Shown here: positions 1 through 64,000 of the stretch, in pieces
How the letters are laid out: every line of letters starts with the position of its first letter
How positions within the stretch are numbered: the stretch's first letter is position 1
Origin: Flavipsychrobacter sp.
GTDB lineage: Bacteria > Bacteroidota > Bacteroidia > Chitinophagales > Chitinophagaceae
DNA: 64,000 bases
Assembly (NCBI GenBank): GCA_021155965.1
Contig: JAJNBJ010000004.1
Location: forward strand, 1-64,000
Direction of reading: 5' to 3'
Program-made: the position numbers and the translations under genes
Notes under the pieces: model-generated
Databases searched by the model: none
The model's input: only the letters and a program-made list of their open reading frames with translations
What the model was told of the DNA's origin: nothing

Positions 1-119
1 CTAAACGGAGTGCTATGCTGCCTTAGGCTATTTTTTTTCAAATATCCGTCTAACTTGTCATTTTCTTTATGATTGTGGTGCAACCAAATTGATTCTCAGG
101 ATGACATGTAACAATATAA

Positions 120-1205
120 CTATTGATCTTTGCTGAAGCGCAGCACTACTTCTATCACATCACCGGCATCTTCTTTCTTTGCATCCATGGTAGAGAGCGA
201 GAGCCGTGCGGAATGGTAGCCATCTTTTTTTCCGGTAATTTCAAAATCGTGGTGCAGGGGCAGCCTCAGCCGGAACTTACCGTCTTTTGAGAATACGGTA
301 TGTTTTTTTCCTTTTTCATCAAGCATGGTTATCGTCACATTCGTCAACACTTCATTGCTGGCTGTATCTACTGCGAAGCCTTTCAATGTAATGTATAGCG
401 GTGCGGCATTTGCTTTGGCAGAATCGGCAGCGGTGGTTCCTGTTTCAACTGTTGAAAGAAGTGTGTCGGCCATTGCGGTACTATCGCCCGGTGCGGGTGG
501 TCCTGCCCTGTTTGCTTCCTCATTATAAGGCTTTACTGCCTGTGCATCATGCTCATTTTTGCTATTGTACACCGTCACCACGCCTACTGTTGCTACCACG
601 CCTACTGCTGCTGCCGCAGCAAACCTGAAGAAAAGGAATGGTATGGCACGGAAACGTTTTCTTTTCTTAGGCTTTGCTGTCACGGGTTCTTCTTCCCACT
701 GCTGCAACTGCTCTCTCAGCTCATTTCGTGTGGCATCCCTGTGCCGGGCATCGAAAGCCCTCGATATCTCCTCATCAGCGATCTCTTCATCGGCAAACTC
801 ATCTGCCAGTTTCAACTCATTTCTCAGCTCATCTCTGCCTGCCTGGGTAATAGCTACAAGCAAATGTTTCTGAAAATCAACTTCCTCCCCAAAGGCAGCA
901 TCGGCCCGCGCAAGCAGCATCGTTATTGACGGGTTGGTGTGGCCTGCGCAGTATTGTTGTGCCAGTGCTGCAATGTATGCTGCCTGCAGGTTTTCCAGTT
1001 GCGGCAGGTACCGCTCGGTGTCCTTTATCTTATGATCGGCAAGTATATCCTTCAACTGCCAGTGTGTGCCTAGCAACGAATTACTGAACCCGGTCCAGAA
1101 TGTTTCCCCACGGGCTATTTCACCAGCCAATATGGACGGATAAGGCGCCATCTCCTCCAGTAATGGCAGAGACAACTCCTTCAGTATTTCCAGGTCTTGC
1201 GTCAT
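120..1205 (-). CDS. Membrane anti-sigma-like protein with periplasmic carboxypeptidase-regulatory-like domain
   Basis: Predicted 361-residue single-pass membrane protein. Residues 1-185 are a charged, mostly helical cytoplasmic part without the HxxxCxxC zinc anti-sigma motif; a basic stretch (KPKKRKR) precedes one membrane helix at about residues 194-212 (Ala/Val rich), followed by an acidic low-complexity linker and a C-terminal beta domain of about 90 residues resembling carboxypeptidase-regulatory (CarboxypepD_reg-like) domains. The start is set at the ATG that overlaps the sigma-factor stop (ATGA), which implies translational coupling; an ORF extension of 18 codons further upstream lies inside the sigma gene and is unlikely. 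Role as a regulator of the adjacent sigma factor is inferred from this coupling and topology. I do not recognise a named family for the cytoplasmic part. Confidence 0.75.
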   Translation of the reverse strand: MTQDLEILKELSLPLLEEMAPYPSILAGEIARGETFWTGFSNSLLGTHWQLKDILADHKIKDTERYLPQLENLQAAYIAALAQQYCAGHTNPSITMLLARADAAFGEEVDFQKHLLVAITQAGRDELRNELKLADEFADEEIADEEISRAFDARHRDATRNELREQLQQWEEEPVTAKPKKRKRFRAIPFLFFRFAAAAAVGVVATVGVVTVYNSKNEHDAQAVKPYNEEANRAGPPAPGDSTAMADTLLSTVETGTTAADSAKANAAPLYITLKGFAVDTASNEVLTNVTITMLDEKGKKHTVFSKDGKFRLRLPLHHDFEITGKKDGYHSARLSLSTMDAKKEDAGDVIEVVLRFSKDQ

Positions 1206-1828
1206 TGTTTCAGTTTCTTCAGTAACCTGAAGGTCAATGCCTTCAGTTGTTCGCGGCACAGGTAGTTCTTATTGCGTGCTATCTGCTCATTCTTATAGCC
1301 AAAGTGGGCGGCCACGTCTTTCATAGACTTGCCCTGGTAGTGTACCAGCAGCAAAAGCTCATGACAGTCGCCTTTTCCCTTCATATGTTCCAGGCTTTGC
1401 AAAATGGCCTGCACCCTTTCATTATTAATACCAATATCGCCGGCATGTAACCAATCTGTTATCGTATCTGCATATTGTTCATTCTCGTCGCCACTATCCC
1501 TGCTGTATCCTTCTGCTAGTGGCGAGGTACGGGAATTATCACGGAGTGTGTTGAGTAACTGGTTGCGGCATACCGAGTTAAGATAAGTTTGCAGGGAACA
1601 GGTGAGCCTGAATTCGCCGGTTCTGGCTTTTTCATACAGCACAATAAGCGCATCGTGGTATATGTCTTTTAACATTTCCGGATCGATGCTGCTGCTCATC
1701 CGCCGCATGAAGTTAAGACAGTAATCGCGGGTGCGGAGGCTCACACACTTCAGGTAGGTGGTGTCTTCCGCGATCAGTTCTATCAATTGTGGATCAGATA
1801 AAGATTCGCATTCCATTTGCCTGGCCAT
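1202..1828 (-). CDS. ECF-type RNA polymerase sigma factor
   Basis: About 208 residues, the size of sigma-70 family ECF factors. The region-2-like part (residues about 20-100) contains the helices that bind core polymerase and the -10 element (DIYHDALIVLYEKA followed by a QTYLNSVCRNQLLN segment), and the C-terminal part (about 145-200) has a region-4 helix-turn-helix (LLLVHYQGKSMKDVAAHFGY). It would direct polymerase to a small envelope-related regulon and is presumably held by the coupled membrane protein downstream, with which it shares a 4-base ATGA overlap. The start is uncertain: ATG codons occur at 1828 and 1816, and a longer reading frame begins at 1846. No obvious TAnnTTTG promoter was seen, so autoregulation through its own motif is possible but not shown. 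Confidence 0.85.
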   Translation of the reverse strand: MARQMECESLSDPQLIELIAEDTTYLKCVSLRTRDYCLNFMRRMSSSIDPEMLKDIYHDALIVLYEKARTGEFRLTCSLQTYLNSVCRNQLLNTLRDNSRTSPLAEGYSRDSGDENEQYADTITDWLHAGDIGINNERVQAILQSLEHMKGKGDCHELLLLVHYQGKSMKDVAAHFGYKNEQIARNKNYLCREQLKALTFRLLKKLKQ

Positions 1829-1956
1829 ACTAAGGTACAGGCACAATATACAAAGGGGCAGGGGATTTTCCCGTGTGCCTCTCAGGCGGAATTAATTGTA
1901 TTTTATCGTTTATGGCAGGATTTTAGTATGCATAAGGCTAACTAAATGTGCCAAAC

Positions 1957-3129
1957 ATGTTTCCTGCCATACGTAGCTCCTTTATTCTACTGTTAATCAT
2001 ACTTTTAATTCCATGTATTGCGGAGGCGCAGGTCATGTTCCCGACCTTCCTTTCAGAAGATAGTGTTTTCAGGAGGAAGAAGCTGGCGCCCGTAGCGTAC
2101 TACAGCAATCCTGACAGGGCATTTATAGGCTTAAGGTTCCGGCTGGCTAAGGGCAGGCTGGGGAAAAATGCTGAAGGATATGACCAATCCATACAGTTGC
2201 GGTACTCAGTATCTCAGAATTCTTTCAGCACTATATACACCGGTAATTTTTACGAACTCCTTGGCAAATGGAACCTGTCCTTAAATGCTTACTACGACTG
2301 GCTGATATGGACCAACTTTACAGGCCTTGGCAATGAGACGCGTATGGCCAAAGAGCGCGAATATTACCGGCTAAGCACCAGCGAATATGCAATTAATGTG
2401 GGTGCAAACAGGATATTTAAGGATCGGCATTTTGTAGAAGTAGCTGCTAATATGCAAGGCATAGAGGTATTCAGCAAGCCGAACACTTTTATTGCCGACA
2501 GCGTTATTAATGAACGAACTTATTATTTCGAACATCACACTTATGCAAACCTGAATTTGGCCTATGCTTACCAGGACGTGGATGACCATGTATTGCCAAC
2601 AAAGGGTGTGTTCTTTTATGCAGGCGGTGGCTATACATTGAATACCTACCAGCCTGAGAAGAGTTTTGCGAGGTATACCGGCATTGCACAGGTATATATA
2701 CCCTTGTTCAGCAAATTCAGCCTGGCGCTGCGTGCAAGTGGCATGGGCGTTTCCGGCACACCGGAGTTCTACCAATATGTAACGGTGGGCGGGCCCACAT
2801 CTGTACGTGGTTACCACAGGGACAGGTTCTGGGGCAACGTATCCTTTTACAACAGCAACGAATTGCGTTACATAACCGGCCTGCGCGTGAGAAAGTGGGA
2901 TAACAAAGTAGGCCTGCTGGTATTATTTGATAACGGACGTGTATGGCTCGACAACGAACAATCGAATAAGTTGCACTATGGATATGGCGGCGGGATACTA
3001 ATATCACCCGCTGCAAAATTTACGTTAACTGCTACCTATACGAGATCGGAAGAAGCAGGCGTGGTGCAGTTCAGGATGAGCAGGCTATTGAACCGCACAC
3101 CTCCCGGAAGCAGGAGGCAGCAGAGGTGA
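1957..3129 (+). CDS. Omp85/surface-antigen family outer-membrane barrel without POTRA domains
   Basis: A 390-residue outer-membrane protein with a signal peptide (hydrophobic stretch ending in CIAEAQ). The body alternates polar and aromatic residues as in beta-strands, and near residue 280 there is GGPTSVRGYHRD, the VRGF/Y lid motif of BamA/TamA-type surface antigen domains, followed by a final strand set typical of that family. No POTRA domains precede it, so it is a barrel-only member. After the last strand there is a short basic tail (PPGSRRQQR). Transport or assembly role is unknown. The ORF can start from a GTG nine bases upstream; the ATG at 1957 is preferred. It is divergent from the sigma-factor pair. 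Confidence 0.8.
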   Translation: MFPAIRSSFILLLIILLIPCIAEAQVMFPTFLSEDSVFRRKKLAPVAYYSNPDRAFIGLRFRLAKGRLGKNAEGYDQSIQLRYSVSQNSFSTIYTGNFYELLGKWNLSLNAYYDWLIWTNFTGLGNETRMAKEREYYRLSTSEYAINVGANRIFKDRHFVEVAANMQGIEVFSKPNTFIADSVINERTYYFEHHTYANLNLAYAYQDVDDHVLPTKGVFFYAGGGYTLNTYQPEKSFARYTGIAQVYIPLFSKFSLALRASGMGVSGTPEFYQYVTVGGPTSVRGYHRDRFWGNVSFYNSNELRYITGLRVRKWDNKVGLLVLFDNGRVWLDNEQSNKLHYGYGGGILISPAAKFTLTATYTRSEEAGVVQFRMSRLLNRTPPGSRRQQR

Positions 3130-3282
3130 TATTACCTGAATTTAGGCATATGCTTCATGATGGGCCTTGCCATTATAAGCGCTACCTCCCAGATCTCATG
3201 GTACACTTTTTATCATTATTTACCGGATATTCCGGCAGATCGGCATAAGGCTCACAGACTGGCGCTTTTAAACAATAATGTT

Positions 3283-3621
3283 ATGATCTACACAATAATT
3301 TCCGGTTTTGCGCTGGCGGCTATCATGGGCATGGTACTGATATCGCATGTGTTAAGAAATAAGCCTGTACCAAGGGCAGCTCTGGTGATGCACGGTCTGT
3401 TTGCGGCAATATCCCTGGTATTACTTATCGTATACGTTATGGGTAACCAGCCGGGGCCTATGCAGAGCCTGGTATTGTTTATTATAGCTGCAACCGGTGG
3501 TTTCATTATGCTTGCAAGGGAACTTACGGGGAAGCCGGTTCCCAAGTGGCTGGCTATTGTGCATGGCTTACTGGCAGCAAGCGGGCTGATAACTCTTCTG
3601 GTTTTTGCCCTGAACGGATAA
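3283..3621 (+). CDS. Small four-helix membrane protein with internal duplication
   Basis: A 112-residue integral membrane protein with four predicted helices. Helices 1-2 and 3-4 form two similar halves, each with the motif KPVP(R/K) in the loop followed by a helix beginning with (M/V)HGL. I do not recognise a named family. The frame stays open upstream to an ATG at 3157, but that extension is polar, contains a small hairpin-forming stretch (CCGGA/TCCGG near 3222-3234), and would put a soluble tail before helix 1; the ATG at 3283 places the first helix at the N-terminus and is preferred. It follows the Omp85-type gene by about 150 bases. Confidence 0.6.
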   Translation: MIYTIISGFALAAIMGMVLISHVLRNKPVPRAALVMHGLFAAISLVLLIVYVMGNQPGPMQSLVLFIIAATGGFIMLARELTGKPVPKWLAIVHGLLAASGLITLLVFALNG

Positions 3622-3740
3622 GTTCACCTGCCTCTTATTGTAATTTTAACCACTGGTTATTATCTTGTTTTTCACACCTGAAATGGCGGCTTTTACCCCA
3701 TTATTTTACCTGTTTTCAAGGCTTGTAATCCAATTTTAGG

Positions 3741-3748
3741 TACATTTG
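3741..3748 (+). promoter_or_regulatory. Bacteroidota -7 box ahead of the secreted protein at 3768
   Basis: TACATTTG matches the TAnnTTTG consensus and lies 19 bases before the ATG; a TTG at 3723-3725 could be the -33 element although spacing is a little short. Confidence 0.5.
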
Positions 3749-3767
3749 GAAACTGAAAACAGGACAC

Positions 3768-4175
3768 ATGAAAAAAATAATTGCTTTATTTTTTAGTATG
3801 GCTGTTATGGTATTGTATGCCAATAACTTAACAGCGCAGCAGAAACCAACAACAACCGTCACTTCCGTAGCACAAAAGGGTGAAAACATCTGGTTCACAC
3901 TCACGTCTTCCCAGCCACTTATCTTCGGTGACAATAGGTACGTCCTGTATATTGATGGCCGTGAATTTGTAAAGAGCAATACTCCCCAGGACGAGGATAA
4001 TAAAGTAGTATCGTTCCTGTTGAGTGCAGATGAATTGAATTCTTTGAAAGAAGGTTCGGGCATTTACCTGAGCTATGGACATCTCAAGATTGAGTACCAG
4101 GATATGGAAGCTCTTTCACAGCAAAGCCGCAGATGCTGGTCGGTTGGCAAATTCACTAAAGCAATGTTGAAATAA
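3768..4175 (+). CDS. Secreted protein of unknown function
   Basis: A 135-residue protein with a clear Sec signal peptide (basic MKK, hydrophobic core, cleavage near NLTAQQ). The mature part contains short beta-strand-like segments (WFTLTSSQPLIF, YVLYIDGREF) and ends in a basic helix. I do not recognise the family. It has its own promoter box and is followed after 20 bases by the T9SS hydrolase gene, so the two may be co-transcribed; a shared function cannot be inferred from sequence alone. Confidence 0.7.
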   Translation: MKKIIALFFSMAVMVLYANNLTAQQKPTTTVTSVAQKGENIWFTLTSSQPLIFGDNRYVLYIDGREFVKSNTPQDEDNKVVSFLLSADELNSLKEGSGIYLSYGHLKIEYQDMEALSQQSRRCWSVGKFTKAMLK

Positions 4176-4195
4176 TCAAGAAAAATATATTCAGA

Positions 4196-6484
4196 ATGAA
4201 TATCAATAATACTCCCGTAAAAAATATTTTGTTTGCTTTTGCTGCCTTATTTGTGTGTAATACCAGCATGGGGCAAACACCAGATCCCGGGCTGATGGGC
4301 ACACATACTGTGGCAAAAAAGCAGTACGACCTTGGCGATGCCTACTTTGCAGCTATTCCCACATACATGAACCATACTATGGAATGCAGGGGATCGGTGC
4401 ATTACCCGACAGACTTGAACAATGGCCCCTATCCGGTGCTCGTATGGCTGCATGGCAGGCATTCAACCTGTTACAACCCTACTACCGGCGCATCAAGCTC
4501 CGCATGGCCTTGCCCTACGGGCAGGTTGCCTATACGCAGCTATGAAGGCTACGACTATGCGGCACGCACCATGGCCAGCCACGGCTACATAGTTATTTCC
4601 ATATCTGCAAACGCGATCAATGCTTATGATGGCGTATCAGGGTTCTCCAGTGATGCAGGTATGACCGCACGCGGCCGCCTGATACAATGGCACCTTGACC
4701 TGTGGAAAGGATGGAATACGACAGATACCGGTCTTTCAACACCTTTCGGCAACCAATTCAAAGGCAGGCTGAACCTGCAGAATGTGGGTACCATGGGCCA
4801 CTCCCGTGGCGGAGAAGGGGCAATCTATAATGCTGAATATAACCGGAGCCTTGGCAGTCCGTATGGTATAAAGGCGGTGCTTACACTTGCCCCGGTTGAT
4901 TTTTTCAGGCATGTGCTGAATGACATAACAGTGATGAATATCGCCCCCTATTGCGATGGTGATGTGTGGGACCTGCAGGGCGTATATTATTACGATGATG
5001 CCCGTTATAAAAGTGTTACGGATGAGACGCCTAAACATAACGTACTTGTAATGGGCACCAACCACAACTACTTCAATACAGTTTGGTCGAATGATTCATC
5101 AAATTCATCAGGCGATGACTGGGGCTCAGGTCCCGATCCTTATTGTGGTGAGGGAATGCTAGGCAACGGGCGGCTTGATTCCATTAAACAAAAAGCTGTG
5201 TACAACACCTATGCCGCAGCGTTCTACAGGCTTTATATGGGCAAGGAAACGAAATTTGCACCCATACTCGAATGCAATAATGTTGTGCCGCCTGCTTCGT
5301 CTATGGTGGATACAAGCATAATTTTCGTTTCTTATCATGCTGGTAAGACTGATAGGTTGGACGTGAACCGTGTTGATTCGGTTTACAACCTGACAAATAA
5401 TAACGTTGGCGGTACCGTAACCACCAGTGCGCTTACAGCTCCCGCTGTATGTGGTGGCGGACTTACCGTGCCAGTGTGCGATCCGGGTTTGGGCGACCCG
5501 CAAAAACCACATATGGGTACTACAGGATCTGGAGGAATAAAAGGTCTGAACCAGATGAGAATAAGGTGGAGCGATACAACGGGATCTTATACCAATAACA
5601 TCCCCCAGGCCAGCCAGGATTTTACGCAATATCAGAACCTGGCATTCAGGGCATGTGTAAATTTCAGCGAAACAACTACAGGTGCTTATAATTATTTCAG
5701 TGTACAGCTTATCGATTCTGCAGGCGCAAAGGCCACAGAGCTTGTAAATAAATACAGCCACGCTTTGTTCTACCAGAAGGGGAATGAGACAATGGTATTA
5801 CCTAAAGTATGTTTTAACACAATCCATATCCCGATCGACAGTTTTAAAAACATTAACCTGGCCAAAGTAAGGCAGATCAAATTCCTGTTCAATAGATCTG
5901 CTGCGGGCGCTGTGCTGGTCAGCGATGTGGCTCTTGATAATCCTGTTTGCGGTAATCTTGATGCTGCTTATACCGACAGTGTACCAACCACAGGTAAGGT
6001 AATTTACTTTACCAATAAATCTACAGCTACTACCGGAGATACAGTTACAAGGCTTTGGAAATTTGGCGATCCCACGTCCGGGGTTAATGATACATCCACT
6101 AAGGCAAACCCAACGCATACCTACGCCAAATCGGGCACTTATACAGTATGTCTTTATGTAACCGTGAAGAGAAAAAGTAATGGCTTTACCTGTATAGACT
6201 CTTTCTGTAAAACTGTGACACGCCCGGTACGTGCCGGAGTGGAGGATATGAACACACCCGCAATAACGATCATTCCTAATCCTGCAAAGGACTACCTCCA
6301 GATAGACGGTGCTGAAAAAACAGATGTACTCAGGATCGTGAACCTGTATGGACAAGAAGTATTCAGTACCGTGCTTACACAGCCTATAGTTAATTTACCG
6401 CAGTTCCTGCCTGCGGGCCTGTATTACGCTATCGTAGTTACGCCGCGGGGAAATGTGCATGAGAAGATATTAATAACGAGATAG
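4196..6484 (+). CDS. Secreted alpha/beta-hydrolase with PKD domain and T9SS type A sorting domain
   Basis: A 762-residue exported enzyme. A signal peptide (residues about 1-26) is followed by an alpha/beta-hydrolase domain: the oxyanion-region motif VLVWLHGRH near residue 83 and the nucleophile elbow GHSRGG with Ser203. A middle beta region (about 370-585) has no recognised name. Residues about 590-680 form a PKD-like domain (WKFGDPTSG, HTYAKSGTYTVCLYV), and the last 70 residues are a T9SS type A sorting domain (IIPNPAKDYLQI, LPAGLYYAIV, final KILITR). It should be released or anchored at the cell surface and hydrolyse an ester or similar bond; the substrate is unknown. A strong terminator follows directly. 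Confidence 0.85.
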   Translation: MNINNTPVKNILFAFAALFVCNTSMGQTPDPGLMGTHTVAKKQYDLGDAYFAAIPTYMNHTMECRGSVHYPTDLNNGPYPVLVWLHGRHSTCYNPTTGASSSAWPCPTGRLPIRSYEGYDYAARTMASHGYIVISISANAINAYDGVSGFSSDAGMTARGRLIQWHLDLWKGWNTTDTGLSTPFGNQFKGRLNLQNVGTMGHSRGGEGAIYNAEYNRSLGSPYGIKAVLTLAPVDFFRHVLNDITVMNIAPYCDGDVWDLQGVYYYDDARYKSVTDETPKHNVLVMGTNHNYFNTVWSNDSSNSSGDDWGSGPDPYCGEGMLGNGRLDSIKQKAVYNTYAAAFYRLYMGKETKFAPILECNNVVPPASSMVDTSIIFVSYHAGKTDRLDVNRVDSVYNLTNNNVGGTVTTSALTAPAVCGGGLTVPVCDPGLGDPQKPHMGTTGSGGIKGLNQMRIRWSDTTGSYTNNIPQASQDFTQYQNLAFRACVNFSETTTGAYNYFSVQLIDSAGAKATELVNKYSHALFYQKGNETMVLPKVCFNTIHIPIDSFKNINLAKVRQIKFLFNRSAAGAVLVSDVALDNPVCGNLDAAYTDSVPTTGKVIYFTNKSTATTGDTVTRLWKFGDPTSGVNDTSTKANPTHTYAKSGTYTVCLYVTVKRKSNGFTCIDSFCKTVTRPVRAGVEDMNTPAITIIPNPAKDYLQIDGAEKTDVLRIVNLYGQEVFSTVLTQPIVNLPQFLPAGLYYAIVVTPRGNVHEKILITR

Positions 6485-6508
6485 GAAGAAAATCCTGAAA
6501 AATTATTG

Positions 6509-6545
6509 CAAATGAGCCACATTCCGGGAAGATGTGGCTCATTTG
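6509..6545 (+). terminator. Rho-independent-like hairpin after the hydrolase gene
   Basis: A perfect 14-base-pair stem (6509-6522 with 6532-6545) closing a 9-base loop, ending in TTTG followed by TATTATAA, sits 25 bases after the stop codon. Confidence 0.75.
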
Positions 6546-6591
6546 TATTATAAAGATAATGTGTATGATCCCTACAATAACTTGATTTTGT

Positions 6592-6599
6592 TATATTTG
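6592..6599 (+). promoter_or_regulatory. -7 box of the formate-THF ligase gene
   Basis: TATATTTG, an exact TAnnTTTG match, lies 40 bases upstream of the fhs start codon. Confidence 0.6.
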
Positions 6600-6639
6600 G
6601 CATTCACAAAAAATAAAATCATTCACTTAAAAAAATACT

Positions 6640-8331
6640 ATGTCTGATACAGCAACCAAACCATTTCCTTCTGATATTGAGATATCGAGGTCGGCAGTAT
6701 TGAAACCGATAGCAGAGATCGCGGAGAATATTGGCATCAATGCAGATGATATTATTCCCTACGGGAAGTATAAGGCAAAAGTGCCGCTTACTTATATCAA
6801 CGAAAAGAACATAAAGAACAGCAACCTGATACTGGTTACAGCCATCACACCCAACAAAGCTGGCGTGGGCAAAACAGTAACAAGCGTGGCTCTTTCGCTG
6901 GGGCTCAACTACATTGGCAAGAAAGCTGCCGTGGCATTGCGTGAGCCAAGCCTTGGCCCGTGCTTCGGGATGAAGGGTGGCGCAGCAGGCGGGGGTTACT
7001 CGCAGGTGCTGCCTATGGAAGATATTAACCTGCATTTCACCGGCGACTTCCATGCGATTACCTGTGCCAACAATATGATCTCCGCACTGTTGGATAACTA
7101 TCAATACCAGAACAGGCATACAGATAAAGCACTGGAGCGCATAGTATGGCGTCGTGTAGCTGATGTAAATGACCGTTCGCTGAGAAGTATAGTAACCGGT
7201 TTAGGCGGCAGCGCAAACGGCATACCCACAGAAGCAGGCTTTGATATAACGCCCGCATCTGAGATAATGGCACTGTTCTGCCTGGCTACTGATGTTGATG
7301 ACCTGCAGGCAAGGATAGAGCGTATAGTATTAGGCTATACTGTTGGCAAAAAACCATTTACCGTAAAAGACCTTGGTGTGGCCGAAGCCATTACCGTACT
7401 GCTGAAAGATGCTTTGCTGCCTAACCTGGTGCAAACAACAGAACAAACAACTGCCTTCGTACATGGCGGCCCATTTGCCAACATTGCCCACGGTTGCAAC
7501 ACAGTACTTGCCACTAAGATGGCGATGAGCACAACCGATTATGTAGTAACTGAATCAGGATTTGGCAGCGACCTTGGTGCCGAGAAGTTCCTGGATATTA
7601 AATGTCGTTTATCAGGCTTACGCCCTAAGGCTACTGTGATCGTGGCTACTACGGCTGCCCTGAAACTGCATGGTGGCGTAGATGCCAAAGAAATAACCAA
7701 GCCCAACATGGAGGCCCTGATAGCCGGCTTGCCTAACCTGCAAAGGCATGTGCAGAATATGAAGAATTTCGGGCAGAGCGTGATCGTATCCTTCAACAGG
7801 TTCAAGCATGATACCGATGAAGAAGTTAACCACCTGGCAAATTTCTGTGAGCAGCAGGGTGTGGTATTCGCCATCAATAACGGTTTTGTGCGTGGCGGCG
7901 AAGGCGCTTCTGACCTGGCACAAAAAGTGGTGAACGTGATAGAGAACAATCCTTCAAAGGATATCAACTTCACTTACGAACTGGACGACCATATAAAAAC
8001 CAAGATAGAGAAGATAGCAAAGAAGATATACCGCGCCGGCGAAGTGGTTTTCAACGGCAGTGCATTTGCGAAGCTGAAGCAATTTGAAGCCAACGGCTGG
8101 GGCAACCTGCCGGTTTGCATAGCCAAAACGCAATATTCATTCTCTGATGATGAGAAGAAGATCTGCGCACCTGAAGGGTTCACTATTAACATCCGCGACC
8201 TGGTGATCAATGCGGGTGCAGGGTTTATTGTGGCGGTAGCAGGTGAGATAATGCGCATGCCGGGATTGCCCAAAGACCCGCAGGCGCTGCACATAAAACT
8301 GGTGAACGGGGAAATAGAAGGATTGAGTTAA
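6640..8331 (+). CDS. fhs: Formate-tetrahydrofolate ligase
   Basis: A 563-residue enzyme, close to the usual ~557. It makes 10-formyl-THF from formate, THF and ATP in the cytoplasm, feeding purine synthesis and one-carbon metabolism. The P-loop-like segment [11 protein letters not shown] (about residues 69-79), the [20 protein letters not shown] block and the [10 protein letters not shown] segment are all present and characteristic. The loop reads [10 protein letters not shown] instead of the common TPAGEGKTTT, a modest deviation. It is a single-gene unit with its own promoter box upstream and a hairpin terminator downstream. purC and purF, whose pathway consumes formyl-THF, are elsewhere in the window. 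Confidence 0.95.
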
Positions 8332-8377
8332 TGCTCAATGAGTCAATTTGCTTAATGGCTTGATCGAAATAACAAAA

Positions 8378-8405
8378 AATGCCTTACACTTCGGTGTGAG
8401 GCATT
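8378..8405 (+). terminator. UUCG-loop terminator after fhs
   Basis: A 12-base-pair stem with one G-U pair (8378-8389 with 8394-8405) closed by a TTCG tetraloop, followed by TGTG; about 46 bases after the stop. Confidence 0.75.
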
Positions 8406-8504
8406 TGTGTTAATATACACTTTAGAGAGTGTTAATTTTTACTGCTGTTTACACTATGTGGCGTGATTTTTCTTCTTTTCACCATGGAGCAAAAAAGGAA
8501 AATC

Positions 8505-9164
8505 ATGAAGACCGTATTATATAGTGCCGCATTTTTTGCATTACTGGCAACAGCATGCAGGCATACCCCGAAAGCAGACGAGGCAACAACCACTGCACCA
8601 CAAAATGTAGAGGCGGCTGCCACCGCAGGTACGCAGTATTCAGTTGATGTTCAGAAGAGTACGGTAAAATGGATAGGTGCGAAACCTACCGGCACACACC
8701 CGGGTGAATTTAAAATAAAAGAAGGGACACTTGCCGTTGCAGGCAATGCTGTGCAGGGCGGGCGCTTTGTAATTGACCTGCAAAGCCTCCAGGCATATGA
8801 TGAAGACGGCAAAGCAAATGCTAAACTTACCGGCCACCTGAAAAATGAGGACTTCTTCGACGTTGCACGATATGGCACAGCCACCTTCGACATAACCAAT
8901 GTGCAGGAAGGGACCGCCGATAATAAAGTGAAGATGGAAGGCGCTACGCACATGGTAACCGGTAACCTGAAGATTAAAAATATAACCAAGGGCATTACAT
9001 TCCCTGCACGGATAAATACCACGGGCGATGCTGTGATTGCAGACGCAGAATTCAATATGAACCGGACGAACTGGGGAATAACTTATGGTAACGACAAGTC
9101 ATTAGGGGATAAATTCATCAGGCCCGATGTAAATGTGAAAATACATTTGGAGGCAAACAAATAA
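8505..9164 (+). CDS. YceI-family lipoprotein
   Basis: A 219-residue lipoprotein: the signal peptide ends in LATAC with lipid-modified Cys18, then a short Ala/Thr-rich linker, then a YceI-like domain (residues about 45-215) with the typical start YSVDVQKSTVKWIGAK, the central LKNEDFFDVARYGTATFDI and the closing NRTNWGITYG. YceI proteins are lipocalin-like barrels that bind isoprenoid or amphiphilic ligands at the cell envelope; the ligand here is not known. The start at 8505 is chosen over an upstream ATG at 8463 because it begins with the signal peptide and has AGGA just before it. It converges on zapA without a clear terminator in between. Confidence 0.88.
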   Translation: MKTVLYSAAFFALLATACRHTPKADEATTTAPQNVEAAATAGTQYSVDVQKSTVKWIGAKPTGTHPGEFKIKEGTLAVAGNAVQGGRFVIDLQSLQAYDEDGKANAKLTGHLKNEDFFDVARYGTATFDITNVQEGTADNKVKMEGATHMVTGNLKIKNITKGITFPARINTTGDAVIADAEFNMNRTNWGITYGNDKSLGDKFIRPDVNVKIHLEANK

Positions 9165-9189
9165 AGCCAGCCCCTTGGAAAGAGTTGGA

Positions 9190-9480
9190 TCAGATACCCG
9201 GGACGATCACTTTATCAATTCTCCTGGATAGCTTATCCAGCTCTTCTTGTAATACTGGGTTATTATAAGATTCAATAGCGCTGTCAGCAGCATAACTGAG
9301 GAGGCACATGGCCATAAAATCCTGGTCGTCCTTGCCCGCATACTGGGCTTTCATCTCGTGTATCTTCTCATCGGCAAGCTTCACTGCTTTGCGTACCGCA
9401 GATTCTTCTTCAGGCTTTATCCTTATGGGGTAACTGCGCCCCGCAAGCCATACTTTTATGGAAATGGTTTCTTCAGACAT
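9190..9480 (-). CDS. zapA: Cell division protein ZapA
   Basis: A 96-residue protein of normal ZapA size. The N-terminal globular part (ISIKVWLAGRSYPIRI) and the following helical coiled-coil portion (VRKAVKLADEKIHEMKAQY ... LQEELDKLSRRID) match the family. ZapA binds and bundles FtsZ filaments at the division site. It starts two bases after the lspA stop, so the two genes form one transcription unit driven from the lspA promoter. Confidence 0.88.
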   Translation of the reverse strand: MSEETISIKVWLAGRSYPIRIKPEEESAVRKAVKLADEKIHEMKAQYAGKDDQDFMAMCLLSYAADSAIESYNNPVLQEELDKLSRRIDKVIVPGI

Positions 9481-9482
9481 AA

Positions 9483-10184
9483 TTATTGTGTTACAAGGTT
9501 ATCAGTTTCTTCCTTCTTCACTTTATGAATGAGTTTCTTCTGGAAAAACACAAGCGTAAGCACACCTATTGATATGGCCGCATCTGCAATATTGAATACC
9601 GGCTCGAAAAAAATAAAATTCTTACCGCCAAGGAAGGGCACCCATTTGGGCATCTGTGTATCTACCAAAGGGAAGTAGAGCATGTCAACCACCTTGCCCT
9701 GCAAAAATTTGCCATATCCATGCCCGAAGCTCGTGAGCTTTGCTACAGCTTCCTGGTTATGGCCCTGCAGCATAGCGCTGATGCTGTTAAAGGAATGTTC
9801 AAAATGGTAGGAATAGTAGCTCTCGGTAAATATCATTCCATAAAACATACTGTCAATAAGGTTGCCTAAAGCGCCTGCCAGTATCAGTGAGCCGCAAATA
9901 ATGGCCCCTTTGCTGTACTCTTTGTTCACCAGCCTTTTTAACAGGAAAAAACCAAAAACAACTGCTACCAACCTGAATGACGACAAAACGATCTTACCCG
10001 TAGCAGATTCACTTAGCTTCATCCCGTAAGCCATTCCCTCGTTCTCAATAAAGTGCAGCCTGAACCAATTGCCCAATACCTTCACCTCATCGCCATTGGC
10101 AAAATGTGTTTTAATGTAGAACTTCAGTACCTGGTCGGCAACTATGATCAACAGAACTATTAGCAGTGCATTACGGTATTTCAA
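9483..10184 (-). CDS. lspA: Lipoprotein signal peptidase (signal peptidase II)
   Basis: A 233-residue four-helix inner-membrane aspartyl protease that removes signal peptides from prolipoproteins. The two catalytic aspartates are visible in GNLID (Asp111) and FNIADAAI (Asp201). Between them is an extra ~40-residue segment (about 116-160), the long form usual in Bacteroidota. The N-terminal helix has the ADQVLK motif. The many lipoproteins in this window are its expected substrates. zapA follows in the same operon. Confidence 0.93.
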   Translation of the reverse strand: MKYRNALLIVLLIIVADQVLKFYIKTHFANGDEVKVLGNWFRLHFIENEGMAYGMKLSESATGKIVLSSFRLVAVVFGFFLLKRLVNKEYSKGAIICGSLILAGALGNLIDSMFYGMIFTESYYSYHFEHSFNSISAMLQGHNQEAVAKLTSFGHGYGKFLQGKVVDMLYFPLVDTQMPKWVPFLGGKNFIFFEPVFNIADAAISIGVLTLVFFQKKLIHKVKKEETDNLVTQ

Positions 10185-10203
10185 GATGTAATTTTAATGT
10201 AGG

Positions 10204-10211
10204 CAAATATA
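10204..10211 (-). promoter_or_regulatory. -7 box of the lspA-zapA operon
   Basis: TATATTTG on the minus strand, 19 bases upstream of the lspA ATG. Confidence 0.6.
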
Positions 10212-10289
10212 CTGCAAACAGCATAAGGTAATACCTATAAAGCAGGGAAAAACTTATATAAAACAAGCTTCGGCAGATTCTTAACTTTT

Positions 10290-11294
10290 CTATACATTAT
10301 TTACCTCATGCAGCCCATAAATAAAGTGCAGCAATGTCTGGCCCACGGCCTTCAGGGTGGCTTTATCTATCACGGGCATTGCATCGGCATGCGTGTGCCA
10401 GTGCGCAGGAAAAACTTTTTCCTGGTCCTGCGATAGGTTGATGATATCAATCGTTTTAATGCCGGTTATTTCGTTGATGGGCACGTGGTCATCGGTTATC
10501 TCCATAGCAGTTGTCAAAGGGAAATACCCCCCATAGCCCGCCTGCGATGCCGCTTGCCATACTTTTTGTTGTATATCACTTGCGTAATGGGTCGAGATGC
10601 CTTCCAGCGGGAATTGCGCCCCGTATGCGCCTACCATGTCCAGCAGGATACCAAAGCTTGCCGTATAACCTGGAATATGCGGGTGCCGTGCCCAATACTG
10701 GGTGCCAAGGCAGTAGGATTTTTCGCCCCATGCGGTCTGGCCATAATCTTCCACGTCGGTCATCAGTATGTCTATACCAATATTATCAGACAAGCCGTGC
10801 GCTTTTATCTGCCGGGCCATTTCCAGTAATACCCCCACACCGCTGCCACCATCATCGGCGGCCAGAATAGGCTTGTCTTTATCTTTTACATCCTGGTCGG
10901 CCCAGGGGCGGCTGTCCCAATGAGTGAGTAAAAGAATACGTTTCGAAGCCCCGGGATTAATAACACCCACAAGGTTGATGCATGGCAGCGACTTGCTATC
11001 GCCACCCGTAACTTTTACTTCCTGCCGGTAAACCGTATCGCAATATTGGGCCAGTTTCAACTGCATCCATTTGGCGCACTGCACCTGCGCCTGCGAACCC
11101 GGCGTTCGCGGGCCGAAAGCTACCTGTTTTGCTATATGATCGTAGGCGCTGTCTGCATCAAATTGCGGGGCATTCACTGTTGGTTCAACCGTAGCTGTTG
11201 CCGGTGCATCTTCCTTTTTTTCGGCTGCATCTTCGCCGCAAGCGGCAACAAATAGCGCAAAGCAGAAAAACACCGTTAGCTTAAGATATCTCAT
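10290..11294 (-). CDS. M28-family lipoprotein, glutaminyl-peptide cyclotransferase-like
   Basis: A 334-residue lipoprotein (signal ending FVAAC, Cys19) with an M28 zinc-peptidase fold. Visible metal-site segments are THWDSRP, AADDGGSG, VEDYG, LDMVG and HTHAD. The spacing and the FGPRTPGS opening resemble bacterial glutaminyl cyclases, which convert N-terminal Gln to pyroglutamate in the periplasm; an aminopeptidase activity is the alternative. Cleavage by signal peptidase I in Bacteroidota often exposes N-terminal Gln, which makes a cyclase plausible. It starts 14 bases after the Omp28-like gene and is surely co-transcribed with it. Confidence 0.82.
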   Translation of the reverse strand: MRYLKLTVFFCFALFVAACGEDAAEKKEDAPATATVEPTVNAPQFDADSAYDHIAKQVAFGPRTPGSQAQVQCAKWMQLKLAQYCDTVYRQEVKVTGGDSKSLPCINLVGVINPGASKRILLLTHWDSRPWADQDVKDKDKPILAADDGGSGVGVLLEMARQIKAHGLSDNIGIDILMTDVEDYGQTAWGEKSYCLGTQYWARHPHIPGYTASFGILLDMVGAYGAQFPLEGISTHYASDIQQKVWQAASQAGYGGYFPLTTAMEITDDHVPINEITGIKTIDIINLSQDQEKVFPAHWHTHADAMPVIDKATLKAVGQTLLHFIYGLHEVNNV

Positions 11295-11308
11295 TGATAA
11301 TGGCAAAA

Positions 11309-12199
11309 CTATGGGCGCAATGGTGCCTGCATTGATTGAAACACTTCATAATTGGCTGCAGGCGGGCCCGGACTGTGTACAAAAGCGATCACCCTGCAAT
11401 GCTGCTGGTTGATAGCAGGCGTAATATTTCTGGGCTTGTATACAAATGCTTTCTCGAATACCCGTCCTGCATCTTTCGAGGTCAGGTTTAAAATCGAGCC
11501 ACTGGGGACCGGGGTTACTAATGCACGGAATACATTGTCAAACTCATAATCATCCACGGTAATAAGGCCCTTTTCCTGTATATCGGTCATAGAATCCTCT
11601 ACAATAGCAACTGATAAACTTTGAGGCACAGTAACCAGTTTGGTGTAAGTTACTTTTACGAAAATTGTATCGAGGCTATCTACCAGGTTGGCGCCTGTGG
11701 TAATTTCTATATTCATATCACTTGGTGCAGCAAGCCTGGTGGCCATTGCGCCGGCCCACTTAGGCTGGCTTAACCCCACAACACCACTTACGGGTGCGCG
11801 GTCAATACCTGCCAGTGGCAGGTCCAGGAGGCCATTGTATATAGTTGAATTTATTTGCGTAGCCACAGAATCGCGAAAATCATGGGTGAAGCCGGCAACG
11901 GGCTTGCTCTGAATTGAGCCATAATAGTGCAGGGCGATAAGGTTAACGTGCCCGCCGCTGGTTATGACCTGTGAATTGAAATAATCATGTGCTGCGGGGC
12001 AATTGGAACAATTCGCGCCGGTAAATTCTTCTACCAGCACATTATGCACCTGGGCAGTGGGTACCGGGCTTACAGTGTAAGTAGTATCGATAAGCGGCCG
12101 TCCGCCAAAATCTATCGGGGGATTATTTTCTTTACAACCACTGCAGCTTTCGAAAAAAATTGCAGCGCCACAAATAAATGATAATATTATTTTATTCAT
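11309..12199 (-). CDS. Omp28-related thioredoxin-like lipoprotein
   Basis: A 296-residue lipoprotein (signal peptide ending FFESC, Cys19). Residues about 50-180 resemble the Omp28 family: VLVEEFTGANCSNCPAAH carries a thioredoxin-type CxxC (Cys64, Cys67). The C-terminal half is beta-rich. Members are surface or periplasmic lipoproteins of Bacteroidota; a redox role is suggested by the CxxC but not proven. An in-frame ATG two codons upstream is an equally possible start. It is the first gene of a pair with the M28 cyclase-like gene. Confidence 0.8.
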   Translation of the reverse strand: MNKIILSFICGAAIFFESCSGCKENNPPIDFGGRPLIDTTYTVSPVPTAQVHNVLVEEFTGANCSNCPAAHDYFNSQVITSGGHVNLIALHYYGSIQSKPVAGFTHDFRDSVATQINSTIYNGLLDLPLAGIDRAPVSGVVGLSQPKWAGAMATRLAAPSDMNIEITTGANLVDSLDTIFVKVTYTKLVTVPQSLSVAIVEDSMTDIQEKGLITVDDYEFDNVFRALVTPVPSGSILNLTSKDAGRVFEKAFVYKPRNITPAINQQHCRVIAFVHSPGPPAANYEVFQSMQAPLRP

Positions 12200-12215
12200 A
12201 ATCAATGCTGAGGCA

Positions 12216-12223
12216 CGAATTTA
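12216..12223 (-). promoter_or_regulatory. -7 box of the Omp28-M28 operon
   Basis: TAAATTCG (minus strand), a TAnnTTTG variant with C in the last but one position, 16 bases before the ATG. Confidence 0.4.
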
Positions 12224-12312
12224 CTAAATAAAAGCCAATTTCAACGCCGTGAACCCGCGCCGGTCCCAAAGCCGTATTAATTGCTAACTTTATGGGGTAA
12301 AGTACAACTACA

Positions 12313-12699
12313 ATGGAAGAGAGCAAAAGACAGAAACAGGTGGGCCAGCTGATACTGGAGGAACTGAGCGATATATTTCAGCGCGAGGGGATGAATATCG
12401 TACATGGCGGTATGGTATCCATATCAAAAGTTGCCGTTACCCCCGACCTGCTTGAAGCACGGATATACCTTAGTTTTTTCCAGATAGCGGATAAAGAAGC
12501 ATTGCTGCAGAAGATAAAGGAGCGTGGATGGGAATGGCGGAAGCATTTGGGGCAACGAATAAAAAACCAATTGCGCCGAGTACCTGAGTTGCATTTCTTC
12601 CCCGATGAGACACTGGACCATGTGTTTAAAATGGAGGAACTGTTTAAGAAGATAAACGACGAACGTAAAGCAATGCCCCCAGCCCCTGAAGGGGAGTAA
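12313..12699 (+). CDS. rbfA: Ribosome-binding factor A
   Basis: A 128-residue KH-like protein involved in maturation of the 30S subunit (16S rRNA 5' end). The family blocks KRQKQVGQLILEELSDI, VTPDLLEARIYLSFF and PELHFFPDETLDHVFKMEEL are clear. The C-terminus (MPPAPEGE) is encoded by a small hairpin-forming repeat (CCCCTGAAGGGG core), so the last residues may come from an inserted intergenic repeat. It lies 58 bases before the ABC permease gene, an arrangement that I believe is common in this phylum. Confidence 0.93.
   Translation: MEESKRQKQVGQLILEELSDIFQREGMNIVHGGMVSISKVAVTPDLLEARIYLSFFQIADKEALLQKIKERGWEWRKHLGQRIKNQLRRVPELHFFPDETLDHVFKMEELFKKINDERKAMPPAPEGE
12675..12697 (+). repeat. Short GC-rich palindromic repeat forming the rbfA 3' end
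   Basis: CCCC-TGAA-GGGG hairpin (12683-12694) flanked by further C and G runs, unlike surrounding codon usage; it looks like the small palindromic repeats found in intergenic regions of Bacteroidota, here read through as coding sequence. Confidence 0.4.
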
Positions 12700-12757
12700 C
12701 GATTTATTACAATTAATAATGACAAAAATATTTAAGCCTCGTTAAGGGTTTGGGGGT

Positions 12758-14014
12758 ATGAATAATCTGCTCGTATGGCAATTGGCATCAAGATACCTGC
12801 GTGGTAAGCGGTCGGCAAACGCTGTGCCTATCCTTTCCCGCATAAGCATGATAGCCATAGCTGTGAGCAGCGCTGCCATGATCATCATTTTTTCGGTATT
12901 CAATGGTTTGGAATCTATTGCCAAACAGGGTTACGTAGCTTTTTACCCCGATATAAAAGTAACCATCGCAAAAGGCAAGTTTTTTCCGGTTGACTCGGAG
13001 AAGATACGGAAGATTGAAATGACACAGCATGTGGACGATATCTCCGCCGTAATTGAGGATTATGCGTTTGCAGTGCATTACAACGAACAAAAGCCTGTGA
13101 TACTGAAAGGTATTGACGACAGGTACATGAGCGTAAATGATGTAAGCCCTTATATAATACAGGGCGACACCTTTGTAATGGCTAGCCAGCCGCAGGGCGA
13201 GACCAATCCCGGCAATCCCAATACGGCCATATTGGGTAGCCGTATCCTGAATGAGTTGGGCACTGACATAAATTCACTCAGTTATTTTACACTTAATGCC
13301 CCCGACGCATCTATCACTGATCCTGGTGCAGATCCATTATCGGCATTACGATCGGTAAAGGTGCGGCCGGCAGGTGTATTCCGCATACAGGACGACTTTG
13401 ACAGCAAATATATATTGGCGCCTTTTGGGCTTGTGCAGGAGCTCTTTAACCAGCCGGGCAAATGCACCTCGATAGAAATAAAAGTAAAAGCGGGAAAAGA
13501 CAAGGAGGTACAGGAAGAACTGAAAAAGTTGTTCGGCGATGGTTACAAAGTGGAGACAAGGTATGAGCAGAACAAGACCATGTATATGGCAATGGGTGCC
13601 GAAAAATGGGTGATGTATGCCATACTGATGATGGTGATGCTCATTGCATCCTTCAACATGATCGGTGCGCTTTCTATGCTGGTGTTGGAGAAACAAAAAG
13701 ACATAGCAATACTCAAAGCAATGGGTGCTTTGCCGGGGGCAATAAAAAGGGTATTCCTGCTGGAGGGTATATTATGGGCACTGATGGGCGGTGTGACCGG
13801 CCTCTCAATAGGGATCATCGTTTGTTTGCTGCAGCAAAAATTTGAGTTGATACAAATGGGCGAATCATTCATTGTGAGTGCTTTCCCCGTAGAGATACAT
13901 GGTGCCGATATTGTGTTGGTATTTGCCACTGTAATGGCTGTGGGGTTACTGATAGCATGGTACCCCGCTATACGCGCAACTAAAGTTGTAGACCCGACGC
14001 TGAAGAGTGCGTAA
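12758..14014 (+). CDS. LolC/LolE-like ABC transporter permease
   Basis: A 418-residue inner-membrane permease of the FtsX/MacB superfamily. There is one N-terminal helix (about residues 22-45), a large periplasmic domain (about 46-270) and three C-terminal helices (about 275-300, 325-350, 370-400) with the family phrase LVLEKQKDIAILKAMGA. By similarity it would act in lipoprotein release from the inner membrane; the matching ATPase (LolD-like) is not in the window. Start codon is preceded by GGGGGT, a weak ribosome site. It follows rbfA and is followed by a tiny membrane protein. Confidence 0.88.
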   Translation: MNNLLVWQLASRYLRGKRSANAVPILSRISMIAIAVSSAAMIIIFSVFNGLESIAKQGYVAFYPDIKVTIAKGKFFPVDSEKIRKIEMTQHVDDISAVIEDYAFAVHYNEQKPVILKGIDDRYMSVNDVSPYIIQGDTFVMASQPQGETNPGNPNTAILGSRILNELGTDINSLSYFTLNAPDASITDPGADPLSALRSVKVRPAGVFRIQDDFDSKYILAPFGLVQELFNQPGKCTSIEIKVKAGKDKEVQEELKKLFGDGYKVETRYEQNKTMYMAMGAEKWVMYAILMMVMLIASFNMIGALSMLVLEKQKDIAILKAMGALPGAIKRVFLLEGILWALMGGVTGLSIGIIVCLLQQKFELIQMGESFIVSAFPVEIHGADIVLVFATVMAVGLLIAWYPAIRATKVVDPTLKSA

Positions 14015-14052
14015 GTAATATGTTTGCTAATTTTAGGTATAACAGTTGCCAC

Positions 14053-14292
14053 ATGGATGACCAGCAGAACAAAAGTAGCGATGAAGAGAGGAGAAAAGAA
14101 AGGGAAGCATTTCTCACACCATCTATAGTGGCTATAGTTGCGATAATAATCCTGGGACTAGCAGCGATATTATACAGAGTCTCTGCTGCAATTGCAAATG
14201 CCACCGCTATCGGCACACCAATAACCGTGTTTGTAACATTGCTTATTGTGATACTTATTGCCATTGTGCTAAAGGCCCGTTCACGTTCATAA
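14053..14292 (+). CDS. Small two-helix membrane protein
   Basis: A 79-residue protein: a charged N-terminus (DDQQNKSSDEERRKEREA) followed by two hydrophobic helices (about residues 20-42 and 50-73) and a basic end. No family recognised. The ATG at 14053 is chosen because the longer frame from 14020 adds codons that overlap no signal and begins only 5 bases after the permease stop. Probably translated from the same transcript as the permease. Confidence 0.55.
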   Translation: MDDQQNKSSDEERRKEREAFLTPSIVAIVAIIILGLAAILYRVSAAIANATAIGTPITVFVTLLIVILIAIVLKARSRS

Positions 14293-14708
14293 AGAGCGGG
14301 TAATAATACGCCGCTAACAAAAATCTGATTATGATTGTGAGGAAGTTGATTAAAATTGATGCCGTATTCCCCCTTGCCGCGTGGGTCGTGTGCAAAAGCG
14401 AAGGGGAGGCAGGGGGATGTTTTACTCGCATTCGGGGTCTCGTGCATGATTTTAGACTTTGAAATTACATGATAAGAAATAGTAGCCCCGGCCTTTACCT
14501 CGCATTGCCTTTTTACACTCTCTCTCCACCAGTCACCCTCTCCACCTGTGGAGAGGGCCGGGGTGAGGTAAATACTCGCGGCCTTTAGGTCGGGGGAAAA
14601 GAAATAAAATGAGCGGCTTTAGCCAAAAAATAATGAGTGTAATTCCGCCTTTGCCGGCCTTATTTTTATAGCAACAAAGCTTCGTGAAGGGCACTCGTGG
14701 CTCGTTAC
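14293..14708. repeat. Intergenic gap made of several repeat modules
   Basis: No coding sequence is evident. Three modules are visible: an inverted repeat of C/G runs (arms near 14351-14363 and 14410-14422); a REP-like palindrome at 14536-14557 (10-base arms CCCTCTCCAC/GTGGAGAGGG) followed by CCGGGGTGAGG, a word seen in many bacterial intergenic repeats; and a GGCTTTAGCCAAAAA word at 14615-14629 that recurs inverted at 28473-28487. The gap separates convergent transcription units. Confidence 0.6.
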
Positions 14709-15776
14709 TTAATTTGCCTCCTGTAACCCAATTTTGCTATTGAATTCTTTTATCATTTCGCCCAATCTGACTTTCCCATATGTTTTTTCAGCATTCTCTA
14801 TAGTCTGGTCTTTTATTATGCTTTTGAACTGCTCTGGTGTGCTTATTGCGTATAAATAAGTAACAAATGCTCCCGCTAGGGGATACAATAAAAGTTCATC
14901 CTGACTTTGATCGTCTTTCCAAACATCGAGTACACTGCGTACTTTCTTTCCATTAATTGCATTTTTTGCCATTTCATACTTATCTCTCCTTGTCTGATCG
15001 AAAGCGACTGCCACACCTTCATTAATAAATCTTGACGTGTTTTTAGGTGCCGTGCTCCAACCCCAATAACTTAATATATGCGTCATTTCATGTCCTATAG
15101 TCTGATTGTAGTGTGCATTGCATGTATATATTGCTGGGGATGCAAAACCAAGGTCTTTACCTAGTACCTTCTTAGCAATCGCATTATCACTCCATACATA
15201 CATGGTCATTTTCTGCGGGAGCATTGTTTGAAAGGCCGTGCTAAGTTTTATATAGGCAAGATCATGTTCCAAGATATATTCGCGGATATCCTGATACCAT
15301 AGTGTAGTGTCTTGAAATTTATAAATGATATTGCGCGATTCTATAGTTATCCATTTTGGTTCTATGGTCGCAGCATCCAATTTTTTCTTCGCATAGCTTA
15401 CAGAATTATCCGTCTTATGTAACGCAATGGCTTTGTTCAATTCGGATAAACCTTGCTCCTTTTTGCCTGTTTTAATATAGGCGTGGCCAAGAAAGGCATG
15501 ACTCCAACCTGAAATACTCGTCGAATCTTTATCTAACAATAATGCCTTTTGTAGATAGGGTATAGCAGAATCATACTTGCCGGTATTTACAAATATTCTC
15601 CCAATAATTTCATTGGCAATTGCGGCCGATTCGGGTACATCCTTCATTTTCACCGCCATTTCGAGTACTTCTGCATATGATTTACTCGCCCAAGCCTCTT
15701 CCAATTCCTCTATAGTTTGACCAAAAACGGAGAATGGAAATATAAGTACCAGTAACAACACGCGCTTCATTTGCAT
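14709..15776 (-). CDS. Secreted TPR protein with gluzincin metallopeptidase domain
   Basis: A 355-residue protein with a signal peptide (ends SVFGQ). Residues about 25-135 hold three TPR-like helical repeats (GKYDSAIPYLQKALLLD, GKKEQGLSELNKAIALH). The C-terminal domain (about 145-345) is a peptidase MA-like gluzincin: HEMTH (His229, Glu230, His233) and the third ligand in FINEG (Glu253, 20 residues after the second His). It probably cleaves or senses peptides in the periplasm; the substrate is unknown. A second ATG two codons downstream is an equally good start. Confidence 0.8.
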   Translation of the reverse strand: MQMKRVLLLVLIFPFSVFGQTIEELEEAWASKSYAEVLEMAVKMKDVPESAAIANEIIGRIFVNTGKYDSAIPYLQKALLLDKDSTSISGWSHAFLGHAYIKTGKKEQGLSELNKAIALHKTDNSVSYAKKKLDAATIEPKWITIESRNIIYKFQDTTLWYQDIREYILEHDLAYIKLSTAFQTMLPQKMTMYVWSDNAIAKKVLGKDLGFASPAIYTCNAHYNQTIGHEMTHILSYWGWSTAPKNTSRFINEGVAVAFDQTRRDKYEMAKNAINGKKVRSVLDVWKDDQSQDELLLYPLAGAFVTYLYAISTPEQFKSIIKDQTIENAEKTYGKVRLGEMIKEFNSKIGLQEAN

Positions 15777-15823
15777 TTTACTAAAATACTCAAAATCGGG
15801 TAGTATCGCACTGGTATAATATA

Positions 15824-16180
15824 TTACCAGCTGGCGGGTACATTTTCCTTAATAATGGCTACAGAGTCGATGATACCTTGGGCATTACTGTAAAAAGTAC
15901 GATAGCAATGTTGCCTGTAGCCATTCGCTATATCTACAGGCATACCTGTTTTTGACATGGTCCGGGTGTGGTATATACGGCTCTTGACTATAGTTGTGTA
16001 GGTAAGCACCTCTCCGCCATGGGCATCTGTGTAAGTATAAGATGGTGTTCCCCATCCTTCCATCACCTCGTCCTTAGTATGGCCGATCCAGGGCTCCAGC
16101 GGCGGCCCGGACTTGTTTTTACTTCCTGCGCAAGCTGCAAAAAGCAATATTGATATTATTAAAATAAGGTAGCGGTTCAT
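15824..16180 (-). CDS. Small lipoprotein with WG.P motif
   Basis: A 118-residue lipoprotein (signal ending LFAAC, Cys17). The mature part begins WIGHTKDEVMEGWGTPSYTY, a pattern like the N-terminal unit of small BamE/SmpA-like or related lipoproteins (conserved G..K.EV...WG.P), and continues with beta strands. Function unknown; the resemblance to BamE-like folds is tentative. Start chosen at the ATG beginning the signal peptide rather than six codons upstream. Confidence 0.65.
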   Translation of the reverse strand: MNRYLILIISILLFAACAGSKNKSGPPLEPWIGHTKDEVMEGWGTPSYTYTDAHGGEVLTYTTIVKSRIYHTRTMSKTGMPVDIANGYRQHCYRTFYSNAQGIIDSVAIIKENVPASW

Positions 16181-16564
16181 GGAATAAATTCTGTGCAAAT
16201 TAATAGATTTTTTCGCCCTTTACAGCTCTGTAGGAGCGAAATACAATAGCCCGGGGTAACGCCCCGGGAAACAAAAATGTAACAAAGGGAATATGTTGTT
16301 GAAATTGAAGTGCACTATAAATGCCCAACTGGCGAGTTTGGCGCGCAGCTTTAGCATAGCCAACTCGTGCATGCCCGATCTCAGCGGTTTCTGTCTCCGC
16401 CGAGTGTCCTTTTTCAGGCACTCGACGGCATCAGGGCACTGTAGCTGAAGACAAGTACTTGGCCAATATAATATGAAAGGCTGATTTTTCAACCCCACGG
16501 AACCAAGCATAAAATATCCACGCTTAAATCCCCTTAAACCCGCGCCAGCAGCAGAAAATAATTT
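16181..16564. repeat. Repeat-rich non-coding island upstream of acs (first part)
   Basis: No convincing gene. It holds a hairpin with 7-base arms CCCGGGG/CCCCGGG (16250-16256 with 16262-16268) preceded by CTCTGTAGGAGCGAAAT, an inverted pair around 16336-16370 (GAGTTTGGC against GCCAACTCG), and a hairpin around 16402-16425 (CGAGTG/CACTCG). Short ORFs on the minus strand here have no family resemblance. Confidence 0.5.
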
Positions 16565-16921
16565 CCTTGACGGTACTGTTTCAGTACCGTCAAGGTACAC
16601 TTTTCAGTACCGTCTTGGTTTTTAAATTTTTTCAGCAAAAAATTCTCACAGAACTTTACATTGTTATAGTTCCTTTTACAGAAAACAGCAACGAAAAAAC
16701 TTTGCCGTGGTCTGCCCGCCTCGGTGGTGGCCTTTGCGGTTAAATAACTTAACGCGGGATTATTAAGCAAATTAGAAATGAAACAACCAAAATAGCAATA
16801 CGATTGCACATTGATAATCAATCACTATCTGCGCAAAAAATGCGCAAATAGTGCGCAAAAATAAATGCAGATACACGTGAAAAACAGTAAATTATACATA
16901 CCAGTGTTGTTACAAAAAAAA
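16565..16921 (-). repeat. Dispersed ~360 bp intergenic repeat, copy A
   Basis: Reads, on the minus strand, as the counterpart of 31932-32295. The best-conserved part is 16729-16921, which aligns by eye at roughly 80-85% with 31932-32128 (opposite strand) and includes repeated TGCGCAAA words, a GATTGATTATCAAT palindrome and a TGTTGTTAC-polyA segment. The far end carries a perfect hairpin with 14-base arms (16565-16578 and 16582-16595) identical to one at 32265-32295, plus an extra half-site at 16605-16618. Copy A ends 53 bases before the acs start. No coding capacity is evident. Confidence 0.75.
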
Positions 16922-16974
16922 TTATGCAAAATGCGCAATAATTTGGAGAGATATTTACCTAAAAAACAAATTCT

Positions 16975-18888
16975 ATGTCATTCGCTTTCCAGGTAAAGAA
17001 TTTTGATGAATACAAGCAGGCTTATGAAAAGAGCGTGGCAGACCCTGAGCAATTCTGGAGCGATGTGGCAGAGGAATTTGTGTGGCGCAGGAAATGGGAC
17101 AGCGTATTGGAATGGAACTTTACACAACCGGATGTAAAATGGTTTATCAATGGCAAGCTGAACATTACTGAGAATTGCCTGGACAGGCACCTCGCAAAGC
17201 ATGGAGAGCAGCCTGCTATTATCTGGGAACCGAACGATCCAAATGAACAGCATAAGGTAATTACCTATAACGAACTGCACTTCAAAGTAAACCAGTTTGC
17301 CAATGTGCTGAAAAATAATGGCGTTAAAAAAGGTGATCGCATATGTATCTATATGGGCATGGTTCCTGAACTGCCCATAGCTATGCTGGCGTGTGCACGT
17401 GTTGGGGCTATACATTCTGTGATATTCGGCGGTTTCAGCGCACAGAGTATTTCCGATCGGCTGAAAGATGCAGGTGCGGAATTTATCATCACCTGCGATG
17501 GCGCTTTCCGCGGAGGAAAGGACATAGCACTCAAAGCTATTATTGACGATGCCCTCGTAGCCTGCGACTTTGTAAAAACCGTTATCGTATATAACCGCAC
17601 AAGCATACCTGTGAGCATGATAAAAGGCAGGGATGTATGGTGGCATGAAGAAATTGAAAAAGTGGAGGCACAGGGCAACCCGGTTGTGCATGCAGAGGAG
17701 ATGGATGCTGAAGACCCTTTGTTCATCCTGTACACTTCTGGTTCTACAGGCAAGCCCAAGGGCGTGGTGCATTCATCGGCAGGGTATATGGTGTATGCCA
17801 CTTATTCTTTTGTAAATGTTTTCCAATACCAGCCGGGCGATATTCATTTCTGCACGGCAGACATTGGCTGGATAACGGGGCATAGTTACATTGTATATAG
17901 TGTGTTATGTGCAGGCGGCACATCGCTGATGTATGAAGGCCTGCCCACATGGCCTGATGCAGGCCGGTTATGGGATATTGTTGACAAGCATAAAGTGAAC
18001 ATCCTGTACACTGCGCCAACTGCCATCCGCAGCCTGATGGCATATGGGCTGAACCCATTGGAAGGAAAAAAACTGGATACGCTTAAGGTATTGGGTACCG
18101 TGGGAGAACCCATAAACGAAGAAGCATGGCACTGGTATGATGAGCATATAGGCAAAAAGCGCTGCCCGGTAGTGGATACCTGGTGGCAGACAGAAACAGG
18201 AGGTATCATGTTGTCGAACCTGGCAGGCGTTACACCGTCTAAGCCAAGTTATGCAACACTGCCTTTACCCGGCATACAACCTATGCTGGTAGATGAACAG
18301 GGAAAAGAAATTATGGGCAATGATGTGAGTGGCAATTTATGCATCCGCTTCCCATGGCCTTCTATCATCCGCACTACTTACGGTGACCATGAGCGGTGCA
18401 GGCTCAATTATTTTGCTGCTTACAGCAATTTGTATTTCACCGGCGATGGATGTTACCGTGATGCACAAGGTAACTACCGCATTACGGGCCGTGTGGACGA
18501 TGTGCTGAACGTAAGCGGCCACCGCATTGGCACCGCAGAAGTGGAGAATGCCATTAATATGCACACCGGCGTGCTGGAAAGTGCCGTAGTTGGCTACCCG
18601 CACGACCTGAAAGGGCAGGGCATATACGCATTTGTGATCATGGAACAATTGCCGGAAGACGCCCAGAATATGCGTGCAGATATTTTACAAACCGTGAACC
18701 GCGTGATAGGCCCCATTGCACGCCCGGATAAGATACAATTCGTGACCGGCCTGCCCAAAACACGCAGCGGCAAAATAATGCGGCGCATATTGCGCAAAAT
18801 AGCAGAAGGCGAAATGAGTGCAATTGGCGATACCACCACATTGCTCGACCCTGCTGTGGTGGAAGATATAAAAAATGGTAGAGTGTAA
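16975..18888 (+). CDS. acs: Acetyl-CoA synthetase
   Basis: A 637-residue AMP-forming ligase (usual length ~640-650) converting acetate, ATP and CoA to acetyl-CoA in the cytoplasm. The adenylation motif YTSGSTGKPKGVVH (about residues 250-265), the TWWQTETGG block, the hinge TGRVDDVLNVSGHRIGTAE and the C-terminal PKTRSGKIMRR with Lys600, the residue reversibly acetylated in the family, are all present. It stands alone behind the repeat island; no acetyltransferase or deacetylase neighbour. No clear TAnnTTTG box was found in the 50 bases before the ATG. Confidence 0.96.
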   Translation: MSFAFQVKNFDEYKQAYEKSVADPEQFWSDVAEEFVWRRKWDSVLEWNFTQPDVKWFINGKLNITENCLDRHLAKHGEQPAIIWEPNDPNEQHKVITYNELHFKVNQFANVLKNNGVKKGDRICIYMGMVPELPIAMLACARVGAIHSVIFGGFSAQSISDRLKDAGAEFIITCDGAFRGGKDIALKAIIDDALVACDFVKTVIVYNRTSIPVSMIKGRDVWWHEEIEKVEAQGNPVVHAEEMDAEDPLFILYTSGSTGKPKGVVHSSAGYMVYATYSFVNVFQYQPGDIHFCTADIGWITGHSYIVYSVLCAGGTSLMYEGLPTWPDAGRLWDIVDKHKVNILYTAPTAIRSLMAYGLNPLEGKKLDTLKVLGTVGEPINEEAWHWYDEHIGKKRCPVVDTWWQTETGGIMLSNLAGVTPSKPSYATLPLPGIQPMLVDEQGKEIMGNDVSGNLCIRFPWPSIIRTTYGDHERCRLNYFAAYSNLYFTGDGCYRDAQGNYRITGRVDDVLNVSGHRIGTAEVENAINMHTGVLESAVVGYPHDLKGQGIYAFVIMEQLPEDAQNMRADILQTVNRVIGPIARPDKIQFVTGLPKTRSGKIMRRILRKIAEGEMSAIGDTTTLLDPAVVEDIKNGRV

Positions 18889-18967
18889 ATTAATTGTATT
18901 GATTGAACCAACTGTTAATAAAACCCGCTTCAATTGTGTATCAGCAGCATTCTTCAAATATTAGGTG

Positions 18968-18975
18968 TAAATTTG
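18968..18975 (+). promoter_or_regulatory. -7 box almost abutting the lipoprotein start at 18981
   Basis: TAAATTTG is an exact consensus match with only five bases between it and the ATG, which would give a very short or absent 5' leader. Confidence 0.5.
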
Positions 18976-18980
18976 AAATT

Positions 18981-19709
18981 ATGAACTTTCGTTTAGCGGC
19001 TTTATTACTATCTGTGGTGTTTGTATGCTGCAACAAAAATGAGGTCGTAAAAAAACCACCGGCCCCATTTGCATTTACCACCACTTACGATTCTGTTCAT
19101 ACCTGTTATGCAGAAAGTAATACTATTCTCTATTTTACGATAAATGTGCTGGGCGGCGATATTAACGATAACCCGGTAACCTACTCGGTCACAGGGTTAC
19201 CTCCGCAGGCTACAGTGGTACCTGCTGCACAAACGGTACGGGGCTTGCTGGGAGGCGCATTTACCATATCATTCGGTAATACTCCTGTGGGTACCTATAC
19301 TGCCAATTTTACCATCAGCAGTTCCTCTACAGGCACACGGGTACACAAACTGATATTGAATGTTAATCCACCCAAAGACTATGGCCCAACTCTAGCAGGC
19401 ACCTACAACAACAGCTATGACTTTTGTCAGCCGGATAGTTTCTTTTATTATAGTTCGGTAGTTTCAACTGTACCTGATACGCCTTACCTCATCAAGATCA
19501 GTAATATAAAAAACCTTGGTGCCAGTGTTAAAATAAGGGCGTTGCTATCAAAGACAATAACAGTACCGGTGCAATATGCCGGAGGTTACACCATATGGGG
19601 CCGCGGCACTTATACCAAAGACTCCGGTACCAATTACAGATTGATGATCAACGATACTATGGTGAAAGGCATTGATACACAACTCTGCACTATCCATATC
19701 GAACATTGA
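18981..19709 (+). CDS. Lipoprotein with putative Ig-like fold
   Basis: A 242-residue lipoprotein (signal ending VVFVC, Cys16). Residues about 40-135 resemble a bacterial Ig-like domain of the 'putative Ig' type (VTYSVTGLPPQATVVP, then a GGAFTISFGNTPVGTYTANFTI strand pair). The C-terminal ~95 residues are beta-rich with no recognised name. Start is placed at the methionine that begins the signal peptide; the longer frame from 18903 would read through the promoter. It converges with the next lipoprotein gene with only 8 bases between stops. Confidence 0.7.
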   Translation: MNFRLAALLLSVVFVCCNKNEVVKKPPAPFAFTTTYDSVHTCYAESNTILYFTINVLGGDINDNPVTYSVTGLPPQATVVPAAQTVRGLLGGAFTISFGNTPVGTYTANFTISSSSTGTRVHKLILNVNPPKDYGPTLAGTYNNSYDFCQPDSFFYYSSVVSTVPDTPYLIKISNIKNLGASVKIRALLSKTITVPVQYAGGYTIWGRGTYTKDSGTNYRLMINDTMVKGIDTQLCTIHIEH

Positions 19710-19717
19710 TCCAATTG

Positions 19718-20131
19718 CTATTGCTTCTCAAAAACTTCCCACGAAGTGCTTCCGCCAAAAGTATTGCTTAAGGTCATTTTGGAAGCAGAGATATTGTCTA
19801 TATGCAGGTTGATAGTAAGGGTTGTAAGGGCAGTATCAGTCAATTTCAACGTGGCCCCATCCACAGCCCAGGTAAATCCATCCTCATGTACGCCATTAGC
19901 AATTGTATGGCCTGTGCCGCCTGCGTTGTACACTGTTAGATAGTTGGTAGTATCCGCCATTTGTTCCGATGCGTCCATCACTCCGTTGCCGTTAACATCA
20001 TCTGCTTCTATTGTCAGTTTCCACGTGCCTGTGATCATATTCTGCGTAGAATTATCTTTTGGCTTTTTACAAGCGGTTCCAACTGCGGCAATAGTGCCAA
20101 TAGTAAAAATTGTTATTGCTATTCTTTTCAT
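19718..20131 (-). CDS. Lipocalin-like small lipoprotein
   Basis: A 137-residue lipoprotein (signal ending AVGTAC, Cys21). The mature part starts MITGTWKLTIEADDVNGNG and ends STSWEVFEKQ, the GTW...W pattern of small lipocalin-like domains common among Bacteroidota lipoproteins. An acidic DVNGNGVMDASEQ segment resembles a calcium-binding loop. Ligand unknown. Start set at the signal-peptide methionine. Confidence 0.7.
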   Translation of the reverse strand: MKRIAITIFTIGTIAAVGTACKKPKDNSTQNMITGTWKLTIEADDVNGNGVMDASEQMADTTNYLTVYNAGGTGHTIANGVHEDGFTWAVDGATLKLTDTALTTLTINLHIDNISASKMTLSNTFGGSTSWEVFEKQ

Positions 20132-20150
20132 AGCGATTTTTTTGAAGATG

Positions 20151-20158
20151 CAAAGGTA
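20151..20158 (-). promoter_or_regulatory. -7 box of the lipocalin-like lipoprotein gene
   Basis: TACCTTTG on the minus strand, 19 bases from the ATG and downstream of the ispF stop, so this gene has a promoter independent of the operon. Confidence 0.55.
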
Positions 20159-20178
20159 GGATGATAACACCTTCTAAA

Positions 20179-20664
20179 TCAACTTGCAATTTTTTGTAAC
20201 AAAACATTAGCAGTGGCAACTATCCCTTCTTCCCTGCCTACAAAGCTCATCTGCTCTGTAGTAGTGGCTTTTATGGAAATGGTATCAGGTGTTGTATTAA
20301 GTATGCCTGCGATGGTAGTGCGCATGTCGTCTACATACTTCCTGATTTTCGGTGCCTGGAGCAATACAGTACTATCAACGTTTACAAGTGTATACCCTTT
20401 TTCGCCAACGAGCTGGTAGCATTTATGCAGCAGCACTTTGCTGTCTATTCCTTTATAGGCTGTATCCGTATCGGGGAAGTGCTGGCCTATATCGCCGAGG
20501 GATAATGCGCCAAGTAAAGCATCGCATATGGCATGCAGCAACACATCAGCGTCAGAGTGACCAAGCGCCCCCTTGGTATGGGGTATAAGAATACCACCCA
20601 GCCAGAACTCACGTCCTTCAACCAGCTTGTGAAAATCTATGCCTTGCCCTATGCGAAATGACAT
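20179..20664 (-). CDS. ispF: 2-C-methyl-D-erythritol 2,4-cyclodiphosphate synthase
   Basis: A 161-residue trimeric enzyme of the MEP isoprenoid pathway, forming MEcPP and CMP. Zinc ligands are visible in GIDFHKL (Asp10, His12) and HSDADVLLHAICDALLGA (His44); the ATTTEQMSFVGREEGI C-terminal motif is intact. It is the third gene of a tight minus-strand operon, starting five bases after the hutU stop. No other MEP pathway gene is near. Confidence 0.95.
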   Translation of the reverse strand: MSFRIGQGIDFHKLVEGREFWLGGILIPHTKGALGHSDADVLLHAICDALLGALSLGDIGQHFPDTDTAYKGIDSKVLLHKCYQLVGEKGYTLVNVDSTVLLQAPKIRKYVDDMRTTIAGILNTTPDTISIKATTTEQMSFVGREEGIVATANVLLQKIAS

Positions 20665-20669
20665 CGTTA

Positions 20670-22328
20670 TTAAATGATTAGACCAAACTTATTTCCTGTC
20701 TCTATCGCTTCATCATAGCCAGCATCTGCATGGCGGATAACACCCATAGCAGGATCGTTGAATAATACACGTTTCAGGCGTTCTTCTGCATCCTGTGTGC
20801 CATCAGCTACAACCACCATACCTGCATGTAGTGAATAACCCATACCTACTCCGCCGCCATGATGGAATGATACCCAGCTTGCACCACCAGCAGTGTTTAT
20901 GAGTGCGTTGAGAATAGGCCAATCAGCTACCGCATCACTACCGTCCTTCATGGCTTCTGTTTCACGGTTGGGCGATGCAACAGAACCTGTATCCAAATGG
21001 TCACGGCCTATAACTATTGGTGCCTTTACTTTGCCGGTACGTACTAATTCATTAAAAAGTAATCCTGCTTTCTCACGGTCGCCCATGCCCAGCCAACAGA
21101 TACGTGCAGGCAAACCCTGGAACGCTATTCGCTCCCTTGCCATTACCAGCCAGCGGTGCAAACCTTTATTATCAGGGAATAGCTCCATCATGGCTTTGTC
21201 TGTAGTATAAATATCCTCAGGATCCCCACTCAGTGCCACCCAGCGGAACGGTCCTTTGCCCTCGCAAAATAGCGGGCGTATATATGCTGGCACAAAACCC
21301 GGGAAATCAAATGCATTAGTTACGCCACGCTTATCATGTGCCTGTCCGCGCAGATTATTGCCGTAATCAAAAGTGATGGCTCCACGCTTCTGCAACTCAA
21401 GCATCTGGCGCACATGGCGGGCCATGGTGTCCAGCGACCGACGTTTGTATTCTTCAGGGTCTGCACTGCGTAATGTATTTGCTTCAGCCACGCTCAGCCC
21501 TTCCGGAAAATAACCGATCAGTTCATCATGTGCCGATGTTTGGTCAGTAAGTGTATCCGGCGTAATATTTTTATCGATAAGGCGTTGCAGCAGGTCAACC
21601 ACATTGCAACATACACCTATAGATATACGCTCATTCTTTGCTTTAGCATCAAGCGACCATGCTATGGCTTCATCAATGTCTGAAGTATATTTGTCCAGGT
21701 AACGTGTTTCAATACGTTTTTGTATACGCCATTCTTCCATCTCCGCTGCAAGGCACACACCTTCATTCATGGTAATTGCCAAAGGTTGAGCGCCACCCAT
21801 ACCGCCAAGGCCTGCAGTAACATTCAATGTGCCCTTCAGTGAGCCATTGTAATGCTTATTAGCCAGTGAAAGATAAGTTTCATAAGTACCCTGTACAATA
21901 CCCTGTGAGCCTATATATATCCAGCTACCGGCTGTCATCTGGCCATACATCATCAGGCCCTTGGCTTCCAGCTCACGGAAATGCTCCCAATTCGCCCATT
22001 TACCAACAAGATTTGAATTAGCGATGAGCACTCGCGGTGCATTTTTATGAGAGCGGAGCACACCAACAGGTTTGCCGGATTGAACCATCAGTGTCTCATC
22101 TTCATTCAGATCTTTCAGGCACTTCAGTATTTTATCGTAGCTCTCCCAGTTGCGAGCTGCCTTACCTATACCACCATACACAACAAGGTCTTCCGGTCGT
22201 TCTGCAACTTCCGGGTCCAGGTTATTCTGTATCATGCGGTAAGCGGCTTCAGTTACCCAGTTTTTACAGGTAAGTTGCGGGCCCCGGGGAGCGTGGATCA
22301 CTCTTTTTGCTGCTGCTGCTTCTGACAT
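20670..22328 (-). CDS. hutU: Urocanate hydratase
   Basis: A 552-residue NAD-dependent enzyme (normal length ~550-560) that hydrates urocanate to imidazolone propionate in histidine degradation. Conserved blocks are visible: [57 protein letters not shown]-like C-terminal region and [19 protein letters not shown]. No other hut gene is present. It starts two bases after purC and ends five bases before ispF, so its expression must be tied to unrelated biosynthetic genes. Confidence 0.95.
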
Positions 22329-22330
22329 AA

Positions 22331-23248
22331 TTAATTCAACTGGCTTAATGCTTCTACCAACTTCTTCTCTTCTTCTGCATGGTTCACATCATGCTTGATA
22401 AATGTTTTTCCGGTTACAACTTCGTATAGCTCAATGTAACGTTCAGATATAGACCCTACTACTTCCTCGGTCATCTCGGGTACGGTTTGTCCTTCCTTAC
22501 CCTGGAAGCCGTTTTCCATTAGCCACTCACGAACAAACTCTTTAGAAAGCTGGCGCTGCTGCTCACCTTTCCTCTGGCGCTCCTCATAGCCTTCAAGGTA
22601 AAAATACCTTGATGAATCCGGCGTGTGTATCTCATCTATCAGGTAAATGGTATTGCCTATTCTGCCAAACTCATACTTTGTATCCACCAGTATCAGTCCA
22701 CGCTCTTTCGCCATTTCACGGCCACGCTCAAATAAAGCCATCGTGTATTTTTCCAGTTGCTCGTATTCTTCTTTTGATACCAGCCCTGTGCGGATTATCT
22801 CCTCGCGAGAAATATCCTCATCATGGCCTTCATGTGCTTTTGTGGTTGGTGTGATTATCGGCCTTTCAAAGAAATCATTTTCTTTCATGCCGTCAGGCAT
22901 TGCAACACCGCACAGTTCGCGTTTGCCTGTTTTGTAGGTACGCCACGCATGACCGGTAAGGTTACCACGCACGACCATTTCCACAGGGTAGGTTTCGCAT
23001 TTAACACCAATAGTTGCGTTAGGCGATGGCACACACAGCTTCCAGTTAGGTACAATGTCCTGTGTAGCATCAAGAAATTGCGCTGCAATCTGGTTCAGCA
23101 CCTGGCCTTTGTAGGGTATCGGTTTTGGCAGCACCACATCGAATGCCGATATGCGGTCGCTCACTATCATCAGCAGGTATTTATCGTTAATAGTGTAAAC
23201 GTCTCTTACCTTTCCTTTGTAAAAATTAGTTTGTCCGGGAAATTGCAT
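22331..23248 (-). CDS. purC: Phosphoribosylaminoimidazole-succinocarboxamide synthase
   Basis: A 305-residue SAICAR synthetase of the purine pathway. Signature segments: [11 protein letters not shown] at the N-terminus, [19 protein letters not shown], the [10 protein letters not shown] motif and LVDTKYEFG. Length is of the longer (~300) class. It is first in the purC-hutU-ispF operon and has a clear promoter box upstream, divergent from the LysE-type gene. purF, acting earlier in the same pathway, is 0.9 kb away on the other strand. Confidence 0.95.
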
Positions 23249-23286
23249 ATTGAATATTTATTATTTAGGATTTTGAATAAGGAGTG

Positions 23287-23294
23287 CAAAGATA
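23287..23294 (-). promoter_or_regulatory. -7 box of the purC operon
   Basis: TATCTTTG on the minus strand, 38 bases upstream of the purC ATG. Confidence 0.6.
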
Positions 23295-23314
23295 AGTTGA
23301 TAAGTTGATAGGTT
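23291..23314. repeat. Three 8-base tandem repeats between divergent promoters
   Basis: GATAAGTT, GATAAGTT, GATAGGTT in tandem, lying exactly between the purC and lysE-like promoter boxes and supplying TTG triplets suitable as -33 elements for the plus-strand promoter. Confidence 0.5.
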
Positions 23315-23320
23315 GATTTG

Positions 23321-23328
23321 TATCTTCG
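23321..23328 (+). promoter_or_regulatory. -7 box of the LysE-type gene
   Basis: TATCTTCG, 40 bases before the ATG; a TTG at 23297-23299 lies 21 bases upstream and fits a -33 element. Confidence 0.5.
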
Positions 23329-23368
23329 TTTTAAATAATAAGTACAGCGCCTGAGAAGGAATTAAAAT

Positions 23369-24061
23369 ATGACAGATGCAATAATCAAAGGAATATTGGT
23401 GGGTTTGTTCATGGCTATATCTGTTGGGCCTACTTTATTTGTTATTATAAAGTATAGCCTGCATTACAGCCACAAAGCGGGAGTAGCATTTGTGCTGGGC
23501 GTATCTGTCAGCGATGCGTTGTATGTGACCCTTGCTAATGTAGCTGCAAACTGGCTGCGCGCCCTGGCTCCTTACGAAAAATATATAGCCACAGGCGGCG
23601 CTATTGCATTGATGGCCATAGGACTGAGTGGGATGTTGACAAAATATAAACCAAAACGTCCCTCATCCATACCAATGGATATTTCCCGTCGCGATTATTT
23701 TAAGATATGGCTGGGTGGTTTCCTGGTGAATACGTTAAACCCGGGTGTAATAGTAACCTGGCTTGGGGCCGTGACCATTATTGCCAACAAGCCGGGCTCA
23801 TACCGACTTGTACTTTTTGGCGTAGCATTGTTGATCATTTTAGGGATCGATTTTGTCAAAGTTTTCCTTGCCGACAAGATCAAAGTGCTGCTTACAGTAC
23901 GAAGGGTTATATATATGCAGCGTTTTTCTGCTGCATGCATTTTTTTGATAGGACTTACTTTATTAATTACCACCATATTTAGTAAGCCTGCAGGCAATGG
24001 CAAGGATGAAAATTCCATTAACAGGATATTATCATGCAACAGGCCTCCGCAAGCACCATAA
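23369..24061 (+). CDS. LysE-family amino-acid exporter
   Basis: A 230-residue inner-membrane protein with about six helices and the LysE/RhtB N-terminal signature GLFMAISVGPTLFVIIKYSLHYS... GVSVSDALYV, plus a central GGFLVNTLNPGVIVTWLG block. Such proteins export amino acids or related metabolites; the substrate is unknown. The C-terminal ~25 residues are polar and look like a non-conserved tail. It is a single gene, divergent from purC and followed by purF with its own promoter. Confidence 0.85.
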   Translation: MTDAIIKGILVGLFMAISVGPTLFVIIKYSLHYSHKAGVAFVLGVSVSDALYVTLANVAANWLRALAPYEKYIATGGAIALMAIGLSGMLTKYKPKRPSSIPMDISRRDYFKIWLGGFLVNTLNPGVIVTWLGAVTIIANKPGSYRLVLFGVALLIILGIDFVKVFLADKIKVLLTVRRVIYMQRFSAACIFLIGLTLLITTIFSKPAGNGKDENSINRILSCNRPPQAP

Positions 24062-24114
24062 GTTTTGTTGATTTACACATATATCCCTCCTTTTTAACTT
24101 ATCAGGCAAACGCG

Positions 24115-24122
24115 TATCTTTG
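24115..24122 (+). promoter_or_regulatory. -7 box of purF
   Basis: TATCTTTG, exact TAnnTTTG, eight bases before the purF ATG, giving a very short leader. Confidence 0.6.
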
Positions 24123-24130
24123 CGCCCAGA

Positions 24131-25975
24131 ATGTCTGACGCGATAAAGCACGAATGTGGCCTTGCCTACATCCGGCTACTCAAACCACTCTCATACTACC
24201 ACAGAAAATACGGGACTGCCTTTTACGGCCTGAATAAGTTGTACCTGCTTATGGAAAAGCAGCACAACCGCGGGCAGGACGGCGCGGGTATAGCTACCGT
24301 GAAGCTGAATACCGAACCGGGGCACCAGTTCATGCACCGGTTAAGGGTAGGAGGGGCGCAGGCGATCTCAAAAATTTTCCAGAGTGTGAATGAGGACGTT
24401 GCTGACCTGGAGAAAATGTATCCCGGCATACGCCAGCACCCGGGCCTGCTGAAAGGCTATATGAAATTCATAGGGGAAGTACTGATGGGGCATTTACGTT
24501 ATGGCACACAAGGCAAGAACAATGTTGAATTTTGTCACCCTTTTTTAAAGCCGCACATCAACCCAACACGCCACCTTACAATGGCGGGGAATTTTAACCT
24601 GGTAAATACGGATGAGCTATTCCAGATGCTGGATGCGCACCCAACCAGCATGATACGAGAAAGCGACCTGGGCGCAATGATAGAGACCATACACTACTAC
24701 CTGTGCATGGCAGATGATACCAACCCGGAAAATCTTAATATTGAAGGCATACTGAAACAAGCTACATCGCATTTTGACGGCGGCTTTGTGTTCTGCGGCC
24801 TTATAGGCAATGGCGACAGTTTTGTGATGCGCGATGCAAATGGCATACGTCCATGCTATTATCACCAGGATGATGAGGTGGTGGTAGCTGCATCAGAACG
24901 GGCAGCTATAATGACCACCTTCAACCTTACACAAGACCAGATCAAAAAACTGGAACCGGGGCACGCAGTTATTGTACGTTCAACCGGCGAGGTTAAGAAT
25001 GTGGAAATATTACCACCTAAAGAGCATACAGCTTGCAGCTTTGAGCGCATCTACTTCAGTCGCGGCAGCGACCCGGATATTTACCGCGAGCGTATGGCCT
25101 TGGGGCGCAACCTTGCCGGAACTGTGTTGAAAGCACTGGACAACCACCTTAAACATACTATAGTTTCTTTTATACCCAACACTGCCGAGATCGCGTTCTA
25201 TGGATTGATAAAGGGTCTTGAAGATTATCTTACCAAAATCAAACTGGAACGTATTCTTGTGCGGCCCGATATGCCGAAGGAGGAGCTGAATGAGCTGATA
25301 AGCCGCAGGGTGCGTATAGAAAAGATAGCCATTAAGGATGCTAAACTGCGCACCTTCATTACCGAAGATGCGGCACGCAACGAGATGGTGCAGCACGTGT
25401 ACGACATTACTTATGGCACGGTAGAAAGAGGTGTGGACACGCTGGTAGTGATAGACGATTCTATAGTACGCGGTACAACACTGCGCGAAAGTATCATCAG
25501 GATGCTGGACAGGCTGGGCCCTAAGCGCATCATTGTTGTATCGTCGGCGCCACAGATACGTTATCCCGATTGCTATGGTATAGATATGAGCCGCATGGGA
25601 GATTTCATTGCTTTCCAGGCGGCAGTTGGGTTATTGGCAGATACCGGGCAGGAAAGCAAATTGCAGGATATCTACCAGCAATGTAAAGATGCCGAAAATA
25701 GGGGCAAATTGCACGAGCAGAATTTTGTTAAAGGCGTTTACGACCCTTTCACAGCAGAAGAAATAAGTAAAAAAATTGCCTCCATGCTCCGGCACGAGGA
25801 AGTAAATGCAGGGGTAGATGTTATTTACCAGTCTATTGAAGGGCTGCATGAAGCCTGCACACATAACCAGGGCGACTGGTATTTTACCGGCAACTATCCC
25901 ACACCAGGCGGTAACCGAGTTGCTAACCGCGCTTTTATGAAATACATGGAAAAGCAGGAAGGCAGGGGATATTAA
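24131..25975 (+). CDS. purF: Amidophosphoribosyltransferase, long Bacteroidota form
   Basis: A 614-residue first enzyme of purine synthesis (PRPP plus glutamine to phosphoribosylamine). The N-terminal glutamine amidotransferase nucleophile would be Cys9 in KHECGLA, exposed after removal of a short leader; the glutaminase body has HNRGQDGAG and MGHLRYGTQG. The PRPP-binding loop is VVIDDSIVRGTT (about residue 440). The protein is some 100 residues longer than the Bacillus or E. coli enzyme, with extra segments around the first 40 residues and at the C-terminus, as in other Bacteroidota. It is a single-gene unit. Confidence 0.93.
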   Translation: MSDAIKHECGLAYIRLLKPLSYYHRKYGTAFYGLNKLYLLMEKQHNRGQDGAGIATVKLNTEPGHQFMHRLRVGGAQAISKIFQSVNEDVADLEKMYPGIRQHPGLLKGYMKFIGEVLMGHLRYGTQGKNNVEFCHPFLKPHINPTRHLTMAGNFNLVNTDELFQMLDAHPTSMIRESDLGAMIETIHYYLCMADDTNPENLNIEGILKQATSHFDGGFVFCGLIGNGDSFVMRDANGIRPCYYHQDDEVVVAASERAAIMTTFNLTQDQIKKLEPGHAVIVRSTGEVKNVEILPPKEHTACSFERIYFSRGSDPDIYRERMALGRNLAGTVLKALDNHLKHTIVSFIPNTAEIAFYGLIKGLEDYLTKIKLERILVRPDMPKEELNELISRRVRIEKIAIKDAKLRTFITEDAARNEMVQHVYDITYGTVERGVDTLVVIDDSIVRGTTLRESIIRMLDRLGPKRIIVVSSAPQIRYPDCYGIDMSRMGDFIAFQAAVGLLADTGQESKLQDIYQQCKDAENRGKLHEQNFVKGVYDPFTAEEISKKIASMLRHEEVNAGVDVIYQSIEGLHEACTHNQGDWYFTGNYPTPGGNRVANRAFMKYMEKQEGRGY

Positions 25976-26008
25976 ATTTAAGCAGATAGCAAATGTCGTG
26001 ATATTTGT

Positions 26009-26016
26009 TATTTTTG
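26009..26016 (+). promoter_or_regulatory. -7 box of the GT39-like gene
   Basis: TATTTTTG, exact consensus, 21 bases before the TTG start proposed for the next gene. Confidence 0.5.
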
Positions 26017-26037
26017 TCTTAAACCTCAAGATATATA

Positions 26038-27555
26038 TTGCGTCTTCAGAACAGGGACCCGGAAAGGGCCCTAAAAATTATTGTTGTTGCTACCCTGTCG
26101 TTCATGATTTGCTGGGGATGTGTTTTAGTAGTGGCACAGATAAAACCCTTTTGGGTTGACGAATGGCGGGTTATTTATAACCTGAAATACAAAAGCCCTG
26201 CCCTGCTTTTCGGCCAGCTCGACTACATGCAGCAATTTCCAAGGGTGTATTTAACACTTATCAAGCTATTCAGCGCCCAGTTCGATTATAGCTATTTTAC
26301 ACTAAGGCTCCCTTCGTTTCTTGTCGGCTCCATGACAATATTCTTTACTTATCGGCTGATGAAAAAATTATTTCCCGGCAGCAACATGAACAAGTTTCTG
26401 TTTGTGATGATACTGGTATCTTCTTATACCTTCACGGAATATTTTGTACAGGTGAAGCAGTATACCATGGATATACTGCTCAGTGTTGCAGCTATGTTCC
26501 AGCTGATCGAATTGCTGAAACTGGCAACCGGTAATGTAAATAAAAGCAGGTATCTTTTGCTGTGCCTGAGTTTGCTTGTATTCCCCTTTTTTAGTTATAC
26601 TTATCCTATTGCCATAGCCCCTGCATATGTTATCATCTTCTGGCAAAATGCATTGCTGATAAAAAATAGGCCAAGCGCATTGGTAAAACAAAATATCCTT
26701 CGCCAATGGCTAGCTTTGGGCATATGCACTGTCAGCATCTTCGTTTTTTACGTAGTAGATGCCGCACAACTGATGCAGGACAAAGGCATGCAGCAATTCT
26801 GGCAACATATTATAATGAATAGCGGTTTTAGCTGGAATAAATTTTATGCTAATTTTTATCAATTATTCGCCAGCGCAGGAAGCGGGGCATTGTATTCTCT
26901 TTTGTTTGGTGTTCTGGGCATTATTTCTTTTGCTTATGGCATTTACCGGTGTGCCGGACGACTGCCTGATGAAAATGACCTTCCCGGTTACATGATACGG
27001 TATGGAGCCTGCTTGCTGACATTGGTACTGCTCCTTTTTATTATTGGCAAGTTCCCTCTGGGCGAAACGCGTTTAAGTGCATTTACTGTTCCATCTATTG
27101 CAATACTCATTGTATCTTTTCTCGACCACCTGCGCTCTAATACCTCCTCTGCGAGGTATGCTAAAGTAATTGCATCGGTACTATATATTGGCGTTATCGG
27201 AAACATTTACACTACTTTTTATACAAGCGTTTCTGACCCGGAATACACCCGTGCCCTGGAAATTTATGAAGCTACAGAAAACGCAATAATTCTGGCACAG
27301 GAGAAAAAAGTGCCTATACTCATTACATCCGGAGTTGCCTATCCTTATGAGAATACGAAAAACCTGCCATTTAACACCACACTGCCCGGCGACTGGATAC
27401 TGAAGACATTTCCCGCTTACAAGGTGAATGAAAATATTCCTGTTTACGGGCTTAAAACGTTGAAAGACGTAAAGCGGTATATGCAGCAACTTCCATCATC
27501 CATCACACAAGTGATGGCTGGCGATGGTATATCATACCACATGGTGAGCAGGTGA
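26038..27555 (+). CDS. Multi-pass membrane glycosyltransferase-like protein (GT39/ArnT type)
   Basis: A 505-residue protein with about eleven membrane helices. The first extracytoplasmic loop contains FWVDEWRVIY, matching the Asp-Glu pair of polyprenyl-phosphate-dependent mannosyl/arabinosyl transferases, and the second has the LRLPSFLVGSMTIFFTYRLMKKLF segment found in that superfamily. It probably moves a sugar from a lipid carrier onto an envelope acceptor; donor and acceptor unknown. The only start that keeps the first helix whole is a TTG at 26038; the next ATG (26104) would cut it. The soluble C-terminal ~100 residues face the periplasm. Confidence 0.75.
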   Translation: MRLQNRDPERALKIIVVATLSFMICWGCVLVVAQIKPFWVDEWRVIYNLKYKSPALLFGQLDYMQQFPRVYLTLIKLFSAQFDYSYFTLRLPSFLVGSMTIFFTYRLMKKLFPGSNMNKFLFVMILVSSYTFTEYFVQVKQYTMDILLSVAAMFQLIELLKLATGNVNKSRYLLLCLSLLVFPFFSYTYPIAIAPAYVIIFWQNALLIKNRPSALVKQNILRQWLALGICTVSIFVFYVVDAAQLMQDKGMQQFWQHIIMNSGFSWNKFYANFYQLFASAGSGALYSLLFGVLGIISFAYGIYRCAGRLPDENDLPGYMIRYGACLLTLVLLLFIIGKFPLGETRLSAFTVPSIAILIVSFLDHLRSNTSSARYAKVIASVLYIGVIGNIYTTFYTSVSDPEYTRALEIYEATENAIILAQEKKVPILITSGVAYPYENTKNLPFNTTLPGDWILKTFPAYKVNENIPVYGLKTLKDVKRYMQQLPSSITQVMAGDGISYHMVSR

Positions 27556-27574
27556 TAGCATGAATTATATTGTC

Positions 27575-27582
27575 TATCTTCG
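27575..27582 (+). promoter_or_regulatory. -7 box of the double-OmpA gene
   Basis: TATCTTCG, a TAnnTTTG variant, 18 bases before the ATG. Confidence 0.4.
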
Positions 27583-27600
27583 TAAACATACTGCCGGTAA

Positions 27601-28437
27601 ATGAAAAAAGCCCTGCTGGTTACTTGGTTGCTGCTACCCTCTTTAGAAGGGTACAGCCAGCATAAGGATACTTTTGAGGTACACTTTCAATTCAATGTAT
27701 CAAAGCTGGGCAAAGAAGCACAGGCATATATAGACCGCCTCATCTTTAAAGACACACTGATACATGGCGACAAACTAATGGTGCTGGGCTATGCCGATTT
27801 TGTAGGTGGCAGCAGTTATAACGATACATTGTCGCTGCTAAGGGCAACAAGTGTGCGTAATTATCTTGTATCGTCCGGCTTTGACGAGAAGAATATAAAA
27901 TTATGTGTTGGCAAAGGGAAGATAGACCGTGCCAATGCCAGCGCGAAAGACGGATATGCGCCGGATAGAAAGGTACAGATAATCATAGACCGGGTGGCAA
28001 TGGCGCAAAAGCCGCCGGAACCGCCACAACCTGAGCGGAAAGGGAAGATAGACATCAACAGGCTGAAGGTAGGTGAGACATTTGCATTGTATGAGATATA
28101 CTTTAAGCTGAACAAGCCGGAACTGCTGCCGCAATCGGAGGCGGATCTGGGGAAGCTGCTGGAGTTTATGAGCGGCAACCCAACTGTGCATGTGCAGATA
28201 GAAGGGCATGTATGCTGCATGGGACCTACCGAAGGAGTGGACAGCAAGTATAAAGGCAGGAACCTGTCGGAATGCAGGGCGGAGGCCATTTACAACTACC
28301 TTGCTGAAAAAGGCATCAGCAAGGAGCGGATGAAGTTTGTTGGGCTGGGCAACAACAACCCCATTGTAAAAAACGAACTGACCGAAGCCGACAAACAAAA
28401 GAACCGCAGGGTGGAGATACGGATATTGAGTAAGTAA
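27601..28437 (+). CDS. Protein with two tandem OmpA/MotB-like domains
   Basis: A 278-residue exported protein with a signal peptide (ends EGYSQ). Domain 1 (about 25-135) has VHFQFNVSKL, LGYADFVGG and LSLLRATSVRNYLVSSG; domain 2 (about 160-278) has YEIYFKLNKPELLPQS, IEGHVCCMG, LSECRAEAIYNYL and NRRVEIRI. Both match OmpA C-terminal peptidoglycan-binding domains, so it may grip peptidoglycan with two sites. The second domain has a CC pair in its GHVCC turn. No barrel or lipobox, hence a soluble periplasmic protein. Its terminator is shared with the convergent M1 gene. Confidence 0.85.
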   Translation: MKKALLVTWLLLPSLEGYSQHKDTFEVHFQFNVSKLGKEAQAYIDRLIFKDTLIHGDKLMVLGYADFVGGSSYNDTLSLLRATSVRNYLVSSGFDEKNIKLCVGKGKIDRANASAKDGYAPDRKVQIIIDRVAMAQKPPEPPQPERKGKIDINRLKVGETFALYEIYFKLNKPELLPQSEADLGKLLEFMSGNPTVHVQIEGHVCCMGPTEGVDSKYKGRNLSECRAEAIYNYLAEKGISKERMKFVGLGNNNPIVKNELTEADKQKNRRVEIRILSK

Positions 28438-28472
28438 GTTGCCGTACAATATTTTAATCGCACCAAGAGCCA

Positions 28473-28526
28473 TTTTTGGCTAAAGCCACCACCCATTGAT
28501 TTCTGACCACGCCCTAAAGGGCGTGG
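28473..28526. terminator. Shared terminator hairpin and repeat between convergent genes
   Basis: CCACGCCCT/AGGGCGTGG (9-base arms, AA loop, 28507-28526) between the OmpA-type and M1 genes, with a T/A-rich flank; the core matches a similar palindrome at 42198-42209. The adjoining 28473-28487 word is an inverted match of 14615-14629, so this terminator seems built from intergenic repeats. Confidence 0.55.
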
Positions 28527-28556
28527 CTATTATTACACTACTCAATGCGCTACTTA

Positions 28557-31500
28557 TTAAAACGCCCTGTTTATACCCACCACATACCTTGGTGTAAAGT
28601 ATTGATTGTTGCTGTATGGCGGGCGATTGAGGAATGCAGGTACATCAAAACGCAGGGTGAGGGGCTTTGCTTTTTCAAATACTCCCCAGCTTTTTATGGT
28701 GAAGGCAACTCCCAAACCGGCATCAGCATGCAGGTCGCTCCAGTAGTTTGTTGGTGCGATCTTATTGACCCCAAGCATTAAAAGATCCTCACTCATTTCC
28801 ATAACGCCGGCATCGCCAAAAGCATACAGGTTGGCATGCAACCAACGGAAAATGCGCGGATGCCATGGCATATAGTTCTCAAACCCGATCTCCACATTCA
28901 CTGATGCGCCACTGCGTCCCCTGTAACCAATATATTGCCTGCCAGTACGCGTGTCGGGAGCGAAGTAGCCTGAATAGCCCCTCACGTTAAGCCCGCCACC
29001 GTAATGAAAATGGTTGACATCGTACCGTGAAATACCCTGCCATTCATCGGGTACAAAGCCACGGCTGCGGGTATATTTATTCTCCATCAGTTCTTCAGGA
29101 TTGGCGCCTGCCATAAAGAGCGCACTTTCATTCGGTATATTATTACCCATGCCATAACGCCCGAATAAGCGTGTGCGCACCTCGAGTTTACCCAGGTAGT
29201 TGCTGTTAACAGATTCAAGCTGTGCATATGAATAATCGAAACCACCGTTTTTCCCATTCAGGAAAGGAGCACGGAAGCTGAACAGATACCTGCCATTGCC
29301 GTGTATATAATTATAACTATGCCCCCACGAGAAATTCAGGGAAGTGTTGATCATATTCTTTGTACTGCTCCACTCGTTGGGATCAAGCAAATACGGGAAA
29401 GGATTATAGCTGAAAAATGGATTTTTGTAGAAGTAATCGTACTCATTCTGCCACATGCTTTGTGCATATACCTGTATGATATTTTTTTCGTTCATTCGCC
29501 AGTTGAAGCCGCCACGGTGGTACCACAACCCATCCAGGAAGCGGCTGTTTACCTGCAATTGCAGCTTAGGCATATTACGCGTTACAGGAGAAATGTAATT
29601 CAACGAATAATGCACTGCGGGAAAGTAGGCATACATCCCTTCATTTGGCCCGGCACGATATATTTGGTCCTGGAACAGGTGCGTGTTCCACCATACTGTT
29701 GCATCTATCTTATTCAGTATACCGAGGTAATCGCCTTCAAAATGTACGCCTGCTTTTACACCATCAACCGGGTTCCACCAAAGGTCTGGGCGCACATAGA
29801 GGCGGTAGTGCCTGCGGTCTAATGCGGGTGCAAGCCCGCCATCAAATTTCACTTTAATATTCCGGGGATTGAGGCTGAGCCCTTTCTTTTTGTAGTTATC
29901 CACCATAGCTACATCAGCCATGCGGTAACTGGTGTCTATGCGCACACTGCTTATGCCGGATGGTACCTGCACATGTGCGGTGTACCTGCGGTTGAAACCG
30001 CCCCAGCCTGTCCATTTAGGCAGCGTTGTTGCTGTGGTCTGTTTCTCGAACCAGGTATTTGGTATATAGAAATCGTGCTGGCTGCCGTCTTTTGCGGTAA
30101 CGGTAAAATCGAGCGGCATCTGCATATCGCTGCTGCGGTGGAATTTTATGGCGAAGCTATCGGCACCGCGTATTTTCTTTACACCACAAATACCATAATC
30201 CAATGTCTTTGCAGTTTCGAACCACTGATCGAAGAACCATGATAGGTCAACTTTAGTGAAGTTGATGACGGATGCGCGGAAATCCTCGTAATAAGGATGC
30301 GCCATTTTCCATTGCTCAAAGTAATGCTGCATGGCTGCAAGGAACAGGGAATCACCGAGTACATATTGCAGGTTGTAGAGCATAGTAGCAGTCTTGTAAT
30401 ATACCTGTCCATAACCACCACCATGGTTTAGTGCATTGTGAAAATCATCGGAGTGCGTGTTTAATGTGCTCTCCATACCACCAAGCGCTTCTATGGTGTA
30501 GCGGTTAAGTACACGGAGGTCAATAGCCCTTGTAGGCTCTGTGAACTTCTGCCTGTATTTGGACTTTGGTTTTCCTTCCACCATATTCTCACCATCAATG
30601 CGGTTGAGGCCCCATGCAGTGAGGAATTGTGTAAACCCCTCATCGAGTGCAGCGCGGTAGGTTTCGTTGCTGCCCACCTGGCCATAGAACCAGTTGTGGC
30701 CTATCTCATGCACCAGCAGACCACGGTAGCCAGGGTCAGCACCACCATCCAGCGTGAGCATCGGGTATTCCATACCATCAGCAGCATCGGCAGCTACTAT
30801 TTTAGGATAGCAGTACATGCCTATGTCTTCAGAGAAAACCTTAATGATCTTAGTGATGTAGTCCGGGGCATTCTGCCAGCCGGCGGCGTGTGGCTCCTGT
30901 ACTATTGCCACACACTCAACACCGTTCCAGTAAGCAGTGCCAATGCGATAAGAAGGATCTGCAGTGAAGGCGAAGTCGTGCACATTGTTACCAACAAAAC
31001 GCCATTGCTTGCGCTTGCCTTTTTCGTAAGGTATGATTTCTGACGGCGGCTCGTTCCATTTTTTTGTGGCAAAGTTTTTGATATCCAGTTTATCGCGCAG
31101 GTCTTTGGGCAATACCTCGTTCCTGTTTTTTAATTCGCCGGTTGCTTCCAGAATATAATTGGAAGGGAAGTCGAGTGTGACATCGAATATGCCATAATCG
31201 CCATAGAACTCACGGTTCAGGTGCTGGTAAGTGTCCCAGCCGTGCATGCGGTCGTACACACATATTTTAGGGAACCACTGGCAGCCGTTATAATGCTTAA
31301 AGCCCCATGCATCATACATCTTCATACGGCGGCGTGTGGCACCATTGTCGTACCATGTGCTGAAGTTCATGGTAATGGTTACTTTGCTGCCGGGGTATAA
31401 GGGTTTGGGCAGGTACACTTTTAATATGGTGTTATCCAGTTCTGTTCTTGCTGCGGCACCATCCACTTTAATATTTTCGGTAGTTGTGCCCAGGCCTGCG

Positions 31501-31835
31501 GCTTCCCTTTTGCCCAGGCGTGGGCGTGTTTTATTCTCCAGCTCCAACTGGTGCAGGTAAGAGTTTTTTACAAAAGCATTCTGGAAGAGGTGGAAGTAAA
31601 CATAAGTAAGTGTATCCGGGGAGTTGTTCCAATAGGTGAGCTCTTCGGTAGCTTCTATGTGGTGGTCGTCCTCGTGCATCACGGCATTTATTTTGTACTG
31701 CACATCCTGCTGCCAGTAGGCGGCATCGGGGCGGCGGTTCTTCCAGTAGTGTTTATTGCCGGTGCTGCGGTATTCGTTATCCTGTGCAAATGAGGAAATA
31801 GTTGTAAGGGTAAGTAACAAAATAGCTAAACGCAT
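28557..31835 (-). CDS. M1-family metallopeptidase fused to an Omp85-like beta-barrel
   Basis: A 1,092-residue exported protein (signal peptide ends SSFAQ). Residues about 40-620 are an M1 aminopeptidase-like module: GMEYPMLT in place of the usual GxMEN motif, then HEIGHNW (His376, Glu377, His380) with the third ligand Glu399 exactly 18 residues later. Residues about 700-1092 read as amphipathic strands with aromatic girdles, contain NVRGYSGYF (Val951-Tyr954) like the VRGF/Y motif of Omp85 barrels, and end in a terminal Phe. So the peptidase is probably tethered to the outer membrane by its own barrel. The ORF extends 47 codons upstream, but that part is in a repeat-derived leader and the signal-peptide methionine is preferred. 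Confidence 0.82.
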   Translation of the reverse strand: MRLAILLLTLTTISSFAQDNEYRSTGNKHYWKNRRPDAAYWQQDVQYKINAVMHEDDHHIEATEELTYWNNSPDTLTYVYFHLFQNAFVKNSYLHQLELENKTRPRLGKREAAGLGTTTENIKVDGAAARTELDNTILKVYLPKPLYPGSKVTITMNFSTWYDNGATRRRMKMYDAWGFKHYNGCQWFPKICVYDRMHGWDTYQHLNREFYGDYGIFDVTLDFPSNYILEATGELKNRNEVLPKDLRDKLDIKNFATKKWNEPPSEIIPYEKGKRKQWRFVGNNVHDFAFTADPSYRIGTAYWNGVECVAIVQEPHAAGWQNAPDYITKIIKVFSEDIGMYCYPKIVAADAADGMEYPMLTLDGGADPGYRGLLVHEIGHNWFYGQVGSNETYRAALDEGFTQFLTAWGLNRIDGENMVEGKPKSKYRQKFTEPTRAIDLRVLNRYTIEALGGMESTLNTHSDDFHNALNHGGGYGQVYYKTATMLYNLQYVLGDSLFLAAMQHYFEQWKMAHPYYEDFRASVINFTKVDLSWFFDQWFETAKTLDYGICGVKKIRGADSFAIKFHRSSDMQMPLDFTVTAKDGSQHDFYIPNTWFEKQTTATTLPKWTGWGGFNRRYTAHVQVPSGISSVRIDTSYRMADVAMVDNYKKKGLSLNPRNIKVKFDGGLAPALDRRHYRLYVRPDLWWNPVDGVKAGVHFEGDYLGILNKIDATVWWNTHLFQDQIYRAGPNEGMYAYFPAVHYSLNYISPVTRNMPKLQLQVNSRFLDGLWYHRGGFNWRMNEKNIIQVYAQSMWQNEYDYFYKNPFFSYNPFPYLLDPNEWSSTKNMINTSLNFSWGHSYNYIHGNGRYLFSFRAPFLNGKNGGFDYSYAQLESVNSNYLGKLEVRTRLFGRYGMGNNIPNESALFMAGANPEELMENKYTRSRGFVPDEWQGISRYDVNHFHYGGGLNVRGYSGYFAPDTRTGRQYIGYRGRSGASVNVEIGFENYMPWHPRIFRWLHANLYAFGDAGVMEMSEDLLMLGVNKIAPTNYWSDLHADAGLGVAFTIKSWGVFEKAKPLTLRFDVPAFLNRPPYSNNQYFTPRYVVGINRAF

Positions 31836-32395
31836 AAATGGGATTTGTGGTAAAAATATAGTTTTAGGTGCAATCGGTTGTACCCCTGTTTCTAACACCT
31901 TGCGCCCTCCTTTTAGCGGTTCGGCGTGCACTTTTTTTTGTAACAACAGATATATGTATAACGCATTGATTTTCATTATTTATTTATATTTATTTTTGCA
32001 CACTATTTGCGCATTTTTTGCGCATTTAGTGATTGATTATCAATGTGCAGTCATTTTGCTCATTTTGGGTTGTTTCACTCCTAATTATTTAATAAATCCC
32101 GTGTTAAGTTACATAACCGCAAAGGCCCCAAAGAACGCAAAGAAATCCGCAAAGATCTTATTTACTACTCTCGAAAACGGGCTTTAACCCTCCTTCGCAG
32201 AAATAGCTCCGGCGGGCAAGTATACAAAGTTCTGCAAGGTTTTTGGGGTGGAGAAATTTAATTTCCTTGACGGTACTGTTTCAGTACCGTCAAGGTTTTT
32301 GCCCTCAATATAGGCAAGGGTTTGAGCTGTTTTTTGATTTTTTTTTCTGAACCTCAGATCAGCAGAGATTAATCAAGATTAACCGGAATGATTGG
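31836..32395. other. Long intergenic region holding repeat copy B
   Basis: 560 bases between the M1 gene and a convergently placed upstream neighbour. Apart from the repeat copy (31932-32295) it contains an ~100-base leader next to the M1 start and ~100 A/T-rich bases before the T9SS cargo stop. No coding sequence was found. Confidence 0.6.
31932..32295 (+). repeat. Dispersed ~360 bp intergenic repeat, copy B
   Basis: Counterpart of 16565-16921 on the opposite strand. 31932-32128 is the well-conserved part; 32129-32264 is diverged but keeps short shared words (AAAGTTCTG, AAATTTA) and carries several CGCAAAG units; 32265-32295 is the hairpin identical to copy A, including its TTT loop. Relative to the downstream gene (M1 peptidase on the minus strand) it has the same orientation as copy A has to acs, ending 96 bases from the start codon. 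Confidence 0.75.
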
Positions 32396-33127
32396 TTATT
32401 GTTTCTCAAAAGAGCTTTGAATACCGTTGAGGCTGATGTTGTAAATGCCTGCCGGGTATTTTGAAATGTCAATAACTGAGTTGTTATAATCGGCACTACT
32501 GTATACCTTCCTGCCTGCAACATCTGTAATGAACAATTCGCCTGTTCCCGCAATTTTGAATATACCATTGTTAGGATTAGGAATTGCCAGTAGTGTTTCA
32601 TCGACAGGCGCGGGCTTTGACAAGCCAAGAGAGCCGCATTTACCACAGGGTATAGTACCCGGAAGCGAATATACTTTCGAAGTTTGAGCGCTGAAGTCGT
32701 GGGCAAACAATTTGTACACCCCATTGATGTAGTGTACAACCATGTAGCTTGCCTCATCCAGATCTACCAATACGTTTCCGGCTTCATCAATGATAACCGA
32801 TTTGTAACCAAAGGGGCTTACTCTTGTATAGGTTACTATCATTTCAATATTGTTATCGGAATTGAAAAGGTTATCGGATACGTAAAAATGATTGTTGATC
32901 AAATAACCGCTGAATGTTGGCAAAGTAATTGTCTTCCATAATGTGTAATCGTGATTATACAGGTTGACCTGGCTGGCACTATTGTTGCGGACGGCTATCT
33001 TGTCGCCACCAGAAGTTAATACGATACCACTGGCAGATGAGCTGGATGAAAACGTATGATCTAAAGATATCTGGGCATTAGCAAAAGCGGAAAGAAAAAC
33101 TAAAAGTGTGAGTGTGATGTGTTTCAT
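32396..33127 (-). CDS. Small T9SS type A cargo protein of unknown function
   Basis: A 243-residue exported protein (signal ends AFANAQ). The mature part (residues about 20-165) alternates short strands and reads like a beta-propeller-type fragment (GGDKIAVRNNSASQVNLYNHDYTLWKT split over several blades), then a CGKC pair, then a T9SS type A sorting domain (AIPNPNNGIFKI, ISKYPAGIYNIS, final FEKQ). The ORF extends 17 codons upstream of the signal peptide but the methionine at 33127 is preferred. It should be displayed or secreted by T9SS; no enzymatic motif is visible. Confidence 0.75.
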   Translation of the reverse strand: MKHITLTLLVFLSAFANAQISLDHTFSSSSSASGIVLTSGGDKIAVRNNSASQVNLYNHDYTLWKTITLPTFSGYLINNHFYVSDNLFNSDNNIEMIVTYTRVSPFGYKSVIIDEAGNVLVDLDEASYMVVHYINGVYKLFAHDFSAQTSKVYSLPGTIPCGKCGSLGLSKPAPVDETLLAIPNPNNGIFKIAGTGELFITDVAGRKVYSSADYNNSVIDISKYPAGIYNISLNGIQSSFEKQ

Positions 33128-33225
33128 AAAGTGTTTTTTTGCCAATATACTGATTTGTAAAAGAAGTTGTTCTGCCATTCATCTATATAACCTACTAAAA
33201 CAAATGGGATTTTATAATAAAAAGT

Positions 33226-33233
33226 TACTTTTG
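33226..33233 (+). promoter_or_regulatory. -7 box of the DUF6089-type gene
   Basis: TACTTTTG, exact TAnnTTTG, 17 bases before the ATG at 33251. Confidence 0.6.
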
Positions 33234-33250
33234 CCGTTCAGGTGTACAAA

Positions 33251-34105
33251 ATGCGAGGTATAAAGTATATTATTTTATTGTTTGCTATGTGTGCTGCCCA
33301 ACTTGGGCGGGGGCAGATGTATTTTACGCCTTTGGAAGTGGGTATTGCCGGTGGCTGCTCGCAATACTTTGGCGACCTGAATGAGCATTATGGCATTAAA
33401 ACCATAAATGGTGCTGGCGGGTTTTACCTGCGCCGCAGGATAAACGCATACATAGCGGTCAAACTGCTTGCCAACTATACCAAGGTGAGTTATGACGACA
33501 AATACAATAAGGCCAGTTACCCTTTGCTGCGCAACCTGAACTTCCAGAGCAATATTACCGAGATAGCCCTGCAGGCTGAATTCAATTTTTTCAGTTTTGT
33601 GACGGGCGACCCATACCGCAGGTTCACGCCATTTCTTACGGGTGGAGTGGGGATGTTCTTCTACGACCCATATACAGAGTATAATGGCAAGAAGGTATAC
33701 CTGCGCCCGCTTGGCACCGAAGGCCAGTTTGCGGGCCATGCCGACCGTAAGTACGGCACCACCAGTGTTTGCTTCCCGGTGGGGGCAGGGGTGAAGTACT
33801 GGTTAACGCCCGGGGTGAACCTGACTTTGGAAATTGCCGACAGGCTGACACTTACCGATTACCTGGATGATGTGAGCACTACGTATGTAGGTGCAGGCGC
33901 CTTTAGTAAAAACCCGACGGCTGCAGCTTTGCAGGACAGGAGCGTAGAGGGTGGCGGCGCACAGTCTATAGGTACGGTTGGCAAGCAGCGCGGCAACACA
34001 TCGAGCAAAGACCAGTATATGATGGCGCTGTTCAGCGTGTCGTTCACATTCAAATCTTACCGCTGCCCGAAATCGGGGAATGATGATGATTTGCGGGTAC
34101 GTTAA
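33251..34105 (+). CDS. Outer-membrane beta-barrel protein, DUF6089-like
   Basis: A 284-residue protein with a signal peptide (ends LGRGQ) and a barrel of about eight strands. The opening VGIAGGCSQYFGDLNEHYG, followed by VKLLANYTKVSYDDKY and a FTPFLTGGVGMFFYDPYTEYNG block, resembles a Bacteroidota family annotated as DUF6089. Between strands there is a loop with SSKDQYMMALFSVSFTFK closing the barrel and then a short polar tail. Function unknown. A GTG three codons upstream is a possible start. Confidence 0.75.
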   Translation: MRGIKYIILLFAMCAAQLGRGQMYFTPLEVGIAGGCSQYFGDLNEHYGIKTINGAGGFYLRRRINAYIAVKLLANYTKVSYDDKYNKASYPLLRNLNFQSNITEIALQAEFNFFSFVTGDPYRRFTPFLTGGVGMFFYDPYTEYNGKKVYLRPLGTEGQFAGHADRKYGTTSVCFPVGAGVKYWLTPGVNLTLEIADRLTLTDYLDDVSTTYVGAGAFSKNPTAAALQDRSVEGGGAQSIGTVGKQRGNTSSKDQYMMALFSVSFTFKSYRCPKSGNDDDLRVR

Positions 34106-34215
34106 TTAGCTGATTAGCTGATTAGCTGATGTGATGTTTAGCTGATGATACGGATTTAATTACTCTTTTGTTAGTAACTCCAATTAGCTAATCAGCTAAT
34201 TATCACATCAGCTAA
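34103..34215. terminator. Long imperfect hairpin with 8-base tandem units between convergent genes
   Basis: Three tandem ATTAGCTG-type units at 34106-34130 are mirrored by inverted units at 34170-34215, giving a long imperfect stem that could end transcription from both sides. Confidence 0.5.
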
Positions 34216-34666
34216 TTTCCAATATCCCGTTTACCCATTCATTATCAAACCGGGTGTTGAATTTTTTGTAGAAGTTGATGGCGGGTTCGTTCCAGTTGAG
34301 TACCTGCCAGGTGATGCCGGTGAATTTTCTTCCTTTGGCTTCGGCTATCAACGCATTCATAAGGAGTGATCCTAAGCCTTTACCACGGGCTTCTTCTGTT
34401 ACCAGTATGTCTTCCAGGTACATGCGCTGGCCTTTCCAGGTGGAGTAGCGCACATAGTACAATGCAAAGCCCAGTATAACACCATCCTGCTCAGCAACAA
34501 ATGCCCACCAAACAGGGTTGCTGCCAAAACCGCTTTCGATAAAATGATCGAGCGCAACGGTTACCTCGTGCGGGGCACGCTCATATACAGCCAGTTCGTT
34601 CACCAGTTCCATCATCCGGGGGCAGTCGGCGGAGGTTGCTTTTCGTACATTAATATTTGCAGGCAT
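34208..34666 (-). CDS. GNAT acetyltransferase of the spermidine/thialysine (SSAT) type
   Basis: A 152-residue acetyltransferase. The acetyl-CoA motif is RGKGLGS (about residue 94), preceded by YSTWKGQRMYLEDILV and followed by VLNWNEPAINFYKKF, segments that are strikingly like the spermidine/spermine and thialysine N-acetyltransferases. It likely acetylates a polyamine or a lysine analogue in the cytoplasm. No polyamine genes are adjacent. Its promoter box is about 50 bases upstream. Confidence 0.85.
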   Translation of the reverse strand: MPANINVRKATSADCPRMMELVNELAVYERAPHEVTVALDHFIESGFGSNPVWWAFVAEQDGVILGFALYYVRYSTWKGQRMYLEDILVTEEARGKGLGSLLMNALIAEAKGRKFTGITWQVLNWNEPAINFYKKFNTRFDNEWVNGILEIS

Positions 34667-34714
34667 GATATTTAACTTTCTTTATGCAATAGTAATAGGT
34701 GTGATGCGTTTATG

Positions 34715-34722
34715 CAAATATA
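34715..34722 (-). promoter_or_regulatory. -7 box of the SSAT-like gene
   Basis: TATATTTG on the minus strand, 48 bases from the ATG. Confidence 0.5.
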
Positions 34723-34730
34723 TAAAGCAT

Positions 34731-34857
34731 CACGCAAAGGCGCGGAGGCGCAAAAGTGTAGTGAACATGATATGTGAATTTAAGCTCGCAAGAAGTTGTT
34801 TAGCAATGCGGGCTTAAAATTTTAATAGAAAACAGCGTCTTTGCGCCTTTGCGTGAG
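34731..34857. repeat. Inverted pair of CGCAAAG repeats
   Basis: A left arm (34731-34754) and an inverted right arm (34833-34857) share CACGCAAAGGCGC and further A/G-rich units, separated by about 80 bases without coding sequence. The CGCAAAG unit also occurs inside repeat copy B. Confidence 0.6.
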
Positions 34858-34919
34858 GCTATCCACGCTAAAATTGCGTTAAACAACACATAAGAATATA
34901 ACAGGAATACAAATTGCAA

Positions 34920-34927
34920 TACATTTA
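34920..34927 (+). promoter_or_regulatory. Weak -7 box of porX
   Basis: TACATTTA, one mismatch to TAnnTTTG, 21 bases before the ATG. Confidence 0.35.
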
Positions 34928-34948
34928 ACCTCAAAAACAATACACTGC

Positions 34949-36505
34949 ATGAGTACACAAGGCGAAATACTATGGGTAGATGATGAAATTGATTCACTGA
35001 AATCGCAGATCATGTTCCTGAGTAACAAAGGTTACCAGGTAACACCCCTATCCAACGGGTACGACGCATTGGAAATGCTTAAGGAGGATAAGATAGTGGA
35101 TGTGGTGCTGCTGGACGAGAGTATGCCTGGCCTTACCGGGTTGGAAACGCTGACCAAAATAAAGGAGCTGCGCCCGCAATTACCAGTGGTGATGATCACC
35201 AAGAACGAGGCGGAGAATATAATGGAAGATGCCCTGGGCTCGCAGATAACAGACTATTTGATAAAACCTGTGAACCCCAACCAGGTGCTGCTTTCACTGA
35301 AGAAGATAATGGACGGCAAACGACTGGTGAGTGAAAAGACGACCGTTGCCTACCAGCAGGATTTCCGGAACCTGTTCATGGCGCTGAGCAATAACCCTGA
35401 CCACGAAGAGTGGAAGGAACTGTACAAGAAACTGGTGTACTGGGAGCTGGAGATAGACAAGAGCGACAGCGATGAAATGATGGAGGTCCTGCAATCGCAG
35501 AAGACAGAGGCCAATACCGATTTCTTTAAATACATATCGAAGAACTACGCCAACTGGATAAAGGATGGGAAAGGCCCGCTGCTATCGCACAAGCTTTTTG
35601 AGAAAAAAATTGCACCACACCTTGTACCGGGAAAACCAACCGTGCTGGTGGTGATAGATAACTTACGGCTTGACCACTGGAAGGCGATACAACCTACACT
35701 TAGTGAATCGTTCAGGGTGGTGGAGGATGATACTTATTACAGCATACTGCCTACCGCAACACAGTATTGCCGCAATGCCATATTTGCAGGCATGATGCCG
35801 ATAGAGATAGAACAGCATTTTCCGCTGGAGTGGAAGAATGATGATGAGGAAGGTGGTAAGAACCTGTATGAGGAGCGTTTCCTGGTGAACCAGTTGAAGC
35901 ACCTGAAACTGGACAAGCTGAAATACCAATACATAAAGATCACCAACAATGATGATGCGAAGACGATGGAGGACAACATCCATAACTGCCTCTCGAACGA
36001 CCTGACGGTGATCGTGTACAACTTTGTGGATATGCTGTCGCACGCGCGCACAGAGATGGAGGTGCTGAAAGAACTGGCGGGCGATGAAATATCTTACCGC
36101 TCATTGGTGGTGAGCTGGTTTGAGCATTCGCCACTGCACCGGGCACTGAAGAAAATAGCAGATAAAGGCATACAGGTGCTGCTGACCACAGACCACGGCA
36201 GCGTACGCGTGAAAACGCCGAGCAAGTGCGTGGGCGATCGTGCCACAACTACCAACTTACGTTACAAACATGGCCGCAACCTGCAGTATGAGCAAAAGGA
36301 TGTACTCGACTTCCGCGATCCGAAATTTGCGGGGCTGCCAAGGCCGAACGTGAGCTCAACATTCATCTTTGCCAAGGGAGATATCTTTCTGTGTTACCCC
36401 AATAACTACAACCACTTTGTGAACTACTACAAGAATACCTTCCAGCATGGGGGGATATCATTGGAGGAAATGATAGTGCCGATTGTGAGATTGGAGAGTA
36501 AGTAG
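34949..36505 (+). CDS. porX: PorX-type response regulator with PglZ phosphatase-like domain
   Basis: A 518-residue cytoplasmic protein. Residues 1-125 form a receiver domain with acidic pocket Asp11/Asp12 and phospho-acceptor Asp56 (VVLLDESMPG), Thr in VVMITK and Lys in YLIKP. After a helical linker (about 130-215), residues 220-518 are a PglZ/alkaline-phosphatase-superfamily domain: VLVVIDNLRLDHW, the nucleophile region ILPTATQYCRN (Thr269-Thr271), VDMLSHAR, LLTTDHGSV and the C-terminal NTFQHGGISLEEM metal-site His. This is the PorX architecture; PorX controls T9SS gene expression together with PorY and an ECF sigma factor. The sensor kinase is not in the window, but several T9SS cargo genes are. 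Confidence 0.93.
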   Translation: MSTQGEILWVDDEIDSLKSQIMFLSNKGYQVTPLSNGYDALEMLKEDKIVDVVLLDESMPGLTGLETLTKIKELRPQLPVVMITKNEAENIMEDALGSQITDYLIKPVNPNQVLLSLKKIMDGKRLVSEKTTVAYQQDFRNLFMALSNNPDHEEWKELYKKLVYWELEIDKSDSDEMMEVLQSQKTEANTDFFKYISKNYANWIKDGKGPLLSHKLFEKKIAPHLVPGKPTVLVVIDNLRLDHWKAIQPTLSESFRVVEDDTYYSILPTATQYCRNAIFAGMMPIEIEQHFPLEWKNDDEEGGKNLYEERFLVNQLKHLKLDKLKYQYIKITNNDDAKTMEDNIHNCLSNDLTVIVYNFVDMLSHARTEMEVLKELAGDEISYRSLVVSWFEHSPLHRALKKIADKGIQVLLTTDHGSVRVKTPSKCVGDRATTTNLRYKHGRNLQYEQKDVLDFRDPKFAGLPRPNVSSTFIFAKGDIFLCYPNNYNHFVNYYKNTFQHGGISLEEMIVPIVRLESK

Positions 36506-36575
36506 TTTCCTAATTGCTCAATGGCTTAATGGCTCAATGAAATGTGGGAATGTGATTATTAAAAGAAAATTGAAA

Positions 36576-36604
36576 ATGGCTCGTGGGAACACGGGCTATT
36601 TTTA
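36576..36604 (+). terminator. Terminator after porX
   Basis: A ten-base stem with G-U pairs and GGAA loop (36576-36585 with 36590-36599) followed by TTTTTATT. Confidence 0.7.
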
Positions 36605-36610
36605 TTAAGG

Positions 36611-37072
36611 CTATCTTACTTTTTTTGCGTCGAATGTTTCTTTGGCATAATAATATCCCATAACGCCGCTTCCATATTCTTCCTTATATGCGTAATATAT
36701 ACTGTCTTTTTCGTATAGGAATTTTAAGTCTCTTATAACAGGAGCATACTTTTGTACCCAGTGATTAGAGTCGTTATATTGGAAGATCCAGCCATGCTTG
36801 GTAAAGCTATATTTTGAGGTGGTATAAATAAAAAATGAGTCAACGGACAGTCGTACAATAATAAAAGTATCGGCATCGGTAGTTGTGTCAATCAGAAGGT
36901 CCCAACTCGCATGACCACCGCTGTGACGCTCATAATACTTATGTTTCCCCACATAAGTACCCGCAATATTATCTAGATTGTCAACAACTGGTCGTTGTTC
37001 AGATTTTTTACAGCCGTTTGTCATTACCATTGCCAAAAGCAACGTAGACAGTATTTTCTGGGGTGCGCGCAT
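36611..37072 (-). CDS. Lipoprotein of unknown function
   Basis: A 153-residue lipoprotein (signal ends MTNGC, Cys21). The mature part contains NIAGTYVGKHKYYERH and later aromatic-rich strands (YSFTKHGWIFQYNDSNHW), reminiscent of small lipocalin-like lipoproteins, but no family can be named. It converges with porX and is preceded on the same strand by a frameshifted small gene. Confidence 0.65.
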   Translation of the reverse strand: MRAPQKILSTLLLAMVMTNGCKKSEQRPVVDNLDNIAGTYVGKHKYYERHSGGHASWDLLIDTTTDADTFIIVRLSVDSFFIYTTSKYSFTKHGWIFQYNDSNHWVQKYAPVIRDLKFLYEKDSIYYAYKEEYGSGVMGYYYAKETFDAKKVR

Positions 37073-37168
37073 AGAGGCTTACTCAAATTTAATAAAAGCA
37101 GCAATATATATGCCAAACATTGTGTGGCTGTGCTTGCTATTTATTTTTTTCTCCGGTAAGTCTACCCC

Positions 37169-37581
37169 TCATTCATTTCGTAGCATGGAGTCGGTTAATA
37201 TTATGGCACCTCCGCATCGGCCTCCAATAAGGCTGAAATTGAAAATTTTGCTGTTTTTATTAAGAGAGAAGAAGGTCAGCGACGTTCTTTCAGGTTCGGT
37301 TGTGGTGCTTAGAAAAGTTGTGACGAAGGTTATGTGCCCTTCATATAACGACTCAAATTTGTATGAGCTTATCTTTCCCCAAGTCTTGTGCCATTCGTCC
37401 ATATCCCATTTGCCATTTTTATAGAATTCTGTATCACTGATAAAAACTTGCGCATTTTATCGAATTGTTTTTCGTTGTAGCATTTCACAATGCGATCCAT
37501 CATACGTTCGTAATCTGCTCTCGATTGAGCAAAAGAGTGTGTTGAAGAAAAAAGGAGCAGGGTGAGAAGAAGGTTTTTCAT
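37169..37581 (-). pseudogene. Small secreted protein gene interrupted by a frameshift
   Basis: The first part (37581 to about 37447) encodes a signal peptide (ending THSFAQ) and a helix SRADYERMMDRIVKCYN; the second, in another frame, encodes DTEFYKNGKWDMDEWHK, KISSYKFESLYEG and a FFSLNKNSKIFNFSL end. Joining them at an A5 run (37442-37446, T5 on the coding strand) by adding one base gives a continuous protein of about 137 residues resembling small DUF3887-like domains. One base seems lost in the homopolymer; a sequencing or assembly error is as likely as a true mutation. Confidence 0.65.
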
Positions 37582-37595
37582 AAGGTAGTGTTCTA

Positions 37596-37603
37596 TAAAT
37601 ATA
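37596..37603 (-). promoter_or_regulatory. Possible -7 box of the frameshifted gene
   Basis: TATATTTA, one mismatch to consensus, 14 bases upstream of the ATG. Confidence 0.3.
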
Positions 37604-37660
37604 ACGCGAAAATTGTAAGGTTAGTACAAAAGCAGTAATATAGCCTTGTAAATCAGATAC

Positions 37661-38635
37661 ATGCTTTTTGAAGGAAAATTTGGCGGGGATGGTTTTGAGA
37701 ACCGCGTTACACAGTTGTATGGAATAAAGTATCCAATTATACAGGCAGGCATGATATGGGCATCGGGCTGGCGGCTGGCAAGTGCGGTGAGTAACGCCGG
37801 CGGTCTGGGCATTATAGGTGCAGGCAGTATGTATCCCGACGTGCTGCTGGAACATATACAAAAGTGCAAGCAGGCAACAGACAAGCCATTTGCAGTAAAT
37901 GTGCCTTTGCTATACCCGGATATAGATAAGCACATGAAGCACATCATTGATGAAAAAGTGCTGATCGTATTTACTTCTGCAGGTAATCCCAAAACCTGGA
38001 CTGCTACTTTAAAAGAAGCGGGTATTATCGTAACTCATGTGGTATCCAGCGCGAAGTTTGCTAAGAAGTGCGAGGACGTGGGTTGCGATGCTGTGGTGGC
38101 TGAAGGGTTTGAAGCAGGCGGGCACAACGGACGTGAAGAAACAACAACCCTTTGCCTGATACCGGCAGTGCGGGATGCCATAAAAATACCTTTGATAGCA
38201 GCCGGGGGCATAGCCACCGGCAGGGCGATGTATGCAATGATGGCGCTGGGGGCTGAGGGTGTGCAGATGGGCAGCCGTTTCGTATGCAGCCCCGAGGCAT
38301 CGAGCCATATGGCATTTAAAGAGGCTGTGGTAAATGCCAATGAGGGCGATACTGTGGTCACATTAAAACATTTAACACCTGTAAGGATCATTAAAAACCA
38401 CTTCTACCAGCAGGTGCAGGAGGCCGAAAATGCAGGCGCTTCGAAAGAGCAACTGGAGCAAATACTGGGCCGTGCCCGGGCCAAAAAGGGCATGTTTGAG
38501 GGAGATATGGCCGAGGGCGAACTGGAAATAGGCCAGGTGAGCAGTATCATTAAAGAAATAAAGCCTGCCGGCGATATTGTGCGCGAAGTATGGGAGGAAT
38601 TCAGATCAACAGCCGCATCTCCATTTATATTTTAA
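37661..38635 (+). CDS. Nitronate monooxygenase-like FMN enzyme
   Basis: A 324-residue TIM-barrel flavoenzyme of the 2-nitropropane dioxygenase/FabK superfamily. Seen: PIIQAGMIWASGWRLASAVSNAGGLG at the N-terminus, the catalytic-region EGFEAGGHNG (about residue 146) and the FMN phosphate loops IAAGGIATG and GAEGVQMGSRF. It oxidises nitronates or acts as an enoyl reductase-like enzyme; the nitronate activity is the usual annotation. The C-terminal part is helical. Single gene, no linked pathway. Confidence 0.85.
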   Translation: MLFEGKFGGDGFENRVTQLYGIKYPIIQAGMIWASGWRLASAVSNAGGLGIIGAGSMYPDVLLEHIQKCKQATDKPFAVNVPLLYPDIDKHMKHIIDEKVLIVFTSAGNPKTWTATLKEAGIIVTHVVSSAKFAKKCEDVGCDAVVAEGFEAGGHNGREETTTLCLIPAVRDAIKIPLIAAGGIATGRAMYAMMALGAEGVQMGSRFVCSPEASSHMAFKEAVVNANEGDTVVTLKHLTPVRIIKNHFYQQVQEAENAGASKEQLEQILGRARAKKGMFEGDMAEGELEIGQVSSIIKEIKPAGDIVREVWEEFRSTAASPFIF

Positions 38636-38778
38636 TATATCTGTAACCGCTGCCAACCTTAGGGCATTATTATTATGTCTGAATTAATAAGGAAAGTTTA
38701 AGTATTGATATTTGCCATATCTTAATTTGTTTTAAGGTTAGCAAATATTATATAACAACTTCCTTTGGCGAACTTTTA

Positions 38779-38805
38779 TATATTTGTATTGTATTTCTAT
38801 ATTTG
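38779..38805 (+). promoter_or_regulatory. Two consecutive -7 boxes ahead of the type B adhesin
   Basis: TATATTTG occurs twice, at 38779-38786 and 38798-38805, 19 bases apart; the nearer one is 15 bases before the ATG. Confidence 0.5.
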
Positions 38806-38820
38806 ACTGAGAAAGTGTTT

Positions 38821-41800
38821 ATGAAAAGAGTTTTATGCTTGCTTGCGCTCATCATTGTTTCAATAAACGGGTTTGCGCAAACACCTGCCCCTATTGTTGG
38901 TAGCTCATTGGTATGTATGGGTTCTCCTACTGTACTGACTAACCCTACTACCGGTGGTATATGGAGCAGCAGTAACCCTTCTGTGGCCACTGTTGGCGCC
39001 ACCAGCGGGGCCGTAAACGGAGTGGCCCTGGGATCTGTAATTATTACTTATGCAATCTCTACTGGTTTTGTAACCAAATTAATGACTGTAAAGAACCCGC
39101 CAACCATAAGCCCTGCCTCTGTTTTCACCTGTGTGAACAGCAGCACCCAGATGGAAGGTTTCCCAGCTGGCGGTTCGTGGGGTACAGCAAGCCCTTCTAT
39201 TGCTACAATAAATTTCTTGGGGGTTGTAACGGGTATGTCGGCCGGAGTAACCACTATTACCTATACTGAAGCAGGTGGTTGTGCAGGCACTGCGCCTATC
39301 ACCGTGAACCCAATTCCATTGCCTATCACAGGTACTAACTATGTATATCAAGGCCTCACAACATCGCTTGCTGACCTTACTCCCGGAGGCACCTGGAGCA
39401 GCAGCAATACTTCGCTGGCAACAGTGGGCGCGGGTACAGGAATTGTGACTGGTGTATCGGCAGGGCTGGTACTTATTTCTTATACGCTGCCTACTACCTG
39501 TGCTGCATTTATGAGAGTGGAGGTAAACCCGCTGCCTGCCACTGCAAACCTGTATGCATGGTACCCATTTTGCGGCGATACTACTGATAAAAGCGGCAAC
39601 GGAAGGGACCTCATCAATCATGGTATAACCACTACGCCCGCAACACTTACTACCGACAGGTTCGGGAATGCGAACAACGCATACCTGTTCAATGGTTCTA
39701 CCAGCATGATGAACTATACAACGTTTTTCCCTAATGCAGGTACGCCCCCCGATTTTACTTATTCCTGCTGGATCAACATACCGGTGAACCAGTCGTCTAT
39801 AATCTGGTATAATGGTATCCCGGGCGTTAATGGTTTTGGCATGGTGGTGAACAGTGGCACGCTGGGTGTGCCCGGAGACCAGGTGGGCATAGTATTTGGG
39901 GCAAGCCCGGTTGTGAATGCCAGCCAGGCTGTGACGCTGGGTGTATGGCACAACCTGGTGCTGGTGAAAAACGGTGGTGTTTACAATTTTTATATAGATA
40001 ATGCGCCGGGTGTATTTTTTCTTGAGACCACCGCCCCGGTATTCGGCGGTGCATCCAGTGTTTTTGCAATGGGCATGAATTACCCTTCGTCGCTTGGTGC
40101 CGGGCCACTCACTGATGCATTTAACGGTGCTATAGACGATTTTGCTTACATCACCAGGCAGTTGAGTAATGCGGAGCGGTTATCGATATTCAATTTCAAT
40201 CCTGACGCCAGCAGTTTTACCCTTGGTAACGACACGACGATATGTTCTGACCGCGCACAGCTTATCCCTGACCCCCAAACGGTTGGGGCACGTTACGAAT
40301 GGAGCCGCTATAACGGTCTTGGGTATACAGTGCTTGATACTGTGGATACCACATTGATCGTGTACCCTGTGTCCGGGTCGTTCGGTAACGAATATGTACT
40401 TAAAGTATCGAAGCCATATGGCTGCGTTGTATCTGATACGATCGTTGTGTACAAAGCGCCGATACCTGTGAACCTGGGCCCTGACCAGCATATTTGTGTA
40501 GGGGACACGGTTACACTCAGTAACTTTTTCCCAAGCGCTCATTTCCTCTGGAGTACAGGAGATACTGCACACTCGATAGAAGTAACTACAACCGGAACTT
40601 ACTATGTCACGGTGGATAGTGCGTATTTAGGGAGCGTATGTGTGGGACGTGATACGATAAAAGTAAATTTCCACCCGGTACCTATCATCGGCCTGCCTGA
40701 GGATGTGAAGCACTGTTCGGGAGAGCCGGATACCCTGCGCGCACATAAAGATCCCATTTACACTTATTTCTGGAGTACCGGCGTAACTGCGGATTCACTG
40801 GTTGTTACTGCATCCGGTTCTTATTGGGTGCGTGTCAGTGATTCGGGCTGTATAAGGTATGATACCACCAATGTGCTGATCGTGTTCGATACTGTAACAT
40901 TCAACTTCAGAGACACCGCCCTTTGCCGGGGAGAACCCCTTCCCACAGCAGGCTGGGTTACCTTTAACCCGATAGTAACGTACCATTGGACGCCAACGGC
41001 GGGCATTGCTTTGCCGAACACGCCTAACCCGGTTATTATTGCAGATACACCTGCCGTGTATGTATTGACAGTACGTTATCCCGGATGCCCTGACCTTTTA
41101 GATTCATTCCACCTGGATATACAGCCCAATCCGAGTGTGTTCATTGGCGGCAACAGGCATGTGTGTGAGGGGGATACTATACATGTGCATGCCCTGATAG
41201 ACCCCGGGTGGTATAGTAAGTATATATATAGCTGGACACCGTCCACAGGCCTTGATTGCACTACCTGCTCATCAATAGTGCTTACAGGCACTGATACGTT
41301 TACTCTCTACCTTACAGTAACAACACCTGCCTGGGATGCCACAAAAGCACCAGGTTACTGTATGTCGAGAGATTCTGCTACTATTTTCTCACACCCGAGA
41401 CATTTTGATACCCTGGCGCCCAGACATGAATTGTGCCCCGGGGATTCGGTGCAGCTGTTTCCGTATGATACTACGCTTGCTGGTGTAATACATGCCGGTT
41501 ATGACTGGAGCCCCGGCAGGTACCTTGATGATTCAACATCGGCAATGCCATGGGTACACCCGATAAATTCGATCAGTTACCTCCTTATTTCCACGAGCAA
41601 CTGGGGATGCCGGGATACTAATTCCGTTGATATATATGTGCATGCTGCGGCAACCATTGAGATGGAGGATTCGGTCATTATATATCCCGGTGAGTCGCAT
41701 CACATACAACCGCAGACAAACTGTACGCACTTTGCATGGTACCCTCCTTTGGGGCTGAGTAATGTGCATGTATCCGACCCTGTTGCAAGGCCCGATGTGA

Positions 41801-42150
41801 ACACGGTATATATTGTAAATGCCCTGACGGAGTTTGGTTGCGCTGTAACTGATTCGTTCAAGGTACGCATAGATCCTAATTCACTGCTGGCAATGCCTAA
41901 TGCGTTTGCACCAAATTCGTTCAATAATAAATTTATGCCGGTGAAGCGCGGTATTGTGGAGCTGCACTACTTCCGCGTATTTGACCGCTGGGGTGTGCTG
42001 ATGTTCGAAACAAATAATATTAATGATGGCTGGGATGGCACTTATAAAGGAAAGATGCAGCCATTTGGCGTATATGTGTATGAACTGGAGGCCATCACTA
42101 ACACAGGTAAGTTCATTAACAGGCGTGGCAATGTGACGCTGATCAAGTAG
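38821..42150 (+). CDS. Large T9SS type B surface protein with Ig-like and LamG-like domains
   Basis: A 1,109-residue exported protein (signal ends NGFAQ). Three BIG2-like Ig repeats fill residues about 20-230 (each with a GG.WSSSN.S.ATVG phrase). Residues about 240-460 form a concanavalin/LamG-type jelly-roll (WYPFCGDTTDKSGNGRDL, YLFNGSTSMMNYT). Then several ~80-residue units follow with the pattern D.C.GD...LS......YLWSTG and TGTYYVTV. The final ~90 residues are a gliding-motility-associated, T9SS type B sorting domain (MPNAFAPNS, FRVFDRWGVLMFET, WDGTYKGK..PFGVYVYEL, NRRGNVTLIK). A surface adhesin or matrix-binding protein is likely. Confidence 0.88.
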   Translation: MKRVLCLLALIIVSINGFAQTPAPIVGSSLVCMGSPTVLTNPTTGGIWSSSNPSVATVGATSGAVNGVALGSVIITYAISTGFVTKLMTVKNPPTISPASVFTCVNSSTQMEGFPAGGSWGTASPSIATINFLGVVTGMSAGVTTITYTEAGGCAGTAPITVNPIPLPITGTNYVYQGLTTSLADLTPGGTWSSSNTSLATVGAGTGIVTGVSAGLVLISYTLPTTCAAFMRVEVNPLPATANLYAWYPFCGDTTDKSGNGRDLINHGITTTPATLTTDRFGNANNAYLFNGSTSMMNYTTFFPNAGTPPDFTYSCWINIPVNQSSIIWYNGIPGVNGFGMVVNSGTLGVPGDQVGIVFGASPVVNASQAVTLGVWHNLVLVKNGGVYNFYIDNAPGVFFLETTAPVFGGASSVFAMGMNYPSSLGAGPLTDAFNGAIDDFAYITRQLSNAERLSIFNFNPDASSFTLGNDTTICSDRAQLIPDPQTVGARYEWSRYNGLGYTVLDTVDTTLIVYPVSGSFGNEYVLKVSKPYGCVVSDTIVVYKAPIPVNLGPDQHICVGDTVTLSNFFPSAHFLWSTGDTAHSIEVTTTGTYYVTVDSAYLGSVCVGRDTIKVNFHPVPIIGLPEDVKHCSGEPDTLRAHKDPIYTYFWSTGVTADSLVVTASGSYWVRVSDSGCIRYDTTNVLIVFDTVTFNFRDTALCRGEPLPTAGWVTFNPIVTYHWTPTAGIALPNTPNPVIIADTPAVYVLTVRYPGCPDLLDSFHLDIQPNPSVFIGGNRHVCEGDTIHVHALIDPGWYSKYIYSWTPSTGLDCTTCSSIVLTGTDTFTLYLTVTTPAWDATKAPGYCMSRDSATIFSHPRHFDTLAPRHELCPGDSVQLFPYDTTLAGVIHAGYDWSPGRYLDDSTSAMPWVHPINSISYLLISTSNWGCRDTNSVDIYVHAAATIEMEDSVIIYPGESHHIQPQTNCTHFAWYPPLGLSNVHVSDPVARPDVNTVYIVNALTEFGCAVTDSFKVRIDPNSLLAMPNAFAPNSFNNKFMPVKRGIVELHYFRVFDRWGVLMFETNNINDGWDGTYKGKMQPFGVYVYELEAITNTGKFINRRGNVTLIK

Positions 42151-42197
42151 GTTTGTTTTTGAGCCTTTATAATAAACTTATTGAGATGCAAGCCACA

Positions 42198-42209
42198 GCC
42201 CTTTAGGGC
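42198..42209. repeat. Small palindrome shared with 28511-28522
   Basis: GCCCTTTAGGGC preceded by AGCCACA; the reverse complement of the same core lies in the terminator at 28507-28526. It separates the adhesin stop from an orphan sorting-domain tail. Confidence 0.45.
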
Positions 42210-42221
42210 ATACGTATACCA

Positions 42222-42287
42222 ACAGAAGTAGTGACCAACTCCGGCCGCGTTATCAAAAAACAAGGTAACGTGACGTTGATACGATAA
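42222..42287 (+). pseudogene. Orphan 3' end of a second T9SS type B gene
   Basis: A short open stretch ends TEVVTNSGRVIKKQ then GNVTLIR and a stop. This parallels residue for residue the end of the gene just upstream (EAITNTGKFINRR then GNVTLIK, stop). No start or upstream domain remains; a stop codon lies 18 bases before it. It is best read as the remnant of a deleted tandem paralogue. Confidence 0.6.
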
Positions 42288-42397
42288 TTTCTGCAATGTA
42301 TAATGCGGTAATAATTAAATTATTGTTATCTATAGAACATCAATGTTAAGAAATTATTAAGTCTATATTACCGGTTTTAAAGCCGATAATAAGCGAA

Positions 42398-42405
42398 TAG
42401 CTTTG
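42398..42405 (+). promoter_or_regulatory. -7 box of the DUF47-PiT operon
   Basis: TAGCTTTG, exact TAnnTTTG, 31 bases before the DUF47 start. Confidence 0.55.
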
Positions 42406-42436
42406 CAGCAATTTCATTGTTGTAATTGCTTTTTCT

Positions 42437-43084
42437 ATGTCATTTGGTTCTGTTTTAAAGATATTCCTGCCCAAAGACCGTGTATTTTACGGATTATTTG
42501 AGGAGGTTGCCACCACCCTTGTACAAATGGGTGACTTATTCAAATCTGCTCTGCAGGAAAAGGATCTTTCCAAAAGGGATGAAATGCTCAGGACACTGGA
42601 AGACTTCGAGCATAAGAATGACGAGATAACGCACAGGATATTCATTGAGCTTGGGCGCAATTTTATTACCCCGCTTGACAGGGAAGATATACATTACCTC
42701 ACTACATCGCTGGACGATATTGCGGATTATATGTGGGGTGCTGCCAAGCGTATAGTGAACTACCAGATACATGACGAGTATAATACATTGCCGGCATTTG
42801 CAGAGATCATTTCCAAATCTATAGGTGCGATAAACACAGGAGTTTATTCATTAAGAGATATGAAAGACCTGCGCGCCATTACTGCGGCATGTGTGCTGGT
42901 GAACAGCCTGGAGAATGATGCTGATGACCTGCTGGACCAAACCATGATGAAGTTATTCTCTTCAAACATAACGGCAGTGGAGCTCATTAAACAAAAAGAC
43001 ATTTACCAGATGCTGGAAGTGGTTACTGATAAGTGCGAAGATGTAGCCAATGTTATTGAATCGATCATCATTAAATATTCTTAA
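42437..43084 (+). CDS. DUF47-family PhoU-like phosphate transport regulator
   Basis: A 215-residue all-helical protein of the DUF47 (PhoU-like, YkaA) family. Conserved acidic metal-binding segments are visible: LEDFEHKNDEITHRIF, LDREDIHYLTTSLDDIADYM and the C-terminal DKCEDVANVIESI. Such proteins accompany and modulate PiT transporters in the cytoplasm. The PiT gene follows after 6 bases, so the two are one operon. Confidence 0.92.
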   Translation: MSFGSVLKIFLPKDRVFYGLFEEVATTLVQMGDLFKSALQEKDLSKRDEMLRTLEDFEHKNDEITHRIFIELGRNFITPLDREDIHYLTTSLDDIADYMWGAAKRIVNYQIHDEYNTLPAFAEIISKSIGAINTGVYSLRDMKDLRAITAACVLVNSLENDADDLLDQTMMKLFSSNITAVELIKQKDIYQMLEVVTDKCEDVANVIESIIIKYS

Positions 43085-43090
43085 TCCCAT

Positions 43091-44287
43091 ATGTCGGTTC
43101 TCCTGATCACTATCCTGGTGCTTGCCTTGATATTTGACTACATTAACGGGTTTCATGATGCAGCAAATTCCATTGCAACGGTAGTATCCACAAAAGTACT
43201 GACGCCTTTCCAGGCAGTGATGTGGGCAGCGCTGTTCAACTTTGTTGCCTTTTTCATATTTAAAGATCATGGTATTGCGAACACTATTGCAAAGACAGTA
43301 AAAGTAGATTTTATCACACTGCCGGTTATTATGTCAGGCCTTATTGCAGCTATCTGCTGGAACCTGTTAACATGGTGGCTGGGCATACCCTCGAGTTCCT
43401 CGCATACACTTATAGGTGGCTTTGCAGGCGCTGCGATAGCGCATTCCGGCTTCGGTGCTGTAAATTCCGAACCAATAATCAAGACTGTAAGTTTTATTGT
43501 GCTCGCGCCATTGGTAGGGATGATCATGGCATTTATTATTTCCCTATGGTTCATCTATTCGTTCAGGCGTGGAATAGTGCCTAAGCTGATCTCGTCGGCA
43601 GTCATAGCTGTAGTTATAATTATATTAATGACAGTGATCGATACCAGCCCTAAAATGAATAACCCAATGGAAAGCCACTTCATGAATGTGATCTTTTACA
43701 CTAAAAATTTTAAGTGGTTGTTGCTGGCTACGATCCTTATCTCCATGAGCATATTTACTATGTTCCTGGGATCGCTGAACGCTGCAAGGTCTACTTTATA
43801 CCTTAAACGATTTCAGTTAGTTTCATCTGCTGCATTCAGTGTTGGTCATGGAGGTAATGATGCGCAAAAAGTAATGGGCATTATTATGGCTGCCCTTATA
43901 TGTGCTAAACAAATGCAGCCGGATGATATGATGCCAGCCTGGGTCCCCCTGGCATGTTATTCGGCAATAGCATTAGGCACCATGAGCGGCGGATGGAGGA
44001 TCATCAAAACAATGGGCTCGCGTATTACCAAGGTTACACCTTTTGAAGGAGTAGCTGCAGAAACTGCAGGGGCCATAACGCTGTTCCTTACTGAAAACCT
44101 GAAAATACCGGTGAGCACAACCCACACCATTACAGGATCGATAATAGGTGTAGGTGCTACCAAACGTCTTTCTGCCGTACGCTGGGGTGTAACGATCAAC
44201 CTGTTGTGGGCATGGGTACTGACCATACCAGTGAGTGGATTGCTTGCCGGAGGTGTTTACTTTATTGTTTCGCTGTTTGGTAATTAG
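43091..44287 (+). CDS. PiT-family inorganic phosphate transporter
   Basis: A 398-residue inner-membrane transporter with about ten to eleven helices. Both PiT signature repeats are present: DYINGFHDAANSIATVVSTKVL at the N-terminus (20 residues shown as parts) and VGHGGNDAQKVMG in the middle, plus PSSSSHTLIGG and PVSTTHTITGS. It imports phosphate with protons or sodium. It overlaps the convergent glycosyltransferase gene by 4 bases at the stop codons. Confidence 0.92.
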   Translation: MSVLLITILVLALIFDYINGFHDAANSIATVVSTKVLTPFQAVMWAALFNFVAFFIFKDHGIANTIAKTVKVDFITLPVIMSGLIAAICWNLLTWWLGIPSSSSHTLIGGFAGAAIAHSGFGAVNSEPIIKTVSFIVLAPLVGMIMAFIISLWFIYSFRRGIVPKLISSAVIAVVIIILMTVIDTSPKMNNPMESHFMNVIFYTKNFKWLLLATILISMSIFTMFLGSLNAARSTLYLKRFQLVSSAAFSVGHGGNDAQKVMGIIMAALICAKQMQPDDMMPAWVPLACYSAIALGTMSGGWRIIKTMGSRITKVTPFEGVAAETAGAITLFLTENLKIPVSTTHTITGSIIGVGATKRLSAVRWGVTINLLWAWVLTIPVSGLLAGGVYFIVSLFGN

Positions 44288-45258
44288 TTGAGCGAGGCAA
44301 ATATCTTCAATATCTGTTTGCCGCCATTCTCTTCATGCTCTGCGGGAGCGGCTATGCCGCCATCCATCACCTCGCGGAGTTTTTCTAATATTTCCTCTTC
44401 GGATATGTTAACTGTAATAACACCTGCCGGACGATCGACCACGTTTGAAGCAATTACTATCTTATGCAGGTAAAGGGCTTCGCGAACGGAAATGGAATCG
44501 CCATCGGTAGTTGTGATACGCAGCATAACGTCTGTTTCCTTAAGCAGCTCAAAGTAACTGTGGGTTTCTTTTATAATAAAGACATTTGACGGTATCTGTA
44601 CCTTTTGCTGCTCCAGGTAAGAAGAATACATACCGGATGGGTCTGACAGAATAATGCAGCACTCAGGCAACTGGCTGAAAACACTGAGCAGGAATTTTAC
44701 CTGGTAGATCTCATTGCCTGCGCTGTCGAAAGAAACATTATGTGCATTGGACGAGCAGATGACCTTGAATTTTTCCCTGCAATGGGCAATAAATGTCTTT
44801 ATATCACTATTCAGGTACTCCTGCCTGATGGGGGGAATGAATGAGGTGCCGAGGAATACTTTGCGCGTGTACCTGAGCGCATAGTCGAAGCTTTGCTTAT
44901 TAAGCACAACAGTGAGGCGTGCGAGCCTGAGCACCAGTTTATCGAGCAAATTATCGCTGCCGGTATGCCTGCCCATATTGCCATGAAATGCCACCACCAG
45001 TTTTTTGCGGAAAATTGCTGCGTAAACAGCAATTAAAAATTTAAAAGAAGAGCTGGAACAGTTAAGGTAGATGATCTTATGGTTGAGGACGGCATCAAGC
45101 ACAGCAAGAATGTGGTTGCGCTTGTAGTCGATAAAATCAACTTCGATCCCCTCTTCATTGTCTAAAAAATCGTACAGCCGCTGATTATAAATAGAAACAC
45201 CACCTATAGGCGGTGGCAATGTTCCTATAATAATAATTTTATTATTCGGCTTTATCAT
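44284..45258 (-). CDS. Glycosyltransferase-like protein, GT4/GT-B fold
   Basis: A 324-residue protein. The N-terminal GTLPPPIGGVSIYNQRL glycine-rich loop and YLNCSSSSFKFLIAVYAAI/ VVAFHGNMGR segments match the acceptor domain of GT-B glycosyltransferases, and the C-terminal half has DVMLRITTTDGDSISVREAL with the donor-side glutamate (RE) and VIASNVVDRPAG. It likely takes part in surface polysaccharide or glycolipid synthesis. No other glycan gene except the acyltransferase and GT39-like protein is near. It stands alone with a promoter 8 bases from the start. Confidence 0.78.
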   Translation of the reverse strand: MIKPNNKIIIIGTLPPPIGGVSIYNQRLYDFLDNEEGIEVDFIDYKRNHILAVLDAVLNHKIIYLNCSSSSFKFLIAVYAAIFRKKLVVAFHGNMGRHTGSDNLLDKLVLRLARLTVVLNKQSFDYALRYTRKVFLGTSFIPPIRQEYLNSDIKTFIAHCREKFKVICSSNAHNVSFDSAGNEIYQVKFLLSVFSQLPECCIILSDPSGMYSSYLEQQKVQIPSNVFIIKETHSYFELLKETDVMLRITTTDGDSISVREALYLHKIVIASNVVDRPAGVITVNISEEEILEKLREVMDGGIAAPAEHEENGGKQILKIFASLN

Positions 45259-45266
45259 CAGGGGGG

Positions 45267-45274
45267 CAAATATA
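45267..45274 (-). promoter_or_regulatory. -7 box of the glycosyltransferase gene
   Basis: TATATTTG on the minus strand, eight bases from the ATG. Confidence 0.55.
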
Positions 45275-45307
45275 CATAATAAAGCTGCCCGCTTTATTCT
45301 TAAGTAT

Positions 45308-45817
45308 TTACCAGTATGCGTTTACAGTAGATACTGTGCCTGTAGCAGGGTCGGTAATAGTATAATGCACCGTTATCCCGCCCTCGTCAACGCTCTTGCC
45401 GCCGTGGCCATTTACCTGATCAACGGCACAGCGCCCCTCAATAATTTTGCCGTCAATATTTTGCGATGGTATAATCAGCTCATACAAACCGGAAACATAT
45501 GCACTAACAGGTTGTGTAAATGTGTTATGGAAGTTCATGATGCGTACATCAGTTACCTTCGCACCTTTTTCAACAGAAACTGGAAATGTCCCGCCTACTC
45601 CCCACTGTGTACGGGCACCAATAAATTTATCACGGATCACAGTAACACACATATCACCGGCATAGCCCGGGGCGCACGTGCACAAGCCATTCTCGCATGT
45701 GCCGGCATTGTTGCAAGTAGTACCCTTGCATTTGTCGCGTTTGCAGGAAGTCAAAAAAGAGAAAGAAACGAGAAGGGCGCATGAGGCGATTATTAATGTT
45801 CTAACGAGCGGTTTCAT
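45308..45817 (-). CDS. Lipoprotein with an EGF-like motif
   Basis: A 169-residue lipoprotein (signal ends SFLTSC, Cys25). Directly after the lipid anchor is a cysteine-rich EGF-like module: six cysteines in C-x4-C-x5-C-x4-C-x-C-x8-C order (CKGTTCNNAG, CENGLCTCAPGYAGDMC). The remaining ~110 residues are beta-rich with no recognised name. EGF modules are uncommon in bacteria but occur in Bacteroidota surface lipoproteins. Function unknown, perhaps protein or ligand binding at the cell surface. Confidence 0.75.
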   Translation of the reverse strand: MKPLVRTLIIASCALLVSFSFLTSCKRDKCKGTTCNNAGTCENGLCTCAPGYAGDMCVTVIRDKFIGARTQWGVGGTFPVSVEKGAKVTDVRIMNFHNTFTQPVSAYVSGLYELIIPSQNIDGKIIEGRCAVDQVNGHGGKSVDEGGITVHYTITDPATGTVSTVNAYW

Positions 45818-45837
45818 AAGAATACATTTAGGTTAAC

Positions 45838-45845
45838 CAAATATA
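45838..45845 (-). promoter_or_regulatory. -7 box of the EGF-like lipoprotein gene
   Basis: TATATTTG on the minus strand, 20 bases from the ATG. Confidence 0.55.
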
Positions 45846-45856
45846 CTAAAATTTGC

Positions 45857-46930
45857 TCAATTCCGGTGTTTCAGGGCAAGAAATGGCTTTTCAATGACCT
45901 TCCAGGAGATGAAGGCAAGTATGCCGGCTACGAGGAAGACTGCAAAAAACAGGTAGTTTGCGCCATACAAACCCAGTGTCAATAATACATTAATAACGGG
46001 CATGTGATAGATATATATGCCAAAGGAGTAGTCGTTATGGCGCAGTAATTTAACTCCTAACTGTTTCCAGGTGTAGGCAAGGGCTATGGTACTTTGCGAT
46101 AACAGCACCACCGAGATAAAGTGGTAAAAGTTGGTCCAGTAGCCTATGCGGAATTTTTGCAGCCAATAGCAGAACACGAAACAGTACAGCAGGTATGCGG
46201 CGAGCCAGATAAATCCCTTGCCTTCGTACCATTTTTTTATACGTTCCCAATTGTTGGCGGTAATAGCGCCTAGCAGGAAATAGAAAAGATAAGGAGCGGG
46301 CGATACGCCCAGCAGCTTTATATAGTCTGACCGTTCTGCCTGGAATTTGTATGGCTGATACCATATGTTGAAAGCAATGGAAAGAGCCATCCACAGAAGG
46401 ATGAGTATATTTTTGTTCATCCTGGTTTTATTGCCGAGCCAGAACAGGAAGGGTACGAAAACATAAAAACATATCTCAACGGGTATTGTCCATAAAGCGC
46501 CGTTGGGGTTATGCACGCCAAAGCCACGCAGCATATCGGGCGTATAAAACTGCAAAAAGGTAGTCTGTGTGACAAACCAGACCCAAAACTGCCTGCTGAA
46601 AATATTGGTTTGGTTAATGTAGCCGAATACAGCAAGTATGGTGATAGTTATGAGTAAGCACAACCACAAGCAGGGATAAACGCGTAAAAAACGGTTGCGG
46701 AAATAAGTTTTCAGGTCGCGTTTGCGGGCAAATGATGAAAATATGAGAAAGCCACTTATTGTAAATAGTATATGGATGCCGAAGAAATAGCGGAAAGAAT
46801 ATATAAGGTTATTAAGGATGGGTGATGTAAAATGCAGGTGTTCATAGCAATGATAGGCAGCTATCTGGATAGCCGCGATCAGGCGGAGCAGGTCGAAATT
46901 ATTTTCTTTGGTTTGTGTTGTTGGTGTCAA
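45857..46930 (-). CDS. Acyltransferase family 3 membrane protein
   Basis: A 357-residue inner-membrane protein with about ten helices. The N-terminal NNFDLLRLIAAIQIAAYHCYEH has the conserved R and H of acyltransferase 3 (OafA/NodX type) proteins; RNRFLRVYPCLWL and a C-terminal YSFGIYIYHMPV are further hallmarks. It probably O-acetylates a surface sugar. The frame is open only from a TTG (46930), with a stop codon just upstream, so a TTG start is proposed. Confidence 0.85.
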   Translation of the reverse strand: MTPTTQTKENNFDLLRLIAAIQIAAYHCYEHLHFTSPILNNLIYSFRYFFGIHILFTISGFLIFSSFARKRDLKTYFRNRFLRVYPCLWLCLLITITILAVFGYINQTNIFSRQFWVWFVTQTTFLQFYTPDMLRGFGVHNPNGALWTIPVEICFYVFVPFLFWLGNKTRMNKNILILLWMALSIAFNIWYQPYKFQAERSDYIKLLGVSPAPYLFYFLLGAITANNWERIKKWYEGKGFIWLAAYLLYCFVFCYWLQKFRIGYWTNFYHFISVVLLSQSTIALAYTWKQLGVKLLRHNDYSFGIYIYHMPVINVLLTLGLYGANYLFFAVFLVAGILAFISWKVIEKPFLALKHRN

Positions 46931-47002
46931 AGGGATGATATTTTGTTATCATGTCTCGCTCCCACAGGCTTCCATATAAGAAAGAAAAAATATTGAAGCG
47001 TA

Positions 47003-47010
47003 TAAAGATA
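47003..47010 (-). promoter_or_regulatory. Possible -7 box of the acyltransferase gene
   Basis: TATCTTTA on the minus strand, one mismatch to consensus, 72 bases from the proposed TTG start. Confidence 0.3.
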
Positions 47011-47074
47011 GAAACATTATAACCATTTTACTCACATTTAAGCGGTTACATTTCGTGGCAGCACGTTTTTTCGC

Positions 47075-47082
47075 TACTTTTG
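47075..47082 (+). promoter_or_regulatory. -7 box of the SNF2 helicase gene
   Basis: TACTTTTG, exact TAnnTTTG, 31 bases upstream of the ATG. Confidence 0.6.
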
Positions 47083-47113
47083 AAGATTGCCTTTTTTTGA
47101 GCGAAGCTGAATA

Positions 47114-50100
47114 ATGTCATTACCACCTATACTGCGATATGTGTACAACCATGGAACTGAAGAAGTGATCCGCCGTGGTAAAAAGATCTTCTATACATCG
47201 GGCGTGCAAATGCTTGATGTAGACCACCTGCTGGAGCAAGTGAGGTTCCGCGTGCGTAATGACCTGTACCAGAATTATTATACGGTTACCGTAAACAAAT
47301 ATTTACAGCCCAAGGAAATATCGGTGCGCTGCCAGTGCCCATACAACCTGGGGGAAATATGCCGGCACGAGGTAGCGGCACTGTTTCAACTGAATGATAT
47401 ATTGCAGAGTGGGTTCTTCGAGAATACGAATATCACTTACGATCAAAGGCATACGGTTGTGCGTATGCGACAGATAAACCGGCAGATGCTGCAGATATTC
47501 ACTGCGCCCGAGTCGCTGGAGAAAGCGGAAAGCCTTGCCAATGGCAGTAAGGCCATCATTGACATCAGCAAAAGTGACAGGATAGAGGCAGATGTACCCG
47601 AGGAAGGAGATATCTATCATGTAACAATCAAACAAAATGAGGAGCGTTACTTTGATACATCGTGCGGTTGCGATGAAACAAGCCATCCACTGTGCGTGCA
47701 TAAAGCAACGGTGTTCCTGCAGGTATTGAGGACGCTTGGAGCGCAGCATTTCAACTCTATGCAGAACTGGGATGTGCAGAAGAACAAACTACTGGAGCAG
47801 TATGGTTACAGCCTGAACGATGACCTGACCAATAAGTTCACTTTTACCTACGAGAATAATAAGCCTTTCCTGCGGGTGCTTGACCCCAGCATAAAAAAAC
47901 TGGAAGGGAAGCAGCCAGTGAAAGAAGTAGCAGTAGAGACCATAGCTGCTCCTGTGTTGGATAAGCGACTGGGTATTGTGCTGGATACGAGTGCAGCTTC
48001 ATTCCCTTTCGTAGATGTGTTGCTGATAGCAGGGAAGACCGATGAGGAAGAACGTAAAATGATCAACGGCATTGATAAACTGGAGTTGAACCAGTACATC
48101 AATCCCACATGGTACAGGCAGGAAGAGCGTGATATGCTGCCGGTGATACGGAAATTCCAGAAGGAGGAGCTCCTGAAATTCCTGAAAAAGAACCTGCCTT
48201 TCGGCGACCTGCTGCATGATTATGATACTGTATTGAAGGATGTTCCTGCCGATGATGTGAAGGAACAGGTGTGGGAGTACCTGCTGCCAAAGTACCAGAA
48301 ACTGTTGGAGCGTTACTCTGCTTTTCCGTTTACATTCCTAAAGAAACCCGGCAAACAACTTACATCGGCTGCATTGCAGGAGATAGGTTTTTCTGATAAG
48401 CCTGCGCACCCACAGCTTCTTGTAAAGAAGGGCAACGGTGTATATACTGTAGAATTAGAGTGGATAACTGAAAGTGGTACCCTTCGTTATAAAGATGTAA
48501 CAATACTTAATTCAGCGCTTATACGGCAGGATAGTCGTATATTCTGCCTGTCCAGTATAGCGGAATTGCAGATAGCAGAAGAGTTTCAGCCGGAAGGAAA
48601 ATTGGTTATTCCTGCCGAAGAATGGTCCGCATTCCTGCAGGATAAGGTGATGGACTGGAGCAACAAAGTGCATGTGAACTTTGCCGAGGAGCTTGTGGAG
48701 CATGTGCAGAAGGCAAAACCCGGATACCGATTGTACCTGAATGAGCGGGAACAAATACTGATGATGCAGCCGGCATTTGTGTATAGCGATGTGGAGATAA
48801 AGCCCGGCTACTTTGGGGACGTGATACAGCCGCATGATGGCATTGTAAGGATCATACAGCGCAATGAGGCACAGGAGCAGGAATTTATGGACCTGCTACA
48901 GACATTGCATACGGATATACAACTGAATAAGAAAGATAAATTCTTTTACCTGCCCGGCACATCGGTGCTGGCAAACAATTGGTTCTATCGTTTCACAGAC
49001 CTGATGAAGGAATGGAATGTGGACCTGATGGGCTTTGAAGGGCTAAAGAGCCTGCGTGTGAATGTACATAAGCCGGAGACCATAGTGCATGTGAGCAGTG
49101 GCATTGACTGGTTTGATGCATCGGTAGAGCTGAAGTTTGGCGACCAGATGGTATCGATCATAGAGGTGAAAAAGGCTCTGGCGCAACGCCAGAATTTTGT
49201 AAAACTTGGAGATGGTTCCATAGGCCTGCTGCCCGAAGACTGGCTGAAGAAATACAGCCTGCTCCTGAAAATGGGCGAGACGAAGGGTAATAAAGTAAGG
49301 CTCAAGAAATACCATTTCGGCATACTGGATGAACTGCTGGCTGAAATAGACGAAGAGGAATTGCAGCAGGAACTGGAAATAAAGAAAGAGAAGCTGGAAA
49401 ATATCCTGACCAGCGACTTCAGCCAGGTTGCACCGCCGGAGCATCTTACCGCTACGTTACGCCCATACCAGCTTGCTGGCTTTCAATGGCTGTTGTTTTT
49501 GAACGAAGCAGGGTGGGGTGGTATACTGGCTGACGATATGGGTCTTGGTAAGACGGTGCAGACACTGGCATTCTTCCAGCATTATAAGAACCAACATACT
49601 GATACAAGGTTCATGGTGGTGTGCCCTACCACGCTTATGTATAACTGGGAGAATGAAATAAAGAAGTTTACGCCGCAGTTAACGCATATTATCCATCACG
49701 GGCCAAAACGCGCTACTGATCCCGGTAACTATAACGTGGATATCATCATTACCACCTATGGTACGATGCGTAGTGATATAAAGACGTTCAAAGAAATACC
49801 GTTCGATTATGTGGTTCTGGATGAGTCGCAGTCAATAAAGAACCCCCAATCGCAGGTGGCGAAATCGTCGCTGCTATTAAAAGCAAAGAACAGGCTGGCA
49901 CTGAGTGGTACGCCTGTGCAGAATAATACTTTCGACCTGTATGCGCAGATGAACTTCCTGAACCCCGGTATGCTGGGCAGCAGGGAATTCTTTATGAGTG
50001 AGTTTGCCACACCCATAGATAAATTCATGGAGGATGAAGTGAAGGTGCAGCTGCGCAAGCTTACCCATCCATTCCTTTTGAGGCGGACAAAAGAGCAGGT

Positions 50101-50842
50101 GGCAAAAGACCTGCCTGAAAAAACAGAAACTATATTGTACTGCGAAATGGGGCCGGAGCAGCGTAAGATATATGATGCCTATCGCAATATTTACCGTTCG
50201 CAGATATTGGGTATGATAGAAGAGCGTGGCATGGAGCGGTCGCAGCTCCATATACTGCAAGGCCTTACGAAACTAAGGCAAATATGCGACTCGCCGGCAA
50301 TCATGAACGAAGAAGAGCGTTTCCATAATTATTCTATAAAACTAGATGAGTTAAGTCGTGAAATAACCGAGAATGTTGGCGACCATAAGGTGCTGGTATT
50401 CTCTCAGTTCTTGGGTATGCTGGGGTTGATCAGGAAGAAGCTTGAGGAGGATGGTATCAATTATGTTTATTTCGATGGCAGCAGTTCATCGCGCGAGCGG
50501 GAAGAAGCTATACAGGAATTCCAGAACAACCATGAGTGCAGGGTGTTCCTCATCTCATTAAAGGCAGGCGGTATTGGCCTTAATCTTACTGCGGCTGATT
50601 ATGTATATATAGTTGACCCTTGGTGGAACCCTGCGGTAGAGCAGCAAGCAATAGACCGTACACACCGTATCGGGCAAACAAAGAATATTTTTGCTTACCG
50701 GCTTATTTGTAAAGACACGCTGGAAGAAAAAATGCTGCAGCTCCAGGAGCGTAAAAGAGCGCTCGCTGCAGACCTTGTATCAGACGACAACGCGATGTTG
50801 AAGCGGCTTACGAAGGATGATATAGCGTTCTTGTTTAGTTAA
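47114..50842 (+). CDS. SNF2-family helicase with two SWIM zinc fingers
   Basis: A 1,242-residue protein. Two N-terminal SWIM fingers have identical C-x-C-x7-C-x-H spacing: Cys73, Cys75, Cys83, His85 and Cys184, Cys186, Cys194, His196. A long middle region (about 200-770) has no recognised name. The SNF2 ATPase follows: Walker A DDMGLGKT (Lys813), Walker B box DESQ (Asp903-Gln906), SGTPVQNN, and the helicase C-terminal half with SLKAGGIGLNLT and the arginine-finger motif QAIDRTHRIGQ. It is expected to translocate on DNA and displace bound proteins or polymerase. Single gene with promoter and strong terminator. Confidence 0.92.
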   Translation: MSLPPILRYVYNHGTEEVIRRGKKIFYTSGVQMLDVDHLLEQVRFRVRNDLYQNYYTVTVNKYLQPKEISVRCQCPYNLGEICRHEVAALFQLNDILQSGFFENTNITYDQRHTVVRMRQINRQMLQIFTAPESLEKAESLANGSKAIIDISKSDRIEADVPEEGDIYHVTIKQNEERYFDTSCGCDETSHPLCVHKATVFLQVLRTLGAQHFNSMQNWDVQKNKLLEQYGYSLNDDLTNKFTFTYENNKPFLRVLDPSIKKLEGKQPVKEVAVETIAAPVLDKRLGIVLDTSAASFPFVDVLLIAGKTDEEERKMINGIDKLELNQYINPTWYRQEERDMLPVIRKFQKEELLKFLKKNLPFGDLLHDYDTVLKDVPADDVKEQVWEYLLPKYQKLLERYSAFPFTFLKKPGKQLTSAALQEIGFSDKPAHPQLLVKKGNGVYTVELEWITESGTLRYKDVTILNSALIRQDSRIFCLSSIAELQIAEEFQPEGKLVIPAEEWSAFLQDKVMDWSNKVHVNFAEELVEHVQKAKPGYRLYLNEREQILMMQPAFVYSDVEIKPGYFGDVIQPHDGIVRIIQRNEAQEQEFMDLLQTLHTDIQLNKKDKFFYLPGTSVLANNWFYRFTDLMKEWNVDLMGFEGLKSLRVNVHKPETIVHVSSGIDWFDASVELKFGDQMVSIIEVKKALAQRQNFVKLGDGSIGLLPEDWLKKYSLLLKMGETKGNKVRLKKYHFGILDELLAEIDEEELQQELEIKKEKLENILTSDFSQVAPPEHLTATLRPYQLAGFQWLLFLNEAGWGGILADDMGLGKTVQTLAFFQHYKNQHTDTRFMVVCPTTLMYNWENEIKKFTPQLTHIIHHGPKRATDPGNYNVDIIITTYGTMRSDIKTFKEIPFDYVVLDESQSIKNPQSQVAKSSLLLKAKNRLALSGTPVQNNTFDLYAQMNFLNPGMLGSREFFMSEFATPIDKFMEDEVKVQLRKLTHPFLLRRTKEQVAKDLPEKTETILYCEMGPEQRKIYDAYRNIYRSQILGMIEERGMERSQLHILQGLTKLRQICDSPAIMNEEERFHNYSIKLDELSREITENVGDHKVLVFSQFLGMLGLIRKKLEEDGINYVYFDGSSSSREREEAIQEFQNNHECRVFLISLKAGGIGLNLTAADYVYIVDPWWNPAVEQQAIDRTHRIGQTKNIFAYRLICKDTLEEKMLQLQERKRALAADLVSDDNAMLKRLTKDDIAFLFS

Positions 50843-50846
50843 AGGC

Positions 50847-50884
50847 ACAAGAAAAAGCGGGACATATACCCCGCTTTTTCTTGT
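50847..50884. terminator. Bidirectional terminator between the SNF2 and fbp genes
   Basis: A perfect 15-base-pair stem (50847-50861 with 50870-50884) containing A5/T5 runs, serving both convergent genes. Confidence 0.85.
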
Positions 50885-50895
50885 AAAGTATTTTC

Positions 50896-51918
50896 TTACG
50901 CTACAGTTTCTTTTTCCTGTACAAACTCCAATGCCTTGTTCACCATATTCTTAGAGCCTATGAATATGGGTGTGCGCTGGTGCAGCTCAGTAGGTATGAT
51001 ATCAAGGATATTACCTTTGCCATCACTGCCCTTGCCGCCTGCTGCTTCTACGATGAAGGTCATCGGGTTGCACTCATACTGCAGGCGCAGCTTACCCTTG
51101 GGGTTGCTCTTATCTGCGGGGTAAATGAAGATACCACCTTTAATAAGCGTACGGTGCAGGTCGGCAACCATAGAGCCTATGTAGCGGTGAGAGTATGGCC
51201 TGCCTTCTTCTTTTTTGTTTTCCATGCAGAAATTGAGGAAGTTCTGCATGCCTTCGCTGTATTTTACTGTATTGCCCTGGTTCAGGGAGTATATTTTGCC
51301 ATTCTCAGGTACTTTAATGTTAGGATGCGACAAGCAGAACTCGCCAATAGATGGTTCCAGTGTAAATCCGTTCACGCCCAGTTTGGTTGCATAGACCATC
51401 ATGGTGCTGGACCCGTATATGATATAGCCTGCTGCCATTAGTTTGTTACCGGGTTGCAGGAAGTCAGCTTCGGTACATGGCTTGCCCAGTTCGCTTACAC
51501 GGCGATATATGGAGAATATAGTTCCTATAGATGCGTTTACATCAATATTTGAAGAACCATCGAGTGGGTCAAAAAGTACGACATATTTGGAATTTGCGGA
51601 GTATGTATCCTCATAGCATACGTGGTCGTCATTTTCTTCTGATGCAATGCCGGCGCAATCTGTGCTGTTTTTAAGAATGTTGATCAGGGTATCATTGGCA
51701 AAAACGTCCAGTTTCATCTGCTCTTCTCCCTGTACATTGGTAGCGCCATGCTGGCCAAGTATATCAGAGAGCCCTGCTTTACGTACATGCTTATTGATGA
51801 TCTTTCCTGCCAATCCCAGGTCCCTGAGCAAGGCTGATAATTCTCCCGTTGCCTGTGGAAATTTCCTTGTCTCCTGGATGGTGAACTCATCCATAGTAAT
51901 TAACATATTCTGCGACAT
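50896..51918 (-). CDS. fbp: Class I fructose-1,6-bisphosphatase
   Basis: A 340-residue gluconeogenic enzyme hydrolysing fructose-1,6-bisphosphate. The metal site is visible in ASEEND and FDPLDGSSNIDVN, and substrate contacts in SHRYIGSMVADLHRTL and KLRLQYECNPMTFIVEAAGG. Length is normal for the class. It fits with acs upstream in supporting growth on acetate or amino acids. Other in-frame ATGs lie 4 and 8 codons downstream of the chosen start. Confidence 0.95.
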   Translation of the reverse strand: MSQNMLITMDEFTIQETRKFPQATGELSALLRDLGLAGKIINKHVRKAGLSDILGQHGATNVQGEEQMKLDVFANDTLINILKNSTDCAGIASEENDDHVCYEDTYSANSKYVVLFDPLDGSSNIDVNASIGTIFSIYRRVSELGKPCTEADFLQPGNKLMAAGYIIYGSSTMMVYATKLGVNGFTLEPSIGEFCLSHPNIKVPENGKIYSLNQGNTVKYSEGMQNFLNFCMENKKEEGRPYSHRYIGSMVADLHRTLIKGGIFIYPADKSNPKGKLRLQYECNPMTFIVEAAGGKGSDGKGNILDIIPTELHQRTPIFIGSKNMVNKALEFVQEKETVA

Positions 51919-51938
51919 TCTGTTATGTTATTTTTTTA

Positions 51939-51946
51939 CAAAAATA
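51939..51946 (-). promoter_or_regulatory. -7 box of fbp
   Basis: TATTTTTG on the minus strand, 20 bases from the ATG. Confidence 0.55.
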
Positions 51947-51975
51947 CTGCAAAAAATGCACATATACAGAGGGGC

Positions 51976-52716
51976 TTATTTTCCGCCGTTGGCGCGTAGA
52001 TCGGCTATGCAATTGCTGTCCAGGGCAGGTATTTTGGAGAATGAACCAAGGCCTTTATTTAATTCAATAGCGTAATACATCAGGCAGTTGGGATTTGTGC
52101 AGTGGTTGCCATGCGCTACATCCTGGTGTGCAGATTGCATAGGAGACCCTTTGTTAACTAATCCCAGTATATGTCCTAATTCATGTTCAAGCACACTTGT
52201 TTCCAGCGCCACCCGGGTTATCTGGCCAAAGCCGCCTGAGTTGTCAAAGATATTCTTGCCCAGCAGGCAAAGGGAGGTATTGCGGTAGGCAAATCCCAAA
52301 GTGTTGACAGCAGTGTCATACCCATCTGTTACCATAATGTAGAGTGCAAGGGTGTTGCCGGCGGTGTATGCGGTGCGGTTTATTTTTTCCAATGCGGCTA
52401 CTTTGCTTGGATCAAGAGTGTCGCCACTGGCAGGTATCTGTGATTGTATAAAAGTGACACCACCGGGCTTGTTGCAACGGGCATTTAGATAATTGGTTAC
52501 GTTAGCTATTGCTGCGGGATCTAATTGGTAACCCGGCATGTATTGCACCTGTACTGTTACGGCAGTGTAAGTTGATGCACTAAGCAGGTCGTTAGCCGAT
52601 TGCCCCAGCGACTGATTGCTGTAACTATCAGGCAGCGTATAGGGGTCATTGATCGGCTCTCTTCTACATGAGAAAAAGAAAACAGTGATAGATAAAAAGA
52701 GTAGGAGTTTTTTCAT
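51976..52716 (-). CDS. Metzincin-like zinc metallopeptidase lipoprotein
   Basis: A 246-residue lipoprotein (signal ends FFFSC, Cys17). The zinc motif is HELGHILGLVN: His178, Glu179 and His182 fit, but the usual third ligand position (HExxHxxGxxH/D) is Asn188. A candidate Met-turn is CLMYY (Met213). The domain is otherwise a compact metzincin, followed by a short C-terminal helix. It probably cleaves peptides at the cell surface, or has lost full activity if the Asn cannot bind zinc. The ORF extends 18 codons upstream, through the promoter and into the neighbouring gene's stop; the signal-peptide start is preferred. Confidence 0.78.
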   Translation of the reverse strand: MKKLLLFLSITVFFFSCRREPINDPYTLPDSYSNQSLGQSANDLLSASTYTAVTVQVQYMPGYQLDPAAIANVTNYLNARCNKPGGVTFIQSQIPASGDTLDPSKVAALEKINRTAYTAGNTLALYIMVTDGYDTAVNTLGFAYRNTSLCLLGKNIFDNSGGFGQITRVALETSVLEHELGHILGLVNKGSPMQSAHQDVAHGNHCTNPNCLMYYAIELNKGLGSFSKIPALDSNCIADLRANGGK

Positions 52717-52722
52717 GCTGTA

Positions 52723-52730
52723 CAAATCTA
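52723..52730 (-). promoter_or_regulatory. -7 box abutting the metzincin start
   Basis: TAGATTTG on the minus strand, only six bases from the ATG at 52716. Confidence 0.5.
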
Positions 52731-52735
52731 AGTAT

Positions 52736-53347
52736 CTATTCTTTAGTCCACGTTTTCTTAACCTTTTCATATTCCGGTTTCAAAAGACCGAAAACTATCG
52801 AGTCCTGAAGTTCGCCGTCTTTGTTGTAATGCTCACGTAACCTGCCCTCTTCAGTAAACCCCAGTCTGTTGGCAATCCGGAGCGAGGGCTCGTTAGCCGG
52901 ACCGATGAATGCTTCCACCCGGTTGAGGCCCATTTTTTCAAAGCCGAAAGTGAGCACTGTTTTCACTGCTTCCTTCATGAAGCCTTTGTTTTTCATGGTC
53001 TCGTCGTTAATGTCATAACCTAACTCACTGCGCCTGTGTTCAGGATACCAGTTATGCAATGAGCAGGAACCGAACACCTTGCCTGTTGCTTTTTCTGTGA
53101 GAAAAAAACGTTTATAGGTCATGCGGTAGGTAGTCATGCCATTTTGCCATTTGAACTTTTCAAGTCTCAGATCATCAGGATCAGTGAAGCCAAAAAAGGT
53201 CATAAGCTCGTTATCACTAAGGGTAGTGAAGAGTTCATCTGCTATTTTCGGGTTTACTTCTTTGAGTATTAGTCGCTGTGTTTCTAATGCTGGGGTCTTT
53301 ATTTCCGCTTTCTTCTTTTTTTCTGTAGGTTTCGGGAGTTTTTGCAT
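52736..53347 (-). CDS. RimJ/RimL-type GNAT acetyltransferase
   Basis: A 203-residue N-acetyltransferase. After a Lys-rich N-terminal extension (KKKKAEIKT), it has TQRLILKEV, the SLHNWYPEHRRSELGYDINDE block, an acetyl-CoA loop (KNKGFMKEA) and GLNRVEAFIGPANEPSLRIANRLGFTEEG split by strands, typical of ribosomal-protein-alanine acetyltransferase relatives. Substrate unknown. The stop lies 19 bases before the metzincin start, so read-through into that gene is possible in addition to its own promoter. Confidence 0.87.
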   Translation of the reverse strand: MQKLPKPTEKKKKAEIKTPALETQRLILKEVNPKIADELFTTLSDNELMTFFGFTDPDDLRLEKFKWQNGMTTYRMTYKRFFLTEKATGKVFGSCSLHNWYPEHRRSELGYDINDETMKNKGFMKEAVKTVLTFGFEKMGLNRVEAFIGPANEPSLRIANRLGFTEEGRLREHYNKDGELQDSIVFGLLKPEYEKVKKTWTKE

Positions 53348-53362
53348 ACGATTTTATTCATC

Positions 53363-53370
53363 CAAAAATA
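53363..53370 (-). promoter_or_regulatory. -7 box of the RimJ-type gene
   Basis: TATTTTTG on the minus strand, 15 bases from the ATG. Confidence 0.5.
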
Positions 53371-53485
53371 AGGAAATGGGATAAAACTTGTTTGATAGTG
53401 GTATAAGGGTTGTTTTCTAAAAAAATTATTGCAATCTTTAATCACAAATTATTACACCACATTTTTTAACCTAAAAAATCCAGGT

Positions 53486-54385
53486 ATGAACATTACATTA
53501 AAAACCATTGCTGCAGGTGCTCTATTGCTGGCAACGCAATCAACTTTCGCACAAGGACTTGATATCGGATTGCGCATGAATATTCAGGGGACTGCTTTAC
53601 TGAATAACAGCGATCAGGCTGCTGGCCCCGAGCTTGATGCCAAGATACATACGACGGCTGCATTTGGTATTGGTGGCAGTTATATGTTCAGCAGCCATTT
53701 AGGTGCGGGTATCGATTTCTTGTATTCAAAACAGGGACACGGATACAAAGGTTCTGTTGCGGATATACCCACTACGTCGGCTCCCGACCTGAGCAAAACG
53801 TTCCAGGGAATGGCATCTATGAATTCTATTCCTTTTGCAGGCACTTATACCGCACGAAGAGAACTTACCTATATAAAAATACCCATCATGCTTAAGTTTA
53901 CAGGTAAGAACACCAAAAAAGTTTACTTCAGTTCATTCATAGGCCCCCAGATAAGTTTGCTCAGCGGGGCAAAATACAAAGTAAATGAGGTAGACATCAA
54001 CCTGAATTCCATAAACATGACCGCCAAAGATGCTTATAAAAAAGTGTCGGTTGACCTGGCATTTGGAGTAGGAGCGGCTGCCAACTTATCGAAGAACATT
54101 TCATTGTCAGCACATTTTCGTGTAGATTATGGACTGGGTGATGCGGAAGATAAGAGTAAAACATATACCACTACCGGGCCCAACGGGGGCACCGTAAAGT
54201 TCTATCCCACAGGACGGGCTACAACTAACAATATTACAGCCGGCGCTTTAATCAGCTTCAATTACAAATTCACCAAGAAAGAAAAAGCACCTGAAAAGGG
54301 TAAGCCCGGAGCTAAGCCTGCACCAAGGCCAGGTACAAAACCAGGTACTAAACCTGCCCCAAAACCTGCCCCAAAAAAGAAGTAA
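53486..54385 (+). CDS. Outer-membrane barrel with a Pro/Lys-rich C-terminal tail
   Basis: A 299-residue porin-like protein (signal ends STFAQ). Residues about 20-262 form a PorT-like/outer membrane beta-barrel domain (GIGGSYMFSSHLGAGIDFLYSKQ split over two strands, RRELTYIKIPIMLKFTG, SSFIGPQISLLSGAKYK). The last ~35 residues are a low-complexity tail of PGTKPGTKPAPKPAPKKK type, rich in Pro and Lys, that would extend beyond the barrel, probably into the periplasm. The start at 53486 fits the signal peptide; a longer frame from 53429 does not. Function unknown. Confidence 0.78.
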   Translation: MNITLKTIAAGALLLATQSTFAQGLDIGLRMNIQGTALLNNSDQAAGPELDAKIHTTAAFGIGGSYMFSSHLGAGIDFLYSKQGHGYKGSVADIPTTSAPDLSKTFQGMASMNSIPFAGTYTARRELTYIKIPIMLKFTGKNTKKVYFSSFIGPQISLLSGAKYKVNEVDINLNSINMTAKDAYKKVSVDLAFGVGAAANLSKNISLSAHFRVDYGLGDAEDKSKTYTTTGPNGGTVKFYPTGRATTNNITAGALISFNYKFTKKEKAPEKGKPGAKPAPRPGTKPGTKPAPKPAPKKK

Positions 54386-54401
54386 GAATTGATTTAGTAT
54401 A

Positions 54402-54440
54402 ATTAAAACCCCATCCACCAAAAGTGGATGGGGTTTTAAT
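54402..54440 (+). terminator. Strong terminator after the Pro/Lys-tail OMP gene
   Basis: A perfect stem of at least 17 base pairs (54402-54418 with 54424-54440) closing a five-base loop, ending in a T-rich run. Confidence 0.85.
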
Positions 54441-54548
54441 TTTAATTGACTATCAATTCTATACAGCATTGGATAATAAATATTTATAGCATAACTAAAC
54501 AATGCATCAGTTTCTTATGTATTATTGCGTTATAATAGCATTACGATC

Positions 54549-54905
54549 ATGATATTCTCAACCGAACTATTAAAAGGAACGCTCAAAACCATTGTGCTGA
54601 AGCTGCTTGCAGACAACAGCAAAATGTATGGTTACGAAATTACCCAAAGGGTAAAAGAGCTGACTGGCGATAAGATACAGATAACCGAGGGGGCATTGTA
54701 TCCGACATTGCACGCGCTGGAAGCAGAAGGGTTGCTTACTACAGAAGTAGAATACATGGGCAAGCGTGTGCGGAAATATTACAGCCTGAATGAGAGCGGC
54801 AAGGCAAGATCGAAGGAAAAGGTGAGCGAACTCGCCGAATTCATTGAGACCATGACATTTTTATTAGACCTGAAAAAGAAGACATTAAATGTATTGCCTC
54901 AGTGA
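54549..54905 (+). CDS. PadR-family transcriptional regulator
   Basis: A 118-residue winged-helix protein: LKGTLKTIVLKLLADN, YGYEITQRVKELTG, ITEGALYPTLHALEAEGLL and GKRVRKYYSLNESGK are all diagnostic. PadR proteins repress neighbouring genes and respond to small ligands. The downstream membrane protein gene starts inside its last codons (17-base overlap), so they are translationally coupled. An upstream in-frame TTG is possible; ATG at 54549 is preferred. Confidence 0.93.
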   Translation: MIFSTELLKGTLKTIVLKLLADNSKMYGYEITQRVKELTGDKIQITEGALYPTLHALEAEGLLTTEVEYMGKRVRKYYSLNESGKARSKEKVSELAEFIETMTFLLDLKKKTLNVLPQ

Positions 54906-56031
54906 GCAGCAGATAGACTACATCCTCGATGACATTAGACGTAATGGGATCGAAACGGAGGACCTGCAGTTAAACCTCCTGGATCATATCTGCTGCATAC
55001 TGGAGCGAACGCTCAAGGAGGATGATGACTTTGAGTGCCTCTACCAACTGACCGTAAAACAGTTCTTTAAAAATGAGCTGCGGGAGATAGAGGAGGAAAC
55101 CATCAATTTATTAATGTTCAAAAACTATTATGCAATGAAAAAACTAATGATCGTGGCAGGAGCGATCTCAGCTGCCGCATTTGTTCTGGGTTCTTTATTT
55201 AAGATCATGTTCTGGCCAGGTGCAAGCGTATTGCTATGCCTGGCCATGCTTATGTTCGCCGTAGTGTTCATGCCGCTGATGGCGGTGCTGAAGGTAAAAG
55301 AAAAAGGCACCTCGGGTCAAAAATTTGCCACTGTTACAGGTGCCCTGGTGGCCATATTGTTCAGCCTGGCTACGCTGTTCAAGGTGCAGCATTGGCCGGG
55401 GGCGAATATACTTATATTCTCTACGATAGGAGTGGCGGCGTTTCTGTATCTGCCGGCTTATTACCTGGCGGGTATACGCTCGGCAGATAAAAAACTGGAC
55501 ACCATAGTGACTTCGGTGATATTGGTGAGTGGCATAGGGTTGTTGTTTACGATGGTGAACCTGCGGCCACCGCGACTTGCGCCTGCTGAGCTACAATTGT
55601 GCTATAACAATGAAGCACTGGTTAGGAATATGCTGTACAGCCTTCCGGACACAGGGGCAGAGAGGGCGAAAAGTGAACTTGTGCGCAATATTAATGCGAC
55701 CTGCGAGCAGATAAAATCTGTGATCATTTTTAATGCAACCGGGAATAAAGCTTTGCCGGCGAATGCGAATAATCCGCAACTGGGATTTTATGACCGTCCC
55801 GTAGCCAGTTATTTTTCGGATGATGCTGATGCTGTTGCGCTCATAAAAAAACTGGAGATGCAACTAACTCAATACCGGCAGACAAAAAGCACTGATAATG
55901 GCGATATACTGAATATTGATATGCCGGAGCTGTGTAAATTCCCGAGCAGCGGGGCATTGTGCCTTCTTTCCCAATTACAGATATACCTGTTGAATGCAGA
56001 AAGAGAGAAGCTGGTTGCAACTATAAATTGA
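54889..56031 (+). CDS. PadR-coupled membrane protein with two GldL-like WPGA motifs
   Basis: A 380-residue protein in three parts. Residues 1-80 are a soluble helical domain (LSEQQIDYILDDIRRNG, LLDHICCILE) reminiscent of the HAAS-type domains paired with PadR regulators. Residues about 85-225 hold five membrane helices with LFKIMFWPGA (103-112) and LFKVQHWPGA (163-172), exactly 60 residues apart; the same FK..HWPGA word is a hallmark of the gliding-motility protein GldL. Residues 226-380 are an extracytoplasmic helical domain with no recognised name. Function unknown; regulation through the coupled PadR protein is likely. Confidence 0.8.
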   Translation: MYCLSEQQIDYILDDIRRNGIETEDLQLNLLDHICCILERTLKEDDDFECLYQLTVKQFFKNELREIEEETINLLMFKNYYAMKKLMIVAGAISAAAFVLGSLFKIMFWPGASVLLCLAMLMFAVVFMPLMAVLKVKEKGTSGQKFATVTGALVAILFSLATLFKVQHWPGANILIFSTIGVAAFLYLPAYYLAGIRSADKKLDTIVTSVILVSGIGLLFTMVNLRPPRLAPAELQLCYNNEALVRNMLYSLPDTGAERAKSELVRNINATCEQIKSVIIFNATGNKALPANANNPQLGFYDRPVASYFSDDADAVALIKKLEMQLTQYRQTKSTDNGDILNIDMPELCKFPSSGALCLLSQLQIYLLNAEREKLVATIN

Positions 56032-56039
56032 CCATAAAT

Positions 56040-56071
56040 ACGTAGAGTCGCAATGCATTGCGACTCTACGT
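56040..56071. terminator. Perfect 32-base palindrome between convergent genes
   Basis: Two 16-base arms with no spacer (56040-56055, 56056-56071), core GCAATGCATTGC. It serves as a likely bidirectional terminator and resembles a short palindromic repeat dispersed in many bacterial genomes. Confidence 0.7.
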
Positions 56072-56093
56072 AAGTTATAATATCCGGTGATTA

Positions 56094-57221
56094 TTATTTC
56101 ATTTCCAGCACATCACCATTCAAAGCCATATCCGAAGGATAATCGCGGTAGCTCCATTTCTTAACTACTACGCCGTCTTTTATCAGCATCAGGCCGGGGT
56201 TGCTGCGCATAGCTGTCTTGCTTGCTGTGCCATCAACCGAGAACGGTGGCAGTTTAATACCGTGCTTGAACAGGAATGCGTTGGCTTCTTCATAATTAGA
56301 TGAGGACAGTGCATAGAAAGGCACATTCAGCTGAGCTGCTTTGCTCACCAGGTTGCGCAGCTTATCCAGGTTGTCCATATGCGCTTTGTCGGGTTCGCGT
56401 ACTATCCAGAAAAGTGTATAGCCTTTTGCTGTGAGTATAGCTTTTGTCTGGTCAGCATTATTGGAATCGTTGAGCACGAAGTCGTGTATCTCGGGTTCGC
56501 CTTCCGCCTCTTTAACCAGTTTATCCTTGCGGTCAACAAACTTCCAGGTTGAGTCCTGCCATGGGTAATTGTTCATGTCAAACTCTTTTTTCTCGCCATT
56601 CTTTTCGTAGATGAATACGGATTCATAAACAGCAGGCTTAAAGCCTGGGCCAGGCTGCATTTTCTCCCAGATGTTATTGCCGGGTTTGTAGCCGATGCAG
56701 TCCACGAAAGGTAAGTGCTCCAGCGCCCACCATTGAATACCTGCCGCAAACACAACAGACAAGATAAATGTTGCTGTGCTGGTATGCTTGCCGAATATAC
56801 TTGATATCCGTCCGCGATAGACGTATACAATGAACGACATGATGGTCAGCACAACATCTTTATAGAAAGTAGCCTCTGGCGAAAGAGGGATACAAGCGCC
56901 AAAGCAGCCGCATTCTTTTATCTTGCCCGAATACAATGCATATCCGGTAAGGAAAGTGAAAAAGATGTTGAGCAGCAGCAATAAGATGGAAAAGAGCCGG
57001 AACGCATAACCTACTATCACTGCCACACCGCAAACGATCTCGAACGCTATCATGGTAACAGAGAAAAAGAAGGAGTAGGGTATCATGAACGACATGTGCA
57101 ATACCTCGAAAAACTCGTTCATCTTGTAGACCAGGCCCATAGGGTCGTTGGCTTTTACTACGCCCGAGAAAATGAACAGTACCCCTAAGATGATCCTGAG
57201 CAGCCAGAGAAAATATTTCAT
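56094..57221 (-). CDS. DoxX/MauE-like membrane protein with thioredoxin-like C-terminus (BT_3928-like)
   Basis: A 375-residue protein. Four helices in residues 1-140 form a DoxX/MauE-like domain (ILGVLFIFSGVVKANDP, and ECGCFGACIPLSPEATFYKD with its Cys pairs). A fifth helix near 150-170 leads to a periplasmic part; residues about 240-375 look like a thioredoxin fold without a CxxC (TLFWIVREPDKAHMDNLDKL, LPFYALSSS, PGLMLIKDGVVVKKW). It may take part in redox or quinone-linked chemistry at the membrane. This two-domain arrangement is known in Bacteroidota under the label BT_3928 family. Confidence 0.78.
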   Translation of the reverse strand: MKYFLWLLRIILGVLFIFSGVVKANDPMGLVYKMNEFFEVLHMSFMIPYSFFFSVTMIAFEIVCGVAVIVGYAFRLFSILLLLLNIFFTFLTGYALYSGKIKECGCFGACIPLSPEATFYKDVVLTIMSFIVYVYRGRISSIFGKHTSTATFILSVVFAAGIQWWALEHLPFVDCIGYKPGNNIWEKMQPGPGFKPAVYESVFIYEKNGEKKEFDMNNYPWQDSTWKFVDRKDKLVKEAEGEPEIHDFVLNDSNNADQTKAILTAKGYTLFWIVREPDKAHMDNLDKLRNLVSKAAQLNVPFYALSSSNYEEANAFLFKHGIKLPPFSVDGTASKTAMRSNPGLMLIKDGVVVKKWSYRDYPSDMALNGDVLEMK

Positions 57222-57273
57222 AGAATTTGTATAGTGTTTGTTATAAAAAGCAGTTTTAAAATAACTTTACCCT

Positions 57274-57281
57274 CAAACTTA
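57274..57281 (-). promoter_or_regulatory. -7 box of the DoxX-like gene
   Basis: TAAGTTTG on the minus strand, 52 bases from the ATG. Confidence 0.5.
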
Positions 57282-57346
57282 CGGGAAGAATGACGAAATG
57301 CAAAGTTCCCGTATTATTATAAAAATTCATTCACAAATAAGAAAAA

Positions 57347-58189
57347 TTGCCAATAACACTGCATAGTAAAGGAAAGGCACTCGATATATCCCACCCGGTG
57401 GTGATGGGTATCCTTAATGCTACGCCCGATAGCTTCTACAACAAAGGACAAGACAGTGATGCATTATCCCTACTCCGAAATGCTGAAAAAATGTTAAAAG
57501 AGGGTGCAGCCGTCCTTGATATTGGAGGTGCCAGCACAAAACCGGGTCAGGAATTGCTGAATACAGATGAAGAATTGAAAAGAGTAATACCTGTTGTGGC
57601 AGAACTGCATAAGAATTTCCCGGATGCATGGTTGTCGATCGATACTTATAACGCAAAAGTGGCTAAAGAAGCGGTGGAGGCAGGGGTAAGTATTGTGAAT
57701 GATGTGAGCAGCGGAAGGTTTGATGATGAGATGCTGAAAACAGTAGCTGCGTTGAAAGTGCCTTACATAGCCATGCATATGCAGGGCGAGCCTAAAACTA
57801 TGCAGGTGAACCCGCAATACAAAGATGTGGTGGATGAAGTGATGGCATACCTGCAGGAGATATGCTTGAAATGCGAACAGGCTGGGATAACGGAAGTAAT
57901 AGTAGATCCGGGCTTTGGTTTTGGCAAAACGGTTGAGCATAATTACAAACTGCTGTATGCGCTGCATAGTTTTGCCTTGCTGGGCAAACCTGTGTTGGTA
58001 GGGCTTTCCAGGAAATCTTTGATATGCAAACCACTTAAAGTGAACCCGGAACATGCTTTGAATGGTACTACAGCTCTGCATATGGTGGCGCTGCAAAATG
58101 GAGCGAACATATTGCGGGTGCATGATGTGAAAGAGGCCTTGGAGGTGATCACATTATTTCAGTGTCTTAGCGAAAATGCAAATTATTAA
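57347..58189 (+). CDS. folP: Dihydropteroate synthase
   Basis: A 280-residue TIM-barrel enzyme joining p-aminobenzoate to hydroxymethyldihydropterin pyrophosphate in folate synthesis. Signature loops are intact: GILNATPDSFYNKG, DIGGASTKPGQE, SIDTYNAKVAKEAVEAG, NDVSSGRFD, DPGFGFGKT and LVGLSRKS. The only possible start that keeps the first strand is a TTG at 57347, because an in-frame stop lies directly upstream (57338-57340); the first ATG is inside the conserved region. It is divergent from the DoxX-like gene, with about 125 bases between. Confidence 0.93.
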   Translation: MPITLHSKGKALDISHPVVMGILNATPDSFYNKGQDSDALSLLRNAEKMLKEGAAVLDIGGASTKPGQELLNTDEELKRVIPVVAELHKNFPDAWLSIDTYNAKVAKEAVEAGVSIVNDVSSGRFDDEMLKTVAALKVPYIAMHMQGEPKTMQVNPQYKDVVDEVMAYLQEICLKCEQAGITEVIVDPGFGFGKTVEHNYKLLYALHSFALLGKPVLVGLSRKSLICKPLKVNPEHALNGTTALHMVALQNGANILRVHDVKEALEVITLFQCLSENANY

Positions 58190-58221
58190 CTGGGCTAAAC
58201 GTTCAACTCAAAGTAATTCAG

Positions 58222-58229
58222 TAACTTCG
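58222..58229 (+). promoter_or_regulatory. -7 box abutting the lipoprotein start at 58235
   Basis: TAACTTCG, TAnnTTTG variant, five bases before the ATG. Confidence 0.4.
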
Positions 58230-58234
58230 GTATA

Positions 58235-58639
58235 ATGAAGAAAGTGATCGCTGTTTTTGCTTTTATACTTTTTGTTGGCGCATGCCAAAAACCGGCAAAC
58301 AATGCCGTAACAGGTGGTGGTAAAGGTGGCAATGTTACCATACGTATCATCCCCGAACTGTATGATGAGTTTGTAGATACCTGTACCATTTATGTGAAAT
58401 ATGGATCATTGGATGCACCTGCCAGTGGAGTGTATGACGATTCAATAGTGTGCACTGTTGCCAATGATACACCCAGCGCAACGTTTACCAACCTGAAGGT
58501 AGGGCTGTATTATTTCTTTGGCAAAGGATGGCACTCGGGGGCAGGGCATTTGCCCAATGTAAAGGGCAGCAAGAATTGCACTATATCAGCAGATGGGACC
58601 AATCTTTTCTATCTGCCTACGTTCTCTTACACTCCGTAA
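58235..58639 (+). CDS. Small lipoprotein of unknown function
   Basis: A 134-residue lipoprotein (signal ends LFVGAC, Cys17) with a Gly-rich linker (TGGGKGGN) and an Ig- or transthyretin-like beta domain (VTIRIIPELYD, TIYVKYGS, ATFTNLKVGLYYFFGKGW). No named family. It converges with proline dehydrogenase, with six bases between stops. Confidence 0.7.
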   Translation: MKKVIAVFAFILFVGACQKPANNAVTGGGKGGNVTIRIIPELYDEFVDTCTIYVKYGSLDAPASGVYDDSIVCTVANDTPSATFTNLKVGLYYFFGKGWHSGAGHLPNVKGSKNCTISADGTNLFYLPTFSYTP

Positions 58640-58645
58640 GGTGTA

Positions 58646-59812
58646 TCAAATTCCCCTGCGTTTTATCTCTCTTCTTATCAGGGCGAGTTCGCGGCCTGTC
58701 TGGCCTTTTACTGATGTATTCTCCTGTGCGCGGCGCATCAGGTAGGGTAGTACATCCTTCACCGGGCCATAAGGCAGGTATTTAGCCACATTATATCCTT
58801 CGTGTGCAAGGTTGAAAGAGATGTTATCACTCATGCCATAAAGTTGCGAGAACCATACTTTTTCTGTATTGGCAGGTACCTGGTTGGTATACATATAGCG
58901 GGCTACATTCAGGCAGCTCGTTTCATTGTGTGTGCCTATGAATAAACCAATTCCACCCAGGTGCTTCAGGCAGAAGTCAGCTGCTTCATCATAGTCGCGG
59001 TCGGTGGTTTTTTTATCAGGTTGTATAGGTGATGGGTAACCTTTTTCTGCAGCGCGTAAGCGCTCTTTTTCCATGTAAGCGCCACGCACCAGCTTAGCGC
59101 CCAACAGGTATTTTTTAGAATGTGCCAGCTCATAAGATTCTTTAAGAAATACCAGCCTGTCGTGGCGATACAACTGGTAGGTGTTATACACTATAACTTT
59201 TGTTTTGTTATAGCGCTCCATCATAGCATCGGCAAGGTCATCCACCGGTTTCTGTATCCAGCTTTCTTCGGCATCAATCAGCACCATTATGTTATGTTCA
59301 GCCCCGGCTTTGCATATCTGGTCTATGCGGTTTTGCACACGGCCCCATGCTTTTTTATCATCTTCGGTCAGCGTTTCGCCGGCATGTATTTTTTCGAGTA
59401 AAGAGAAATAAGCAAACCCGGTTACTTTGATGCTGATGAAAGGGATATTTTTTTGCGTAGAAGAGAATTTGATTGCTTTAATAAATTCAGGTACAGCTTT
59501 ATCAAAATCCTCCTCGCTCTCTTTGCCTTCAACGCCATAATCCATTATGGTACTTACACCGTATTTCGCAATGCCTTCCGCTGTTTTTGCTGCTTCTTCC
59601 ATGGTTTCCCCGCCACAGAAATGATCGAACAGTGTCCACTTGATCAATCCTTTCACCGGCAATCGCCAGTCTATAGCGAACTTGGTCAGCTTCATGCCTA
59701 TGCTGGTGAGCAGGGGCGAGCTCATAGAGGTGAAAAGGAAATTGGCAAGCTTCAACTCTTTGTTACTGCGGTACTTAAAAGCTATTTCTGTATTCTCGAA
59801 AACGGGAAGCAT
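58646..59812 (-). CDS. Proline dehydrogenase
   Basis: A 388-residue FAD enzyme oxidising proline to pyrroline-5-carboxylate. The PRODH barrel shows SIKVTGFAYFSLLEKI, VLIDAEESWIQ, YNTYQLYRHDRL, KLVRGAYMEKERLRA (the FAD-contacting lysine/arginine strand) and IGTHNETSC. It is a monofunctional PutA-like enzyme without the P5C dehydrogenase half, which is not in the window. A hydrophobic N-terminal stretch of ~40 residues is non-conserved. Proline, like histidine (hutU), would be catabolised to glutamate. Confidence 0.92.
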   Translation of the reverse strand: MLPVFENTEIAFKYRSNKELKLANFLFTSMSSPLLTSIGMKLTKFAIDWRLPVKGLIKWTLFDHFCGGETMEEAAKTAEGIAKYGVSTIMDYGVEGKESEEDFDKAVPEFIKAIKFSSTQKNIPFISIKVTGFAYFSLLEKIHAGETLTEDDKKAWGRVQNRIDQICKAGAEHNIMVLIDAEESWIQKPVDDLADAMMERYNKTKVIVYNTYQLYRHDRLVFLKESYELAHSKKYLLGAKLVRGAYMEKERLRAAEKGYPSPIQPDKKTTDRDYDEAADFCLKHLGGIGLFIGTHNETSCLNVARYMYTNQVPANTEKVWFSQLYGMSDNISFNLAHEGYNVAKYLPYGPVKDVLPYLMRRAQENTSVKGQTGRELALIRREIKRRGI

Positions 59813-59829
59813 AATATTATTTAGCGGCG

Positions 59830-59837
59830 CAAAGGTA
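59830..59837 (-). promoter_or_regulatory. -7 box of the proline dehydrogenase gene
   Basis: TACCTTTG on the minus strand, exact consensus, 17 bases from the ATG. Confidence 0.55.
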
Positions 59838-59912
59838 GGCAGGGGAACCGATATTCCCCTATTTGGGTAGTTAGTTAGGTTTGCAAATTCTTTTTAATAG
59901 GTAAAAAAATGG

Positions 59913-59920
59913 TAACTTTA
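59913..59920 (+). promoter_or_regulatory. -7-like box ahead of the T9SS protein at 59959
   Basis: TAACTTTA, one mismatch to TAnnTTTG; the identical word precedes the next paralogue at 61604-61611. Confidence 0.4.
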
Positions 59921-59958
59921 ATGAAACGCATTTGTTTTAAACCCTCAAATATTCGGTT

Positions 59959-61368
59959 ATGCGGAAAATACTTTTACTCTTTCTTTTTTGCTCTTTCCTG
60001 ACATCACAGGCACAGTACAGTGACAATAAAATACTGATACAAACCGGGGATGCGCTACCTGCGAAAATCCCTGTTAAGCACCCACGTGCAGGTGAGGGCC
60101 CGAAGAACTACAGGCAAGCTTACAAAAGCACAGCTGCAACAACCTACAGTGATTGGTATGACCTGTGGGATGTTACTTTCGATACTACTACCACAACAGG
60201 TTATCATAGCTACCAGTTTGTATGGGAGATAAATTCCGACAGTAATATTTACAGTGTTTCCGGTTACTATGCGCCTTACTACCATTTTACACACGGCATG
60301 GGTATGTCGTTTGATCCGTCGGACAGCGCCTACTACTATTTTCCGCGCGATACTGATTACCAGGTTTCTGCACCATTTATTCATACGCTGCCCTATACGC
60401 TGGATAGTTTCTGGGTGCCTGGTATATATTACCGGTACGACCCAAACCTGGCAAATGTAGACAGCCTTATCGTAGAATTCCTGGTAACCCAGAATGGCTC
60501 TGCACCTGACTCCGGGGCGTATAAGCTGATAGCTACCACACCACATGGCATGTACCGCCCATTCACGCGCGACTCCACGCCGCGCTTTGGTACTGCAAGG
60601 TATTTCCGTTTGCAGAACGAATGCATTGATCCTGTGCTCACCACGACCGTCCACCAGCGGCATGCATTCCCGCTTACTGTTTTTGATGCGTTTTTCTACC
60701 GCAAGCAAAAGTTTCATTTGCCAACGCCGATCACTGTGCCACCGGGCAAGTACCTGGTAGCGTATGTTTACTTTAAAAGCCAGGCCCCATACCCTGCAGG
60801 TACTTTAAGTTCTGCAGCCAATTATTACTGGCTGTACGCCGGTGAACCATATGGCACCTCTACATGGTACCCGCAAAGCTCGCGAAACAGTTCCATCGGC
60901 TATGCCGGCTCGCACCAAATGGGGCTGATAGCCACCAAACAAATACGGTATAACGACCTGGGTTTCACTTTTGCAGGGCATAATGTGCTGCTGCCGGCAT
61001 CGGCATATGCCAATACAGGGGCTAACCTGCCTCCGGGTTTCAGCGTGCCGCATATGGCATTTCATATTACCTGGACAGTTGACCCGGCACTGGGCATTGA
61101 GCAGAAAAAACAACAGGAACCGCTAGTGCAGATATATCCCAATCCGGCTACCGACATGCTGAACATTGCTTATTCACTCGGCGAAAGCAGTAATGTAAAA
61201 ATATTGCTGGTGGATGCAGTGGGCCGGGTAGCGGGCGTTTATGAAAGGAGTGATGTTTCAGGTGGCGAAGCGGTATTCAATACTGCCGGTATGCCTGCCG
61301 GTGTATATGTTTATCTGCTGGAAGCAGGAGGGCTGCGCAAAACCGGTAAAGTGGTTATCAGGCGCTGA
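59959..61368 (+). CDS. T9SS type A secreted protein, first of a cluster
   Basis: A 469-residue exported protein (signal ends TSQAQ). The body (residues about 60-370) is Tyr/Ser/Asp-rich and beta-like (TYSDWYDLWDVTF, YYHFTHGMGMSFDPSD, DSLIVEFLVTQNGS), with no recognised enzymatic motif. A T9SS type A sorting domain ends it (VQIYPNPATDMLNI, MPAGVYVYLLEAGG, final KVVIRR). It shares the WYD.(..) opening, layout and sorting-domain phrasing with the next gene, so the two are paralogues. Likely a surface or matrix protein. Confidence 0.8.
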   Translation: MRKILLLFLFCSFLTSQAQYSDNKILIQTGDALPAKIPVKHPRAGEGPKNYRQAYKSTAATTYSDWYDLWDVTFDTTTTTGYHSYQFVWEINSDSNIYSVSGYYAPYYHFTHGMGMSFDPSDSAYYYFPRDTDYQVSAPFIHTLPYTLDSFWVPGIYYRYDPNLANVDSLIVEFLVTQNGSAPDSGAYKLIATTPHGMYRPFTRDSTPRFGTARYFRLQNECIDPVLTTTVHQRHAFPLTVFDAFFYRKQKFHLPTPITVPPGKYLVAYVYFKSQAPYPAGTLSSAANYYWLYAGEPYGTSTWYPQSSRNSSIGYAGSHQMGLIATKQIRYNDLGFTFAGHNVLLPASAYANTGANLPPGFSVPHMAFHITWTVDPALGIEQKKQQEPLVQIYPNPATDMLNIAYSLGESSNVKILLVDAVGRVAGVYERSDVSGGEAVFNTAGMPAGVYVYLLEAGGLRKTGKVVIRR

Positions 61369-61665
61369 GTTCACGTGTCGTTATTTCATTTGTGGCAAAC
61401 AGGGGGAATACTGGGGTGAATGTGTTCTTTTTAAACATTTTTAGAGATGAATGGCATATAAATTGCAGTATTTGGAAGTATTATGCCAACCTTTTTCGAC
61501 TCAGGATAAGATTGTTTACAAAACGTGTTTAAGGCAAACAGCCGAACACATATTTGCGATAAAAATATTCTTGCGATGTTAGTCAACTTCATTCAAATAC
61601 AATTAACTTTACCGTCTTAAACTAAAAAAGCATATTTAAACATTCCTCCAAAAAACATAGTGATT
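61369..61665. other. Intergenic region between paralogous T9SS genes
   Basis: About 300 bases, A/T-rich, without coding sequence, hairpin or clear repeat; it contains only the promoter-like word at 61604. Confidence 0.5.
61604..61611 (+). promoter_or_regulatory. -7-like box ahead of the T9SS protein at 61666
   Basis: TAACTTTA, one mismatch to consensus, 54 bases before the ATG. Confidence 0.4.
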
Positions 61666-63213
61666 ATGAAAAAATCTTTTCTACTTTTTTTGTCAGCATG
61701 TTTTATTGCCGGTGCAGCGAACGCTCAGCAGGTAAATAATAGCGTGTTATTTCAAAAAAACAATGATGCTAATTCATTAGCACCGGCTATGGCTAACAGT
61801 GTGCCTTCACTCGTGTCGCCGCAGCAAAACAACCGTAGCTACGGTAAAAACCTTAGGACAACAGCGCCACCTGTGCGTTGGTATGACTATGTAAACGAAG
61901 TATTACCTGATAATATACTTCCTTGTACCGGTTCTGCCCCGGTTGATTTTGCATGGACAAGTATCGACCTTTGGTGGGATACTACATCCCTCTACGGTTT
62001 TAACTCTACCGGCATAAGCTACCAGAACACTGCCTGGACCTCAGTTGCATTGGGCTTCCATCCTTTCTCTCCGGCTTGGAACGATGTGGCTAAATTTCCC
62101 GGCGAAATGGCTGTAAGGTCATTCGATGCATATACTATTGATAGTATCAGCGTAGCAGGAATTTATGGTCGCCCTGCTTCATACACCTATACAGATACAC
62201 TTATAGTAACTTTTGTTAATGGTGATGGCGGCGCCAGCTCAGATATGGCATTAGGCCTGGTTTATCCTGGTTCAGCAACCCTGTACTGCGTAACATCTGT
62301 GCCATTTGTTACTGTATATCATGACAGCCTTACAAACGGTGCTGCCCGTTCCACAGCTCCAATTGCTGTGCCGCTTCCTACACCCGCTGGCTATTACGGC
62401 GCCCCGCACGTATATAAATTCCTGTTAAGGGCTGCCGATTCTACTGATATTATAGCCGCTACAGTTGGCCCAACCGGTAGTACAAATATGGTATTCCCAC
62501 GCGCAGGCGACCCGACAATCAGTTATGCGGTTCCTGCAGGCCATACTGCTACAGCGTCTATTACATTCAGGTCAGGCTCTGTTGGTCTTGCTGGCGGTTA
62601 TTCAACTACTTTTATAGGTGCTACCGGGTTTAAGGATACGGTACAATATGCCCCTGCTATTTCAGGCGACTATGCACCTTATAAATACGGTGGCTTCTCG
62701 CCACTTATCAAGTATGCGGTAACTGCTTCAGGTGGTACTACTGCTGCTTTCCCAGGCTTCGTTGCCAACACAGGCCCAACCCAGCCTGACTGGACCTCAG
62801 GTTACTTCAAAAGGATGGGTGCACGTGGCGCTAACAGTGTAAATGGTTTTGCAGCTAACTGGGCGTTCACTTCTTCTGGTGGCCCAAGCGCACTGCAGTA
62901 TCCGTTTGTAAAGTACCACGTTTATTGTCCTACTTGCCCACTCGTTGACCCATCGCTTGGTGTTGATGAAGTTGCAGCAACAAACGTTACGGTTACTCCA
63001 AACCCGGCGGTTAACGAAGTAAGCATCAGCTTCAATTCTTCTGCAAGCGCTACAGTATCCCTGACCAACATTGTAGGCCAGGTTGTAGCTGCACAAACAG
63101 TGAACAATGGTGTTGCAGTATTCAATACTTCTGCTCTTCCTGCAGGTGTATATGTTTACGCAGTTGAAGCTAACGGCGAGCGTACTACAGGCCGTGTAGT
63201 TGTAGCTCACTAA
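61666..63213 (+). CDS. T9SS type A secreted protein, second of the cluster
   Basis: A 515-residue exported protein (signal ends GAANAQ). The mature part has VRWYDYVNEV like its upstream neighbour, then beta-rich segments (SIDLWWDTTSLYGFN, YTDTLIVTFVNGDGGASSD). The sorting domain is VTVTPNPAVNEVSI, LPAGVYVYAVEANGE and RVVVAH, ending in His rather than Lys/Arg. Codons are biased toward GCT/GTT/ACT in comparison with neighbours, and a strong terminator follows, both hints of high expression. Function unknown; a structural surface protein is plausible. Confidence 0.8.
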   Translation: MKKSFLLFLSACFIAGAANAQQVNNSVLFQKNNDANSLAPAMANSVPSLVSPQQNNRSYGKNLRTTAPPVRWYDYVNEVLPDNILPCTGSAPVDFAWTSIDLWWDTTSLYGFNSTGISYQNTAWTSVALGFHPFSPAWNDVAKFPGEMAVRSFDAYTIDSISVAGIYGRPASYTYTDTLIVTFVNGDGGASSDMALGLVYPGSATLYCVTSVPFVTVYHDSLTNGAARSTAPIAVPLPTPAGYYGAPHVYKFLLRAADSTDIIAATVGPTGSTNMVFPRAGDPTISYAVPAGHTATASITFRSGSVGLAGGYSTTFIGATGFKDTVQYAPAISGDYAPYKYGGFSPLIKYAVTASGGTTAAFPGFVANTGPTQPDWTSGYFKRMGARGANSVNGFAANWAFTSSGGPSALQYPFVKYHVYCPTCPLVDPSLGVDEVAATNVTVTPNPAVNEVSISFNSSASATVSLTNIVGQVVAAQTVNNGVAVFNTSALPAGVYVYAVEANGERTTGRVVVAH

Positions 63214-63234
63214 TAAGTTTCTATATTATATTGA

Positions 63235-63267
63235 GAAGGGCGGCATTGCCGCCCTTCTTTTTTTTTA
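63235..63267 (+). terminator. Strong terminator after the second T9SS protein
   Basis: Ten-base arms GAAGGGCGGC/GCCGCCCTTC with a three-base loop (63235-63257) followed by a run of ten T (63258-63267). Confidence 0.9.
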
Positions 63268-63386
63268 ACATGATCTATGGCTTTGTGGTTAATGCCCGCT
63301 TTTTGTTGGTGAATAGTAATAAAATGGTATAGTTATTGTGCTACTGTACCGTGGGGGAGTAAAAGGGTTATTTATTTTAAAACAAT

Positions 63387-63394
63387 TACTTTTG
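63387..63394 (+). promoter_or_regulatory. -7 box of the partial gene at the window end
   Basis: TACTTTTG, exact TAnnTTTG, 39 bases before the ATG at 63434. Confidence 0.6.
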
Positions 63395-63433
63395 CCCCAT
63401 ATTTCAGGAAATCAATTATTTAAAACTAGAAAA

Positions 63434-64000
63434 ATGAAAAGAGTACTTTTACTTTTAGCAGGGGGGGTGGCAGCGGTTTCTTCCTTCGGACAGGTGGCGA
63501 AGCACACTAACCGCTCGGTGATGTTCAATACATCTGAAAAAATGCAGAATGCCGGCGAACCTGTTCCGGCGAAGCTGGGCGTAAATCAGCCGCATTCGGG
63601 TGCGCGCACCACATCAACAGTATTTTATACGCAGGATTTTGCAGGCGGCATTCCCTCAGGATGGACCACCGGTGTCTTCCCGGGCGGTGGCGCTAGCTGG
63701 AAATGGACAAATCATGCTTCTCCTTCCACTTTTTCAATGGGTGCAATGATGTCAACCACCGCTTCCAATGGCTGGATGATATTCGACTCGGATTCGATAG
63801 GTGCCTGGTGTTCTTGTGATCCCGCAGGCTGGCTGCAGACAGACGCGCTTAACTGTTCAGGAAAGCCATATGTGCGCCTGAATTTTGAGGACTACTACAG
63901 GAAATTCCAGGATTCTTGTGAGGTATGGGTGAGCACTTCTCCAACATTTGCTACCGGAACTTACACACGCTTTCCCGTGCTGGCAAATAACCAGCTGGCA
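63434..64000 (+). CDS. Secreted protein with choice-of-anchor J-like domain (partial, runs off the window)
   Basis: The first 189 codons of a gene cut by the window end. A signal peptide (ends SSFGQ) is followed by a linker and then FYTQDFAGGIPSGWTTG, a Gly-rich turn, WKWTNHASPSTF and NGWMIFDSDSIG, the layout of choice-of-anchor J domains found in T9SS and related surface proteins. A C-terminal sorting domain is expected but not visible. The N-terminus (RSVMFNTSEKMQNAGEPVPAKLG) is like the pro-regions of the two preceding genes, so this is a third member of the cluster. Confidence 0.75.
   Translation, partial: MKRVLLLLAGGVAAVSSFGQVAKHTNRSVMFNTSEKMQNAGEPVPAKLGVNQPHSGARTTSTVFYTQDFAGGIPSGWTTGVFPGGGASWKWTNHASPSTFSMGAMMSTTASNGWMIFDSDSIGAWCSCDPAGWLQTDALNCSGKPYVRLNFEDYYRKFQDSCEVWVSTSPTFATGTYTRFPVLANNQLA

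Follow-up and report, generated by a model that had tools for sequence, protein, structure and literature searches.

A family of short two-module repeats in a Flavipsychrobacter genome, some with terminase small subunit-like genes, as candidate packaging hitchhikers

On sequence comparison, the two related repeats found in the window (the whole 64,000-nucleotide stretch of Flavipsychrobacter sp. DNA analysed here), copies A and B, are two members of a multi-copy family built from two modules in a fixed order, a left module, L, followed by a right module, R. We regard it as an evenly balanced proposition that both copies are gene-less members of a short, directional and selfish family of the form L-(terS)-R, where terS is the gene for a phage terminase small subunit (TerS), and that this family hitchhikes on phage-like packaging. 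Numbered labels such as L072 denote loci, while a bare L denotes the left module.

Self-BLAST of the window bore out the resemblance described in an earlier note: positions 16729-16921 match 32127-31932 of the other strand, with 83.2% identity across 197 alignment columns (E 7e-50), and the 31-base palindrome at 16565-16595 is identical to that at 32265-32295, within a 38-base identical block (E 5e-14). The distances to the following start codons were likewise reproduced, with 53 bases between the end of the A-run (16921) and the ATG at 16975 for copy A, and 96 bases between 31932 and the in-frame ATG at 31835 of the gene 28557-31976 for copy B. The note had allowed that the pair might be alone or their likeness due to chance A/T richness; what was found is many copies, far above chance, and a check run of copy A against the genome by BLAST gave at least 86 matches at E ≤ 1 with 40 of the 122 candidates scored. 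Copy A reads in the order left motif, operator, promoter-like box, spacer and R1, with its operator half-site offset by 23 bp where most copies have 22 bp; copy B has no clear terminal iteron (Table 1).

Table 1. Features of copies A and B in the window, and gene-bearing elements elsewhere in the same genome.
Feature	Position or locus	Strand	Remarks
Copy A, whole L-R1 element	~16526-16938	+	L match 16493-16723, R1 match 16698-16958; ends approximate
Copy A, left motif AAATCC..AAACCCGCGCC	16526-16546	+	
Copy A, tandem operator	16565-16618	+	full palindrome 16565-16595 and half-site from 16605
Copy A, promoter-like -7 box of L, GAACTTTAC	16651-16659	+	resembles TAnnTTTG
Copy A, ATTGATAATCAAT palindrome opening R1	16810-16822	+	
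Copy A, three TGCGCAA iterons	16830-16858	+	at 16830, 16841, 16852; 11-bp step
Copy A, terminal TGCGCAA	16932-16938	+	right end
Copy B, whole L-R1 element	~31920-32335	-	R1 match 32157-31902, L match 32353-32179; ends approximate
Copy B, operator palindrome	32265-32295	-	same sequence as copy A
Copy B, promoter-like -7 box GAACTTTG	32225-32232	-	
Copy B, ATTGATTATCAAT palindrome opening R1	32032-32044	-	
Copy B, iterons	31996-32024	-	plus-strand reading TTGCACA, TTGCGCA, TTGCGCA; 11-bp step
Gene-bearing elements with R1	L067, L070		proteins of 218 and 167 aa
Gene-bearing elements with R2	L072, L078, L125		proteins of 171, 171 and 166 aa

Copy A directly precedes acs. In seven of 15 congeners, 111-210 bp separate the end of an FtsX-like gene from the acs match; in the window (14014-16975) the distance between the pair is 2960 bp and takes in two predicted genes as well as copy A. 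This comparison of gene order shows a gain of DNA at the locus, not a clean L-R insertion. The sole Rfam match in the window, an Acido-Lenti-1 RNA (RF01687; 38.4 bits, gathering threshold 37), lies about 260 bp before copy A, at 16224-16268 on the minus strand.

In the window's own genome (G000, 4.25 Mb) the palindrome pattern has 62 forward matches at three or fewer mismatches, against none for the reversed control, and copies of the family lie at many unrelated places, irregularly spaced and in both orientations as judged by eye rather than by a statistic. Profile searches of the fetched G000 loci gave 82 L rows and 49 rows of the R1 form; these and the R2 rows were drawn from loci picked by earlier matches and not from an unbiased scan. 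An L lies upstream on the same strand in 40 of the 49 R1 rows and 29 of the 32 R2 rows, and on the opposite strand in 0 of 49 and 1 of 32, respectively, while nearest-pair counting joins 39 of the 49 R1 rows to an L. From the side of L, 38 rows pair with R1, 27 with R2, two with both and 15 with neither; ten of these unpaired rows are less than 600 bp from a contig end, one belongs to the phage-derived cluster on contig C41, and four are other cases. One element contributed two R1 rows (C1:45316 and 45350) and another two L rows (C14:28962 and 29400).

Element length could be taken for 34 of the 82 L, because both ends had to be located by motif, and has a median of about 400 bp with R1 (n = 14) and 450 bp with R2 (n = 20), with a range of 313-1019 bp. 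Elements are longer than the ~360 bp first proposed, and their length is kept only roughly. The next gene after the 40 L rows with R1 runs in the same direction in 26, in the opposite direction in 13 and is uncalled in one, by a home-made gene finder, with one element counted twice and at least one doubtful call (L059 has a same-strand frame 9 bp away). The conserved orientation towards the downstream gene claimed earlier is therefore a bias but not a rule.

Module anatomy was established from an alignment of the first 31 R and 32 L copies, from profile searches and from an analysis of the element ends. L consists of a left motif like AAATCCnCCCAAACCCGCnCCCACAGC, a palindrome that is often repeated at 22 bp, and then the GAACTTTAC box, which appears promoter-like and resembles the Bacteroidota -7 consensus TAnnTTTG quoted in PMC9723704. 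R1 opens with ATTGATAATCAAT and continues with three TGCGCAA in an 11-bp step; its last iteron, TGnGCA, stands 71-92 bp past the third (22 elements with the last one). R2 is built of three GGTATAATTATACC spaced 21 bp, two TATACCC spaced 10 bp and, some 94 bp further on, a final ATTATACC. Past the last iteron, conservation drops toward background; as the elements in this analysis had been chosen by that iteron, the fall alone is informative. R was found by DNA only in G000 and G010, with one weak match in G027, among 40 relatives (at most 17 best candidates scored per genome). A scan for the R1 core in a contig collection that leaves out the window's own or very near genomes placed 22 of 24 loci in one MAG, Loclat_bin-10221, and the other two were taken as chance.

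Other repeats accompany the family. By eye, the L-R spacers of many G000 copies hold further dispersed repeats, TTTGCG..TGCGG..TTTGCGGTTAA and CCCGCCGGAGCTATTACTGCGAAGGAGGGGTTATAGCC. In one region of G010 (L089, L092 and L093), R-like units recur in tandem at 191-bp intervals with another palindrome, GGTGTGGCACAC..GTGTGCCACACC, between them. A multi-copy IS with the left end TGTCTAGTCCTGAAAAAACC has 13 left ends in G000 (at contig ends, loci L137-L149). Read by eye, ten of these are preceded by an L in the same orientation, four of the ten coming straight after GGTATAA-type iterons, and the remaining three follow sequences that resemble a sigma-54 promoter. This IS was considered as the mover of the elements and set aside: it interrupts elements, and is therefore taken as a later insertion.

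Five G000 loci have a gene between L and the iterons. All three of the five element proteins that were scanned have matches to phrog_4151 that cover the greater part of that family (E 2e-22 to 7e-14) and score above the cut-off of Pfam Terminase_5 (gpP-like HTH), two of them also above that of one further HTH family; no NCBIfam model reaches its cut-off in these three proteins. The L072 protein has 37 matches in 50,697 phage records (Bacteroides, Porphyromonas, Elizabethkingia and unnamed phages), and among the matches listed 3 of 12 are annotated 'terminase SSU'. Since phrog_4151 is common to the solitary proteins and to a protein encoded next to a terminase large subunit (TerL), the element-borne proteins are, on this profile evidence, homologous to phage TerS. 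Five G000 elements combine terS with iterons, and R is a candidate pac site. Of 198 genomes of the order, 12 (counting G000) have a match to the TerS family, as do 24 of 24 congeners. The likeness between the gene-bearing copies L072 and L078 extends past the left motif, so an element can carry flanking DNA along. At L088 of G010 an R copy comes after a terS-like promoter and a frame of very small size, by eye an internal deletion of a terS element. In the TerS-like proteins of L234 and L254, also in G010, there are long variable C-terminal extensions, and here iteron DNA seems to be coding (QVRKNCAKSK).

The type of TerS and the type of iteron go together. In a table of 56 locus rows, with two genes present twice and helix types grouped by eye, 12 of the 23 solitary proteins with an (S/P)R(R/S/T) recognition helix have at least two downstream TGCGCAA and none has four or more TATACC, while five of the six solitary proteins with an SQ(K/R)T helix have at least four TATACC and none has two or more TGCGCAA. 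Other helix types (27 rows) have at least two TGCGCAA in three rows and at least four TATACC in none. On these counts the association of one TerS type with R1, and of another with R2, holds in several species. Iterons are not demonstrable behind every terS: 11 of the 23 (S/P)R-type proteins have fewer than two downstream TGCGCAA, and a de novo repeat test (55 rows, one dropped for length) found 7-mer clusters at p ≤ 0.05 behind 14 of 42 solitary terS genes, some of these clusters not being iterons, and behind 0 of 13 cluster or phage terS genes.

A sixth member of the TerS family lies directly before the TerL gene in G000 (C41:87087; phrog_4151, E 7e-24). The cluster around it spans about 20 kb, and the six of its proteins that were searched include matches for portal, head, baseplate and tape measure. 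Two divergent operons in it flank an L-type palindrome. Neither an integrase nor a replication gene was seen in the part of its proteins searched, and its own TerS gene has no visible iteron site behind it. The C41 TerL has 59 matches in the phage collection and, at full length, is 61% to that of L281, a fuller phage-like cluster in G009, versus 45-49% to others; from this nearness the G000 cluster may be a prophage remnant; alternatively, it may be gene-transfer-agent-like.

Similar palindromes connect such clusters with the solitary genes. Best local scores between the upstream regions of terS-terL and solitary terS in the same genome are 106 in G000, 70 in G176, 56 in G017, and 38 in both G010 and G009, whereas in G016 and G004, with two solitary terS genes each, they are 26 and 23, and operators are not shared. 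The control, 200 shuffled single pairs with a mean of 18.7 and a maximum of 28, is not like for like, as it sets single pairs against the best of 2-8 real scores. The palindromes before solitary terS match those of the cluster terS-terL in five of the seven genomes tested. In these five the palindromes differ between species, with some types common to G017-G007, G016-G010/G009 and G012-G007, and some cross-genome scores (G017-G007 62, G016-G009 38, G016-G010 37, G012-G007 37) reach same-genome scores. By eye, a left motif like AAACCCGCnCCCACAGC precedes solitary terS genes in G000, G010, G009 and G007. The sequence TATCCACA, which we take to resemble a DnaA box, recurs before two cluster terS and several solitary terS genes (L272, L277, L244, L252, L256, L303-L307, L314 and L315; by eye).

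The packaging genes also have a recurrent setting. In G009 and G010, terS-terL-portal lies between the same non-phage-looking neighbours on both sides, the stretches compared containing this packaging half and no head or tail genes; G012 and G017 have one neighbour of the packaging genes in common, and G004 and G016 share one arrangement of the packaging and head/tail halves. Clusters of terS-terL-portal were noted at L272, L274, L275, L276, L277, L278 and L282. It is possible that these phage-derived Bacteroidota clusters are gene transfer agents. Among the titles listed in literature searches, none was dedicated to gene transfer agents in Bacteroidota and none described an L-(terS)-R arrangement; lateral transduction in Bacteroides is reported in a gut study (PMC12946183).

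What the genomes display is an ordered L-R family with gene-bearing versions, a homology of the encoded proteins to phage TerS, a pairing of TerS type with iteron type and palindromes shared with terS-terL in five genomes; from these we infer co-induction, binding of R by TerS, and packaging. L would be a palindromic operator and promoter of the same kind as that before the terminase genes of the phage-derived cluster, and when the cluster is switched on, the L promoters would fire too. The few full-length elements would then make a small TerS-like DNA-binding protein whose target would be R, the array of iterons that closes the same element on its 3' side. R would serve as a pac-like site at which bound TerS recruits the large terminase of the cluster, and DNA starting at an element would be loaded into particles. 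Gene-less copies such as A and B, which carry L and R only, would use TerS in trans. This is the simplest reading that uses all the parts. Against it stand the cluster TerS without a visible iteron site, the solitary terS genes without iterons, the operators that are unshared in G016 and G004, the 11 (S/P)R-type proteins with fewer than two TGCGCAA, the cross-genome operator scores that equal same-genome ones, 34 elements in which no target-site duplication was found, the possibility that the G000 cluster is a prophage remnant, and R DNA in few relatives. More tentatively, a Bacteroidota lineage could possess a particle resembling a gene transfer agent, with the starting points of packaging dictated by dozens of scattered pac sites that each bring a promoter, and by several TerS variants differing in specificity, each of which would multiply as a miniature selfish element of its own, in all a set of packaging parasites spread over the genome; this further step is possible, if doubtful.

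Other readings account for some of these parts. Copies A and B have perfect 14-bp arms, and a T-run follows the palindrome in some copies, as might be expected of a structured RNA element or a terminator hairpin. Across 74 L copies, anchored on the left-arm core, the palindrome core is nearly invariant. Complementarity holds for 859 of the 1036 arm cells, and at the variable positions 3, 5 and 13 most substitutions break pairing. Successive GGTAC sites in these copies are spaced 22 bp apart in 31 of 37 cases, a step that we read as a protein-on-DNA pattern, the palindrome sits upstream of the promoter-like box of its element, and Rfam searches of the window (gathering threshold) and of six loci (E ≤ 0.5) detected no family in L or R. 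Because most of the arm changes are non-compensatory, the palindrome lies upstream of the box and Rfam gives no match, we favour a DNA site over an RNA hairpin for the palindrome; the RNA element that had been suggested for these repeats is not borne out, and we judge it very improbable. A portable promoter retained for regulating neighbouring host genes, such as acs after copy A, is somewhat less remote though still improbable. The palindromic operator and promoter-like box of L would suit it, as would the same-direction majority of next genes (26 of 40) and the place of copy A before acs, whose upstream gap is short in several congeners; R, however, would be superfluous for a promoter, and the strict form of this reading was set aside because the next gene faces the other way in 13 of the 40 rows. 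Of the portable regulatory element proposed earlier, the part that stands is the likeness of L to the operator-promoter common to terS genes.

A stronger rival, which we nonetheless think unlikely, is a MITE-like family moved by a transposase (for example a Mu-like one), with the TerS-like protein a mere regulator and packaging irrelevant. The many dispersed gene-less copies with conserved modules, the AAACCCGCnCCCACAGC-like left motif before solitary terS in four genomes and the abrupt right end are all consistent with it. So are the nearest phage matches of TerS and TerL, which include records named Bacteroides phage p00, which we take to be Hankyphage. A Mu-like transposase is reported for Hankyphage (PMC6199706). 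By contrast, L and R have no terminal inverted repeats, the left motif of L and the terminal iteron of R being unrelated by inspection, and no target-site duplication was found in 34 elements, in which 3- to 6-mers showed no excess over 12 shuffled pairings at boundaries uncertain by a few bases. Six loci read through have no transposase gene, and no integrase, between L and R; the Y1 transposase family PF01797 has three partial matches in G000, one of them on contig C34 about 280 bp from an L, and none in G010. A transposase would also leave the terS gene, and its operator in common with terS-terL, unexplained. The earlier proposal of a non-autonomous mobile element survives in outline, with transposition as no more than a candidate mode of spread, through the dispersed ordered copies with neighbours in either direction, the abrupt right end and the gene-bearing versions. 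It is also conceivable, but decidedly improbable, that dispersed R are domesticated packaging-start sites, kept by the cell itself to steer a gene-transfer agent towards loading particular parts of the chromosome. The common host locus of the packaging genes in two congeners and the dozens of dispersed R sites with matching TerS proteins would agree with this; the irregular placing of the copies in both orientations does not, and R DNA in few species fits selfish turnover rather than domesticated sites.

Several known systems resemble the packaging hitchhiker in part. Phage-inducible chromosomal islands (PICIs) typically occur in few copies per genome, unlike the present units of ~0.4-1 kb, which number tens of copies per genome and lie at many unrelated places rather than at a specific attachment site. 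PICIs (SaPI and others) are a precedent in that they may carry a terS homologue and a cognate pac/cos site and undergo phage induction, traits that the present family would share on our reading, and they differ in having integrase, replication and interference genes (PMC6092414); none of these was present in the six loci read. The C41 cluster recalls the gene transfer agent RcGTA (PMC7947584) in being phage-derived, with no integrase or replication gene seen among the proteins searched, and the clusters of G009 and G010 may do so in having terS, terL and portal at one host locus. RcGTA TerS is reported there to bind DNA without specificity and packaging to have no discrete starts; TerS variants with specific sites would therefore be unusual next to a cluster of this kind, and here, unlike in RcGTA, several TerS paralogues go with distinct iteron types. 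MITEs are short gene-less derivatives of longer gene-bearing elements, which the present family resembles, but it is without their terminal inverted repeats, a detected target-site duplication or a known transposase. REP/REPIN sequences with RAYT, the subject of PMC3733652, PMC3116915 and PMC8266576, are likewise short, palindromic, high-copy and probably non-autonomous repeats with a companion gene; here that gene encodes a TerS-like HTH protein in place of a Y1 transposase, and the element is an asymmetric L...R with an iteron end.

If the packaging hitchhiker is real, high-copy intergenic repeats that are usually filed as MITEs or REPs would include packaging parasites consisting of a promoter and a packaging site, and the finding would point to gene-transfer-agent-like clusters in Bacteroidota. 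The determinants of GTA packaging start points would then be directly testable by sequencing of particle DNA, and the paired TerS types and sites would offer a natural set in which to follow the evolution of packaging specificity.
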